IMG/VR virus record: IMGVR_UViG_3300007735_000721
Location: 1-40,185 of that record
Direction: 5' to 3' (one strand)
DNA: 40,185 nucleotides
Origin: a virus
Positions 1 through 40,185 of this stretch are shown here, piece by piece (within the stretch, counting starts at the first letter, position 1; the number at the start of each line of letters is the position of its first letter). The notes beneath the pieces are model-generated. The model was not told the DNA's origin, made no database searches, and was given only the letters and a program-made list of their open reading frames with translations. The translations under genes were made by a program, and so were the position numbers.

Positions 1-127
1 CTACTTCAACCGCACATTTTGCGAGATTCGCGGCTGTGCGGGCCTCCACCATTGAGCGAACGTGTTGCTCATAGCGATCTGATGCGCGAACCTTCATCTC
101 CACCTTGCTCATGCTGTAGCCCGGAAA
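1..127. repeat. Terminal direct repeat, left copy (circle closure)
   Basis: These 127 bases are identical to 40059-40185. An exact overlap of this size at contig ends is typical of a circular molecule closed by an assembler's k-mer overlap, so it most likely marks a circular or circularly permuted genome of 40,058 bp and not a biological terminal repeat. A gene reads through the junction without interruption, which supports this. Confidence 0.9.
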
Positions 128-265
128 GTCTCCAGCAAAATCGGTGCAGAGTTGTGCAAAGAATATCGACTTGGTGTCTTCGAGAAGCCGGGCTTTAGCG
201 TCAAGCGCAACAAACCGCTCGTAGGCTTCTTGGTAGATTTCGCTTTGGGGGCGGCGGTTGCTCAT
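1..265 (-). CDS. Hypothetical protein, N-terminal part (continues at 40058 on the circle)
   Basis: The ATG at 263-265 overlaps the stop of the upstream gene as ATGA. The frame stays open to base 1 and continues at 40058 down to a stop at 39988, giving a 111-residue protein on the circular genome. It begins MSNRRPQSEI and is helical and charged, with no recognised domain. It belongs to the leftward operon, just downstream of the Rad52-like gene, so a role in recombination or early host takeover is possible but unsupported. An internal ATG at 110-112 gives only the last 60 residues, but the coupled upstream start is better. Confidence 0.8.
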   Translation of the reverse strand, partial: MSNRRPQSEIYQEAYERFVALDAKARLLEDTKSIFFAQLCTDFAGDFPGYSMSKVEMKVRASDRYEQHVRSMVEARTAANLAKCAVEV

Positions 266-444
266 GGTGCTTTGACCTGTTCTGCGTGTATCCATTCGCG
301 ACCTTTTGCGTCGCTTATTGCCTCAAGCATTTTCCATTGCACCTCTGCCTGCGCTCTAAGCCTTGCAGTCTCCCGTGCGCGCTCCCTCCATACGCGCAGG
401 CGCTTGAGGTAAGGGCTTTCGAACGGGTCGCTGTAGTCGCTCAT
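262..444 (-). CDS. Small charged hypothetical protein
   Basis: This 60-residue, arginine- and glutamate-rich, probably all-helical protein has no recognised domain. Its ATG overlaps the stop of the Rad52-like gene and its own TGA overlaps the next ATG. It is therefore a translationally coupled member of the leftward operon and may assist the annealing protein upstream. Function unknown. Confidence 0.75.
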   Translation of the reverse strand: MSDYSDPFESPYLKRLRVWRERARETARLRAQAEVQWKMLEAISDAKGREWIHAEQVKAP

Positions 445-1133
445 TCCGCCGCGCTCCTCTTTGCAAACGAGGCACGCTGTCCGTCCCTTGCGCCTTCGAC
501 TTGTTTGGCAAGGTCAGGATAAGCCTCACGCAGTCGGGCAAGCTTTGCGCTGTTGGCTTCAAGCCAGGACACAAGGCCAGCCTCATCCGTGAGCTTGCCG
601 ATCTCTTTAACGGCATCGTCCACAAACTGGCTTGCCTTCTGACTTCCGGCATCTTTGCCTTTTGGCTCTGGCTTAATCGGTGTCGGGCGATTGCCACGAA
701 GCACGCGGTCAAGTTCAGGCTTTGCCTCGTCAGCGATGACGTAGGACTTGCCGAAAGCCTTGAGCGGAACCCACGGTGACTTGAGATTGTACAGATAGCG
801 CCCGATGCCCCAGCGAACCGCAGCCCGCTTGAATGCATCCGACAGCGCGCCCTTCTCGGCTTCTACGTCGCTGTCCCCTGCGCCGTCAGACTTCCACACC
901 CACTCTTCGCCGCACTTGATGCCGATCTCGCAGACGGTCTTTGAGCCTTCGATGACATAGCGGTTCTGCCAGCCAGCAGGGCCGCAGACAGTGTCCAGGC
1001 GGTCCATGACTGTGCGGGCGTCGATGTAAGCCAGTGCCATCCCCTTGGTCTTGTCCTGCGTGGTGGACCCGACGCGCCAATCCACTTCGCTGGGGTCAAA
1101 CGGGGACGAGAGTTGTTCGAAGATGTCGCTCAT
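441..1133 (-). CDS. Rad52/22-family single-strand annealing protein
   Basis: The 230-residue protein matches phage Rad52-like annealing proteins. Residues about 5-150 show the family pattern: DVxWRVG-like start, YIDARTVMDRLD, GWQNRY, a CEIGI strand, GAGDSD, then AEKGALSDAFKRAAVRWGIGRYLY. Such proteins anneal complementary strands during phage recombination and concatemer formation. The C-terminal 80 residues are helical and variable, as usual for partner-binding tails. It sits in the leftward early operon, coupled by ATGA overlaps to the genes on both sides, in the place other temperate phages carry Erf or Bet. The identification rests on motifs read by eye. Confidence 0.85.
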   Translation of the reverse strand: MSDIFEQLSSPFDPSEVDWRVGSTTQDKTKGMALAYIDARTVMDRLDTVCGPAGWQNRYVIEGSKTVCEIGIKCGEEWVWKSDGAGDSDVEAEKGALSDAFKRAAVRWGIGRYLYNLKSPWVPLKAFGKSYVIADEAKPELDRVLRGNRPTPIKPEPKGKDAGSQKASQFVDDAVKEIGKLTDEAGLVSWLEANSAKLARLREAYPDLAKQVEGARDGQRASFAKRSAAE

Positions 1134-1396
1134 TCTGCGGCCTCCAGACCAAGGGTGCGGGCCAGTGCGTTGCTGCTGTTTTCAAGCTCGCGAACCATGC
1201 GCTCCATTTGCGACAAGGCGGTCAGCGGGTTCTCTGACCTGCCGCGCACTTCCTTGAAGTGCCCGTTGCAGAACCAGCCGAGGTTGACGCTGTAAGCCAT
1301 TGTGCTGGTCACGAATTCCGGCCTGCCGAGTGCGGCCAGCCGATCGTCAAGGTCTGCCACCATGCGTTCAATCTCTGCGATAACTTGGTCGCTCAT
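1130..1396 (-). CDS. Hypothetical coiled-coil protein
   Basis: The 88-residue product begins MSDQVIAEIE and has helical heptad-like segments at both ends around a short middle with WFCNGHF. The start at 1394-1396 overlaps the stop of the HNH gene (ATGA); a longer frame from 1522 would run into that gene and is rejected. The stop overlaps the Rad52-like start. No domain recognised; the position suggests an accessory factor of the recombination block. Confidence 0.75.
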   Translation of the reverse strand: MSDQVIAEIERMVADLDDRLAALGRPEFVTSTMAYSVNLGWFCNGHFKEVRGRSENPLTALSQMERMVRELENSSNALARTLGLEAAE

Positions 1397-1743
1397 TTTG
1401 TATCCCTCCGAATAACGGTTCCGTCCATTTTCTTGGTCCAGGCTTTGTTGAACCCGGCAGATTTCATGGTCCCTTGCGGCGTCGGATTGCTGTGCTTCTT
1501 CAGCAGCCGCTTTGCCTTGCAATTAGCGACGTGTTCCCGTGCCGACTTTTCCTTGTGGCAGACGATGCAGATGGGCCGCAGGTTTTCGACCTCGTGCGCT
1601 CCGCCGTCGACCAAGGCCAAATGGTGGTCAAGGTGAACGTCACCAATCATCTCGCTTGAACCGCAGTTGCTGCACATCACGGTCGCGCCGTGAGCCTTCA
1701 GCACTGCCAGGCGCATGGCTGGGGTAATTGCGGGGCGCTTCAT
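1393..1743 (-). CDS. HNH endonuclease-like protein
   Basis: This 116-residue protein has a compact HNH zinc-finger motif: Cys24-x2-Cys27, then Asp39-His40-His41, Asn54, and Cys59-x2-Cys62-His63. HNH proteins cut DNA using one metal ion and a histidine. The basic tail (residues 66-116) may bind DNA. It is coupled to both neighbours in the leftward operon beside the Rad52-like gene, so a role in processing DNA for recombination is plausible. A homing function is less likely because it is embedded in an ATGA-coupled chain. Confidence 0.85.
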   Translation of the reverse strand: MKRPAITPAMRLAVLKAHGATVMCSNCGSSEMIGDVHLDHHLALVDGGAHEVENLRPICIVCHKEKSAREHVANCKAKRLLKKHSNPTPQGTMKSAGFNKAWTKKMDGTVIRRDTK

Positions 1744-1964
1744 TTCTGCGCCTCAATCATTGCCACCTGAATCCAATACGACTTCATCAGGTCAAAGCCC
1801 TCCTGCGCCTTGGCCATAGCGAACATCATGTCGCTGAGTTCTGGCTTGCCGTGGTAGGCACCGACGACAGCGCCAAAGCACTGGCGAATAGCGGCCTTTG
1901 TCGCTTCCAGTGACTCAAAGTCCTGAATGCGGATTTGTTCCGGGAACTGGACTACTTCACCCAT
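1740..1964 (-). CDS. Hypothetical protein
   Basis: The 74-residue product starts MGEVVQFPEQ at 1962-1964, preceded by GGAGGA five bases upstream. A longer frame to 2003 is open but has no better start. It overlaps the upstream small zinc-finger gene by eight bases and the HNH gene by four. Predicted helical; no recognised family. Confidence 0.75.
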   Translation of the reverse strand: MGEVVQFPEQIRIQDFESLEATKAAIRQCFGAVVGAYHGKPELSDMMFAMAKAQEGFDLMKSYWIQVAMIEAQK

Positions 1965-2139
1965 GAGCTTCCTCCACGACCGTCTGGCAGATTGCGCAGA
2001 CAATCCACTTGATGTGCTTGCGGTTCCCGCACCAGCATTCGTCTACAGCCTTGCGCTGCGCGTAGCCTTGGAGCGGTTCGTCGACATCCCCCGTGTTTGT
2101 GCAGGGGATGTCTCCATATGTGCGGTTGTGGCGGTTCAT
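1957..2139 (-). CDS. Small putative zinc-binding protein
   Basis: This 60-residue protein carries CWCGN and, 11 residues on, VCAIC, a spacing that could form a four-cysteine zinc site. It is coupled at both ends (ATGA with the upstream gene). The overlapping longer frame at 1952-2185 is a shadow. Function unknown; small zinc-ribbon proteins are common in phage early operons. Confidence 0.7.
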   Translation of the reverse strand: MNRHNRTYGDIPCTNTGDVDEPLQGYAQRKAVDECWCGNRKHIKWIVCAICQTVVEEAHG

Positions 2140-2354
2140 AGGCCCAACACCGACTTGAGGGCCTTTTCATAGTTGCACTTGGCATGACACCAGAGCAGCA
2201 GCGCCGCGTCGTATGCGAGCCGTGCCTTGGGGTCTGTCGGGTTAGCTTCGGACGCCTTGTACGTGGCGTCCTTTGCTGTTTCGAGTTCGTTCAGGTTAAG
2301 CCGAAGCTCAATCAGGAACGGATCATTCTCGACGGTGGCGCTGTCGTAGGTCAT
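2136..2354 (-). CDS. Hypothetical helical protein
   Basis: This 72-residue protein is alanine-, leucine- and glutamate-rich with a likely two-helix hairpin and a central DPKARLAYDAA. It overlaps both neighbours by four bases (ATGA), as expected for the second gene of the pL operon. No recognised domain. Confidence 0.75.
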   Translation of the reverse strand: MTYDSATVENDPFLIELRLNLNELETAKDATYKASEANPTDPKARLAYDAALLLWCHAKCNYEKALKSVLGL

Positions 2355-2530
2355 TGCGACACCACGGTGTAGTAACCAGCCTTGAGATGGCTGCGGTTGT
2401 CTACGTCACATGCCGACCTGATCTTCACAGCCGCGTCGTAGCGACCAAGGTTGAAGCAGGCGATCATGCAGCCGAAAACAATGGCGCAGGCGATAGCAGT
2501 GGCCGAAGCCTGAGTTGGAGTTATGTGCAT
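2351..2530 (-). CDS. Small membrane protein, first gene of the leftward operon
   Basis: The 59-residue product starts MHITPTQ at 2528-2530 and is preceded by AGGAGGG with a five-base spacer, a strong ribosome binding site. One membrane segment spans about residues 9-27 (ATAIACAIVFGCMIACF). It lies about 20 bases downstream of the predicted pL start. By position it resembles early membrane proteins of temperate phages, but no family is recognised. The frame extends to 2584, but that start would lie upstream of the pL transcript. Confidence 0.75.
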   Translation of the reverse strand: MHITPTQASATAIACAIVFGCMIACFNLGRYDAAVKIRSACDVDNRSHLKAGYYTVVSQ

Positions 2531-2555
2531 TGGTCCCTCCTGTGTGGGTAGGGAC

Positions 2556-2584
2556 AATGTATTCACCCCGTGAATATGCGTCAA
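2556..2584 (-). promoter_or_regulatory. Leftward early promoter pL
   Basis: Read on the minus strand, a -35 TTGACG (2584-2579) and a -10 TACATT (2561-2556) are separated by exactly 17 bases. A 15-base palindrome, ATTCAC-CCC-GTGAAT (2561-2575), fills most of the spacer, so a bound repressor would block RNA polymerase. Transcription would start near 2549 and reach the first leftward gene at 2530. Confidence 0.8.
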
Positions 2585-2606
2585 GTGAAATACTGCACCC
2601 GGTGCA
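2561..2606. promoter_or_regulatory. Operator pair OL
   Basis: Two palindromes share a core: ATTCAC-CCC-GTGAAT at 2561-2575 and TGCAC-CCG-GTGCA at 2594-2606. The first lies within pL, the second just upstream of its -35. They resemble the sites between the two repressor genes (3028-3059), so they are the likely left operators for the CI-like or Cro-like protein. Confidence 0.65.
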
Positions 2607-2612
2607 AGTTAT

Positions 2613-2654
2613 GGCGTGCGCGCAAGCGTACACGCCGCGCATGAAAACATGCGC
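2613..2654. promoter_or_regulatory. Two adjacent hairpins between repressor gene and pL
   Basis: GGCGTG (2613-2618) pairs with CACGCC (2631-2636) around an inner CGC-GCAA-GCG stem. GCGCATG (2637-2643) pairs perfectly with CATGCGC (2648-2654) around a four-base loop. They lie downstream of the CI-like stop on its own strand and upstream of pL. Neither has a T-run, so they are not classical terminators; they could end, pause or stabilise the repressor transcript. Confidence 0.5.
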
Positions 2655-2692
2655 CAAAACGTCACACCTTGTTTGGTGGGGTCGGTAGTCGC

Positions 2693-3007
2693 CTAAGCGA
2701 CTTTAATCATCGCCTTCAAAACGGTCACAGCCGCTTGTACGGATTCCGGCGGTAATTTGTTTACCAGAAGCGTCAATTCGCTAGGGGCACCTGGAAGCCT
2801 GCCAATTAAGTCGGCCGGTTCGCACCCCAGAGCGTCGGCGAACGCCTCCAGGATCGGCTGTGAGTAGGGCTGCTCGCCCCTTTCAATGCGGGACACGGTC
2901 GGCTGGCTGACACCTACCCGCGAGGCAAGCTGCACAAGAGTCAACCCCCGGTACTTGCGCCACTCCCTTATGAAGACTCGTTTTGCCATGCCCATAAAAT
3001 GATGCAT
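2693..3007 (-). CDS. CI-like repressor, short helix-turn-helix protein
   Basis: The 104-residue protein has a Cro/CI-type helix-turn-helix at about residues 20-60: LTLVQLASRVGVSQPTVSRIERG, typical of the XRE family. It lacks a LexA-like self-cleavage domain, so induction is unlikely to be by RecA-driven cleavage. It faces away from a second helix-turn-helix gene across shared operators, as CI and Cro do. The start at 3005-3007 is chosen because AAGGGGG lies just upstream; ATGs at 2995 and 2989 and starts at 3022-3025 are alternatives. The SD lies in the loop of a potential RNA hairpin (3000-3024). Which of the two regulators maintains lysogeny is inferred from layout. Confidence 0.8.
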   Translation of the reverse strand: MHHFMGMAKRVFIREWRKYRGLTLVQLASRVGVSQPTVSRIERGEQPYSQPILEAFADALGCEPADLIGRLPGAPSELTLLVNKLPPESVQAAVTVLKAMIKVA

Positions 3008-3024
3008 CGCACCCCCTTGCATCA
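3000..3024 (-). promoter_or_regulatory. Hairpin over the repressor ribosome binding site
   Basis: In the leftward transcript TGATGCA (3024-3018) can pair with TGCATCA (3006-3000). The 11-base loop contains the SD AGGGGG, and the start codon straddles the loop and stem. Such a structure could make repressor translation dependent on protein or temperature, but it may also be chance. Confidence 0.4.
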
Positions 3025-3046
3025 AATATTCACTGGGTGTAATTAT
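3017..3046 (+). promoter_or_regulatory. Rightward early promoter pR
   Basis: TTGCAT (3017-3022) is a plausible -35. Possible -10 boxes are TGTAAT (3038-3043, five of six consensus bases, spacer 15) or AATTAT (3041-3046, spacer 18). Either puts the transcript start only a few bases before, or at, the cro ATG at 3054. The promoter is interleaved with the right operators. Confidence 0.55.
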
Positions 3047-3059
3047 TCACCCTATGAAA
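3028..3059. promoter_or_regulatory. Operator pair OR
   Basis: ATTCAC-TGG-GTGTAA (3028-3042) and ATTCAC-CCT-ATGAAA (3045-3059) have centres 17 bases apart and share the ATTCAC half-site of the left operator. The second covers the cro start codon. They lie between divergent regulator genes and overlap pR. Confidence 0.65.
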
Positions 3060-3263
3060 CTAGAAACCTACATCGCCCGTCAGGGCCTTACGCAAGCCGA
3101 GTTCGCTGAACTCGCAGATGTCCCGCAACCGACCATCAGCCGCCTGCTGACCGGGTACAGCCTTCGTCCCTCGTGGAAGACGCTGGCGAAAATCCATGCG
3201 GCCACCAAGGGCGCGGTCAGCGCGGGCGACTTCCTCAAGTCTCAACTTCAAGCAGCCGAATAG
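3054..3263 (+). CDS. Cro-like helix-turn-helix regulator
   Basis: The 69-residue protein is almost entirely one helix-turn-helix domain: LTQAEFAELADVPQPTISRLLTG at about residues 12-34. It is the first rightward gene, divergent from the CI-like gene, so it probably shuts off the repressor and early promoters. No Shine-Dalgarno sequence precedes its ATG; the upstream bases are operator and promoter, which suggests leaderless or near-leaderless translation. A GGGGGA nine bases before the next ATG links it to the DnaA-domain gene downstream. Confidence 0.85.
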   Translation: MKLETYIARQGLTQAEFAELADVPQPTISRLLTGYSLRPSWKTLAKIHAATKGAVSAGDFLKSQLQAAE

Positions 3264-3272
3264 GGGGAAAGT

Positions 3273-3773
3273 ATGAAAACGTACACTGACGAAATCAACG
3301 TAGCCGCCAATCTTCAGGACGAATGTGTGACAGGCGGCGGCATCAGTGCCAACGCGCGTTGTGAACCATATGCGCGGGGACTTTTGAAGCCGCAGTCTGG
3401 CGGGAACGATAACGCGGCGGCAATCGAAGGGTTGCAGACAAAACGCGCTCACATCAAGCATTTAATTGCGAAAGCCGCAGCCGATAACGGTGTCAGCTAC
3501 GAAGACATCATGAGCCGTGCTCGCCCGCAGAACATCTGCCGCGCCCGCTTCGATGCAATCGCTGCCGTGGCTAACGCTTACCCAGACATGAGCTTCCCGC
3601 GCATCGGTCGCATCTTCCAGCGGGACCACTCGTCAATTGTCCACGCGCTGATGATGCGCGGCGTGCAGCCGAGGTCGGGACGCATTCAGGAATACAAGAA
3701 ATTCGCTGCGTTAATGCAGCGGAGAGCGGTGGGGACCACAACAGAAGGAGAGACTGCACATGAAAATTCTTGA
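3273..3773 (+). CDS. DnaA domain IV (DNA-binding) protein
   Basis: This 166-residue protein contains the C-terminal DNA-binding domain of the chromosomal initiator DnaA at about residues 55-150. The diagnostic stretch is FPRIGRIF followed by RDHSSIVHA (117-125), matching DnaA's box-recognition signature (RDHTTV-A). The AAA+ ATPase and domain I are absent. The N-terminal 50 residues are unrelated and probably disordered. It may bind DnaA boxes or similar sites to control phage genes or steer host replication. It follows cro by nine bases with SD GGGGGA. It is a free-standing DNA-binding domain and not an initiator by itself. Confidence 0.85.
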   Translation: MKTYTDEINVAANLQDECVTGGGISANARCEPYARGLLKPQSGGNDNAAAIEGLQTKRAHIKHLIAKAAADNGVSYEDIMSRARPQNICRARFDAIAAVANAYPDMSFPRIGRIFQRDHSSIVHALMMRGVQPRSGRIQEYKKFAALMQRRAVGTTTEGETAHENS

Positions 3774-4056
3774 CGCATTTAAGAAAGAGACTGGCATTCA
3801 GGAAATGACGCCGGACATCATCCGCGCGCTCATCCTCGAAGTGAACAACGACCCGCTTGCTGGCCTTGGCTCACTCAGCAAGCTCGACATCATCGTTGAT
3901 AAGCTGATGGCTCAGTGGCGCATCTGTGCTGCCCAGATTCGTGGCATCCCGGTCAGGGACGCAAAGCCGCTCGTGCTGACATCGGTTGCCCCGACATCCA
4001 CGACAGTGCCTTCCGCAGAGAAGGCGGCAGCAGCCGCAAAAGCGGCGGGCATGTAA
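3760..4056 (+). CDS. Hypothetical early protein
   Basis: The 98-residue protein begins MKILDAFKKETGIQ and ends in an alanine/lysine-rich tail. Predicted helical; no family recognised. SD AAGGAGAG lies within the preceding DnaA-domain gene, which it overlaps by 14 bases, so the two are probably co-translated. It is the last gene before the terminator at 4099-4122. Confidence 0.75.
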   Translation: MKILDAFKKETGIQEMTPDIIRALILEVNNDPLAGLGSLSKLDIIVDKLMAQWRICAAQIRGIPVRDAKPLVLTSVAPTSTTVPSAEKAAAAAKAAGM

Positions 4057-4098
4057 CGGAACTGCCGCGCTTCCTGTTTCCCCGGCGCGGTCAACTAA

Positions 4099-4122
4099 GG
4101 GGGCTTCGGCCCCCACCTTTTT
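4099..4122 (+). terminator. Rho-independent terminator
   Basis: GGGGGC-TTCG-GCCCCC (4099-4114) is a perfect six-base-pair stem with a stable TTCG tetraloop, followed by ACC and five T. It separates the cro block from the replication block, so an antitermination step or read-through would set the level of the latter. Confidence 0.85.
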
Positions 4123-4135
4123 CCTCTGGTGACCC

Positions 4136-4450
4136 ATGCGAGTAGTCAACAAATACCGCGCACAGCCAGTTCGTGACGAAGACGGCTACTTCGCGTCCAA
4201 GAAAGAACACAAGCACTGGCAGGTGCTGAAACTGCGCCAGCGCGCAGGAGAGATCAGCAAGTTGGAGCGCCAGGTGCGCTTCCGGCTTGAGCACAACGGA
4301 ATTCACATCTGCGATTACGTGGCCGACTTCGTCTACTTCGAAGGTCAGCGCCGCGTGGTCTGCGATGTCAAGGGCTTCATCACATCTGAATTCAAACTCA
4401 AGGCAAAGCTCATGAGAGCGTTGCTCAACATCGAAGTGGAGACAGTCTAA
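4136..4450 (+). CDS. DUF1064-family phage nuclease-like protein
   Basis: The 104-residue protein matches the DUF1064 pattern: YFASKKEHKHWQVLKLRQRAGEI, then YVADFVYFE and VVCDVKG, with a lysine-rich helix after it. The acidic E-D-x-K layout (Glu24 in the helix, Asp62, Asp76-Lys78) is that of a PD-(D/E)xK nuclease fold. Family members lie in phage replication blocks and may act on branched DNA, though the biochemical role is unsettled. It directly follows the terminator and overlaps the next gene by one base (TAATG). Confidence 0.75.
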   Translation: MRVVNKYRAQPVRDEDGYFASKKEHKHWQVLKLRQRAGEISKLERQVRFRLEHNGIHICDYVADFVYFEGQRRVVCDVKGFITSEFKLKAKLMRALLNIEVETV

Positions 4451-4755
4451 TGGGCGGCATCCAATCCCATCTTCCTACCCGCATGTGGACCGCGTCACGC
4501 GAGGACAGCGAACACCTTGCCATGCGTATCCGTAACTATTGGGCAGTGCGTGGCTACAAGATCGAGACGGGCGTATTTGGCTTGTCCGAACTCGGCGAGA
4601 AGTACCCGGACGGGAGCCACATCTACAGCATCAGGTCCAACATGATCGGAGGCCATCCGCCCCGTGACCCGGCAGAGCCAGTCAAAGTTACGACGCCGAA
4701 GCTTTCTCCTGTCGAGCGTGTGGCCCAACTTCAACACAAGCTGGTGCGCGCATGA
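4450..4755 (+). CDS. Hypothetical protein
   Basis: The 101-residue protein contains MRIRNYWAVRGYKIETGVF and YSIRSNMIGGHPP. The pattern of a short helix followed by strands is common in alphaproteobacterial phage and genomic-island proteins of unknown function. One-base overlap with the DUF1064 gene and four-base overlap with the next gene show co-expression. Confidence 0.75.
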   Translation: MGGIQSHLPTRMWTASREDSEHLAMRIRNYWAVRGYKIETGVFGLSELGEKYPDGSHIYSIRSNMIGGHPPRDPAEPVKVTTPKLSPVERVAQLQHKLVRA

Positions 4756-5039
4756 AAGACCTCACCGCACTTCTCATGGGAGATCCAGCGGCAGCACATA
4801 GGCGAGCGCCGACGCAAGCGGAGATGGTTCGCCCGAATGCTGTCTGCGGTCATGAGCAGGTTCGCCAGCGAGGCCGCAAGCGCACCTCTGACTATTACCA
4901 ATGGCAGGTAGGCGAGAGCCGGAACTTCGACACATTCCGCGAGGCTAAGAACAAGGTCACGGGCCTTTACCTCAAGGGCATGACGGGCTCGATCCGCTCG
5001 CGCAAAGACGGGACTTACACCGTTACCAGGATGCTGTGA
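4752..5039 (+). CDS. Hypothetical protein
   Basis: The 95-residue basic protein has a C-terminal half with strand-rich spacing (YYQWQVGESRNFDTFREAKN, SIRSRKDGTYTVTRML). It may be a small nucleic-acid-binding or regulatory protein, but no family is recognised. ATG overlaps the previous stop; the methyltransferase starts two bases after its own stop. Confidence 0.7.
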   Translation: MKDLTALLMGDPAAAHRRAPTQAEMVRPNAVCGHEQVRQRGRKRTSDYYQWQVGESRNFDTFREAKNKVTGLYLKGMTGSIRSRKDGTYTVTRML

Positions 5040-5040
5040 C

Positions 5041-5787
5041 ATGACCTACGACCCCGCCGAGAACTCACGCAAGTCCTACGATGTGGCGATAGACGCCATG
5101 CGGGAGAAACTGGCCTCGTTCAGATGTGAGCGCATCCATGATGCGGTTCTTTACCAAGGTGATTGCAGGGAAATCCTGCCTTTGCTTCCAAAGGTGGATG
5201 CTGTGGTTACTGACCCGCCTTATGGGATCAATGCCGCGCGCGACCGCAAATCAGAGAAGTGGGGCTGGAAAGATTACGACGGTGCAGGCTGGGACAAGGT
5301 GCGCCCGTGCGATGATACGCTGCGCGCGGCATTCGGGGCGGCGAAGTCTTTGATTGTTTGGGGAGGCAATTACTTTTCCGACATCTTGCCCGCAAGCGAG
5401 CGGTGGTTGATTTGGGATAAGGGCCAGACGGATTTCTCATTGGCTGACGCCGAATTGGCGTGGTGCTCTGACGCTGGGGCTGTTCGCCGCCTGATGTACC
5501 CGCGCGCGACTGCACTGCAGGACGGCAAGGTCCACCCGACCCAAAAGCCGATTGCGGTCATGGAGTGGTGTCTTGGCTTCCTTCCGAAAGCCCGAACCAT
5601 CCTCGACCCCTTCATGGGTTCCGGCACTACAGGGGTTGCCTGTGCCAAACTAGGGCGGAAGTTCATCGGCATCGAACTTGAACCCAAGTATTTCGACATA
5701 GCCTGCAAGCGCATTGATGAGGCTTACCGTCAACCCCGGCTTTTCAAGGACGAACCACCCAAGCCAAAGCAGGAGGCGCTGCTATGA
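5041..5787 (+). CDS. DNA methyltransferase (N6-adenine or N4-cytosine type)
   Basis: The 248-residue enzyme shows the two core motifs in beta-class order: DPPYG at 58-62 (catalytic motif IV), then HPTQKP (165-170) and DPFMGSGTTG (189-198, AdoMet binding). It methylates an exocyclic amino group in DNA. With no restriction partner nearby it is an orphan enzyme, most likely protecting phage DNA or altering host regulation. The specificity cannot be read from the sequence. It overlaps the replication gene by four bases (ATGA). Confidence 0.9.
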   Translation: MTYDPAENSRKSYDVAIDAMREKLASFRCERIHDAVLYQGDCREILPLLPKVDAVVTDPPYGINAARDRKSEKWGWKDYDGAGWDKVRPCDDTLRAAFGAAKSLIVWGGNYFSDILPASERWLIWDKGQTDFSLADAELAWCSDAGAVRRLMYPRATALQDGKVHPTQKPIAVMEWCLGFLPKARTILDPFMGSGTTGVACAKLGRKFIGIELEPKYFDIACKRIDEAYRQPRLFKDEPPKPKQEALL

Positions 5788-6740
5788 GCAAACCCTGGCT
5801 ACGCCTTTACAGAGACGCGCTCTACAAGCCGAAGGTCGGAAGGCTGTCCCTTGAAGAGAAGGGCTTTTGGGCCGTGTGCCTGATGGCCTCCGATGACGAG
5901 GGCGGATTGCCATCAATACCTGATCTGGCGTGGACTTTGCGCCTGTCAGAACAAGACGTTTCTGCGCTCATGCTGACCCTCGACCGTAACGGACTCGTAA
6001 CGCGTTACGTAACGGGGAACGTAACGAAGTACGCGTTACACGATTGGGACGAACATCAGCGCAAATCTGACCATGATGACAGTGCGGCAGAGCGCCAGCG
6101 CAAATGGCGCGAGCGTCAGAAAGCCGAGAAAACAGCCATTGTTGAGCCTGTCACAGACCGTAACGCGTTACGTAACGGACCCGTAACGCCGCTAGATACA
6201 GATACAGATACAGATAAGAACAACATTATGTCCGGTCCAAGTGTACCGGACGGGTTCGAGAAGTTCTGGAAGGCATACCCGCGAACGCCCAACATGAGCA
6301 AAGTGGCGGCGCTCAAAGCTTGGCAGAAGCGCAAGTGCAGCCAACTTCCTCAAGACCAACTTCTTGACGCTGTCGCGAAATACAAAGCGTTCCTGGCGTC
6401 CGAATCCAAAAAGCGCGGCAAGGAATATCCGGCCAAGCACGCACAGGGCTGGATTTCCGAGCAACGCTGGGAAGGCTTCGTGGCCGAGGCCCCGCCGCGC
6501 CCCGAAGCACATAGCCCGGATTGGGCAGACGAAATCCCCCAGTGGTCAGCTTTCAAATCAAAACTACCAGCGAGTGAATGGCAGGCATGGTTCGCAACGA
6601 GCCATCCGAACGGTGCCGTCACGACCCTCGTTGCCCCAAGTCAATTTGCTGCCGAACAGGTGGCGGCAAGGTACGGGTCAAAACTAGAGGCCCATTTCGG
6701 TGAAGCGTTCCAGATCAAAACCAAAGGAGAACCACAATGA
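5784..6740 (+). CDS. Replication initiator with winged helix and DnaA domain I-like tail
   Basis: The 318-residue protein has three parts. Residues 1-90 form a winged-helix domain as in phage O/DnaD-like replication proteins (RLSLEEKGFWAVCLMAS, LRLSEQDV). Residues 158-232 carry the FWKAYPR...KAAW-type module of phage replication proteins. Residues 254-306 (WSAFKSKLPASEWQAWF, TLVAPSQFAAEQVAARY) resemble DnaA domain I, the helicase-loading and partner-binding domain. A linker (100-150) covers repeated GTAACG motifs that look like origin iterons. It probably binds the phage origin and recruits host helicase. The domain I match is by eye and needs a profile search. Confidence 0.8.
   Translation: MSKPWLRLYRDALYKPKVGRLSLEEKGFWAVCLMASDDEGGLPSIPDLAWTLRLSEQDVSALMLTLDRNGLVTRYVTGNVTKYALHDWDEHQRKSDHDDSAAERQRKWRERQKAEKTAIVEPVTDRNALRNGPVTPLDTDTDTDKNNIMSGPSVPDGFEKFWKAYPRTPNMSKVAALKAWQKRKCSQLPQDQLLDAVAKYKAFLASESKKRGKEYPAKHAQGWISEQRWEGFVAEAPPRPEAHSPDWADEIPQWSAFKSKLPASEWQAWFATSHPNGAVTTLVAPSQFAAEQVAARYGSKLEAHFGEAFQIKTKGEPQ
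5986..6218. other. Candidate replication origin: GTAACG iterons inside the initiator gene
   Basis: Ten copies of GTAACG or its complement CGTTAC occur in two clusters: 5986, 5997, 6003(-), 6009, 6021, 6034(-) and 6160, 6166(-), 6172, 6183. Some are paired as palindromes (GTAACGCGTTAC). They are followed by an A/T-richer stretch with three tandem GATACA units (6195-6212). The copies lie in two reading frames, so protein conservation does not explain them. An intragenic iteron origin is what lambda has in gene O. Confidence 0.7.
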
Positions 6741-6967
6741 CGTTCGAAGAAATCATCGACATTCTGAAATCCACGAAGACCGACTACCAGAAGGCTGCAG
6801 ACCTACACGCTGCAATCCAAACGGCTACCAGACCCTCTGTGCTGACTCTACAGCCCCAGAAGCAGCGTAAGCCGCGTCAGGCTAAGGCGAGGAGCGTTTC
6901 GCCCGCCAGTGAGTCTGTAAATGGATTTGCGGGGCATGTGGAAAACCCAGACCAGTCGAACCACTAG
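6737..6967 (+). CDS. Hypothetical small basic protein
   Basis: The 76-residue protein has an N-terminal helix (FEEIIDILKSTKTDYQKAADLHAAI) and a basic, proline- and serine-rich tail. It overlaps the initiator stop by four bases. In analogous phages this place is held by helicase loaders or other replication accessories, but size and sequence do not allow that call. Confidence 0.65.
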   Translation: MTFEEIIDILKSTKTDYQKAADLHAAIQTATRPSVLTLQPQKQRKPRQAKARSVSPASESVNGFAGHVENPDQSNH

Positions 6968-6986
6968 GTTCTAAAAGGAGGAAGAC

Positions 6987-7859
6987 ATGACAACTATCCA
7001 GCTAACTAGCACAAACGAAACTTGGCTTAACCGCCACATCCAGACATCAAAGTTCCGCCGCGTGTCTCTTGTCGGCATTACGGTCACGCCCGATTTGGCG
7101 AAGGAGATGCTGGCGCGCAACGAAGGCAACCGAGTCAAGCGCGTGGCTCATGTTGGCGCTCTCGCTCAGGCAATCAAAAGCGGTGATTGGATCGAAACGG
7201 GCGATACCATCAAGTTTGATACTAACGGTCGACTTCTGGACGGACAGCACCGCCTGTCTGCCATAATTCAGGCCAACACATCAGTTGTTGCTGACGTGGT
7301 CTTTGGGGTAACGCCAGAGGCGTTTGACCGAATTGACACAGGGATGGCGCGTACCCATTCGCAGATTTTGGCAATGGTCGGCATCAAAGACGGCCCACTG
7401 CTGACTTCCGCTACGCGCGTCCTGCTGGCCCTGAATCGCGGCCTGTCGCACGCCGGGAGTGTGTCGGCATCCAAGCACGAGGTGGTGGAGTTTATCAAGG
7501 CCAACCACGACTTGATTGCGTCAGCCCGCGTTGCTGAAAGAGTGAGAAAGGCGATTGGCCGAATTGCAAGCCCTGGCGGACTGACGGCGGCAGTGTACCT
7601 CATTAACAAGCGCGTCGGCACGGACATAACCCCATTTATTGACCAGCTTTGCTCTGGGGCGGGTCTGAATGCTGAAAGCCCAATTCTTGCCCTCCGCAAC
7701 AGATTTATTCGATCAAGTGGAAAGGCCAGAAACAAGATCGACGGCGTCGAGGCGACGGCCTTGGTCATCAAGGCGTTCAACGCATGGCACGAAGGACGCC
7801 CGATGAAGCAACTGTCTTGGCGGGTTGCCGACGAAGAGTTTCCGGTGGTGGGAGGCTAA
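6987..7859 (+). CDS. ParB-like nuclease-domain protein
   Basis: The 290-residue protein has the ParB/Srx-type core: ITVTPDLAKEML near residues 31-42, then a helix with HVGALAQAIKSGDWIETGDTI and the hallmark DGQHRL at 85-90. Residues beyond 100 are helical and may contact DNA. Phage proteins of this family are usually unlinked to ParA and may act as nucleases, CTP-binding switches or regulators, so partitioning is not implied. A strong SD (AGGAGG) precedes the ATG by six bases. It sits between the initiator and the presumed late regulator. Confidence 0.75.
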   Translation: MTTIQLTSTNETWLNRHIQTSKFRRVSLVGITVTPDLAKEMLARNEGNRVKRVAHVGALAQAIKSGDWIETGDTIKFDTNGRLLDGQHRLSAIIQANTSVVADVVFGVTPEAFDRIDTGMARTHSQILAMVGIKDGPLLTSATRVLLALNRGLSHAGSVSASKHEVVEFIKANHDLIASARVAERVRKAIGRIASPGGLTAAVYLINKRVGTDITPFIDQLCSGAGLNAESPILALRNRFIRSSGKARNKIDGVEATALVIKAFNAWHEGRPMKQLSWRVADEEFPVVGG

Positions 7860-7860
7860 T

Positions 7861-8133
7861 TTGCCCATTGAGTTCTGGAAAGCAAAAACCGGGTGGTTCT
7901 GGACCGCCCGGTCATCCAACGGGAAGGTCATATCCGACAGCGCGGAGATTTATTCCTCCCGCGCCAAGGCAGTGAATGGTGCAAAGGCAACAGCTCAGGA
8001 GTTCCGACAGTGGCAAATCGAAAGCGCAAGGAAGAGCCTCAAGAGTCAGATTTCGGGACGCCAGAAGCCCGCCGTCAAGCGTTCCACGTCATCGAGCAGC
8101 CAGATCCGGGCGACCGGGCGTCGAGGAGGGTGA
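7861..8133 (+). CDS. YegP/DUF1508-like small protein
   Basis: The TTG at 7861, preceded by GGGAGG at about 7850, starts a 90-residue protein. Residues 4-50 (FWKAKTGWFWTARSSNGKV, then YSSRAKAVNGAKA) match the YegP/DUF1508 fold, a strand-strand-helix unit of unknown function. The last 35 residues are a basic serine-rich tail. It starts two bases after the ParB-like stop. An upstream ATG at 7825 in the same frame overlaps the ParB gene and lacks a matching SD. Confidence 0.65.
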   Translation: MPIEFWKAKTGWFWTARSSNGKVISDSAEIYSSRAKAVNGAKATAQEFRQWQIESARKSLKSQISGRQKPAVKRSTSSSSQIRATGRRGG

Positions 8134-8135
8134 GG

Positions 8136-8519
8136 GTGGAGCAGGACATGGTGGAATGGTACTTGCGCAGAAACTACATCACCACTGTCCAGGCTGATGC
8201 GCTCAAGAAGTGGCAGGCCGATGCTTACCTTGCCGGGCTGATGCCAGCCTGTATCGGAGGCTACGGCCAGACCGTTAGCGGCGGAACGGCTGAGTTCAGC
8301 GACATGCGGGTAGCGGCTATCGCCCGACGGTCTAACGCCATCATTTTCCTCACCAACCTAAGCAAGCACGCTGTGCCTATGGTGGATGCGGTCGCGGTCA
8401 ATGGCAAATCAGCAGGCAGGTGGATGATGGAGCATGTCGGCGGATCTCCGCACGAGGCCATGCTGTGGCTTCAGAGATTCACGGATGCACTTGCCCGTCA
8501 CTTCGGGCTGACGCGCTAG
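8136..8519 (+). CDS. DUF6456-like protein, candidate Q-type late antiterminator
   Basis: The GTG at 8136 has a strong SD (GAGGAGG, six-base spacer) just after the preceding stop; it gives 127 residues. An alternative GTG at 8010 gives 169 residues but overlaps the previous gene by 124 bases. The product resembles DUF6456 proteins: WYLRRNYITTVQADALKKWQADAYLAGL near the start and LQRFTDALARHFGL at the end. As I recall, a DUF6456 protein (GafZ) acts as an antiterminator in the Caulobacter gene transfer agent system; this was not checked. The location, just before a promoter-terminator pair and the late genes, is where lambdoid phages carry Q. Confidence 0.6.
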   Translation: MEQDMVEWYLRRNYITTVQADALKKWQADAYLAGLMPACIGGYGQTVSGGTAEFSDMRVAAIARRSNAIIFLTNLSKHAVPMVDAVAVNGKSAGRWMMEHVGGSPHEAMLWLQRFTDALARHFGLTR

Positions 8520-8530
8520 GACAAATATCC

Positions 8531-8559
8531 TTGCGCAGTGAAAAGCTCTAATTCATAAA
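8531..8559 (+). promoter_or_regulatory. Candidate late promoter
   Basis: TTGCGC (8531-8536) and CATAAA (8554-8559) are separated by 17 bases in the intergenic space before the late genes. The boxes are moderate matches (four of six each). A terminator begins about 60 bases downstream, so the promoter would yield only a short RNA unless polymerase is modified. Confidence 0.45.
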
Positions 8560-8617
8560 CATGTCAGCGGTCGGACTGTGCATTGATTCGACCGCCTCTT
8601 CCTTTGTTGTGGGTGGT

Positions 8618-8652
8618 AGGGGTCTCGGCTTTGTCGGGGCCCCTTTCTTTTT
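8618..8652 (+). terminator. Terminator before the first late gene
   Basis: AGGGGTC (8618-8624) pairs with GGCCCCT (8638-8644), including one G-T pair, with an inner CGGC/GTCG stem. It is followed by TTTCTTTTT. It ends just before the SD of the first late gene (GAGGTG, 8653-8658), so transcription into the late operon must read through it. Confidence 0.75.
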
Positions 8653-8662
8653 GAGGTGCGCT

Positions 8663-9625
8663 GTGGCTGACAGAACCATTGTTCTCGCCCAGAACAAGCG
8701 CCATGCCGTCCGTGGCGTCACGGTCGTGAATCCGAGCGAGTTTTCCGCCGTTCACGAGGAAGACGACGACCTGACCTACATCGTGGACATGTCCAGCTAT
8801 CTGGACGGCGCGACCATATCCAGCGTCACCCGCACGGCGTCAGGCCCGACAGTTTCCAACACAAGCAACACAACGACCCGCATCACCCAAAGGCTCAAGG
8901 GCTTCGGCTATGTTGACTTCAAGGTCACGGCCTCAAGCGGTGATGTCGAGGAGTTCAGGCTTACAATCACCCCCCGCGCTTCACGGGTATCCACCCAGAT
9001 CGCACAGGTTCCCGACCCGATGCCATTAGCCACCACATCGACATCGGACCCGACATCAGCGGATGACACCACCCGAAACTTCTACCCTGGCTCTGTGTGG
9101 ATAAACACAGCATCCGGGAACATGTTTGACTGCGTCAGTAACGCCCAAGGCGCGGCAATCTGGAGGCACAGGCAGCGGGTTCTCGGACAGTCTGGCTCCG
9201 CTGTATTGGTAACAGGAACAACGTCAGAAACCGTTCTGGCGACCGTCACAATCCCCGCGAACGCTATCGGCGCTAACGGCCAGCTTCACATCCACACGCA
9301 CCGCCAGTTCAACAACGACGCATCCGGCAAGACATCCCGCATCCGCTTTAGTGGCATTTCAGGCACGGCCTACCGCGCCACTGCTGACGCAAGCACGGCG
9401 GGCATCTCTGACTACATCGTTATATCAAATGCCGGATCGACAAGTTCACAGGTCGGTGGACAGGCCAGCACAGGCAACGGCTTGGGCGTGGGCACCATCA
9501 CAACATCATCCGTAGACACGACCGCAGCAACAACGCTCGTCATCACGGGCCAACTAACGGACACAGCGGACACAATTACGCTCATGTCCTATCGCGTGGT
9601 CCTTACGCGCCCTGACATCACATAG
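8663..9625 (+). CDS. Phage structural protein, beta-rich C-terminal domain
   Basis: The GTG at 8663 with SD GAGGTG gives 320 residues starting MADRTIVLAQ. A longer frame from 8561 would run through the terminator and is rejected. Residues 1-120 look like a strand-rich N-domain (TRTASGPTVSNTSNTTTRITQRL). Residues about 150-320 contain FYPGSVWINTASGNMFDC, seen in phage fibre and tail proteins, followed by a jelly-roll-like, threonine-rich region. It is probably a virion or fibre component. Being first in the late operon, before the terminase, is unusual for a fibre. Confidence 0.7.
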   Translation: MADRTIVLAQNKRHAVRGVTVVNPSEFSAVHEEDDDLTYIVDMSSYLDGATISSVTRTASGPTVSNTSNTTTRITQRLKGFGYVDFKVTASSGDVEEFRLTITPRASRVSTQIAQVPDPMPLATTSTSDPTSADDTTRNFYPGSVWINTASGNMFDCVSNAQGAAIWRHRQRVLGQSGSAVLVTGTTSETVLATVTIPANAIGANGQLHIHTHRQFNNDASGKTSRIRFSGISGTAYRATADASTAGISDYIVISNAGSTSSQVGGQASTGNGLGVGTITTSSVDTTAATTLVITGQLTDTADTITLMSYRVVLTRPDIT

Positions 9626-9667
9626 CGCGCAATAATATTTCGTCATCAACGAGTTAGGGCATTTCAT

Positions 9668-10012
9668 ATGGCGGGAAACGCCAACTCAGGCAGCAAACGC
9701 GACAAGCTCATCCGTGACGCTCTGATGCTCGCTGTCAATCGAGTGCAGGAAGGCGACCCGCAAGGCCGCAAGAAGCTGGCCATTGCTGCGGCTGCTGTTG
9801 TCGAGAAAGCCGTTGAAGGCGACTTGGCAGCGTTCAAGGAAATCGCCGACCGCATTGACGGAAAGGCTCCACAGAGTGTGGACGTAACAACCAGGCATGA
9901 ACAGCCCATCACAGAATGGACCGACGCTGACCTCGAACGAGTCATTGCCGAGAGAAGTGCAGGCAGCGCAAGAGTTGCTAAGGCGTCGGAAGGCCCGCAG
10001 AAGCCTCATTGA
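9668..10012 (+). CDS. Terminase small subunit
   Basis: The 114-residue protein has the N-terminal helical DNA-binding region (KRDKLIRDALMLAVNRV), a central helix pair (KKLAIAAAAVVEKAVEGDLAAFKEIADRI) and the DGKAPQSVD stretch found in small terminase-type proteins ahead of TerL. It would recognise the packaging start and regulate TerL. The pac site of such phages often lies within this gene. It overlaps TerL by 56 bases. Confidence 0.75.
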   Translation: MAGNANSGSKRDKLIRDALMLAVNRVQEGDPQGRKKLAIAAAAVVEKAVEGDLAAFKEIADRIDGKAPQSVDVTTRHEQPITEWTDADLERVIAERSAGSARVAKASEGPQKPH

Positions 10013-11378
10013 TTTCACCGAGTATACCTACGACCGCTACAAGACCGCAGCCCATCACAAGCTCGTAGCTGAGCAGCTAGAGCGGGTCATGCGGCGCGAA
10101 GTAGACCGACTGATGCTGCTGATGCCTCCGAGGCATGGCAAGACAGAGCTAGCCTCACGCAGATACCCGGCCTTTTGCTTGGGGAACTTTCCGCATCGCC
10201 AGATCATTGCCGCTTCCGCATCCGGTGAATTTGCGTCCGACATTGGTCGTGAGGTTCGCAACATCATCAGGGATGAGGCTTACGGTCGTTTATTCCCTGA
10301 AGTCAGGTTGGCCGAAGATAGTCAGGCATCTGGTCGGTGGCACACCAATAAGGGCGGGATCTTCTACGCGGTTGGTGTTGGATCGCAGATTCTCGGCAAG
10401 GGTGCTGACGAGTTCATCATTGACGATCCGTTCGGGTCCATGTCCGACGCTCAGAGTGAACTAGAGCGCAAGGCAGTCAAGGAATGGTATCAGGGCAGCG
10501 TCTACAATCGCTTGCAGCCTGGTGGGGCAATCATCCTCATCAACCACCGAATGCATGAAGATGACCTGTCAGGCTACTTGCTCGAGAGCCAAGCGGCAGG
10601 CGGAGACAAGTGGGAGGTTGTGCAGCTTCCCGCAATCGACAGTTCCGGGGCGGCGCTCTGGCCTGAAGCCTACCCAGTAGACTCCTTACGACGCATTCAG
10701 GCGAACTCGCTGCCCCGGTTCTGGTCTGCCCTGTATCAGCAGGATCCGCAGCCCGACGAAGGCACGTTCTTTAAGCGCGAGTGGTTCCAGCGATATGCCG
10801 ATCGACCCAAGGTCAACATCTTTGGAACCTCTGACTTCGCTGTCACAGACGGTGGTGGGGACTTTACGGAGCACGCCATATGGGGCGTGGGTCCTGACTC
10901 CACGATTTACGCACTGGACTGGTGGCGCGGGCAGACAGACGCAAGTGTCTGGATTGAGAAGTGGTGCGACCTCATCGACAAGCACAAACCGCTCACGTGG
11001 TTCGCTGAGTCTGGTGTCATCAAGCGAGCCATCGAAGGGCCGCTGAAGAAGCGGATGGACGAGCGCAGGACGTGGGCAAGCATTGAGTGGGTGGCAAGCA
11101 TCCACGACAAGCCAACACGGGCCAGAGCATTCCAGGCGCTAGCGGCTAACGGCAAGGTGTCTTTCCCGAACATGGGATGGGCCAATGACGTGGTTGACCA
11201 GCTTATCCGGTTCCCCGCTGGCAAACACGACGACGCGGTTGACTGCTGCAGCCTGATAGGCCGCGCGGTTTACGAGGCTTGGCCTGCGCTTCTCACCAAG
11301 CGTGAGGCAAGCACAAACCCTAACGACCGCTACACACGCAACAGACGGGCCGCTTCGGGCGGATGGAAGACAGCATAA
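9957..11378 (+). CDS. Terminase large subunit (packaging ATPase and nuclease)
   Basis: The GTG at 9957 gives 473 residues beginning MQAAQELLRRRKARRSLIDF, like related terminases. The ATG at 9897 would overlap the small subunit by 116 bases and is less likely. ATPase motifs are Walker A MPPRHGKTE (56-64), Walker B EFIIDDPF (152-159) and the coupling motif ILINHRM. The RNase H-like nuclease domain follows with acidic GTSDFAVTDGGGD and HDDAVDC. It packages DNA into the prohead and cuts it. The circularly joined ends fit headful packaging as in P22. Confidence 0.92.
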   Translation: MQAAQELLRRRKARRSLIDFTEYTYDRYKTAAHHKLVAEQLERVMRREVDRLMLLMPPRHGKTELASRRYPAFCLGNFPHRQIIAASASGEFASDIGREVRNIIRDEAYGRLFPEVRLAEDSQASGRWHTNKGGIFYAVGVGSQILGKGADEFIIDDPFGSMSDAQSELERKAVKEWYQGSVYNRLQPGGAIILINHRMHEDDLSGYLLESQAAGGDKWEVVQLPAIDSSGAALWPEAYPVDSLRRIQANSLPRFWSALYQQDPQPDEGTFFKREWFQRYADRPKVNIFGTSDFAVTDGGGDFTEHAIWGVGPDSTIYALDWWRGQTDASVWIEKWCDLIDKHKPLTWFAESGVIKRAIEGPLKKRMDERRTWASIEWVASIHDKPTRARAFQALAANGKVSFPNMGWANDVVDQLIRFPAGKHDDAVDCCSLIGRAVYEAWPALLTKREASTNPNDRYTRNRRAASGGWKTA

Positions 11379-13538
11379 ATGGCAAAAGCGCAATCCAAGC
11401 AGAAGTCTGAGGACGACTACTTCGAAGCCGTAAAGCGCAAAGCCACGGCTGCTATGGATATGCTGGACAAGGCGCGTCGCGCGGCCCAGCAATATCAAGC
11501 GTATTATGACGGGGACCAGTGGACAACTGACGAGCGGCGCATCCTTGAGGCCCGTGGTCAGCCTGCCTTGGTCTTCAACCACATAAAGCCATCCGTGAAT
11601 GCTATCATCGGCATTGTTGAGCGTGGCCGCACGGATCCGAAGGGCTGGGGCAGGACACCTCGTGACCAAGAGGCTGCGGAAGTAGCCACGGACGGCCTGC
11701 GCTACGTCTCAGACGTGACCCGGTACAACGCAACGGCGCGCGAGTGCCTGCAGGACTTCCTCATCTGGGGGATTGTCGCGGGCATCAACGAGGCCGACAC
11801 GAACGGGGAATTCGGCATCAGGCGCATCCGGCCTGAAGAATTCTTCTACGATCCGTACAGCCGCGACCGTGACTTCGGTGACGCGAGGTACATGGGAATA
11901 GCCAAGTGGATGGATGAGGTTGACCTTGTCGACCTTTACCCGGACGCGAAAGACAAGATCAAGACCAGCTTCGACTTCTCGGCTCCCGGCGACACCTTCG
12001 GCGACAGGCCACGTGACGGCTGGTCATGGGTGGACACCAAAAAGCGCAGGATCATGTGCTTTGAGATGTACTCAAGGCGCGGCGCTGAATGGCGCAAGTG
12101 CGTGTTCGTCTATGGTGGGGTCTTGGAAGAGGGGCCAAGCCCTTACCTCGACAGCAAGACCAAGCAGCCGCGTAACCCGATTATCGCTCAGAGCGCCTAC
12201 GTAGACATCGACAACTGCCGCTATGGCGTTGTTAAGGACATGATGAGTCCGCAGGACGCCATCAACAAGGCGCGCTCCAAGGCTGTTCACATCCTAAACG
12301 TCTCCAAGCTTCGTGTGTCCAGGCAGGTGCAGGACATTGACGGTGTCAGGCGCGAATGGGCCAAGCCTGACGGCATCATTGAGGCTGAAGACGGGCAGAT
12401 CGAGGAACTTGGTGACAGGCAACTGGCCCCGGCTCACCTTGAGCTTCTGCGTGACGCCAAGGAAGAGATGCGCCGTCAGTCCCCGACACCGGGCATAGTT
12501 GGCCGTCAGGGCGCGTCACAGAGCGGCAGGGCAATCCTTGCCGAGCAGCAGGCTGGCTTGACCGAGCAGGCCCCATTGCTGGCTGGCTTTGATGACTGGA
12601 AGCTCCGTTGCTATCGGGCAATGTGGGAAAGCATCAAGCAATTTTGGACCGGGCCGAAGTGGGTGCGCGTCACGGATGATGAGCAGGCCCCGCGCTTTGT
12701 AGGCATCAACATCCCGCAGCCTGTTGTGGACCCCATGACAGGACAGCCACAGATTGACCCGATGACAGGTCAGCCCATCACGCAGGTGCAGAACAACCCG
12801 GCTGAGATGGACGTGGACATTGTAATTGACAGCACTCCAGACACGGCGGTTATCCAAGAAGAGCAGTTCAGCCGCTTGGCTGAGTTGGCTGGCTCTGGAA
12901 TGCCTATCCCGCCTGATGTGCTGATTGAGGCCAGTTCGCTGCCGAAGAAGAAGCAGTTGCTGGACAAACTGAAGCAGGCGCAGGAACAGCAATCTCAGCA
13001 GCCCAATCCGCTCGCACTGGAGCAGCAGAAGGCCGAGTTCCAGATGCAGGCCAAGATGAAGCTGGCTGAGATGGACGCTCAGGCTCATGCGGCCAAGCTG
13101 CAGCGTGAAGACGAAGCGGGCCAGCGTGAGGCAATGCGCCTTGAAGCCCTTGAGAACCTGAAGCTAGCCGCAAAGCAGCGGTCGGCTGAGATGGACCTTG
13201 AGGTCAACGCCCGCAAGCGCATGGCTGACATGGACCACGAGCAGCGCCGCAACGCAATGAGCCTGGAGCATGTGAGCGCGTCCAAGCAGATGGAAATGGA
13301 ATTCAACCAAGCCTCTGCCGAGAAGCAGGCCAAGGGCATGGGCGAGAGCATCGGGCAGGCCATCCTGCAGAGCAACAGCAACACTGCCGAGGCAATGGCT
13401 CAGGCGGCTGATGCTATGGCACAGGCAGCGGGTGCTATCGTTCAGGTTGCCAAGGTCGTGGCTGCGCCTAAGCGCCTCGTCAAAGACCCACGCACGGGTG
13501 AGAAGCGGGTGGAGATTGTACCGAGCGGGCTGAACTGA
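11379..13538 (+). CDS. Portal protein, P22 type
   Basis: The 719-residue protein matches P22-like portals in length and order. An N-terminal helical wing (YQAYYDGDQWTTDERRILEARGQPALVFNHIKPSVNAIIG) leads to a core with RRIRPEEFFYDPYSRD and the stem (TPGIVGRQGASQSGRAIL). Tandem DPMTGQP repeats lie at about 450-462. The last 200 residues form a long glutamine-, alanine- and methionine-rich coiled coil, the barrel seen in P22. It forms the dodecameric DNA channel. It begins directly after the TerL stop. Confidence 0.92.
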   Translation: MAKAQSKQKSEDDYFEAVKRKATAAMDMLDKARRAAQQYQAYYDGDQWTTDERRILEARGQPALVFNHIKPSVNAIIGIVERGRTDPKGWGRTPRDQEAAEVATDGLRYVSDVTRYNATARECLQDFLIWGIVAGINEADTNGEFGIRRIRPEEFFYDPYSRDRDFGDARYMGIAKWMDEVDLVDLYPDAKDKIKTSFDFSAPGDTFGDRPRDGWSWVDTKKRRIMCFEMYSRRGAEWRKCVFVYGGVLEEGPSPYLDSKTKQPRNPIIAQSAYVDIDNCRYGVVKDMMSPQDAINKARSKAVHILNVSKLRVSRQVQDIDGVRREWAKPDGIIEAEDGQIEELGDRQLAPAHLELLRDAKEEMRRQSPTPGIVGRQGASQSGRAILAEQQAGLTEQAPLLAGFDDWKLRCYRAMWESIKQFWTGPKWVRVTDDEQAPRFVGINIPQPVVDPMTGQPQIDPMTGQPITQVQNNPAEMDVDIVIDSTPDTAVIQEEQFSRLAELAGSGMPIPPDVLIEASSLPKKKQLLDKLKQAQEQQSQQPNPLALEQQKAEFQMQAKMKLAEMDAQAHAAKLQREDEAGQREAMRLEALENLKLAAKQRSAEMDLEVNARKRMADMDHEQRRNAMSLEHVSASKQMEMEFNQASAEKQAKGMGESIGQAILQSNSNTAEAMAQAADAMAQAAGAIVQVAKVVAAPKRLVKDPRTGEKRVEIVPSGLN

Positions 13539-13539
13539 C

Positions 13540-14025
13540 GTGGCACGCAAGATCGCGCCTCTGCACAATAAGCTCTTTCAGAAAGTGCTGGTCGCAGATG
13601 GATGCTGGCTATGGCTTGGCGCGAAGAACCAAAATGGTTACGGCATCATCAGCATGGGGCGAGGCGGGAACCGCATCAGGGCGCACAGGGCGTGCTACGA
13701 ATACCTTGTGGGTCCGATCCCGGAAGGCATGGTGCTGTGCCACAAGTGCGACAACCCGCAGTGTGTGAATCCGAGCCATCTGTTCCCCGGAACGATGAAG
13801 GACAACACAGCAGATATGTGGTCAAAGGGCCGTGGGTATACGCCATTTCGCGGTCGCTTCGAGCGTCAGCACCATAACTGTAAGATGCTGAACGGTGACG
13901 TAGCAAGGTGCCGGGAAATGTACGCAACTGGAGCGTACAGCACTCGGCAACTATCAGAGCATTTTGGCGTCAGCATCACTCATATTCGCCGAATAGTGAC
14001 TGAGAAACTTAGGGCCAGCGTGTAA
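13540..14025 (+). CDS. HNH homing-type endonuclease
   Basis: The GTG at 13540 begins a 161-residue protein. Its HNH_3-type core is CHKCDNPQCVNPSHLFPGTMKDN (about 69-92), with WLWLGAKNQNGYG upstream. A C-terminal helix-turn-helix (STRQLSEHFGVSITHIRRIV) would give site recognition. Free-standing HNH enzymes of this kind are mobile in phages. It sits between the portal gene and a fibre-like gene, one base after the portal stop, which fits insertion without damage. No intron is seen around it. Confidence 0.85.
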   Translation: MARKIAPLHNKLFQKVLVADGCWLWLGAKNQNGYGIISMGRGGNRIRAHRACYEYLVGPIPEGMVLCHKCDNPQCVNPSHLFPGTMKDNTADMWSKGRGYTPFRGRFERQHHNCKMLNGDVARCREMYATGAYSTRQLSEHFGVSITHIRRIVTEKLRASV

Positions 14026-14027
14026 GA

Positions 14028-15869
14028 ATGGCTGTCAGTCACGCGTTCACCAACAATGTGCCAGACGCCACTGGAACGCTCAGTGTGTGGTTTGGAGCCA
14101 CAACGGCAACCGTTGCCGCATCAGACATTGTCAAGCCGTCCGATTGGAATAGTGCCCACGTACAAGTGATGACGCTGGGTGGCAACACTGCGGGCGTCTC
14201 GACCGTATCGGGCACGAACATTGTCTTCGGTGGCTCAAACAATGTTACCCTGTCGGGCATTCAGGGGGCCAACGCTGCCACAATCAACTTCTCGGCTGCG
14301 GCTGGAGGTGGTGGCGGCTCGGTCAACCTGTCGGCTGGCACGACATCGAACAACCTGACGAACTTTGTCTTTGCTGACGGCAACGGCGTCTCGTTTGGCC
14401 TGAATGGCTCAACGGTCACGGCCACGGTCAGGACGAACCAGGCTGGTACGGGCTTCACCAGCACGACGACTGCCGGAACGGCGGTTGCGGCTACGCTAAG
14501 CACGAATGGCCTTTCCATGGCCGTGCCTCAGTTCCTGACGACTGCCCAGCCTGTCGGGGCTTACCTGACCACGGCAAGGGCCAGTAATGACGCTGTCGGG
14601 CTGAACACGGCGCAGACCAACGTCACGTGGACGGTCAACAGCGCGGGCCTAAGCCTGAACGCTGCGGGCTATGCCGGGACGGGCACGACCTTCAACGGGG
14701 CCAACGTCAGCGGCTCCATGACTGTCAACTCGAATGGCGTGAACTTGTCGCTCAGTGCGGGCGCAGGTGGCGGCGGCACCAACTTGACGGCTTACGCCAA
14801 TTCCAACACGACGCAGTCAAGCAGCGGCACGATAGCACTCAGCAGCCTGAACTTTGCAGGCGCGGGTATTGCTTCGGTCGGCATCACGAACGGCTCTGTC
14901 CTCATTTCCGTGCCTTCTGGCGGCGGTGCTGGTGATGGTGGCGTCTCGGCTGGTGTGTCCAACTTGGGTAACACGGCGGGCTCTACGGGCATTCAGACGG
15001 CAGGCAACTTTGTGCTTGTCGGGTCTAATGGCATTACGCTGAGTCAGTCTACTGGCGCGGGCAACGCGACGGTGACGATACAGGGCGCGCCTGCGGCTAC
15101 ATTTTACGAGCCATTCTATTGGGCCTCTAACGCAACGGCTTTGGTGACACTGTCGCAAAGCACGTCAAACATGCAGCCATTTCGGGCCCCGTTTTTGAAC
15201 TGCTCGTTTGCTCGTCTTTGGGCAACTTTTGCAACAAATTCGACTTCTGTGGCGACCACAGCCAACACAAGTTTTAGCGTTTCGAAGCTGTCCACCATAA
15301 ACATGGTGGCTTACTCGCTAGGCACGGGCGCAAGCAGCCGCAGTTTAATTTCTGTTGCGTCCGGCTCTGCCGGGTTTTCGCAACAATGGTCAATTGGCGC
15401 TAACTCAACAGGAAGCCAATACACCGTCACCATGAACATCACTTATCCGGTGACGGGCGGAACAAGCAGCTATTCGACAAGCTACGCAACAAGCCAGACG
15501 CGATTTGACTTCTCTTCGAACTCCATAACCCTGTTTAGCGGTAGCAGGTTCTTCGACGTTCCATTCTCTGCCACGCTGACGGAGGGTCAGTATTGGATGG
15601 CTATAGGGATGAGTACAAATACAAGCACGCAGGGCGTGGCTGCAATGAGCAATGCCGGGTTTGTACTATCGCAGTTCTATCACGGCGCTAACGGAGTGAG
15701 CGCAGTTGCGGCTGTTGGCGAACCGAGCAACGTCACGCTTCACTTCCAGAGGCCGGGACAAGGTACATTCACGGTGGCGGGTGGCGGCACAACCTCGGCG
15801 TTCCCAATTGTCACGAACAGCCTGTCGGCTTTCCCCGCTGTTCCATATTTCCAGTTGAGGGCATTCTGA
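14028..15869 (+). CDS. Large repetitive beta-structured fibre- or decoration-like protein
   Basis: The 613-residue protein begins with FTNNVPDATGTLSVWFG and KPSDWNSAHV, a start found in phage fibre and appendage proteins. Residues 45-310 are repeated serine-, threonine-, glycine- and asparagine-rich beta segments (NGVSFGLNGSTVTATV-like units, each followed by glycine runs). The C-terminal 250 residues are a distinct beta domain. It is probably an extended virion appendage. Its place between portal and scaffold, far from the tail genes, suggests a capsid-linked fibre. A two-base gap separates it from the HNH gene. Confidence 0.75.
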   Translation: MAVSHAFTNNVPDATGTLSVWFGATTATVAASDIVKPSDWNSAHVQVMTLGGNTAGVSTVSGTNIVFGGSNNVTLSGIQGANAATINFSAAAGGGGGSVNLSAGTTSNNLTNFVFADGNGVSFGLNGSTVTATVRTNQAGTGFTSTTTAGTAVAATLSTNGLSMAVPQFLTTAQPVGAYLTTARASNDAVGLNTAQTNVTWTVNSAGLSLNAAGYAGTGTTFNGANVSGSMTVNSNGVNLSLSAGAGGGGTNLTAYANSNTTQSSSGTIALSSLNFAGAGIASVGITNGSVLISVPSGGGAGDGGVSAGVSNLGNTAGSTGIQTAGNFVLVGSNGITLSQSTGAGNATVTIQGAPAATFYEPFYWASNATALVTLSQSTSNMQPFRAPFLNCSFARLWATFATNSTSVATTANTSFSVSKLSTINMVAYSLGTGASSRSLISVASGSAGFSQQWSIGANSTGSQYTVTMNITYPVTGGTSSYSTSYATSQTRFDFSSNSITLFSGSRFFDVPFSATLTEGQYWMAIGMSTNTSTQGVAAMSNAGFVLSQFYHGANGVSAVAAVGEPSNVTLHFQRPGQGTFTVAGGGTTSAFPIVTNSLSAFPAVPYFQLRAF

Positions 15870-16120
15870 TGGCTACCATACTTCGCGCGGCTCATAGCAA
15901 CATCAAGACGGTGAACCTCACAAACGCTCCCGGCTCATCGACGATTACAGACATGAGCGTCACGGTTGAGATTGAGTACATCAACGACCAAGGCCAAGTG
16001 GTCACGACTGTGGATGATACCATTGTCGTCTGGGCCGGAATGTCGGATGAAATGAAGCAAGGTGTTCAGGCTATTGTAGACGCAATGGCCACGCAGGTGG
16101 ACGCCAAGTATTTCAACTAA
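15869..16120 (+). CDS. Small hypothetical structural-region protein
   Basis: The 83-residue protein is strand-rich with a C-terminal helix (MKQGVQAIVDAMATQVDA). Its ATG overlaps the fibre-like gene stop (TGATG), so it is translationally coupled and may be that protein's partner or chaperone. No family recognised. Confidence 0.75.
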   Translation: MATILRAAHSNIKTVNLTNAPGSSTITDMSVTVEIEYINDQGQVVTTVDDTIVVWAGMSDEMKQGVQAIVDAMATQVDAKYFN

Positions 16121-16129
16121 GGCAGGGAC

Positions 16130-16852
16130 ATGACGCAGGCGGCACAAATCGTTTCATACGACTTCGGCAGGCATAATTCCGACCTGGAGCTATCCAAGGG
16201 CCGGATCATGAAGGCCGCGACTTGGAAAAAGCAGCGTGTGGTGGTGATGATCCCATCCGCGCAGACCATTGCAGCTAAGGTGGCTCTGAGCCACTGGAAC
16301 CTGATCTTTCCGCCTAACCAAGCGGTCTATCGGATGCTGTGCTTGGGCATGGAAGTAGGGCACGCTTACTCGGATGCCATCAGCGCGGTTCTGGCAAACC
16401 CTGAACTGAGCCAGTGGGAATACATTCTGACGCTTGAACACGACAACATTCCGCCACCTGACGGGGTGCTGAAGCTCATAGAGCGCATGGAAGCGCATCC
16501 AGAGTTTGCGTGTATTGGCGGCTTGTACTGGACAAAGGGCGAAGCAGGCGTGCCTCAAATTTGGGGTGACCCGAAAGACCCGGTGCTGAACTTCAGGCCG
16601 CTTCCGCCAGACCCGGCGGGGGGTCTTGTCGAATGCAACGGCACGGGCATGGGGTTCAATTTGTGGCGCACGTCGATGTTCCGTGACGAGCGGCTGCGCA
16701 AGCCTTGGTTCGTCACGAAGGCGGGTGCTGATGGGGTAGGGACACAGGACCTCTACTTCTGGGCGGACGCGAGGAAATACGGCTACCGCTGCGCTATCGA
16801 CTGCAGCGTGAAGGTCGGACATTACGATTTGCAGGGGGATGTGTGTTGGTAG
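16130..16852 (+). CDS. Glycosyltransferase-like protein (GT-A fold)
   Basis: The 240-residue protein resembles GT2-type enzymes: a strand-led start (VVVMIPS), AVLANPELSQWEYILTLEHDNIPPP with HDN in the position of the DxD metal motif, FACIGGLYW, GTGMGFNLWR, and an acidic/histidine end (GTQDLYFWADARKYGY, then VGHYD). It probably transfers a sugar to a phage structural protein or host glycan. The neighbouring methyltransferase and fibre-like genes suggest a surface-modification group. The acceptor is unknown. Confidence 0.75.
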   Translation: MTQAAQIVSYDFGRHNSDLELSKGRIMKAATWKKQRVVVMIPSAQTIAAKVALSHWNLIFPPNQAVYRMLCLGMEVGHAYSDAISAVLANPELSQWEYILTLEHDNIPPPDGVLKLIERMEAHPEFACIGGLYWTKGEAGVPQIWGDPKDPVLNFRPLPPDPAGGLVECNGTGMGFNLWRTSMFRDERLRKPWFVTKAGADGVGTQDLYFWADARKYGYRCAIDCSVKVGHYDLQGDVCW

Positions 16853-17016
16853 AGCCGCTCTACATGGCTGAAGTGAAGCTGATCGGCTCGAATTACTACA
16901 TCTGGAAGCATGACGAGGGCCAGCACAGGGGCAGGCCCGCGACCATTGAGGAAGTGAAGGAGGTATTGAAACTTGGCGAAAGCACAGAAGAAGCCGGAAG
17001 CGGCACCGTTACCTAA
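16843..17016 (+). CDS. Small hypothetical protein between glycosyltransferase and methyltransferase
   Basis: The GTG at 16843, six bases after AGGGGG, starts a 57-residue product; an internal ATG at 16864 gives 50 residues. The core MAEVKLIGSNYYIWKHDEGQ and a helix TIEEVKEVLKL look like a small folded domain. It overlaps the glycosyltransferase by ten bases and the methyltransferase start by 44, and its end contains the SD of the latter. It fills an otherwise empty 120-base gap. Confidence 0.6.
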   Translation: MLVEPLYMAEVKLIGSNYYIWKHDEGQHRGRPATIEEVKEVLKLGESTEEAGSGTVT

Positions 17017-17563
17017 CCCGCTCAAGCTGGACATTGGCTGCGGCGGGAACAAGCGCGGCCCTGATTGGTACGGGGTCGACCAGTTCCCAATGAATGGGGT
17101 GGATGCGGTCTTCCGCGTCGGCAAGGAGGCTTGGCCTTTCCCTGATAGCTCAGTGGAAGAGGCGCACAGCGCACACTTCCTTGAGCATCTGACAAACTTG
17201 AACGGCAAGTGGGAGAGGGTGAACTTCTTCAACGAATTGCACAGAGTTATGAAGCCAGGGGCCAAGGCCAGCATCATCATCCCGCATTGGAATTCGTGCC
17301 GCTATTACGGCGACCCAACCCACTGCGAGCCATTTAGCGAGATGGGCTTTTATTACCTGTCCCGCGAGTGGCGGAAAACACAGGCCCCGCATACGGACAA
17401 GTCAGTAAACCCTGACGGCTACGACTGCGACTTTGAAGCGACGTGGGGTTATAGCCTGCACGCTTCGATCCAGACGCGGAACCAAGAGTATCAGCAGTAC
17501 GCGCTGAGCAACTTCAAGGAAGCGGCGCAGGACCTGATCGCGACCATAACTTGTAGGAAGTAA
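16973..17563 (+). CDS. Class I SAM-dependent methyltransferase
   Basis: The TTG at 16973, with AAGGAGG upstream, gives 196 residues. Residues 18-30 (LDIGCGGNKRG) form the AdoMet-binding motif I; DQFP and AHFLEHL follow as in type 11 methyltransferases, then LHRVMKPGAKASIIIPH. The acceptor is probably a small molecule, sugar or protein, as no nucleic-acid motif is seen. It adjoins a glycosyltransferase, so it may cap or modify the same glycan. Confidence 0.85.
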   Translation: MAKAQKKPEAAPLPNPLKLDIGCGGNKRGPDWYGVDQFPMNGVDAVFRVGKEAWPFPDSSVEEAHSAHFLEHLTNLNGKWERVNFFNELHRVMKPGAKASIIIPHWNSCRYYGDPTHCEPFSEMGFYYLSREWRKTQAPHTDKSVNPDGYDCDFEATWGYSLHASIQTRNQEYQQYALSNFKEAAQDLIATITCRK

Positions 17564-17572
17564 AACCGCCCC

Positions 17573-17962
17573 ATGTTTGCCGTGAACGCATTTCAAGTTA
17601 ATGCGTTCCAGATCGGCAACGCTTCAGGCTCAATCCCGCCTGTTGTCGAGGATACCGGCGGGCGCGGCGGTTGGGACCCGTACTACTACAAGAAGCGCAA
17701 CAAGCGTCGTGACAAGAAGCGCGACGTAGTCCAGTTCATTGAAGAGGTGGCCGCGCCTGAGTTGGTGTCGGCCCCTCTGGTCATTCAGGACCAAGCCAAA
17801 GAGGCACTGGAGGCAGCAAGGCTCGCCATCCAGCTAGAGCGCATCGAATACCTCGACCGCGCCCTGAAAGAGATAAACGATTTCTACGCCCTCGTGCGAG
17901 CGGAAGCCAAGCGCATCCGTGACGAAGAGGACGACGATGAAGATTTGCTCCTGCTTTCGTAG
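17573..17962 (+). CDS. Hypothetical protein with AFQ repeat start
   Basis: The 129-residue protein begins with the repeat VNAFQVNAFQIGNASG, then a basic tyrosine-rich stretch (YYYKKRNKRRDKKR) and a long amphipathic helix (about 82-118) with an acidic end. Proteins starting with AFQ repeats occur near portal and scaffold genes in alphaproteobacterial phages and prophages. The role is unknown; a virion-internal or assembly role is plausible. Confidence 0.75.
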   Translation: MFAVNAFQVNAFQIGNASGSIPPVVEDTGGRGGWDPYYYKKRNKRRDKKRDVVQFIEEVAAPELVSAPLVIQDQAKEALEAARLAIQLERIEYLDRALKEINDFYALVRAEAKRIRDEEDDDEDLLLLS

Positions 17963-18038
17963 GAGCGATGAGAGCCGCCATCTCTGAAGGGCGTTACATG
18001 CCAGCCGCCGTGGCCTAACCGGGCGCAAATAGGAAAAG

Positions 18039-18836
18039 ATGACCGAGGATAAACTCTCGTTCCTGGATCAACCCAGGGACGACGCGGGACGTTTTGCGTC
18101 CAAAGATGATTCACAGCCCGCCCCGGCGCAAACACCGGAGCCGCCTGTATCTGAGCCGCCTGCTTCACCGCAGCCCGTTCAGGAAGCCCCAAACCCAGAA
18201 CCCACGCTATCACAGCCAGCCAGTGCGCCCGTACAGCCGCCGTCTGGATACATTCCGATAGCCGCAGTTTTGGATGAGCGTGAAAAGCGCCAGAAATTCG
18301 AGCGAGAACTCGAAGAGTATAAACGCAAGTTTGAAGAGGCGACGAGAAAGCCGCCGCAGCCTTTGGACCCTTTAGCGGACCCCGAGGCATTTGAACGTCA
18401 GCTCAATGAGCGCATCGAAAGGGTGCGCTGGGACGCAATCACGAACGCGAGCCTTGTGGCGGCAGTCCGCCATCATGGGCAAGAGAAAGTCAAAGCCGCC
18501 GAGGAATGGTTGCAGTCTGAACTGCAGCAGAACCCGGCCATTTGGCAAGCTATCCAACGTCAGCCCGATCCTTACGACTTCGTGGTTTCGCAGCATCAGC
18601 GAACCTTGCGACTGCAGAAGATTGGCGACGAAGACCCTGAGTCTTGGGCACAGAAATGGGCCGAAGCAAATGGGTATGTGAAAGCTAATCAGCAGCCGCA
18701 GGTCGCGGGTGGGGCGGGGCCGTCTCCCCAACCGACACTGCCAAGACCGTCTCTAGCGTCTGCACCAAGTGCAGGCGGCAGAGCCTCCAGCGTTCCAACA
18801 GGACCAGGGGCGGCGTTCGACGCAGTGTTCAAGTAA
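18039..18836 (+). CDS. Capsid scaffolding protein
   Basis: The 265-residue protein directly precedes the capsid gene. It has a proline- and glutamate-rich disordered start, a charged coiled coil (DEREKRQKFERELEEYKRKFEEA, about 80-105), a helical middle and a disordered tail ending GAAFDAVFK. This layout and the position are typical of podovirus scaffolds that guide capsid assembly and then leave. Sequence alone gives little family signal. Confidence 0.8.
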   Translation: MTEDKLSFLDQPRDDAGRFASKDDSQPAPAQTPEPPVSEPPASPQPVQEAPNPEPTLSQPASAPVQPPSGYIPIAAVLDEREKRQKFERELEEYKRKFEEATRKPPQPLDPLADPEAFERQLNERIERVRWDAITNASLVAAVRHHGQEKVKAAEEWLQSELQQNPAIWQAIQRQPDPYDFVVSQHQRTLRLQKIGDEDPESWAQKWAEANGYVKANQQPQVAGGAGPSPQPTLPRPSLASAPSAGGRASSVPTGPGAAFDAVFK

Positions 18837-18848
18837 CAGGACACTGAC

Positions 18849-20006
18849 ATGGCTGAAACAGCCCTTTTGTCTGCTTCGGAAAAGCAGATTTGGATTTCTC
18901 AGTATTTCTCCGAGTACGTCCGCGAGTCGAAGTTCAAGCCCTACATGGGCCGCGAAGATTCGAGCGTAATCGTCACCAAGTATGAGCTTCAGGAAGAAGC
19001 CGGAAAGACCATCAACATTCCGCTTATCACGAAGCTTCGTGGTGCGGGCGTTCGTGGCTCTGGCGTTCTCTCCGGCAAGGAAGAGCAGCTTGGCAACTAC
19101 AACTGCCCGGTCAGCGTTGACTGGGTCCGCAACGCGGTGAAAGTGCCGAAGTCGACGCAGTTCAAAACTGAAATGAACTTGCTCAACGCGGCCAAAAACA
19201 TGCTGAAGTACTGGTCGGCTGACGACCTGCGCGATACCATGATTAAGTATCTCGCTGGCCCCGTTGTCGCTGGTGCAAGCATTCCGGCGGTCAACATCGT
19301 GGACGCCGATGGCAACACGGTGGTGACGGGTGCGACGGCTGCGAACTACAACACGTGGTCGGCTGCCAACTCTGACCGCATCCTGTACGGTGCGGCTACC
19401 GCTAACTACTCGGCTACGCACGCTACTGGTCTTGCAAACGTGGACTCCACGAACGACAAGCTCACGGCTGCGACGGCTTCGCTTGCCAAGCGCATGGCGA
19501 AGGCGGCTTCTCCTGCAATCCGTCCGTTCCGCATTGAGGACGGTCGCGAATACTTCGTCATGTTCTGCGGTGCGCGGTCCTTCCGCGACCTCAAGAATGA
19601 CTCGGTGATGATTGCAGCGAACCGCGATGCACGCGCTCGTGAAGGCGGCGGGATGAACAACAACCCGCTCTTTCAGGACGGCGACCTGATCTATGACGGC
19701 ATCATTTTCCGCGAAATCGAAGAAATCAGCACGCTCATCACGGCTGGCAGCTCGATCTTCTCGGCGGCGGGTGCTTCGTCCATTCCGGTGGAACCCAACT
19801 TCCTCTGCGGTCAGCAGGCCATGGCAATTGCCTGGGGTCAGGAACCGACGCCGGTCACTGACATGCTGGACGACTATCGCTTCCGCCCCGGCGTGGCGAT
19901 TGAGGAACTGCGCGGCATCGTCAAGACCCACTTCGCGACGGGCACCAGCGGTGCTTCGAAGCAGCACGGTGTCGTCACGGTCTACACGTCTGGAACGGGC
20001 GACTAA
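18849..20006 (+). CDS. Major capsid protein, N4-gp56 family
   Basis: The 385-residue protein matches the N4-gp56 capsid family. It starts KQIWISQYFSEYVRESKFKPYMG, has a strand-helix segment (GKTINIPLITKLRGAGVRGSG), then LRDTMIKYL in the long spine and RDARAREGGGMNNNPLFQDGDLIYDGIIFREI. It forms the HK97-fold shell. The SD is weak (CAGGACACTGAC before the ATG). A terminator (20014-20050) follows the gene, consistent with high expression and stepped read-through. Confidence 0.9.
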   Translation: MAETALLSASEKQIWISQYFSEYVRESKFKPYMGREDSSVIVTKYELQEEAGKTINIPLITKLRGAGVRGSGVLSGKEEQLGNYNCPVSVDWVRNAVKVPKSTQFKTEMNLLNAAKNMLKYWSADDLRDTMIKYLAGPVVAGASIPAVNIVDADGNTVVTGATAANYNTWSAANSDRILYGAATANYSATHATGLANVDSTNDKLTAATASLAKRMAKAASPAIRPFRIEDGREYFVMFCGARSFRDLKNDSVMIAANRDARAREGGGMNNNPLFQDGDLIYDGIIFREIEEISTLITAGSSIFSAAGASSIPVEPNFLCGQQAMAIAWGQEPTPVTDMLDDYRFRPGVAIEELRGIVKTHFATGTSGASKQHGVVTVYTSGTGD

Positions 20007-20013
20007 CCGTCAT

Positions 20014-20050
20014 GGGGGCTGGCTTCTTGCTGGCCCCTTTTCCTTTTCTT
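20014..20050 (+). terminator. Terminator after the capsid gene
   Basis: GGGGC (20015-20019) pairs with GCCCC (20033-20037), with an inner TGGC/GCTG stem that includes wobble pairs. A pyrimidine tract (TTTTCCTTTTC) follows. It lies between the capsid and decoration-like genes and would lower transcription of distal genes. Confidence 0.75.
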
Positions 20051-20068
20051 CACTGAGGTGAAAAACAC

Positions 20069-20509
20069 ATGCCTGCATATACTTCCGCGCTGTTGGCCAA
20101 CAACGGCAACAACGTCACACAGGGTGCATTCCCTGCAAACATGGTCTGCTACTTCGCAGAAGTCAGCATCACGGCCAACCTTGCCAACGGTGACACGTTC
20201 AACTTCTTCCGCGTTCCCAAGGGCTTCCGCGTTCTCGGTGGCTGCTTGGAAGCGACGGACTTGGACACGAACGGCTCGCCGACCGTGACCATTAACGTAG
20301 GTGACAGTGGATCGGCAACGCGCCTGTTCTCTGCCTCGACTGTTGGTCAGGCTGGCACTGCCGACCGCGCCCTTGCGGTGGCTGGTCAGCACTACCTTTA
20401 CACGGATGACACGACAATCACGGGCATTGTCCCCACGGGTCCTGCAACGGGCACCACGGGCACTGTCTCGCTGTCGCTTTGGGGCCGCTTCGAAGGCTCT
20501 GCGTCGTAA
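20069..20509 (+). CDS. Head decoration-like protein
   Basis: The 146-residue protein is threonine-, alanine- and glycine-rich and beta-structured, with AEVSITANLANGDTFNFFRVPKGFRVLGG and a C-terminal SLWGRFEGSAS strand. Small beta proteins following the capsid gene often decorate or stabilise the shell. SD GAGGTG precedes the ATG. It is flanked by terminators on both sides, so it could be expressed at its own level. Function inferred from fold style and place only. Confidence 0.7.
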   Translation: MPAYTSALLANNGNNVTQGAFPANMVCYFAEVSITANLANGDTFNFFRVPKGFRVLGGCLEATDLDTNGSPTVTINVGDSGSATRLFSASTVGQAGTADRALAVAGQHYLYTDDTTITGIVPTGPATGTTGTVSLSLWGRFEGSAS

Positions 20510-20515
20510 TGAGTT

Positions 20516-20554
20516 GGAGGGGGCGGGGTTACATCCGCCCCTTCCGTTTTCTTT
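20516..20554 (+). terminator. Strong terminator after the decoration-like gene
   Basis: GGAGGGGGCGG (20516-20526) pairs over 11 positions, with one G-T pair, with CCGCCCCTTCC (20535-20545) around an eight-base loop. TTTTCTTTC follows. It is one of the longest stems in the window. Confidence 0.85.
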
Positions 20555-20566
20555 CAAGGAGGCACT

Positions 20567-20839
20567 ATGAGGTTCGTTTATTCCGGCGGGACAGAGTTTG
20601 ATGACACTGAGATGCCCGCCGCCGTCACCATGTTTGGTGTCAAGTTCATCGAAGGCGTCCCGGCTGAAGTGGTCGACGCTCACGCCATCAAGAAGTTGAA
20701 GGCGAACAAGTATTTCACGGAAGTGGACGACAGCGAGGGGGCTGTTGAAGTGCTTGAGGCCCCGAAGCCCAAGCGCGGACGCCCTGCCAAGGTCATCGTG
20801 GCTGATGAGGCCGTTATCGTTGAGGATGCCGCAGAGTGA
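20567..20839 (+). CDS. Hypothetical head-tail region protein
   Basis: The 90-residue protein has a strand-rich N-half (VTMFGVKFIEGVPAEVV) resembling small phage proteins that follow capsid genes. A basic PKPKRGRPAKV segment at about 66-76 looks like an AT-hook, then an acidic tail. SD CAAGGAGG lies seven bases before the ATG. Function unknown; the AT-hook-like bases may contact packaged DNA. It overlaps the next gene (GTGA). Confidence 0.7.
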   Translation: MRFVYSGGTEFDDTEMPAAVTMFGVKFIEGVPAEVVDAHAIKKLKANKYFTEVDDSEGAVEVLEAPKPKRGRPAKVIVADEAVIVEDAAE

Positions 20840-21183
20840 CGGTCACAAATGTCGAGCTGTACCAGCTAGTCGGGGAAGAGCTTGGGATCATTGGCGCGGG
20901 CGAAAGCCTGTCTGCTGACGTGAGCGATATGATCTCCAGGCGTGCAGCAAAGGTGCGCTCATGGCTCGTAGAAGAGGGAACTGCGTACTGGCTAGACGAC
21001 GCCATCCCTGACGCTGCTGCGCTTCCCTATGCCCAAGTCGTGGCGGGCCAATGCGCTGAAGCCTTCGGGCGCGGGCCCAACTCTGACTCACCTTACCTGC
21101 TTGGCGAGACGGGATACCGCTTGCTTGAGCGTCATGTCTCACAGCGTTCCTCAAAGGAAACTGTGTCAGCCGAATACTTCTGA
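20836..21183 (+). CDS. Head-tail adaptor-like protein
   Basis: The GTG at 20836 overlaps the preceding stop. The 115-residue, mostly helical protein has VELYQLVGEELGIIGAGESLSADVSDMISRRAAKVRSWL and a C-terminal helical stretch. Size, fold and position after the capsid fit P22 gp4-like or similar head completion proteins that extend the portal. No key motif confirms it. Confidence 0.65.
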   Translation: MTVTNVELYQLVGEELGIIGAGESLSADVSDMISRRAAKVRSWLVEEGTAYWLDDAIPDAAALPYAQVVAGQCAEAFGRGPNSDSPYLLGETGYRLLERHVSQRSSKETVSAEYF

Positions 21184-21194
21184 GGACCAAACCC

Positions 21195-21767
21195 ATGCCA
21201 ATGTATAACGCGACTGCCCCGACAATCCTTGACGGCGGCACACAGGAATTCCAGTTGACGCAGAAGGGTGAACTGCTCGTTCGCCTATCAGCAGCGGGCG
21301 CTGTTGTTTCGGCAGGCAACCCAGCGGACGGCCTTGCTAACGGCATTCAGACCATTCAGGTCAACAGCCTTGGCAGCTTGTACAACGGCACCACATGGGA
21401 TCGTGAGACGAAGGTTGCAACGGTTGCCCGCCTGCTGTCGGCTGCGGCTTCGACCAACGCCACGAGCGTCAAGGCTTCGGCTGGAAACGTGTTCAAGATT
21501 GTGGGCGTCAATACGAACGCTGCTGCGCGGTATCTCAAGCTGTATAGCAAGGCGACTGCGCCAACTGTCGGAACTGACGTTCCGGTCGCCACTCTCTATT
21601 TGCCGCCCAGCACGGTGAACGGTGGTCAGTTCCAGTTCGATTTCGGGTCACAGCCTCTCTACTTCAGCCTTGGCATTGGCTATGGCCTGACCACTGCCGC
21701 AGCAGACGCTGACACGGGCGCTCTGACGGCTGGTGATGTTGTTGCTCTGAACATCTTCTACACCTGA
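21195..21767 (+). CDS. Phage structural protein
   Basis: The 190-residue protein is beta-rich with a start (MPMYNATAPTILDGGTQEFQLTQKGELLVRL) similar to minor virion proteins of podoviruses. The central repeat of alanine and threonine and the LKLYSKATAPTVGTDVPVATLYLPP segment suggest a jelly-roll-like fold. It stands immediately before the gp10-like gene (TGATG overlap). Probably a virion component; exact place unknown. Confidence 0.7.
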   Translation: MPMYNATAPTILDGGTQEFQLTQKGELLVRLSAAGAVVSAGNPADGLANGIQTIQVNSLGSLYNGTTWDRETKVATVARLLSAAASTNATSVKASAGNVFKIVGVNTNAAARYLKLYSKATAPTVGTDVPVATLYLPPSTVNGGQFQFDFGSQPLYFSLGIGYGLTTAAADADTGALTAGDVVALNIFYT

Positions 21768-23197
21768 TGCCCAGGGTCCGCATCCCCTTTGGCCGCACGT
21801 TCAACAAGGGCCGCAGCAACGCGGCTGGCTTGCAGTCATTGGTCAACCTCTATGGTGAACCAGTGGAAGGCGAGGGGCGCACGGACTTTGTCTGCTATGG
21901 AACACCTGCGCGGTCACTCTTCGCCACCATCGGCGGGGGAACGGTGCGGGGCCAGATTACGGCTTCTGATGTGCATTACACGGTCATCGGGACCACGCTC
22001 TACAAGGTCAACTTTGCTGGCGTGTCTACGGCTTTGGGCACCATTGAGGGCACGTTGCCTGTCGACATGTCCTACAACTCAAACCAGATCGACATCGTGG
22101 CCGAGGTCAAGGCGTATCAGTTCGATGTGCCCACCCTGGCGCTTACTGAGCATTCAGGCGGGGGCTACGAGCAGGCCAATAGCTGCACGTCATTGGCGAA
22201 TTACAGCATCATCTCCTGCAAAGACACGGGCCGCTTTCGCTGGAAGCTGACCAACGTCACGACCTTCGACGCGCTCGACTTTGCCACGGCTGAAGCGGAA
22301 AGCGATAACTTGGTCGCTGTTCGTGCAGTTGCGAGTGACATTGCCCTGCTAGGTTCAAAGACCACGGAATGGTGGGGGCCGACAGGTGAGGCGGGGGCGA
22401 ACGCTTTTGCCAAGACTGCGACGGCAGCAGCAAACATTGGCTGCGTTTCACGTGATAGTGCGATCGTCGTGGACAGCGGGCTGACATGGGTGGGGCGTGA
22501 TGGTCGGGCTGGTGGCGTTTCAGTGTATCGTGCTGAAGGCTATGCCCCGCGCAAGATTAGCCCGCCGGAAGTGGACAATTACCTTGAGGCAGTCTCTGAC
22601 CTCTCGACGCTCAAGGCATTCGCCTATCAGCAGCGCGGTCATCTGTTCTATGTGCTGACCCTGCCTGACGAATGGTCGCTGGCTTGGGACATCTCCACCA
22701 ACCAGTGGTCCTACCGCAAGACCGGATCTTGGCCGATGGGTGAAGATGCTACGGGCGGGTGGGATGCGGAAAACTTCGCAATCAACGGCGTCAAGCAGAT
22801 CGTCGGTTCCTCTGACGGCAATCTCTACGAATTGCTTGCGGATACCTACACCGAGAACAGCGAAGGCATCGTCAGGGAAGCCACCTGCTCGCAGTTGAGC
22901 CATGACGGGCGCAGGGCTTTCATGAGCCGCCTGGAACTCGACATAGAGGCAGGCGTGGGGCTCTCAAGCGGTCAAGGCTCTAGCCCTATCGTGATGGCTT
23001 GCTGGTCGGACGATGGCGGCATGACGTGGAGCAATCCACGCAATGCCAGCATGGGCGCGATCGGCAAGTACAAGTATCGGGCCACATGGAACGCCTGCGG
23101 CTCGTATCGCAATCGCATCATAAAGTTTCGCGTCTCTGACCCCGTCAAGGTGGTCATGTTGGGCGCTTGGGCTGATGTTTCACTAGGGGCGCACTGA
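21767..23197 (+). CDS. P22 gp10-like tail hub / DNA stabilisation protein
   Basis: The 476-residue protein resembles P22 gp10, the packaged DNA stabilisation protein that forms the tail hub. Signatures are the start RVRIPFGRTFNKGRSNAAGLQSLVNLYGEP, repeated strand units (ITASDVHYTVIGTTLYKV), WWGPTGE and a C-terminal MACWSDDGGMTWSNPRNASMG. It closes the portal channel and carries the spikes. It is coupled to genes on both sides by TGATG overlaps. Confidence 0.85.
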   Translation: MPRVRIPFGRTFNKGRSNAAGLQSLVNLYGEPVEGEGRTDFVCYGTPARSLFATIGGGTVRGQITASDVHYTVIGTTLYKVNFAGVSTALGTIEGTLPVDMSYNSNQIDIVAEVKAYQFDVPTLALTEHSGGGYEQANSCTSLANYSIISCKDTGRFRWKLTNVTTFDALDFATAEAESDNLVAVRAVASDIALLGSKTTEWWGPTGEAGANAFAKTATAAANIGCVSRDSAIVVDSGLTWVGRDGRAGGVSVYRAEGYAPRKISPPEVDNYLEAVSDLSTLKAFAYQQRGHLFYVLTLPDEWSLAWDISTNQWSYRKTGSWPMGEDATGGWDAENFAINGVKQIVGSSDGNLYELLADTYTENSEGIVREATCSQLSHDGRRAFMSRLELDIEAGVGLSSGQGSSPIVMACWSDDGGMTWSNPRNASMGAIGKYKYRATWNACGSYRNRIIKFRVSDPVKVVMLGAWADVSLGAH

Positions 23198-24270
23198 TGG
23201 CTGAGAGGAACAAGCTAGCAAGCATCCCCGGCCAGCCTCTCCCGGAGCGCAAAGGGAACTTCCTGTCAGACCTGTGGGACGAGGCATCAGGCGCATTTGC
23301 CCGCTATGGCAGACGCTCAGGCGCGCAGCGTGACGCCTCGCTTGCCCTGATGAGCCAAGCCGCAGACCCGAACACTGACCCGCTTGCAGGTGCAGGAATG
23401 AAAGCCTTGGGCCTTGCGGGATTGGTGACACATCCGCTTGCGTTCTTCCCGACGCGCGAAGAGTGGGACCAGAGGCTGCAGGCGGCAGGGAATGACAGCC
23501 GCATCGGGCGTTCCATTGGCGGGTTTTTGTCAGACCTGCCAAACCTTATTGACCCGCAGATGGCGGCGGGCGGGGCTGTGTTCGCGACTGCGCCACTTGC
23601 GGCCAAGGCGCTGAACAAGGCAGATGATGTAGCGTCACTCAAGGCTTGGAGGCCACCAGAGATAAGGGATGTCACAGACAAGTGGGACACTGATGTGTAC
23701 CACGCCACTGGGAATATTTTCGACGAATTCAGGCCCTCTTACAGAGGGTCGTCTTTTTTTGGGGCAACCCCGGAGGCGGCTAAGAAGGGCGCTCAGGCTG
23801 GATGGGGCGACGGAACAGGTTCGGGGTCCTTGCACACAGTACATGCGCGCGTCCCATCTGAGGAAATTAGCGGGCTGGCCTTCACTCCAAAGGAACGCAA
23901 GTGGTTTAACGCGCTTCCTGATGTTGCGTCCGAAGCCGAGGTGGATGACCTGATGAAAAAGGCTCCATCAAACAAGATTCCCGCATGGTTTACCGTTTTT
24001 GATGAGGTGCAGAACGCTGACGGCACGTTCTCTTACGTCAAGAAGAAGGACGCTTGGAGAAAGTCCTACTCGGAAGCAAAAGCAGACGGGCGCAATGTTT
24101 ATGGCGAACTAGTCCCGCATTGGGGGCCGCAGTCTGACGAAAGCAAGTCTGCCAAGTGGGCGCTTGATGATGGCATGTCGGGCTACCTTGTCCAAGACGA
24201 GGCGGGGTTGACCGTCGCCATGTCTGACCCCAACAGAATTTGGATGCGCTCGCATAGCGGTGTGAAATGA
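23197..24270 (+). CDS. Putative virion-linked ADP-ribosyltransferase-like protein
   Basis: The 357-residue protein has a helical N-terminal part (1-150) with a hydrophobic alanine/glycine-rich stretch. A C-terminal domain (about 165-355) resembles the ART fold of polyvalent phage proteins: DVYHATGNIFDEF with His169, then a strand-helix SSFFGATPEAAKKGAQ (184-200), and a final strand with YLVQDE and LTVAMSDPNRI. Such enzymes transfer ADP-ribose to host proteins. It lies between gp10-like and collar genes, next to ejection proteins, so delivery with the virion is plausible. A hairpin plus seven T occurs within the gene (23734-23760). The NAD site was not verified. Confidence 0.6.
   Translation: MAERNKLASIPGQPLPERKGNFLSDLWDEASGAFARYGRRSGAQRDASLALMSQAADPNTDPLAGAGMKALGLAGLVTHPLAFFPTREEWDQRLQAAGNDSRIGRSIGGFLSDLPNLIDPQMAAGGAVFATAPLAAKALNKADDVASLKAWRPPEIRDVTDKWDTDVYHATGNIFDEFRPSYRGSSFFGATPEAAKKGAQAGWGDGTGSGSLHTVHARVPSEEISGLAFTPKERKWFNALPDVASEAEVDDLMKKAPSNKIPAWFTVFDEVQNADGTFSYVKKKDAWRKSYSEAKADGRNVYGELVPHWGPQSDESKSAKWALDDGMSGYLVQDEAGLTVAMSDPNRIWMRSHSGVK
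23734..23760 (+). terminator. Intragenic terminator-like hairpin with T7 run
   Basis: CCCTCT (23734-23739) pairs with AGAGGG (23743-23748) around a three-base loop; TCGTC and seven T follow. It lies within the ART-like coding region, just before the conserved SSFFGATPEAA. The T7 run could also permit polymerase slippage. It may throttle expression of the enzyme. Confidence 0.5.
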
Positions 24271-24560
24271 CCCGCCGTCAACGCCCCAACATCCCGAACA
24301 AAATCCACTTGGATGACCGGGAGGTGCTGGGCTTCTACCAAGCGATTTTGGACTACCAACCCCACCTTGTGCAGACAGGCTGCGGCATCCGCAACTTCAT
24401 GTCCACGGTCCCGCAAGGCTTCCTGACCTGCGATGGCTCTGCCGTATCGCGGTCCACCTACGGCGCATTGTTCACGGCTATCGGGACAACATACGGGGCC
24501 GGGGATGGGTCAACGACTTTCAATCTGCCTACAGCAGCAGGCTTTATCATCAAGGTGTAA
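24267..24560 (+). CDS. Tail collar domain protein
   Basis: The 97-residue protein ends with a phage collar domain: VPQGFLTCDGSAVSRSTYGALFTAIGTTYGAGDGSTTFNLPTAAG. The N-terminal 40 residues carry helical segments (VLGFYQAIL). Collar domains normally cap tail fibres; here the protein is short and stands alone, as a fibre tip or attachment piece. It overlaps the ART-like stop by four bases (ATGA). Confidence 0.8.
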   Translation: MTRRQRPNIPNKIHLDDREVLGFYQAILDYQPHLVQTGCGIRNFMSTVPQGFLTCDGSAVSRSTYGALFTAIGTTYGAGDGSTTFNLPTAAGFIIKV

Positions 24561-24561
24561 T

Positions 24562-25005
24562 GTGATTGTCAGAGACGCGCACCAGGCCGACATTCCCAAC
24601 ATCATTGAGGGGGTCAAGGCTTTCGTCGCCGCGTCCTCGTACAAGATTGACACCGTGGACCCGCTCCACGTCGAGAACACACTACTGGCCCTTCTAGGCA
24701 ATGGTGACGGGTGTGTCGCTGTTCTGGAGACCGACGCGGGCCACTTTGCTGGCTGCTTTGTTGGCTTGGCTCACGCGCATCTGTTCTCAGGCCAGCGGAT
24801 GCTTGGGGAACTGTTCATCTACACAACCCCGACAGCCAGAGGGCACGGGGGCAAGTTACGGCGCTTTGCGGAAGAGTGGGCGCGGGACCGCGACTGCAAG
24901 ACATTCGGAATTGCCTACCCGGTGAGCGAGAGCCACTTGGAGAAGGTTTACAAACGCTGGGGCTTTACCCCCTGCGAGACGCATTGGCGCAAGGAGTTAA
25001 ACTAA
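24562..25005 (+). CDS. GNAT acetyltransferase
   Basis: The GTG at 24562, with AAGGTG upstream, gives a 147-residue GNAT enzyme. Motif A is ELFIYTTPTARGHGGKLRRFAEEWA, with RGHGG as the acetyl-CoA loop; ending VYKRWGFTPCETHWRKEL is typical of the family. Longer frames from 24433 and 24711 cross the collar gene and are rejected. Phages with P22-like tails often encode a GNAT here; a tail or ejection-protein target is possible. Confidence 0.85.
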   Translation: MIVRDAHQADIPNIIEGVKAFVAASSYKIDTVDPLHVENTLLALLGNGDGCVAVLETDAGHFAGCFVGLAHAHLFSGQRMLGELFIYTTPTARGHGGKLRRFAEEWARDRDCKTFGIAYPVSESHLEKVYKRWGFTPCETHWRKELN

Positions 25006-25691
25006 TGCCAGTTGGAACCGCAGCCGCAATCATTGGTGGCTCGCTTATCGGTGGGGCCGCGAGCGCATTTGGTGCAAGCAAGGCCGCTGACGCTCAGAAG
25101 AAGGCCGCACAGCAGGCCAGCAACATCCAGAAGCAGCAGTACGAGCAGACCCGCGCCGACCTCGCCCCATACCGCGAAACAGGGTCAAACGCTCTCAGCC
25201 AGTACCAGAGCCTCCTTGGCCTCAACGGTCAGGAGAAAGCCCAGCAGGCGCTTCAGGGCTACACGCAAAGCCCGTACCTGTCCCAGCTTATCACCGACAC
25301 GCAGCGGGGCGTGGATGCCTCAAGTGCCGCCCGTGGGGGCCTGTTCTCAGGTGCCACGGCGCAGGCCATCGGCAACAAGACGGGTCAACTCTACCTTGGC
25401 GACTACAACAACTATCTGAGCCGCATTGGTGGACTCGTAGACACGGGTCAGAACGCAGCCTCACAGACGGGCACCTTCGGGGCTAATGCCGCTGCTGGAC
25501 GCGCCAATGCCGCCACAGCCGCAGGCAACGCACAGGCGGGCGGATGGATCAACGCGGCCAATGGCGTGAACAACGCATTGAGCCAGGGGGCAAGCCTCTA
25601 CGGGGCATACAAGGGCGGGATGTTCAATCAGCCTGCGCCTGCTCCATCGACTATCGGTCGCCTGCCTAACTACGGTCAGCCGGGGTACTAA
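25005..25691 (+). CDS. DNA ejection (pilot) protein candidate
   Basis: The ATG at 25005 overlaps the GNAT stop (TAATG) and has AAGGAG upstream; the product is 228 residues. A glycine/alanine-rich hydrophobic start (AAAIIGGSLIGGAASAFGASKAADAQKKAAQQA) leads to a coiled coil and QQYEQTRADLAPYRETG, common to phage ejection proteins of podoviruses. It is then repetitive (GANAAAGRANAATAAGNAQAGG). It would be packaged and released with DNA to form a trans-envelope channel. Confidence 0.8.
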   Translation: MPVGTAAAIIGGSLIGGAASAFGASKAADAQKKAAQQASNIQKQQYEQTRADLAPYRETGSNALSQYQSLLGLNGQEKAQQALQGYTQSPYLSQLITDTQRGVDASSAARGGLFSGATAQAIGNKTGQLYLGDYNNYLSRIGGLVDTGQNAASQTGTFGANAAAGRANAATAAGNAQAGGWINAANGVNNALSQGASLYGAYKGGMFNQPAPAPSTIGRLPNYGQPGY

Positions 25692-25694
25692 TAC

Positions 25695-26756
25695 ATGCCA
25701 GAACTTCAGCAGCCTGACATCGTCGGCAATTTCCTTTCGTCCTACGCTACAGCGCAAGCGCAACAGCAGGCGCAAAAGGACAGGGCGTTCCAGCAGCAGC
25801 GTGTCATGCGTCAAGATGAGATGGCGCAGCAGCAGTTTGACCAGACGAGCCAGCTAAACCAGTTGAACATCCACAAGGCCAAGGTGTCGGCTTTGAATGA
25901 ACTGCTGGCGTCTGTTCCCGATGGCGACGCGGCAGCGTTTGAGGCAGCAAAGCAGCGCGCCCTGCAGCACCCTGAACTTGGCCTGAAGCCGGAAGACGTG
26001 GCGAACGTCACCATTGCGGACCTTCCCCGGCTTCGCATGGAAACAGGGCAGGCGCAGCAGGCTTTGGACATGCAGTTAAAGCGGGCGCAGATTGCAGCGG
26101 CCAATCGTTCGAACCAAGGCGGCGGCGGGTCAGGCGTTCTCAATTCGGCCTTGCAGCGCGCACAGTTGGCGCAAGCCTTCGGCATAGACCCTGCGTCCCC
26201 GGCTGGACAGAAATTCGCGCTGACGGGGCAACTGCCTGCTTCACTTTCAGCGACAGATAAAAAGGCCATTCAGGAAGCCGACCAGATGGTCATGGCTTCG
26301 CAGCAGGGCCTGGCAATGCTCAATCAGGCCAAGACCCTGAACCCGAAGGCTGCGGGTGGCTTTGGCATGGGGACTCTTGCAGAGGTGTTCGCGCAGATCG
26401 GGGACGAGACGGCGCTTAACACGCGCGACCTTGAGAACGTGCTGCAGTCAAACGTCCTGCCTCAGTTGAAAGCGATCTTCGGCGGCGCACCGACAGAAGG
26501 CGAGCGTCAGATCCTGCTCGACCTTCAAGGTTCCGCGCGGAAGACCGTTGAGGAGCGCAGGCGCATCATAGACCGCTCTATTGCGGCAGCGAATGCCCGC
26601 ATCAAGTTCTATCAAGACCAAGCCAATGACCTGCGCGGGGGGACCTATTACAGCCCGACGCGAGGCCAGCAGCCCGCCGCACAGCCTGCAGCGCCCGCTG
26701 CGCCAAAAAAGAAAACCGTTCTCCCTAACGGCGTCACCATCGAGGAGTTGGATTAG
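25695..26756 (+). CDS. Ejection-type internal virion protein
   Basis: The 353-residue protein is glutamine- and alanine-rich with a long helical N-half (QAQQQAQKDRAFQQQRVMRQDEMAQQQFDQTSQLNQ). A segment around 225-300 holds LNTRDLENVLQSNVLPQLKAIFGGAPTEGERQILLDLQGSA, found in phage DNA-transfer proteins. Position and composition fit one of the three P22-like ejection proteins (gp7, gp20, gp16 set). It starts three bases after the previous stop. Confidence 0.75.
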   Translation: MPELQQPDIVGNFLSSYATAQAQQQAQKDRAFQQQRVMRQDEMAQQQFDQTSQLNQLNIHKAKVSALNELLASVPDGDAAAFEAAKQRALQHPELGLKPEDVANVTIADLPRLRMETGQAQQALDMQLKRAQIAAANRSNQGGGGSGVLNSALQRAQLAQAFGIDPASPAGQKFALTGQLPASLSATDKKAIQEADQMVMASQQGLAMLNQAKTLNPKAAGGFGMGTLAEVFAQIGDETALNTRDLENVLQSNVLPQLKAIFGGAPTEGERQILLDLQGSARKTVEERRRIIDRSIAAANARIKFYQDQANDLRGGTYYSPTRGQQPAAQPAAPAAPKKKTVLPNGVTIEELD

Positions 26757-28900
26757 TGCCCAGCTACCGCATCACAACCCCAGACGGGAAATCGTACAAG
26801 GTGACAGCCCCCGAAGGGCAGAGCCTGACGCCCGATGACATCATGGGGATGCTGCAGGGCCAGCCTAAGCCCAAGCCCATGTCTCAGGATGAGTACGGCA
26901 CAGCCAAGGCTGCAAACATGGCAGGCCTTGGCTTTGGCGTGGGTGACGAGATCCTGGCGGGCCTTGGCTCAGTGTTCCGGCAAGACCTCGGAAACTACGA
27001 CGAGCAGTTGAAGTACATCCGAGGCGCTCAGGACAAACTGAACCGCGAGGACTTCGGGGCCTCCATCACATCAAACCTGATCGGCGGCATTCCTGCGGCA
27101 CTTGCCACGGGCGGGCCTGCGTCGGGGCTTGTGGCTCGCGCCCTGCCAAGCCTTGGCCGCGTAGGCAATGCAGCAGTCACGGGTGCTGGCTTTGGTGCGG
27201 CTGCTGGCTTTGGCTCCGGCGAGGGCGGGCTTGAGAACCGGGCCGTGTCTGCAGGCTTCGGCGCGGGCCTTGGTGCAGGCTTCGGCGCGACTGTCGAAGG
27301 CGTTGTTAGCCCTGCAGTTTCACGTTTCATCACTTACCTTCGCGGTAAACCGCAACTCATTGACCAAACCACGGGCCAACTCACCCCGCAGGGCGCTCAG
27401 ATCGCTCAGCGGGCAGGGATTGATCCGCAGCAACTGTCTGTCCAGATGCAGCGCGAGTTCGCTGGCATGGCACAGAGGGCCACGACCCCGCAGGCGCTTA
27501 ATCAGGCTGGCGTCATAGCAGAGGCCGGATCGCTTCCAGTTCCCGTGAAACTCACACAGGGACAGGTGGACCTTCTGCCAGAGCAGCAGATGCTTGAAAG
27601 CCAGATGGCGAAAGACGCTTACGGGCGCTTGGCTGGCGAAAAGATGCGCTCCGCTTTTGACGCGCAGGACGAGGCGCTGCGAGCGAATGCAGAGGTGATT
27701 CGCGGTCGGGTGGCGGGTGGCTATCCGGCCCCATTGGCAGAGCCGGGACAGCGCGGCCTTGCTATCCAGCAGCCGCTCGCAAAGATGCGGGACGCTGCAG
27801 AGCAAGAGGTGAATGCGCTATACCGTGCCAGCAGGCAAGGGCAGGATGCAGCCATTGAGCCTGGAACCTATCGTCAAGCGGTACAGAACATCATTGGAGA
27901 CGTGACAGACAATTTTGCGCCCGCAGACATTCCAAAGGTGTTTTCGAAGCTGGAGGGAATGCAGAAGGCGTCAATGGAAGCCGGGTCAGCAGAGACGCTG
28001 GTGTCCTCAGTCTTCAGGACGCGCCGTCAGTTGGTGTCCCTTCAGGCAGAAGGTGGGGCAGAAGGTGCAGCGGCTGGAGCGGCCAAGCGGTCATTGGATA
28101 ACTGGCTGGTCAATAGCCTTGATGAAGCGGCCATCTCTGGTGACAAGGAGGCCATCAACCGCGCTCGTCAGGCCATCTCGGCATTCCGTGACTACAAAAC
28201 CAAGTTTGACGGCGACGACCTTGTGTCGAAACTCGTAGAGCGCGACCAGTTCTCTGGAACGCTCAAGAATGACCCTGAGACGGCCATCAGTGTAATCTTT
28301 GGGCGCTCTGACACGGGCTTCTTTTCGAAGGCCAACGTGGCTCGCGACTTGGTCAAGATGAAGGGCCTGCTGGGCGAAAACTCGGAGGGCTGGAAGGCTC
28401 TCAAAGACGAAGCGCTGACACGCATCCTGCGGAGTTCAGACGGCGGCGTGCTTCCTGATTCGCGCGGCTTCTCCGGGGCCAAACTCGTCAAGACATGGCA
28501 GGCGGCTACAGAGAAGCACCCTGAAGTCCTGCGACAGTTGTTTACCGACGAGGAGCGGGCGCTTATCAGTCAGTTTGTCAGGGTGGCGCAGCGCATCACA
28601 ACTACGGTTCCAGGCGGGTCCAACACTAGCAACACGTCTGCAGGCATGATGCAGGCGGTGCGGCGCATGTTCTCAAGCGCGGTCTTTGGCCCGAAGTTGG
28701 CGGCGCTTATTGACAGCACACCAGTGTTGAAGGGTCTGCAGGACATCGCCTACGAGGTTCGCGCGACCCGGTCGGCCATCGGGCAAATCCAGATGGGCGC
28801 ACAACCCACCATGCCGCTCGGCACAGTCAGCCCGCAGGCAGACGCGGCGCTGCGCGCATCAATCCCGCTCAGCGCACAGATGGGCGGCAATCGTCAGTAA
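26756..28900 (+). CDS. Large DNA ejection protein, gp16-like position
   Basis: The GTG at 26756 overlaps the preceding TAG by one base and follows GAGGAG; the product is 714 residues. Residues 1-40 form an N-terminal strand domain (YRITTPDGKSYKVTAPEG). Residues 100-190 are glycine/alanine-rich and membrane-active in style (GFGAAAGFGSGEGGLENRAVSAGFGAGLGAGFGATVEG). A long helical body follows. It is the third and largest of the ejection set and probably forms or crosses the inner membrane. No lytic transglycosylase motif is seen. Confidence 0.75.
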   Translation: MPSYRITTPDGKSYKVTAPEGQSLTPDDIMGMLQGQPKPKPMSQDEYGTAKAANMAGLGFGVGDEILAGLGSVFRQDLGNYDEQLKYIRGAQDKLNREDFGASITSNLIGGIPAALATGGPASGLVARALPSLGRVGNAAVTGAGFGAAAGFGSGEGGLENRAVSAGFGAGLGAGFGATVEGVVSPAVSRFITYLRGKPQLIDQTTGQLTPQGAQIAQRAGIDPQQLSVQMQREFAGMAQRATTPQALNQAGVIAEAGSLPVPVKLTQGQVDLLPEQQMLESQMAKDAYGRLAGEKMRSAFDAQDEALRANAEVIRGRVAGGYPAPLAEPGQRGLAIQQPLAKMRDAAEQEVNALYRASRQGQDAAIEPGTYRQAVQNIIGDVTDNFAPADIPKVFSKLEGMQKASMEAGSAETLVSSVFRTRRQLVSLQAEGGAEGAAAGAAKRSLDNWLVNSLDEAAISGDKEAINRARQAISAFRDYKTKFDGDDLVSKLVERDQFSGTLKNDPETAISVIFGRSDTGFFSKANVARDLVKMKGLLGENSEGWKALKDEALTRILRSSDGGVLPDSRGFSGAKLVKTWQAATEKHPEVLRQLFTDEERALISQFVRVAQRITTTVPGGSNTSNTSAGMMQAVRRMFSSAVFGPKLAALIDSTPVLKGLQDIAYEVRATRSAIGQIQMGAQPTMPLGTVSPQADAALRASIPLSAQMGGNRQ

Positions 28901-29049
28901 ACGTCTGGCGGAACCATCCGCGCCACAACAGCAGTCAAGATCAAGGCCCCGGCCCCGGCAAAAGCCTCCCGGCCAAGGCCGAACCAGATAATCGCGAAGC
29001 CTGCCCCGTAAATGAGGCGGACTTTCATATCCCTGTCAAACAGCTTCAT
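28894..29049 (-). CDS. Small membrane protein on the opposite strand
   Basis: A 51-residue ORF starts at ATG 29047-29049 and ends within the last bases of the ejection gene. It begins MKLFDRDMKVRLIYGAGFAI and has two hydrophobic stretches separated by a short GREAFAG turn, so it may form a membrane hairpin. CAGGATG lies seven bases upstream. The gap would otherwise be empty. It is the only minus-strand gene candidate within the late region; function unknown. Confidence 0.45.
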   Translation of the reverse strand: MKLFDRDMKVRLIYGAGFAIIWFGLGREAFAGAGALILTAVVARMVPPDVY

Positions 29050-29061
29050 GGGGCATCCTGA

Positions 29062-30276
29062 ATGGCTCAGTTATTCTCGCTTTCCGGTCAAACACTCGTA
29101 AATGGCAATGGCGCTCCCTATGCAGCAGCCAAGGCATATTTCTACGAGACCGGAACCACGACTCCGAAGACCACGTATAGCAACGCAGGGCTTACATCCG
29201 CAAATGCCAACCCTGTGGTTGCAGATGCAGATGGGCGATTCGGCGACATTTACCTTGTTGCAGGCCGCTACAAGGTGGTTCTCGCCACCTCTGCAGATGT
29301 AGCCATTGACACGCTGGACCCTGTAGACGCGACATCGCAGCTTATTGCCCAAGCAGCAGCGCCATCAGCGACTTACCCCTTCCTGCGGTATCACAATACG
29401 ACAGACGGCAACGTCTATCGCCGCAATGCAGCAAACTCTGCGTGGATTAATGAAGGCCCTGTCGACAGCCTTGTGAACGCTGCCACGGTGTCAGAAGTCC
29501 TAACGGGTACGGATAGCACCAAGGCCGTGACTCCTGACGCACTGGCGGGCCTGTGGCAGCGCGGGACGGACATTGCCTCTGCTACGACGCTTTCGCTCCC
29601 GGCCTCTGGTGGCGGCGTGTTCAACATCACGGGCACTACAACTATCAACGGCATCTCGTCGGCCCAAGGTGGGCGCAGGGTGCTGTTGCGCTTTGCGGCG
29701 GCTTTAACGCTGACGCACAACGGAACAAGCTTTATGCTCCCAGGCGCTGCCAACATCACGACTGTGGCGGGCGATGTAGGCGAGTGGGTGAACGAAGCCG
29801 CAGCCGATGCAGCAGGGTCAAACTGGCGCTGCGTGTCGTATGAGCGGTCAAGCGGCTCGCCCCTGAACTTTACCGATTTCACGGCCACTCAGGCCCAGAT
29901 CGAGACAGGGACCAGCACTTCGGTCTTCTCGTCGGTCGGCAACATGAAATACCATGACGGTGTCGCCAAGGCTTGGACGACAGGTTTCTACGACGCAGGC
30001 GCTCCCGACTCTCCCGGCAACGATAGTTACAACGTGTCGTCTGTGAGCGATTCAGGCGTCGGCATCATGACGGTTAACTTCACCACGTCATTTAGCTCTG
30101 CCAACTACGTGCAGGCTGGCATGTGTCAGAGAAACGCGACGAACTCGGCACTTTGGCCCGCAATGCACATCTCAACAGACCCGACTGCTTCGGCTTGTGC
30201 GGTTGCTTTCGTGTCGGACGGTGCGGCCAATACGGACCCTGATTTCTACAGCGCGATATTCCACGGCGACCAGTGA
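29062..30276 (+). CDS. Tail fibre / tailspike protein
   Basis: The 404-residue protein starts with SLSGQTLVNGNGAPYAAAKAYFYETGTTTPKTTYSNAGL and NPVVADADGRFGDIYL, resembling the head-binding domains of podoviral tailspikes and fibres. The middle is beta-rich (WQRGTDIASATTLSLPASGGGVFNI) and the C-terminal 120 residues are a separate receptor-binding-like domain. It is expected to be the host-recognition appendage. It overlaps the next gene (GTGA). Enzymatic residues cannot be assigned. Confidence 0.8.
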   Translation: MAQLFSLSGQTLVNGNGAPYAAAKAYFYETGTTTPKTTYSNAGLTSANANPVVADADGRFGDIYLVAGRYKVVLATSADVAIDTLDPVDATSQLIAQAAAPSATYPFLRYHNTTDGNVYRRNAANSAWINEGPVDSLVNAATVSEVLTGTDSTKAVTPDALAGLWQRGTDIASATTLSLPASGGGVFNITGTTTINGISSAQGGRRVLLRFAAALTLTHNGTSFMLPGAANITTVAGDVGEWVNEAAADAAGSNWRCVSYERSSGSPLNFTDFTATQAQIETGTSTSVFSSVGNMKYHDGVAKAWTTGFYDAGAPDSPGNDSYNVSSVSDSGVGIMTVNFTTSFSSANYVQAGMCQRNATNSALWPAMHISTDPTASACAVAFVSDGAANTDPDFYSAIFHGDQ

Positions 30277-30824
30277 AGGGGATTATCTACACCCGCCATG
30301 ACGGCGGGGTTGCGGTCACATATCCGACGCGCAAGATTTTCAGCGTCATGCAGAATGGTGGGTTCTGGAACGACAGGCCGCGCGGCTACGTCCAGACCCA
30401 GATTGAGCGTCAGATACAATCAGGCATCGACCCGGACCACGCAAGGCGCTTTGCCCATGCGGTGGCCTTTGGTGGGTGCTCAGAAGCAGAGACGTGGGAG
30501 ATCATTCGCGATCGGGACTGTGCAAGGCATGGGACGCTGCACGAACTGATTGACGTGGCTGACCTTCCTGACCGCTGGTTTCGTGACGCCTGGAGGCGCT
30601 CCAGCAATGGCGGGCCTCCGTCAGTTGACATTGAGAAAGCAAAGCCAATCCAGTGGCGCAAACTGCTGGAGGCTGTTTCACGCGAAAACAAGAAGCGGGA
30701 ACTGGACCTATTTGGCCCGGCCCCGATTCGCATCCGCAAGGCTGAATATCAGACAGCAATCAAGCACGCGCGCGATGATGAGGAGTTGAGACGGATATGG
30801 GTGCCATCATTGCCGCGATTGTAG
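30273..30824 (+). CDS. Hypothetical protein linked to the tail fibre gene
   Basis: The GTG at 30273 overlaps the tail fibre stop. The 183-residue protein starts MKGIIYTRHDGGVAVTYPTR, contains a helix with IDPDHARRFAHAVAFGGCSEAETW and a charged C-terminal helix. It is mostly helical; no family is recognised. Coupling to the fibre suggests an assembly or chaperone role, without direct evidence. Confidence 0.7.
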   Translation: MKGIIYTRHDGGVAVTYPTRKIFSVMQNGGFWNDRPRGYVQTQIERQIQSGIDPDHARRFAHAVAFGGCSEAETWEIIRDRDCARHGTLHELIDVADLPDRWFRDAWRRSSNGGPPSVDIEKAKPIQWRKLLEAVSRENKKRELDLFGPAPIRIRKAEYQTAIKHARDDEELRRIWVPSLPRL

Positions 30825-31279
30825 GCGGCATTCTCTACAGGCTGCGCGGCGGCTGGTTCTCAAATATTGCGCGGGCCATCGGCTGGACATGGGGCGGAAA
30901 GCAGCGCACGCAGACCATGCGGTTGATCTGGAGCCTGCCGAGTGCGCTGCTCATCGTTTACTTGTTGTCGCTGCCTTCGTGGCAGATCGCGGTTCTGACT
31001 GTCAGTTTCTTTGCCTCAATGGCTCTCATCGGCAACGGTGACTACCTCGACCAAAAGCGCACGCAGCCGATTGTCGACCCGGTCGGCATCATTCGTAACG
31101 CAATCGCCATCGCCCCTATCTGCTACGTCGAGCCGTGGCTGGCTTTGGCCTATGCCTTGTCCGGCGCGGTCCATGCCCAACTCTATCGCCTGAGCCACAA
31201 CCTTACGGGCGAGTCTGAACTTGCCGAGGTCATGGTTGGTGCGCTCACCTGGGCCACTATCGTTTTGCTGTTTCAATAG
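30797..31279 (+). CDS. Multi-pass membrane protein
   Basis: The 160-residue protein has an N-terminal hydrophobic segment (IIAAIVGGILYRLRGG), then about three further membrane segments (WSLPSALLIVYLLSLPS, IAVLTVSFFASMALIG, ALTWATIVLLF) with a polar loop DYLDQKRTQ. It lies between the tail fibre region and the lysis genes. It could be a holin-like or superinfection-exclusion protein; neither is shown. It overlaps the previous gene by 28 bases. Confidence 0.75.
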   Translation: MGAIIAAIVGGILYRLRGGWFSNIARAIGWTWGGKQRTQTMRLIWSLPSALLIVYLLSLPSWQIAVLTVSFFASMALIGNGDYLDQKRTQPIVDPVGIIRNAIAIAPICYVEPWLALAYALSGAVHAQLYRLSHNLTGESELAEVMVGALTWATIVLLFQ

Positions 31280-31368
31280 CCGGAGGTTCCCCCTCCTTTC
31301 CTCCGGCTTAGTCGGGCGGCTTCCCTGCAACGCCCGACCTTCCCCGCGCCCCACGTGAGCGCGCGGGG
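31279..31368. repeat. Three tandem hairpins before the endolysin gene
   Basis: Three stems of eight base pairs follow one another: GCCGGAGG/CCTCCGGC (31279-31307), GTCGGGCG/CGCCCGAC (31311-31338) and CCCCGCGC/GCGCGGGG (31342-31368). Loops are 11-13 bases. None has a T tract. They occupy the entire 110-base gap before the endolysin ORF, and may stabilise the lysis mRNA or attenuate transcription. Confidence 0.75.
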
Positions 31369-31391
31369 ACAGTTTCAAGAGAGTGCAAAGC

Positions 31392-31766
31392 ATGTTGAAC
31401 GCTAGAAGTGAGAAGGCGCTAGTCGGGGTGCATCCTGACCTAGTGGCTGTTGTGCGCCGTGCCGCTGAAATCATGCCGGGTGGTTTTATCATCACGGAAG
31501 GGTTGCGCAGCAAAGAGCGGCAGCGCGAGTTGTTCGCCAAGGGTCTTTCCAAGACCCTGAACTCCCGACACATCACGGGCCACGCTGTGGACTTCGCCCC
31601 CATCCTCTACGGAGAAGTTACGTGGAAAACACCGGCTTTCCTTCCGATCATCAAAGCGTTCAAGACAGCTTCTGCAGACCTGAAGATCCCGATTGTGAGC
31701 GGGGGGGATTGGAAGAGTTTCAAGGATTACCCGCATATCGAACTGGACAGGAAAGCCTTCCCATGA
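31392..31766 (+). CDS. Endolysin, M15-type peptidase
   Basis: The ATG at 31392 gives 124 residues; an in-frame GTG at 31383 is the alternative. Zinc motifs are SRHITGHAVDFAP (His and Asp ligands) and DYPHIEL near the C-terminus, as in M15C L-alanyl-D-glutamate peptidases (VanY/T5 type). It would cleave peptidoglycan peptide cross-links at lysis. No signal peptide is visible, so a holin is needed for release; the next gene, overlapping by four bases, is the likely holin. Confidence 0.85.
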   Translation: MLNARSEKALVGVHPDLVAVVRRAAEIMPGGFIITEGLRSKERQRELFAKGLSKTLNSRHITGHAVDFAPILYGEVTWKTPAFLPIIKAFKTASADLKIPIVSGGDWKSFKDYPHIELDRKAFP

Positions 31767-32014
31767 GCAGCGACTTGGATTTGCATCGAGACTTCGGACA
31801 ACTACAAGGCACAGTCACATCCCTTACAGGTGAAGTCAAAGACCTGAAACTAGAGGTCAAGGAACTGAAAGAGACGGTGACACAGCTTACCGCTCTACTC
31901 AATCAAGCCAAGGGCGCGAAATACGTGATCTTCCTCGTCCCCGGAATCGTGGGGACCATTGCTTCGGTGCTGGGATACTTTGGCCTCAAGGCCATCGTGG
32001 GACCGGGTGGCTAA
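31763..32014 (+). CDS. Holin candidate, coiled coil plus membrane segment
   Basis: The 83-residue protein begins at ATG 31763 (ATGA overlap with the endolysin). Residues 10-50 form a heptad-like coiled coil (LQGTVTSLTGEVKDLKLEVKELKETVTQL) and residues about 54-75 a single membrane segment (YVIFLVPGIVGTIASVLGYFGLKAI). Holins with one segment and a soluble N-terminal helix are known in phages. The directly adjoining endolysin supports this. Confidence 0.75.
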   Translation: MSSDLDLHRDFGQLQGTVTSLTGEVKDLKLEVKELKETVTQLTALLNQAKGAKYVIFLVPGIVGTIASVLGYFGLKAIVGPGG

Positions 32015-32015
32015 C

Positions 32016-32180
32016 ATGCCCAAGTCAACCAAGAAGGCCAGCGAACGCATATTTTATAGGTCACCTCGTCGGTGGGACATCTGGAAGATGCAGTGGTTAT
32101 GGACCGCGCCGAGCCTTGTGTTCTGCACGCTCGCGTTTTTCCCGCTCGCGCTAATTTATACAATTCTGACACGTATCTGA
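32016..32180 (+). CDS. Small cationic membrane protein
   Basis: The ATG at 32016 lies one base after the holin candidate's stop. The 54-residue product has a basic N-terminus (PKSTKKASER, SPRRW) and one membrane helix (SLVFCTLAFFPLALIYTI). It may modulate the holin as an antiholin, or be a second lysis protein. A longer frame from 31959 runs into the holin gene and is rejected. Confidence 0.7.
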   Translation: MPKSTKKASERIFYRSPRRWDIWKMQWLWTAPSLVFCTLAFFPLALIYTILTRI

Positions 32181-32214
32181 CTCATATTGTCCCGAACGGT
32201 AAAGGTGTCCCCTC

Positions 32215-33489
32215 GTGCCAACCCCTCCGCTTAGTAAGCAAGAGTGGATGCGCCGCAAGGCGGTAATCGAAGACGCATTGAGGAAAGGATACCCACCCCC
32301 AGGAACCGCAGGCGTACACGGGCGGGGTGCTATCGCAATGGCAGCGGCCACGCTGAAGATGGGGCCTGCAAGCCTCCAGAACTCAATCGCCCGCGCCAAG
32401 ATACTTGGGTTCCCGCCGCCTAAGTGGAACCTGTACAAAACCTCAGAAGCGGCCAAGGTCGAGGCCAAGACGCCCGACACGATCCGCACCCGGAACCAAG
32501 TTGCTGACCTCCAGAAGCGTCTGACTGATGCTCTGGAGTACGCCTCAAAGTTGGAAGACATTCGCAAGAGCGTCTTTAACCTGCAGCCTGACAGCCTCAC
32601 TGTCCCCAACTGGCAAGTGAAGACAGGCGGCGCAGGGTCGCAGCCAGAAATCCCAACGCTGTTCACGTCAGACTTTCAGGCGGGCGAGGTGATTCGCAGC
32701 AACGAGCTAGACTTCCCGAACGACTACAACCCCAGCATCTTTCGGGAGCGGTATCGCAGGCTAATCCAGACAGCCGTGAAGCTGCTGCAACGCGAAGACC
32801 CGAAGATGCGCTACCCCGGCATGGTCTATCTCAGGGGCGGCGATGCGGTCAGCGGCGACATCCACGCGGACCTCTCAGAGACACAGGACACAGTTCCTAC
32901 CGAACAAACGCAGATGGTAGCCGAGGAGGAGATCCGAGGGCTTGAGGAACTGCTAAAGGCAGTGCCCAAGGTCACGGTTTACAGCGTGCCCGGAAATCAC
33001 GACAGAACGACCTTCAAACCCCGCGCCAAGCGATTTGTTGCGCTGACCTACGATTACCTCGCCATCTGGGCAATTGAATCCTACTTCAAGGCCAAGGGCG
33101 AAACGCGAGTCACCTTCTGCGCCCCTCCAAGCGGGGATGCGCTCTATCAGGTCTTCAACACCACGCACTTGCTGACCCACGGCGACCGCATCGGCTCCAG
33201 AGGCGGCACGGGCTTTATTGGCCCCTCTGCAACAGTAGCAAAGGGCGCGCACAAGGTCCGCGCTCAATATGCCCGCATGGGGAAACAGATCGACTACGTG
33301 AACGTGGGGCACTTCCACGTTGCCATGCAGCTACCCAATGCCATCGTGAACGGGTCACTTGCAGGCTTCAACGAGTACGCGCGCAGTGAGTTGCGCTGCG
33401 AACCTGAAGCCCCGACGCAGACCATGTGGTGGACACATCCCAAGTGGGGCCTGACAACACTTCGCAGAATAAGGGTGGACCATGACTGA
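32215..33489 (+). CDS. Metallophosphoesterase with N-terminal helix-turn-helix-like region
   Basis: The GTG at 32215 with AAAGGTG upstream gives 424 residues. Residues 1-70 contain a helix-rich, homeodomain-like segment (IAMAAATLKMGPASLQNSIARAKILGF). Residues 145-424 are a calcineurin-like phosphoesterase: SDFQAGE (152-158), GGD (208-210), GNHD (260-263), HGD (322-324) and GHFH (365-368). The first metal motif has Q where D-x-H is usual. Similar phage proteins are thought to process DNA or nucleotides; the substrate is unknown. Its place amid lysis genes is unusual. Confidence 0.8.
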   Translation: MPTPPLSKQEWMRRKAVIEDALRKGYPPPGTAGVHGRGAIAMAAATLKMGPASLQNSIARAKILGFPPPKWNLYKTSEAAKVEAKTPDTIRTRNQVADLQKRLTDALEYASKLEDIRKSVFNLQPDSLTVPNWQVKTGGAGSQPEIPTLFTSDFQAGEVIRSNELDFPNDYNPSIFRERYRRLIQTAVKLLQREDPKMRYPGMVYLRGGDAVSGDIHADLSETQDTVPTEQTQMVAEEEIRGLEELLKAVPKVTVYSVPGNHDRTTFKPRAKRFVALTYDYLAIWAIESYFKAKGETRVTFCAPPSGDALYQVFNTTHLLTHGDRIGSRGGTGFIGPSATVAKGAHKVRAQYARMGKQIDYVNVGHFHVAMQLPNAIVNGSLAGFNEYARSELRCEPEAPTQTMWWTHPKWGLTTLRRIRVDHD

Positions 33490-33724
33490 AGAAGCCGAAG
33501 CAGAGCCGCACACCACGCGCATGATCCTGGCTGTCGATGCGCTCCCGTTCACTCAGGTGGACACCGAGAACGCTGACCAGCTTCTGCGCCAGTGGCTTAT
33601 CAAGGAAGTGGTCCAGCCTGACACACCCATGACCAAGGCTACGGTCCTGTTTCTGGAAGACCTATTCCAATGGGCAAAGCATGGGGCGCAGGCATCAGAC
33701 CCCAAGGTCAGGGTGATTAAATGA
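33482..33724 (+). CDS. Small acidic hypothetical protein
   Basis: The 80-residue acidic protein starts inside the phosphoesterase gene (eight-base overlap) and ends overlapping the next ATG by four bases. It contains NADQLLRQWLIKEVV and TKATVLFLEDLFQWAKHG, two helices. It may be a partner or inhibitor of the phosphoesterase, but nothing in the sequence proves it. Confidence 0.7.
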   Translation: MTEEAEAEPHTTRMILAVDALPFTQVDTENADQLLRQWLIKEVVQPDTPMTKATVLFLEDLFQWAKHGAQASDPKVRVIK

Positions 33725-33921
33725 TTCCCGACAGGCGCTACACAGTCACTGAGCAGATTGGACCCTTTGCGGTAAGCGTGGGGTTCAAGCAGGACCACAC
33801 AGGCGCATGGACCATTCCCTTTGAGGTCTTCGTGTCCGCTCGTGGCAAATCAGGCTCAGAGCTAGACGGCCATCTGTATGAAATCGGAGTTGCTGCGTCC
33901 AAGCTGATGCAGGGGGAGTGA
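33721..33921 (+). CDS. Small hypothetical protein
   Basis: The 66-residue protein is strand-rich (TVTEQIGPFAVSVGFKQDH, WTIPFEVFVSAR) with a C-terminal helix. It is coupled to both neighbours. A single compact domain of unknown family. Confidence 0.7.
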   Translation: MIPDRRYTVTEQIGPFAVSVGFKQDHTGAWTIPFEVFVSARGKSGSELDGHLYEIGVAASKLMQGE

Positions 33922-34430
33922 TGCTGGCGGTGCCGCATATCCGGCAGCGCACCAACTATTCCTGCGGCCCTGCATGTCTTGCGATGGTTCTAGCGTTTCA
34001 CGGGAAAGCCGTTGACGAGACAACCCTAATCCGGCGCACGGGCGCAACACCTGACGATGGGCTTAGTCCAGCAGGGATTGCAAAGTTCCTGCGCCGCTCC
34101 AGATACAGCCACAAGCAACAGCAGCGCATGACGCTGTCGCTTCTGAGCGCCTACTTGGAGCGCGGTTGGCCCGTTATCGTGGCTTACCAGGCATGGCCTC
34201 ACAAACCGTCAGAGACAGACTTAGGCAGGAGTTGGGACCATGGACATTATTCAGTGGTCGTTTCTGTTCATGCTGGTCGCGTTTGTCTCGTGGACCCTTC
34301 TTCAAAGCGGCCACGACGATTTCTAGACGCTGACAAGTTCATCGCCTCTTGGCGTGACATTGAGAACAGTGGCCGGATCTACCGCCGCTGGGGTGTGGCC
34401 GTTGGGCCAAGGTACAGGAGACGGTCATGA
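33921..34430 (+). CDS. Peptidase C39-like cysteine protease
   Basis: The ATG at 33921 overlaps the previous TGA and follows AGGGGGAGTG; the product is 169 residues. It matches C39-type papain-like peptidases: RTNYSCGPACLAMVLAF with Cys15 after the oxyanion residues, DHGHYSVVV with His109, and LVDPSS with Asp125. Those three make a complete triad. C39 domains usually trim leader peptides; here no transporter is attached and no substrate is obvious. It may process a virion or lysis protein. Confidence 0.75.
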   Translation: MLAVPHIRQRTNYSCGPACLAMVLAFHGKAVDETTLIRRTGATPDDGLSPAGIAKFLRRSRYSHKQQQRMTLSLLSAYLERGWPVIVAYQAWPHKPSETDLGRSWDHGHYSVVVSVHAGRVCLVDPSSKRPRRFLDADKFIASWRDIENSGRIYRRWGVAVGPRYRRRS

Positions 34431-34627
34431 AGCAGACATGCAAGTCCTGCAAGTATTTCGAAGAGATCCGGTTCAAGGGCGGCGAGTGTCGCTTTAACCC
34501 GCCTCAACTGGTCGAGGGCTACCGCCCCGGCTGGCCTGCGGTTCAAGGTAGCGATTGGTGCGGACGCTACGACAAGAAAAACAGCACCGCCACGCAGGTT
34601 GTCGTTGGGCAACCGGAGATAGTTTAG
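34427..34627 (+). CDS. Small four-cysteine zinc protein
   Basis: The 66-residue protein has CKSCKYF (Cys5, Cys8), GECRFNPP (Cys21) and DWCGRY (Cys45), the pattern of small phage zinc-binding proteins. It overlaps the C39-type stop by four bases. The function is unknown; it may bind nucleic acid or a protein. Confidence 0.75.
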   Translation: MKQTCKSCKYFEEIRFKGGECRFNPPQLVEGYRPGWPAVQGSDWCGRYDKKNSTATQVVVGQPEIV

Positions 34628-34637
34628 GAGTCATCAA

Positions 34638-34955
34638 ATGGCTTTTCCCGTAGACTTTGGCAAAAAGGTCCGCATCCCGTTCAACTTCGTGGACGCTGCT
34701 GGCAATGCCGCAAAGGTTGATGGTGTTCCGTCCGTCACAACGACGCTCGGCACCATTGTTGAAGTGGTCGCAAGCGAGTCTGGCTTCTCGGCCCTGCTCG
34801 ACATTGGCGGCGTCGGTGAAGCGTCGGTCGCTGGTGTGGCTGACGTGGACCTTGGCGAAGGCGTCAAGGAACTGGCGTTCAGCCTCGGCGACTTCCTCGG
34901 CCTCGCTTCCCCTGAAGCGTCAGCCGTCGTAGTCGGCACGCCTATCACGGAGTGA
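34638..34955 (+). CDS. Beta-rich hypothetical structural-like protein
   Basis: The 105-residue protein has an Ig-like strand pattern (VDFGKKVRIPFNFVDAAGNAAKVDGVPSVTTT) and alanine/valine-rich later strands. Its codon style and SD (AGGAGTCATCAA) match the late genes. It could be a decoration or minor capsid protein; its place after the peptidase is odd for one. A terminator-like hairpin follows. Confidence 0.7.
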   Translation: MAFPVDFGKKVRIPFNFVDAAGNAAKVDGVPSVTTTLGTIVEVVASESGFSALLDIGGVGEASVAGVADVDLGEGVKELAFSLGDFLGLASPEASAVVVGTPITE

Positions 34956-34982
34956 TCCGAATCGGTGCCTTTAACTGACGGG

Positions 34983-35016
34983 AGGGAGGCGGGCGACTGC
35001 CTCCCTTTCCCTTTTC
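34983..35016 (+). terminator. Terminator in the late region
   Basis: AGGGAGGC (34983-34990) pairs perfectly over eight positions with GCCTCCCT (34999-35006), followed by TTCCCTTTTC. It separates the structural-like gene from the holin/spanin genes. The pyrimidine tract is imperfect, so efficiency may be partial. Confidence 0.7.
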
Positions 35017-35029
35017 ATAGGAGTTCAAA

Positions 35030-35206
35030 ATGCTTTCGATCCTTCCCAAAGAGTTTGTCTTTTCGCTCATCCGCCACGGCCTGACCGTCGGCGCTGGCTA
35101 CCTTGTTGCCAAGGGTTTCACTGACGCTGATTCGGCTCAGGCCCTGATTGGTGGCGTCATGGGCACGGTTGCGGTTGCCTGGGCACACTGGACCCACACG
35201 CCCTAA
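35030..35206 (+). CDS. Small membrane protein, holin-like (Pam3-gp28-like)
   Basis: A 58-residue product begins MLSILPKEFVFSLIRH after AGGAG. Two hydrophobic stretches (GLTVGAGYLVAKGF and QALIGGVMGTVAVAWAHW) separated by TDADSA suggest a two-segment hairpin, the shape of a family of small phage holin candidates near spanin genes. It stops one base before the i-spanin ATG. Family assignment is from memory. Confidence 0.7.
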   Translation: MLSILPKEFVFSLIRHGLTVGAGYLVAKGFTDADSAQALIGGVMGTVAVAWAHWTHTP

Positions 35207-35207
35207 T

Positions 35208-35558
35208 ATGTGGCTCTATACCAAGGCCGCGTTGGCCGTGATCTTGGCTATCTTGCTCGTAGTGGTGGGGGCCAAGGTCAACGGCTGGCGGCTTGAGGCT
35301 CAGGCGGCAGAGGTCTTGCGGCTTGAGTTGAGGAACGAACTACAGCGCCGCGTTGCCGAGCAGGTCAGGGCCAAAGAGGCCGAGACTGCAAGGCTTGAAG
35401 CGGAAGCCAAACTGACGGCCAAGGAAGAAGAAATAGCCAAGGGCGTCAAAACCGTAAAAGAAACGGTCGTGAAGTATGTCAAGCAAAACGCTGAGTGTGA
35501 TCTGCCTGAGCCTGTTGCTAGCCAGTTGCAGCACCTCCGCTCCGGTGGTGAGCAATAG
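35208..35558 (+). CDS. Rz: Inner-membrane spanin (Rz-like)
   Basis: The ATG at 35208 gives 116 residues. A membrane segment at 5-24 (TKAALAVILAILLVVVGAKV) is followed by a long periplasmic coiled coil (EVLRLELRNELQRRVAEQVRAKEAETARLEAEAK). This is the Rz architecture; its C-terminus binds the outer-membrane partner encoded in another frame inside its end (35476). Spanins fuse inner and outer membranes in the last lysis step, so the host has two membranes. Confidence 0.85.
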   Translation: MWLYTKAALAVILAILLVVVGAKVNGWRLEAQAAEVLRLELRNELQRRVAEQVRAKEAETARLEAEAKLTAKEEEIAKGVKTVKETVVKYVKQNAECDLPEPVASQLQHLRSGGEQ

Positions 35559-35766
35559 CTGCCCCCAGCCGACACCGAGCCTCCTGTTGCCTGCTCCGCC
35601 TCTATCTGAGCTGGGGCAGACACCTGTCAGGGCGCAGGGTCAGGTTCTCGCCCAATACGCGGAGGACATAGGCAAATACAATGCCCTCCGCGAGCGTCAC
35701 AATGACCTAGCAGGGTGGGTTATGAGATACTGCCTAGCGGAAAAAGTAACGGCCCCGGTGCGCTGA
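35476..35766 (+). CDS. Rz1: Outer-membrane spanin (Rz1-like lipoprotein)
   Basis: The ATG at 35476 lies within the Rz-like gene in a different frame, an overlap of 83 bases. The 96-residue product has a lipoprotein signal with lipobox LLASC (Cys18), then a proline-rich stretch (PQPTPSLLLPAPPLSELGQTP) and a helix ending near CLAEKV. This is the Rz1 pattern. The lipid-bearing cysteine anchors it in the outer membrane, where it meets Rz. Confidence 0.85.
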   Translation: MSSKTLSVICLSLLLASCSTSAPVVSNSCPQPTPSLLLPAPPLSELGQTPVRAQGQVLAQYAEDIGKYNALRERHNDLAGWVMRYCLAEKVTAPVR

Positions 35767-35778
35767 TCGTGGGAAGCG

Positions 35779-35889
35779 GGGGCCGTCTTATACGGGCTGA
35801 AGCCGCCACCCTTTCGAGTGACGGCCCCGAATGCTCTATGCGCCGCATGGGCCATGAGGCATGTCCAAGCCCGGCGATCAACCCGGGCT
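35779..35889. other. Structured non-coding stretch after the spanins
   Basis: GGGGCCGTC (35779-35787) pairs with GACGGCCCC (35820-35828) over nine bases around an inner GGCT/AGCC stem. AGCCCGG (35868-35874) pairs with CCGGGCT (35883-35889). No convincing gene occupies 35767-35988. It could be a transcript end without a T-run or a small RNA at the convergence of the two operons. Confidence 0.45.
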
Positions 35890-35988
35890 GCCTGACGGGC
35901 GCGTGGCCGCTGGTCGGCAGGTCTTGATATTCTCGGCTTGCACCCATGCACTAAGCGTGAGCGCCACCGTCATAGCCACGGTTAAAGA

Positions 35989-36144
35989 TTACACCGACGA
36001 CACTACGACATCAAGCGCAGCCGCCATCCAGTTGAAGAAGCAAGCCCAGCCGAAGCCGAACGCGACGAACCACAGCAGGTCAGGCAGCAGGTGATTCGGG
36101 CGGCGGTCCCAGCCATTGGGAGGGCGGTGAAGTGTCCTGCTCAT
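35989..36144 (-). CDS. Small membrane protein, end of the leftward operon
   Basis: A 51-residue ORF begins at 36142-36144 with a four-base ATGA overlap with the gene upstream. Following a basic start (MSRTLHRPPNGWDRRPN) there is one aromatic membrane helix (LLWFVAFGFGWACFFNWMAAAL). The overlap and the membrane helix in both tiny genes suggest a real co-expressed pair. The role is unknown. Confidence 0.6.
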   Translation of the reverse strand: MSRTLHRPPNGWDRRPNHLLPDLLWFVAFGFGWACFFNWMAAALDVVVSSV

Positions 36145-36248
36145 GCTGTGTACGCCAGCAACAGGACAAGGATGCCAACGGCGGCATCGAACAGAAAAGC
36201 GGTGACGACAAACAGAATCACGCCTATACGGCGGATAGCCTCGGTCAT
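36141..36248 (-). CDS. Tiny membrane protein (35 residues)
   Basis: The ATG at 36246-36248 follows AGGAG with a seven-base spacer, a strong signal for so small a gene. The product MTEAIRRIGVILFVVTAFLF and the next residues form a membrane helix or hairpin. It is coupled to the following small membrane gene. Both lie downstream of the integrase on the same strand, possibly beyond attP, so in a prophage they might be separated from int. Confidence 0.6.
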   Translation of the reverse strand: MTEAIRRIGVILFVVTAFLFDAAVGILVLLLAYTA

Positions 36249-36470
36249 AGCTAACTCCTATGGTCAGGTTAGACCGCGTGTTGGGACTGCAATCCCTCGC
36301 GCGGTCGCTTCGTTTGAAGCCCGACCATTATGCGCCCAAGTGTTTTCCAATTCGTAAAATTGCCCTTTTGAGTCAATGGGGGCGGGTGCATCAGTTTCCC
36401 AAGCCAAGCCTTTGAAACTACAACACTTCATTGGCGCTTCCGGGGTCGCCATCCCAATTTGAAACGATAA
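36249..36470. other. Region expected to hold attP
   Basis: This 222-base gap after the integrase gene has no convincing gene. It contains GTTTCCCA at 36394-36401, which recurs twice within the integrase end (36494-36501, 36515-36522), and A/T-rich stretches (AATTCGTAAAATTG; GATAATTATTT). Such repeats could be arm-type integrase sites. No tRNA-like core is recognised, so the attachment core cannot be placed. Confidence 0.4.
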
Positions 36471-37547
36471 TTATTTCAGTGGCTTAGGTGCGTGTTTCCC
36501 AGAACGGGGTAAAAGTTTCCCAAATTCTGGTTCGCTTTTCGGCCCGATCAGGCGGTCTGCCGCGCCCTCTGCCAGCCGCTTCTGGTCAGCGTCCCGCGTG
36601 TACCGCTGGACCTCGCCAAGCGTCTTGTGACCCGTGATGGATTGGATTTCGTGGGCCGTGCATCCGGCGTTTGCTAGGCGGGTGGCCGCAGCTTTGCGAA
36701 GCCCATGAGCCGAGCAGGACTGAAGCCCCGCCTTCCGGCACGCAGCCCCGAACCAGTTCCCGAACCCTGCCGGGGTGAAGGGCTTTCCGTGAGCGGTTTC
36801 CAGATACGTCAGCGACCCGGTCGGCCCTGCCTCAATGGCTTGCCTCAGAGGCTCCACGATGGGGATGGTCAGGCGAACCCCGGTCTTGACCTGGCGGAAA
36901 GTGAGCGCCCCATTTGTGGCATGCTGCTTGCCAAGCCTCACCACGTCAGACCGTCTCTGCGCGGTGTACAGCAGCAGGGCCAAGGCCAGCCGCTCCCGCG
37001 TGCCCATAGGCCAGACGGTCTCAAACTTCCCCACGTCCTCATCCGTCCATGAGTGGAACCCGGTCGACTTCGTGCGGACCTTCTTCAGCCCTGCGGTCGG
37101 GTCTGACGCGAGCATCTCCCGAACCACGGCATAGCGGCAGACGTGACGGATAGCCCGCAGCATCATGTTGCTTGGCTCCGGCTTCAACTGATCCCGGATG
37201 GCAATGATGTTTTTCCGGGTCAGGACTTCCTTGGGCTTGTCCCCGTTCTTCACCCTGAGACGCTCCAAGGTGGCGCGATATTGCATCTGCGTGGCCTTGG
37301 ACAGAGAGCCATATTCAGGGCTGGTGTAGTAGGCGGCGAGCAGGGCAGACAGTGAGCCGGGAAGGGTACGTGATGCCCCTAGTTCCGCCTTCTCGTTTTT
37401 CCATTCCTGCCAAGCGGCGATGAACTCAGGCGAGCCGTACACCCCCGGCAGCATGATTTCAGGCTTGCCCTTGCCCCGCGCGCGCCACCTGATGCGCCCG
37501 TCCCGCCCCTTATGCTTTGACACGCCGGGGAAGTTCTTATCCCTCAT
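36471..37547 (-). CDS. int: Tyrosine recombinase integrase
   Basis: The 358-residue enzyme carries the full catalytic set: Arg198 (AQRRSD), Lys221 (QVKTG), His281 and Arg284 (HGLR), His307 (GHK) and nucleophile Tyr316 (VQRYTRDA). A SAM-like core-binding domain covers about 60-150 and an N-terminal basic DNA-binding part about 1-55. It integrates and excises the phage at an att site. The start codon overlaps the stop of a small upstream gene (ATGA). It is transcribed in the leftward operon. Confidence 0.93.
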   Translation of the reverse strand: MRDKNFPGVSKHKGRDGRIRWRARGKGKPEIMLPGVYGSPEFIAAWQEWKNEKAELGASRTLPGSLSALLAAYYTSPEYGSLSKATQMQYRATLERLRVKNGDKPKEVLTRKNIIAIRDQLKPEPSNMMLRAIRHVCRYAVVREMLASDPTAGLKKVRTKSTGFHSWTDEDVGKFETVWPMGTRERLALALLLYTAQRRSDVVRLGKQHATNGALTFRQVKTGVRLTIPIVEPLRQAIEAGPTGSLTYLETAHGKPFTPAGFGNWFGAACRKAGLQSCSAHGLRKAAATRLANAGCTAHEIQSITGHKTLGEVQRYTRDADQKRLAEGAADRLIGPKSEPEFGKLLPRSGKHAPKPLK

Positions 37548-37714
37548 AGCTCAAGCTCGATCTCGTTCCCGTCCGGTTTCTTAGCAGACCTCTCCGCCAC
37601 GATCTTCAACCCGTCAGGGGTATTGACCAACTCGACACGGTCGAATCCTGCCGCCTTCGCAGCATTTAGCGCGCGCTTGATCTCAACGGCAGACGGCATG
37701 GGGCGGCGTTGCAT
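37544..37714 (-). CDS. Small integrase-linked protein
   Basis: The ATG at 37712-37714 begins a 56-residue product (MPSAVEIKRALNAAKAAGFDRVEL core, then PDGLKIVAE) that overlaps the integrase start. Small proteins of this style precede integrases in alphaproteobacterial phages and may assist excision or repress int. It is in frame with, and separated by a single TAG from, an 18-codon ORF upstream that looks like the beginning of a DNA-binding protein. Confidence 0.7.
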   Translation of the reverse strand: MQRRPMPSAVEIKRALNAAKAAGFDRVELVNTPDGLKIVAERSAKKPDGNEIELEL

Positions 37715-37771
37715 CTACCACCCCCACCTGGCGGCTAGCGTGGCGACTGAATAGGGGGCAAGGTGGGTCAT
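37715..37771 (-). pseudogene. Possible excisionase-like remnant (18 codons)
   Basis: An ORF starts at 37769-37771 (ATGA overlap with the preceding gene), reads MTHLAPYSVATLAARWGW and stops at TAG 37715-37717. The text resembles the first helix of AlpA-type or MerR-like excisionases (SVATLAxRWG). The frame continues after the stop as the 56-residue protein. It is either a truncated DNA-binding gene or a short leader peptide. Confidence 0.35.
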
Positions 37772-38028
37772 GGCTTTGCCTCAAGGGCACGCCTTGCGGT
37801 CCCCGCCGCCTCATCAGAGCGGTTGTCTTCAAGGTCGGCTATCTCGGCCAGCACCCCCTTCAGCCTCTCCACTTCGAAATAAAGGTCTGTTGCAATTCGA
37901 ATGTGGCGGGCTATGTCGTGCTTAAGGCGACCCACTTCGGCCTGAAGCGCCTCTATGGCGTCGGCAGCTTCCGCGCCACGCCAGCCGCCGTCACGCAGTA
38001 TCGTCAGCAGGTCGCTGTAATCACTCAT
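37768..38028 (-). CDS. Coiled-coil Ea22-like small protein
   Basis: The ATG at 38026-38028, with GGAGGTG upstream, gives 86 residues. Start SDYSDLLTILRDGGWRGAEAADAIEAL is followed by a coiled coil (VGRLKHDIARHIRIATDLYFEVERLKG). This matches the style of Ead/Ea22-type accessory proteins in temperate phages. ATGA overlaps exist with both flanking genes. Function unknown. Confidence 0.75.
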   Translation of the reverse strand: MSDYSDLLTILRDGGWRGAEAADAIEALQAEVGRLKHDIARHIRIATDLYFEVERLKGVLAEIADLEDNRSDEAAGTARRALEAKP

Positions 38029-38228
38029 CACTTCACCTCCGGTGGGGTTGGTAGGGGCATCCAGTGGGTGGGGTCATGAAGTTTGTCGAAGCCGAGGCTT
38101 GACGTTAGCGCGCCCCAAAACGGCTCCTCGTAATGAGCCACTAGCGGGTGCATGTTGATCCCGGCCCACGCTACAAGCACGGGTGTGCCATCCCTCGGCG
38201 CTGTCGCAATGTCTTGCCACTCGCTCAT
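38028..38228 (-). CDS. DUF551-like protein
   Basis: The 66-residue protein has the DUF551 pattern: WQDIATAPRDGTPVLVAW at the start and HWMPLPTPPE at the end. These are small phage proteins of unknown role, common in the non-essential operons of temperate phages. It overlaps both neighbours by four bases or less. Confidence 0.8.
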   Translation of the reverse strand: MSEWQDIATAPRDGTPVLVAWAGINMHPLVAHYEEPFWGALTSSLGFDKLHDPTHWMPLPTPPEVK

Positions 38229-38464
38229 TTCCCATCCCCCGCAGCAGCGCGAAGGGCGGCGGAGGCCATATCAACCAACCACTGCCTTTGGGTGGCAGTT
38301 ATTTCCTCACCCCGCGCCCCAAGTGGCCCATCGTGCATCGCAATCACCATCTCGTCGCTCACGTTGTCGGCTAGCCAGAGTAGGGCGGCGCGGGCTGCGC
38401 TTTCAGGTGTGTCGCCCATGCTTTCGACAATCACGTGCGCCACAGTTTTCACTAACTCGCTCAT
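38225..38464 (-). CDS. Hypothetical accessory protein
   Basis: The ATG at 38462-38464 overlaps the previous stop (ATGA) and is chosen over a longer open frame to 38503. The 79-residue product is helical (VKTVAHVIVESMGDTPESAARAALLWL). No recognised family beyond the general small phage accessory class. Confidence 0.75.
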   Translation of the reverse strand: MSELVKTVAHVIVESMGDTPESAARAALLWLADNVSDEMVIAMHDGPLGARGEEITATQRQWLVDMASAALRAAAGDGK

Positions 38465-38718
38465 GGTGTTTCCTTCGCTGCTGTGACCATTGCGGACCAG
38501 CACTTTTCATATAACGGTTTGTCTCCAACAAACTCAGGTGGATGCGTGCAAACCGCAGCAACGCGCATCGCCTCTGTTGGCTCCACAGGCACCACCGCAT
38601 ACCCCGCAGCGTCTAGGGCTGCTAAGACGGTATCTGCACGCTCAGAGGGCCAATCACCGCGCAGCAGCGACTTACCGATGGCGTCATTGACTGCGCCTTT
38701 CACATCCCTGGCGCTCAT
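38461..38718 (-). CDS. Phage accessory protein with AGYAVVPVEPTEAM motif
   Basis: The 85-residue protein has helices with ERADTVLAALDAAGYAVVPVEPTEAMRVAAV and a final CWSAMVTAA, a layout repeated in many temperate phage small proteins, often near DUF551. ATGA overlaps on both sides. The role is unknown. Confidence 0.75.
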   Translation of the reverse strand: MSARDVKGAVNDAIGKSLLRGDWPSERADTVLAALDAAGYAVVPVEPTEAMRVAAVCTHPPEFVGDKPLYEKCWSAMVTAAKETP

Positions 38719-39047
38719 GCGTCACCTCCCAGTGCTTTGCGTGCGGCGTCGAAAGCGCACCGGATGCAGGCACAGCCGGGGCTGTGAAAGTCAGCCGTCC
38801 GCATTGGGTGCGCCTTGATGTAGGCATTTACGAAAAGGCTAACCGCAGCCTTCAGACGGTCGCTCTCCACTTCCGCCGCAGACAGTTTGCCAAACAGTTC
38901 CTTGTTGTGTGCCTTCATTGCCTCGTAATCGGCGCGGGTCCGGTCACGCTCACCCGCCATCGCCTCTAGGGCGTCGGCTGCGGGCCACAGGCGCATGTCG
39001 GCGTTGAGCCGGATCAGCGTCGCCAGTTCCTTGATGTCCGTGGTCAT
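38715..39047 (-). CDS. Ead/Ea22-like protein with CxxC motif
   Basis: The 110-residue protein begins with a helical segment (IKELATLIRLNADMRLWPAADALEAMA), has a coiled coil (about 30-65), then CACIRCAF, a CxxC pair, and a short helix. Related to Ead/Ea22-style proteins by layout. Overlaps both neighbouring genes. Confidence 0.75.
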   Translation of the reverse strand: MTTDIKELATLIRLNADMRLWPAADALEAMAGERDRTRADYEAMKAHNKELFGKLSAAEVESDRLKAAVSLFVNAYIKAHPMRTADFHSPGCACIRCAFDAARKALGGDA

Positions 39048-39187
39048 GTGAAAAGCCTCCCGTTAAACCACTCCCAAATCAGAATGACCCCTCCAGTGTG
39101 GATCAGCCCGGAGACGATGCCGTCAAAGGTGAACCCCTTTCTCCAGCCCTCTGCGAAGCCTCGTGCGAATGCTTTGAGAATGCTCAT
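39044..39187 (-). CDS. Small amphipathic membrane protein
   Basis: The ATG at 39185-39187 overlaps the stop of the gene upstream; the 47-residue product reads MSILKAFARGFAEGWRKGF and continues to a membrane segment (IVSGLIHTGGVILIWEWF). A longer frame to 39313 conflicts with the zinc-ribbon gene and is rejected. Unknown role. Confidence 0.7.
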   Translation of the reverse strand: MSILKAFARGFAEGWRKGFTFDGIVSGLIHTGGVILIWEWFNGRLFT

Positions 39188-39783
39188 TTTGCCTCCGTGA
39201 ACTTGATGGGCGATTTGCAATATGGGCAGACACCAGCGTGTTCGTTGCAGCGCCAGATTGCCTTGCCGCACACAGTCGTGTGCAGGTCTGAACCTGCCCG
39301 TAGCAGCGTCCACTCACACACAGCGGGCGCAGGGTCGGTGGCCTTCAGTTTCGGGCAGTGGCAGTGCACGTAATATGTGCCGTTGAGTGAGGGCTTCGCC
39401 AAATACTTCCTGCCTCCACAATCAGGGCAAGGGTCGGTGGCGGGTGGCGTTATGGGGCCAGCGTCTCCCTTCAGCGCGGCAACAAAAAGCGCCTTCTCAC
39501 GCTCAGACAGGTGAGGAAGCGGGCCTTCCGCCACCTTCTCGTTCCCGGCATCGCCGAGGATTTCGTTGATTAGTGCATCAACCCACTGCCGCTGGACGTT
39601 CTCATTATCTCCGCGAACTTTCGACGCGCGCCCTTCGGAATACGCTTGGTCGATCACACCCCGCACCGCCATAATAACGGCGGCGATGCCTGCGTTTTGC
39701 TGCGCCTGAAGACCGTCAGTTTCCGGCACAGACCAGAACCCCCGGTTATAATCAGACCGCAATTCTTCAAATGTCTTGCTCAC
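39184..39783 (-). CDS. Zinc-ribbon hypothetical protein
   Basis: The 199-residue protein has an N-terminal helical region (1-105) containing NENVQRQWVDALINEIL, then two cysteine clusters: CPDCGG with HCHC (about 117-143) and WRCNEHAGVCPYC near the end. Two zinc ribbons are likely. Its leftward-operon place suggests interference with host functions or DNA metabolism; no direct evidence. Confidence 0.75.
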   Translation of the reverse strand: MSKTFEELRSDYNRGFWSVPETDGLQAQQNAGIAAVIMAVRGVIDQAYSEGRASKVRGDNENVQRQWVDALINEILGDAGNEKVAEGPLPHLSEREKALFVAALKGDAGPITPPATDPCPDCGGRKYLAKPSLNGTYYVHCHCPKLKATDPAPAVCEWTLLRAGSDLHTTVCGKAIWRCNEHAGVCPYCKSPIKFTEAK

Positions 39784-39793
39784 GCTGTGCCTC

Positions 39794-39991
39794 CTACCGT
39801 TCCGAAAATGCTTCGTACAAACTCACAGCCAGGAAAATCGGCCAGAGCACGACGAACAGCACCAGAGCCGCAAGACCAGGCAGCGTTGCCAAGTCCCGCC
39901 AATCCTCCTCGCCTATCCCCACGAACGCCCAGAGTATTGTGGCAAGGGCCAATGGCATCCCAGCCAAGTACAGTGTCAGCAACACGGTCAT
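39794..39991 (-). CDS. Two-segment membrane protein
   Basis: The 65-residue protein has two hydrophobic segments (LLTLYLAGMPLALATILWAFVGI and LAALVLFVVLWPIFLAVSLYEAF) around an acidic loop EEDWRDLATLP. Its ATG overlaps the stop of the gene that spans the contig junction. It could alter membrane function during infection; unknown. Confidence 0.75.
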   Translation of the reverse strand: MTVLLTLYLAGMPLALATILWAFVGIGEEDWRDLATLPGLAALVLFVVLWPIFLAVSLYEAFSER

Positions 39992-40185
39992 GTCGCACCT
40001 CGCGCCGTGAACCTCTCGTCAGCACGATCCTGGGACTGTTCCCAATATTTCATGCGGGCTACTTCAACCGCACATTTTGCGAGATTCGCGGCTGTGCGGG
40101 CCTCCACCATTGAGCGAACGTGTTGCTCATAGCGATCTGATGCGCGAACCTTCATCTCCACCTTGCTCATGCTGTAGCCCGGAAA
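39988..40185 (-). CDS. Hypothetical protein, C-terminal part (N-terminal part at 1-265)
   Basis: On the circle this is the end of the 111-residue gene that starts at 265. The open frame runs off the window edge at 40185. The last 60 residues include a helix (DRYEQHVRSMVEARTAANLAKCAVEVARMKYWEQSQD). Bases 40059-40185 duplicate 1-127, so this overlap should be counted only once. Confidence 0.8.
   Translation of the reverse strand, partial: FPGYSMSKVEMKVRASDRYEQHVRSMVEARTAANLAKCAVEVARMKYWEQSQDRADERFTARGAT
40059..40185. repeat. Terminal direct repeat, right copy
   Basis: Identical to 1-127 over the whole length. Removing one copy closes the sequence into a 40,058-base circle without disrupting any reading frame. 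Confidence 0.9.

Follow-up and report, generated by a model that had tools for sequence, protein, structure and literature searches.

DnaA-related domain I and domain IV modules in two separate proteins of a temperate phage

Two proteins of a temperate phage, P0001 and P0002, each carry a module related to a different part of the bacterial initiator DnaA, which raises the question of whether they are the two ends of one DnaA mimic or pieces with duties of their own. The window analysed is the whole 40,185-nucleotide stretch of IMG/VR record IMGVR_UViG_3300007735_000721. Both modules are homologous to those of bacterial DnaA, domain I and domain IV. Unlike in the bacterial protein, they lie in separate genes (3273-3773 and 5784-6740), domain I is C-terminal and the AAA+ domain is missing. 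The initial annotation saw no AAA+ domain in either protein; neither has a Pfam match to one, and the Bac_DnaA AAA+ family has no member in the whole window. The best explanation, which is probably correct, is that the two modules do separate and independent jobs, P0002 as a lambda-O-like initiator and P0001 as a regulator of the GafY type.

The initiator region is composed of the following features.

5784..6740, plus strand: P0002, replication initiator, 318 aa (phrog_270 replication initiation protein, 1.5e-20)
5784..6053, plus strand: head of P0002, predicted winged helix (Foldseek of the full model)
5985..6026, plus strand: iteron cluster 1, CGTAACG at 5985, 5996, 6003 (minus), 6008 and 6020
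6159..6188, plus strand: iteron cluster 2, CGTAACG at 6159, 6166 (minus), 6171 and 6182
6193..6216, plus strand: GATACA-like hexamer repeat adjoining iteron cluster 2
6243..6482, plus strand: middle module of P0002 (FWKAYPR ... RWEGF), common to sister phages L009 and L082
6519..6737, plus strand: tail of P0002, predicted DnaA domain I, residues 246-318, with Glu265 and Phe288

P0002 reads as a lambda-O-like initiator, with a winged-helix head, CGTAACG iterons inside its own gene and a domain I tail. In the full-length model, which is of low confidence (pLDDT 59 overall, 62-84 across most of the head), the head fold matches MarR/ArsR/SmtB proteins with Foldseek probabilities of 0.98-1.00, and the assignment as a winged helix comes from this model. 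The motif CGTAACG occurs nine times within the gene, a number reached in none of 5000 synonymous-codon shuffles. L006 has repeats of different sequence in its linker, and L013 has such repeats in its head gene. The head would bind the iterons, and the GATACA-like repeat is a possible melting region. The middle region resembles DnaD-like loader PHROGs. The heads of the sister initiators differ, being DUF1376 in L006 and L009 and a further type in L082; the tail is conserved in sister initiators at 85, 75 and 49%, while their other parts cannot be aligned by BLAST.

On sequence alone the tail is borderline, since its DnaA_N match (residues 257-305, E = 0.0011, 19.1 bits) lies under the Pfam cut-off of 24.6. 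The tails of the sister initiators also match DnaA_N, with E-values from 0.00025 to 0.066, every one below the cut-off. A domain I profile made from 23 genomic DnaA proteins matches all five tails, and in the reverse search the tail profile picks up the N-terminal domain of genuine DnaA proteins; aligned with one sequence only, domain I of E. coli DnaA, it reaches an HHalign probability of just 7.8 (E 0.0045). The AlphaFold model of the tail has a pLDDT of 86, and the top five PDB structures that it matches all belong to DnaA domain I (2e0g, 2wp0, 4tps; probability 0.85-0.98, TM about 0.5), with DciA structures ranking next. The earlier proposal that the initiator ends in a segment like DnaA domain I is thus confirmed by the predicted structure, even though the sequence match is weak. 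Phe288 of P0002 (Phe43 of the tail) is equivalent to Phe46 of E. coli DnaA, which makes a high-affinity contact with Leu160 of DnaB (PMC12122000), and it is the sole residue common to the five tails, the L013 tail, the SecTim467 tail and E. coli DnaA. Glu265 corresponds to E. coli Glu21, a position at which alphaproteobacterial DnaA proteins carry a different residue. A profile search of genome contigs with the tail alignment found no relatives and a tblastn search of phages and plasmids with the tail gave nothing convincing, so that, in the collections searched, this exact tail appears to be confined to the metagenomic phage group. Across 199 genomes of the Mesorhizobium order, DnaA_N has one match in nearly every genome and two in only four; among the matches listed there is one second match, in a DnaA-sized frame of 469 residues.

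Neither DnaB, nor an IstB/DnaC-type loader, nor Bac_DnaA was found in the window or in five sister records, and the early ORFs scanned in the window include no loader, in a search that a P protein unlike the IstB/DnaC families would escape. The domain I fold, the invariant Phe46 equivalent, the iterons within the gene and the lack of a detected helicase or loader together point to recruitment of DnaB at the phage origin. Direct recruitment of host DnaB by the tail is the best reading and is well supported, if by inference: the C-terminal domain I would capture the helicase through DnaA's own surface, with Phe288 in the place of Phe46. With the head on the iterons and the tail on DnaB, phage replication is proposed to start with neither DnaA nor a phage-encoded loader. 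It is unlikely that the tail is instead a KH-like domain that binds a target other than DnaB (a DciA partner, single-stranded DNA or a DiaA-like protein), with the DnaD-like middle or a host loader loading the helicase. The second rank of DciA in the fold search, the match of the middle region to loader PHROGs, which could itself recruit helicase, and the absence of the tail from L012 are compatible with such a role. However, DnaA domain I takes all of the top five places in the fold search, the DnaB-contacting Phe is conserved everywhere and L004 has the tail but no middle module.

P0002 has parallels among known initiators. Lambda O has a winged-helix head, iterons inside its gene and a C-terminal part for helicase recruitment, and works with a separate P loader. 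P0002 shares the iterons and, by prediction, the other two features, but in place of a separate loader it has a fused DnaA domain I, and searches for a DnaC- or DnaB-type gene gave none. Phage initiators that combine an HTH domain with DnaA_N have been annotated before: the initiator of Brevibacillus phage SecTim467 contains HTH_36 and DnaA_N, each above the Pfam cut-off. The SecTim467 and Jenst initiator resembles P0002 in its HTH head, its C-terminal DnaA_N, its fold match and the conserved Phe46 equivalent. In contrast to the phage described here, these are Firmicute phages of 126-130 kb, and their tail has no detectable BLAST similarity to that of P0002. A literature search found no functional study of phage initiators with DnaA domain I, and we know of no experiment on the SecTim467 and Jenst initiator. 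If the reading of P0002 is true, phages can swap the origin-binding part and still reach host DnaB through a domain of the cellular initiator that acts as a plug-in adaptor; a minimal system of two parts would then be enough to test helicase recruitment.

The domain IV protein lies upstream, in an early gene cassette.

2693..3025, minus strand: CI-like HTH repressor (Pfam HTH_31/HTH_3)
3054..3263, plus strand: Cro-like HTH protein (Pfam HTH_3, 6e-8)
3273..3773, plus strand: P0001, free-standing DnaA domain IV protein, 166 aa (Pfam Bac_DnaA_C, 1.8e-10)
3465-3650, plus strand: HTH domain of P0001, residues 65-126
3760..4056, plus strand: orf98, conserved partner overlapping the end of P0001, with counterparts in L002, L009, L011, L012 and L013
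4099..4119, plus strand: intrinsic terminator (GGGGGC-TTCG-GCCCCC and a T run) ending the cro/P0001/orf98 unit

The identification of P0001 as a free-standing DnaA domain IV, made at first from the sequence alone, is borne out by Pfam: Bac_DnaA_C covers residues 65-126 with E = 1.8e-10 and 41.1 bits, above the cut-off of 31.5, and DnaA equivalog models match across domain IV only. Homologs are present in the sister phages (59-73%). Among the residues with which DnaA reads its box, Arg399, Arg407, Pro423, Asp433 and His434 have equivalents in P0001; Thr435/436 are changed to Ser, and Arg442/Lys443 to Met127/Met128. Binding of a DnaA box by P0001 is possible, since the DnaA-box residues Asp118 and His119 are better preserved than in GafY and P0001 does not appear to group with GafY. 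In a weakly resolved tree it sits among other prophage domain IV proteins, apart from GafY. The nearest relatives of P0001 come from Hyphomicrobiales prophages.

The box sequence at issue for P0001 is TTATCCACA, and the window has a single strict copy near the initiator.

6937..6945, minus strand: strict DnaA box TTTTCCACA, at the 3' end of orf76 (6737-6967)

Sister phages that have orf76 carry a strict box (TTWTCCACA) at the equivalent position, a conservation confounded by that of the encoded peptide motif GHV[DE]N. In L009 a strict box lies 24 bp 5' of the initiator, and L082 has none. The count of DnaA boxes in the phage (2 found versus 1.7 expected) shows no enrichment, and the relatives show none either. 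The initial annotation suggested that the phage mimics host DnaA, or competes with it, from both ends: P0001 would act on boxes in the host's origin or in promoters of cell-cycle genes, P0002 at the phage's own origin. Its helicase-recruiting half agrees with the reading of the P0002 tail given above, but the combination of the two ends is improbable. The preserved box-reading residues, the strict box beside the initiator gene in the window, the orf76 sisters and L009, and the presence of both modules in the window, L002, L006, L009, L013 and L082 speak for it. Against it, L012, Rhizobium phages, HTVC035P and Mesorhizobium prophages possess domain IV but not the tail, the equivalents of Arg442 and Lys443 are missing, one phage that carries four boxes in an array at the same motif lacks a domain IV protein, and the only published free-standing domain IV protein has been reinterpreted as a transcription activator (PMC9632790). 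Because the modules assort independently and the boxes are unenriched, the two pieces do not appear to be the ends of one DnaA mimic. It is equally doubtful that P0001 serves replication as a co-factor, bending or marking the origin of the phage at the single box, and has no role in transcription: the box keeps its place beside the initiator, and Rhizobium phage RHph_N28_2 and Mesorhizobium prophages have their domain IV gene next to an initiator-like gene, but P0001 belongs to an immediate-early unit 5' of a terminator, away from the swapped replication cassette, and the box is both confounded by the peptide motif and missing from L082.

It is likelier that P0001 acts in phage transcription than that it mimics host DnaA or competes with it, because of its immediate-early position and its GafY-like company. 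A small HTH-like gene lies 5' of the domain IV gene in L002, L009, L011, L012, L013 and L082, and the terminator recurs at the equivalent place in L002, L011, L012 and L013. The order cro, domain IV gene, orf98, terminator is preserved among the sister phages and the genes past the terminator vary. P0001 would thus be expressed in an immediate-early transcript together with cro and orf98. In related Mesorhizobium prophages domain IV genes stand immediately 5' of a NusG-like gene; no such gene was found in the phage group. The candidate partner of P0001 is encoded further downstream.

8010..8519, plus strand: protein with remote similarity to GafZ/DUF6456, at the position of Q in lambda
8618..8644, plus strand: strong tR'-like terminator (-20 kcal/mol), lying after the GafZ-like gene and before the late genes

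In gene transfer agents (GTAs), the transcription activator GafY/HdaB is a domain IV protein, and GafZ acts as an antiterminator (PMC9632790, PMC11150451). P0001, free-standing and within the GafY/HdaB size range of about 140-170 aa, together with a DUF6456-type partner, resembles Caulobacter GafY/HdaB with GafZ and Rhodobacter GafA (PMC9632790, PMC11150451, PMC9638019). The 8010-8519 protein has homologs in L009 and L082 whose DUF6456 matches fall below the cut-off, and it reaches an HHalign probability of 97 against a profile that includes a real GafZ; its membership of DUF6456 is indirect and remote. Unlike GafY and GafZ, the phage genes are apart, one after cro and the other before the late genes, P0001 falls outside the GafY cluster and the similarity of the partner seems distant. 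The gene next to P0001 is not the DUF6456 one but orf98, which matches neither Pfam nor PHROG. On balance, a GafY-like transcription activator is the more probable identity for P0001, at slightly better than even odds, and we infer that it binds DNA and probably acts with the GafZ-like protein to turn on later phage genes past the terminator.

Terminators occupy the equivalent late position in L002, L009, L012, L013 and L082. The arrangement may, tentatively, represent a split GafA-type switch in living temperate phages, in which the GafY-like gene follows Cro and a GafZ/DUF6456-like antiterminator occupies the lambda-Q slot, ahead of a tR'-like terminator. Such a switch could be the stock of the alphaproteobacterial GTA master regulators, with the DnaA domain I of the same genome as an exchangeable helicase adaptor for changing heads. 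The domain IV half would tie the early genes of the phage to GafY/GafZ, whose origin and mechanism are questions in GTA biology. As to the wider affinities of the phage, the best phage match, by its portal protein, is cyanophage Pam1, and there are matches to alphaproteobacterial plasmids besides.

Judged by its genes, the 40,185-base virus record is that of a temperate phage, with these features among others:

36471-37547 (-), integrase, recognised by sequence
2693-3025 (-), CI-like repressor
3054-3263 (+), Cro-like gene
441-1133 (-), Rad52-family annealing protein (Pfam, 5.8e-20)

As the initial annotation had it, DnaA domain IV stands alone in the 166-residue protein P0001 (3273-3773, +; Bac_DnaA_C, 1.8e-10). 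Since neither P0001 nor the 318-residue initiator P0002 (5784-6740, +; phrog_270, replication initiation, 1.5e-20) contains an AAA+ domain, that earlier observation stands as well. The further claim, that P0002 ends in a segment like DnaA domain I, is borne out by profiles, predicted fold and residue Phe288. The Pfam DnaA_N match in the last 73 residues (E=0.0011) is under the curated cut-off, and DnaA_N is also the recurrent, weak match of the sister tails. A profile made from 23 genomic DnaA N-termini matches all tails, and the reverse search with the tails retrieves genuine DnaA proteins, which match in the N-terminal domain. When the AlphaFold model of the tail (pLDDT 86) is compared with the PDB, the top five hits are all structures of DnaA domain I, from E. 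coli, H. pylori and B. subtilis; DciA helicase loaders rank next. Phe288 aligns with E. coli DnaA Phe46, the DnaB contact (PMC12122000), and its equivalent is the sole invariant residue across the tails, the L013 sister protein, the SecTim467 phage initiator and E. coli DnaA. Profiles and model together identify the tail as a DnaA domain I.

The P0002-type initiator is modular. In a viral contig search the tail recurs at 85, 75 and 49-56% identity across the sister loci L004, L005, L006 and L009, and L082 also carries it; the BLAST alignment of L004, L005 and L006 to P0002 is confined to the tail or its vicinity. The head is a predicted winged helix in P0002 and DUF1376 in L006 and L009; L004/L005 and L082 have heads unlike either. 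A middle module marked by FWKAYPR is shared by the window, L009 and L082, and is missing from L004. In L013 a weak domain I match lies in a second protein. The window has ten CGTAACG sites, nine of them within 204 bases inside the P0002 gene, a number reached by none of 5000 synonymous shuffles; the L006 linker and the L013 head gene have repeats of another sequence at 11-base spacing. The window and five sister records, some of the latter being fragments, yielded no DnaB, IstB/DnaC-type or Bac_DnaA gene. An economical interpretation makes head and iterons the specific origin part and the tail the constant part reaching host DnaB. Since annotated phages, such as SecTim467 with its matching fold, already combine an HTH head with a C-terminal DnaA_N, the architecture of P0002 is known to databases; what is new here is the exchangeable use of the tail, the conservation of a residue equivalent to Phe46 and the presence of a GafY/GafZ-like set alongside.

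The proposal that the phage mimics DnaA from both ends is not supported, because domain IV occurs elsewhere without the tail and DnaA boxes are at chance level, with no enrichment in the window and relatives. Both modules are present in the window, L002, L006, L009, L013 and L082; L012 has domain IV and no tail. Domain IV likewise occurs with no additional DnaA_N in Rhizobium phages, Pelagibacter phage HTVC035P and the Mesorhizobium genomes. One strict box lies behind the initiator, at the same place in sister phages having orf76, the gene that follows:

Strict DnaA box behind the initiator
Window, 6937-6945 (-)
L002, 10535
L005, 3086
L011, 8694
L012, 5895
L013, 6626

P0001 may have a role at a DnaA box, though none is needed, since the box overlaps codons of the conserved peptide GHV[DE]N, is missing in L082, and recurs as a four-box array in a phage without a domain IV gene. 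That phage (L080, IMGVR_UViG_3300029893_000036, 225-275) has TTATCCACA boxes, one inverted and three direct, at 12-base spacing and at the same AGHVDN motif. Where the peptide switches between Asp and Glu, the change lies at the degenerate box position.

P0001 lies in the cII slot, the location expected for an immediate-early regulator. A small Cro-like gene precedes its homologs in all sister loci examined, orf98 or another small gene follows, and a conserved terminator closes the unit in the window, L002, L011, L012 and L013; the genes beyond vary between sister loci. Around this terminator, window 4045-4135 is unusually conserved among sister phages, with GGTCAACT ahead of the hairpin, and is possibly more than a terminator. 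In a weakly resolved tree P0001 groups outside DnaA with domain IV proteins of Mesorhizobium and Tianweitania prophages, apart from the GafY of L064, which adjoins MucR-, DUF6456- and SufE-like genes. In Mesorhizobium prophages a NusG-like gene follows the domain IV gene (L019, Pfam NusG, 9.7e-13). Initiator-like, domain IV and NusG-like genes are consecutive in L019 (7359-8803), L020 and L065, from Mesorhizobium and other Hyphomicrobiales prophages.

The free-standing domain IV protein known from publications is GafY/HdaB, which works with IHF and the antiterminator GafZ to activate transcription of gene transfer agents (PMC9632790, PMC11150451). DUF6456, the GafZ family, matches under its cut-off in L009 (1.1e-4, protein) and L082 (0.035 on the protein, 1.9e-4 against the 10.7-kb record). 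Their window homolog is the 8010-8519 protein (BLAST in a small local database, 4.6e-8 to L082 and 9.7e-6 to L009), which HHalign matches at probability 97 to a profile including a real GafZ. Through this chain of remote homology the protein may be GafZ/DUF6456-like, a lead from sequence comparison. Its gene is the last before the late genes and is followed by a strong terminator (window 8618-8644) in the window, L002, L009, L012, L013 and L082, an arrangement that resembles lambda Q and tR' and may form a late switch of that kind.

Directly past the replication region, 6987-7859 encodes a phrog_5931 protein with weak DndB/ParB-like matches. The portal protein (11379-13538) has its nearest relatives in Pseudanabaena phage Pam1 and a Caenibius phage-plasmid (NZ_CP081845), at odds with the domain IV protein, which points to Hyphomicrobiales.

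Follow-up and report, generated by a model that had tools for sequence, protein, structure and literature searches.

The best-described systems with which the present locus can be compared are those of lambdoid phages and of gene transfer agents (GTAs). Q of phage lambda binds in the spacer of its promoter, at the QBE. For phage 21, the complex engaged by 21Q was found arrested at +14 (PMC6606751). On the GTA side, GafZ, a homologue of the GafA C-terminal part, is an experimentally supported antiterminator whose binding element, the ZBE, lies between the −10 and −35 elements (PMC11150451), and homologues of GafA carry the annotation DUF6456 (PMC9638019). AlpA of Pseudomonas aeruginosa loads at a promoter element and enables RNA polymerase (RNAP) to pass a terminator located just downstream (PMC9371919). 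A GafA homologue was noted earlier in the free phage RDJL Phi 1 (PMC6363796); it corresponds to gp38 and lies beside the phage ctrA and early/replication genes. The sequence-only reading of the present DNA had suggested that the GTA mechanism would be extended to a free phage. Since GafA homologues in free phages had already been noted (PMC6363796), the novelty concerns the mechanism only. We consider it likely, judging from the sequences of the locus and its relatives, that the locus is a Q-type processive late antitermination module run by a divergent protein of the DUF6456/GafZ branch.

The window, i.e., the whole stretch of DNA analysed, is a 40,185-base IMG/VR virus record with a lambdoid and temperate layout. 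An XRE repressor-like gene (2693-3025, minus strand), a Cro-like gene (3054-3263, plus strand), an integrase-like gene (36471-37547, minus strand), and the spanin genes were named by eye from their sequences. The Cro-like gene is followed by replication and methylase genes and then by the Q-like gene (8010-8519, plus strand), which closes the lambdoid early operon in the position of Q. The late region 3' of it is a single long plus-strand block containing terminase, P22-type portal, major capsid, head closure, ejection, fibre, endolysin, and spanin-like genes. The first late gene (8663-9625, plus strand) has a GTG start and resembles a podophage fibre-tail adaptor (Gp77), with a match just under the cut-off. 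A DUF1508-like ORF (7861-8133) extends 124 nt into the 5' end of the Q-like gene in a different reading frame, as it does in three relatives (L009, L011, and L025), and upstream of it is encoded a PHROG 5931 protein (6987-7859, 290 aa) of nonannotated function with a weak ParB-like match. No partner resembling GafY, a protein with a DnaA-like HTH, was found beside the Q-like gene, where these two are the neighbours; the only DnaA-like ORFs in the window (3273-3773 and 5784-6740) lie further upstream and look replicative.

Searches of viral contigs returned approximately 20 relatives of the Q-like protein, the close ones with 80 to 88% identity and the rest with 53 to 61%. Their genes are spread over several phage backbones, several of them with different terminase modules. 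The relatives of the window phage are uncultured contigs, and no close relatives of the Q-like gene were found among the annotated phages in the collection when these were searched by protein and DNA. The homology to DUF6456 suggests that the hosts of the relatives are Alphaproteobacteria. The arrangement common to the approximately 20 relatives consists of the gene, the promoter, a conserved transcript start, a 5' hairpin, a terminator, and the first late gene. Small ORFs, which differ from one another and are moron-like, are inserted at the same site, downstream of the Q-like gene and ahead of its promoter, in L001, L005, L011, L025, and L172.

The start of the Q-like gene was assigned to the GTG at 8010, which is preceded by AGGAG and is equivalent in position to the start in the close relatives, where an in-frame stop lies just upstream of the shared start. 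The sequence-only reading had begun the gene at 8136; the gene is indeed present on the plus strand and ends at 8519, while 8136 is an internal GTG. The product is therefore a protein of 169 aa. Its description as DUF6456-like held as a remote link obtained by profile-profile alignment and not as a match to the Pfam HMM, since PF20057 (DUF6456) gave no match to the window protein at E≤10, and the best relatives reached only E=0.049, under the curated cut-off. The window protein had no family match in Pfam, PHROG, or NCBIfam, searches of these databases with single sequences gave no usable match, and no solved structure, Q proteins included, was matched among the PDB sequences (E≤10). A first scan of genome contigs for the Q-like family found none.

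The remote link was deduced from an HHalign comparison of 15 phage proteins with 24 alphaproteobacterial PF20057 loci, the genomes supplying the latter having been picked by their 16S signature. The phage profile aligned to DUF6456 with a probability of 91%, a score of 43.8, and 124 collinear columns across the domain, whereas 60 column shuffles reached at most 15.7 (probability of 0.6%) and the reversed controls about 12. A bridge was provided by L174, an alphaproteobacterial genome sequence that was matched by the phage profile at E=0.0036 and then at 2e-4, and by PF20057 at E=2.4e-10. Because HHalign scored above its controls and this bridge exists, the phage Q-like proteins are regarded as remotely homologous to the DUF6456 superfamily and as forming a divergent branch of it. 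The AlphaFold model of the Q-like protein was poor (pLDDT of 59); the fold comparison is therefore invalid, and the Foldseek matches were given no weight. A DUF6456 gene in L193 (MW462191.1), a freshwater contig labelled "bacteriophage," adjoins a sulfur acceptor (SufE-like) gene. Bacterial gafA shows synteny with a sulfur acceptor gene (PMC9638019), and given this gafA-type synteny, the L193 DNA may be bacterial.

The sequence-only reading had placed a promoter-like pair at 8531-8559 with a spacer of 17 nt. This pair is present, with a −35 element TTGCGC (8531-8536, plus strand), which most of the 17 aligned late promoters carry in the same position, exactly or with slight variation, and a −10 element CATAAA (8554-8559, plus strand; xAxAAA in most relatives) in which A-11 is invariant. 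Taken in the window alone, the pair has 8 of 12 consensus matches, which is at chance level, and it is absent from the promoter-scan list. The promoter is convincing only because the 17 aligned loci keep the pair with near-identical geometry: the spacers are 17 to 18 nt, and the distance from the −10 element to the AGYG start is exactly 6 nt in all 17. The spacer block GAAAAGCTCTAAT (8540-8552, plus strand) is backed by motif scans and, sitting where the QBE and ZBE do, is a candidate binding element. Within it, the CTA at 8548-8550 (−18 to −16) is invariant in 11 diverse promoters, the other invariant positions being A-11, A+1, G+2, G+4, G+8, T+12, and G+15. When the spacer was examined for a GafZ-type element, a conserved block CTCTAA containing the invariant CTA was found that differs from the ZBE palindrome, and no ZBE palindrome was seen at the late promoter.

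The most conserved block of the region is the initially transcribed sequence AGCGGTCGGACTGTGC (8566-8581, plus strand; consensus AGYGSNCGRAYTGCGT), and across the 11 diverse promoters the stretch from +1 to +16 outranks the promoter hexamers in conservation. The elemental pause consensus is GGn6TGYG, and it is matched by 8569-8580, which would place the RNA 3' end at +14 (8579). Among the 11 promoters, T+12, Y+14, and G+15 are fixed and G+13 is found in 10, while the G at −10 of the pattern is found in only 6. The pattern is common by chance (62 matches across the window versus 74 expected), and therefore the match in the window alone was dropped as evidence and only its conservation was counted. 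A full −10-like hexamer was not evident at the pause sequence. In the L217 sequence, the lambda pR' start has, by our own indexing, C16 and then G17, and ten positions earlier there is a G.

A hairpin beginning near +1 at the 5' end of the late transcript (8567-8595, plus strand; GCGGTCG...CGACCGC) is predicted in all relatives. Its energy is clearly below that of shuffled sequences in only some relatives, and for this reason the argument for the hairpin was taken from an arm-swap test. The arms covary, with each arm complementary to its own partner in 9 of 11 cases versus 3.9 expected on arm exchange (P=0.0003, uncorrected for relatedness). The leader body between this hairpin and the terminator is poorly conserved. 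To our knowledge, neither lambda Q nor CcGTA offers a counterpart to this covarying 5' hairpin or to the fixed start of the transcript.

A terminator just before the first late gene had also been claimed, and this was upheld by an intrinsic, tR'-like terminator at 8618-8652 (plus strand), whose stem (8618-8644) has 12 uninterrupted pairs and −20.1 kcal/mol and whose T-tract ends at 8652, 10 nt before the late GTG at 8663. In all 15 leaders (the window and 14 further), a terminator of varying sequence lies between +40 and +111, with 10 to 25 nt from the T-tract to the first late start codon. Since no separate promoter fits in this gap, a transcript derived from upstream must cross the terminator to enter the first late gene. 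The same order, with the gene directly upstream of the late promoter and then a terminator before the late genes, was found in the window and the 14 further leaders. An Rfam search of the leader gave nothing at the gathering score; a subthreshold match on the terminator was weak and was taken as chance. In five relatives (L025, L036, L039, L041, and L172), the first ORF past the late terminator encodes a lysine-rich peptide of the MAKKKKGKGC type, about 10 to 14 codons long and ending in Cys; this tiny ORF is absent from the window.

The further terminators proposed within the late region were borne out at three plus-strand sites. The first (20014-20038) lies just past the major capsid gene and has a counterpart in L215. 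The second (20515-20546) lies one gene further on, with the next ATG about 20 nt away, and counterparts of different sequence occur at the same junction in L210, L212, L213, and L215. The third (34980-35009) separates the spanin genes from a small late gene. Stems of at least 10 pairs with a T-tail numbered four on the plus strand and none on the minus strand of the window, all four in intergenic gaps; 40 dinucleotide shuffles of the window averaged 0.07 such stems per strand. A terminator-like site at 23732 was dropped, being weak and internal to an ORF.

The linkage of gene and promoter was assessed by scanning the viral contigs with a promoter-only pattern that is independent of the protein. 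This returned 22 contigs, and the Q-like gene was located upstream in all 21 that were testable; the remaining contig was excluded because its sequence upstream of the motif is just 423 bases long and holds another ORF. No contig bearing the promoter block and having upstream DNA present was seen without the Q-like gene. The linkage is kept where the terminase module differs (L025, L036, and L042). It also survives the unrelated small ORFs that intervene in L001, L005, L011, L025, and L172, so that the conserved block is more than the 3' end of the gene. The anatomy of the locus, its conservation, the gene-promoter linkage, and the remote homology to the GafZ superfamily were thus all observed.

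The Q-like protein probably does the job of Q of phage lambda. The late promoter is presumed to be constitutive and would by itself yield only a short leader RNA (approximately 8566 to 8652, about 87 nt) ending at the terminator. With the early operon on, its last gene (8010-8519) would supply the divergent DUF6456 protein, which would bind the CTCTAA block between the −35 and −10 elements while RNAP pauses promoter-proximally near +14. The protein would then load onto the polymerase and travel along with it past the terminators at 8618, 20014, 20515, and 34980, and this read-through would allow expression of the late operon of approximately 27 kb. DNA binding, pausing, loading, and read-through by the Q-like protein are the steps that we infer. 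The Q-like late control originally proposed for this locus is supported by the remote DUF6456 homology, the lambdoid layout, the spacer element, the terminators in 15 of 15 leaders, and the co-occurrence of gene and block in 21 of 21 contigs. Counted against antitermination are the failure of the window protein to match any family or solved structure, the lack of a GafY partner and of a ZBE palindrome, a pause sequence that has no full −10-like hexamer and whose pattern is common by chance, and the fact that terminators can leak without any factor.

The main rival is activation of initiation, whereby the protein would mainly activate the late promoter by recruiting RNAP to the weak −35 element (TTGCGC), and the terminator would only limit leakage. 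GafA has been described as an activator contacting RNAP omega (PMC9638019), and GafZ lifted a terminator-free gtaT reporter approximately 4-fold (PMC11150451); the −35 element is nonconsensus, and the conserved spacer bases would suit an activator site too. This explanation was nevertheless judged unlikely, as it leaves unexplained why all 15 leaders keep a strong terminator 10 to 25 nt ahead of the first late gene, why there are internal terminators, and why +1 to +16 is the best-conserved stretch. Much the same leader could belong to a leaky terminator that just ends the early operon, the late genes being expressed by basal read-through or from other promoters and the block serving, independently of the gene, as an operator or RNA element. 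Early/late boundaries often carry terminators, and in the window sequence alone the promoter falls short of significance, but there is no room for a promoter between the terminator and the first late gene, block and gene co-occur in 21 of 21 contigs of a protein-independent scan, and no block-bearing contig with upstream DNA was seen without the gene. We regard this explanation as very improbable.

The product of lambda pR'-tR' is a stable RNA, and by analogy the terminated leader of about 87 nt, with its 5' hairpin and terminator, might be a small regulatory RNA, the protein controlling something else. The covariation of the 5' hairpin would agree with this, but the leader has no Rfam match, the stretch linking its hairpin to its terminator shows poor conservation, and a small RNA would be compatible with antitermination rather than exclusive of it; a role of this kind in place of antitermination was deemed extremely improbable. 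A hybrid, which we regard as rather unlikely, can also be envisaged, in which a GafZ-type protein loads at the spacer during a consensus, non-sigma-dependent pause at +14, with the covarying 5' hairpin as a required RNA part of the complex. The mechanism would then be intermediate between that of Q, which is DNA loaded, and RNA-element antitermination.

If Q-type antitermination by the DUF6456 branch is right, a group of temperate phages uses as its Q a protein of the DUF6456 family, which is familiar from GTAs, and this would back the idea that GTA antitermination descends from a phage late-control switch. The system is compact, comprising a 169-aa protein and approximately 140 bp of DNA with invariant bases that are open to mutation, and it would allow GafZ-type loading, pausing, and read-through to be studied separately from GafY and IHF.

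Compared to the known systems, the locus shares with RDJL Phi 1 gp38 the presence of a DUF6456-type protein in a free phage, but the gp38 gene is not at a comparable late promoter and the sequences are far apart. The proposed loading at a promoter element and the passage of a terminator just downstream resemble AlpA; the family and biological setting are different, and no match was found in the family searches. With lambda Q and 21Q, the locus has in common the order of early operon, Q, late promoter, terminator, and late genes (pR'-tR'), a conserved promoter-spacer element, and a predicted promoter-proximal pause (+14 in the 21Q complex, PMC6606751). It differs in that the phage start is without a clear −10-like pause hexamer, and no sequence homology to these proteins was found in PDB sequences or the Pfam Q families at E≤10. 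Compared to GafZ of C. crescentus (CcGTA), the phage protein is below the Pfam cut-off and comes from a free temperate phage, and its spacer block is CTCTAA instead of the GCGCCCG-CTGGCGC palindrome at the ZBE. The phage terminator precedes the first gene whereas that of CcGTA follows it, and the phage has a distinctive 5' hairpin and conserved transcript start. What unites them is the remote homology across the domain to GafZ and to the C-terminal part of GafA from Rhodobacter capsulatus, together with action, predicted for the phage protein, at the promoter of the structural operon and a terminator inside that operon (PMC11150451).
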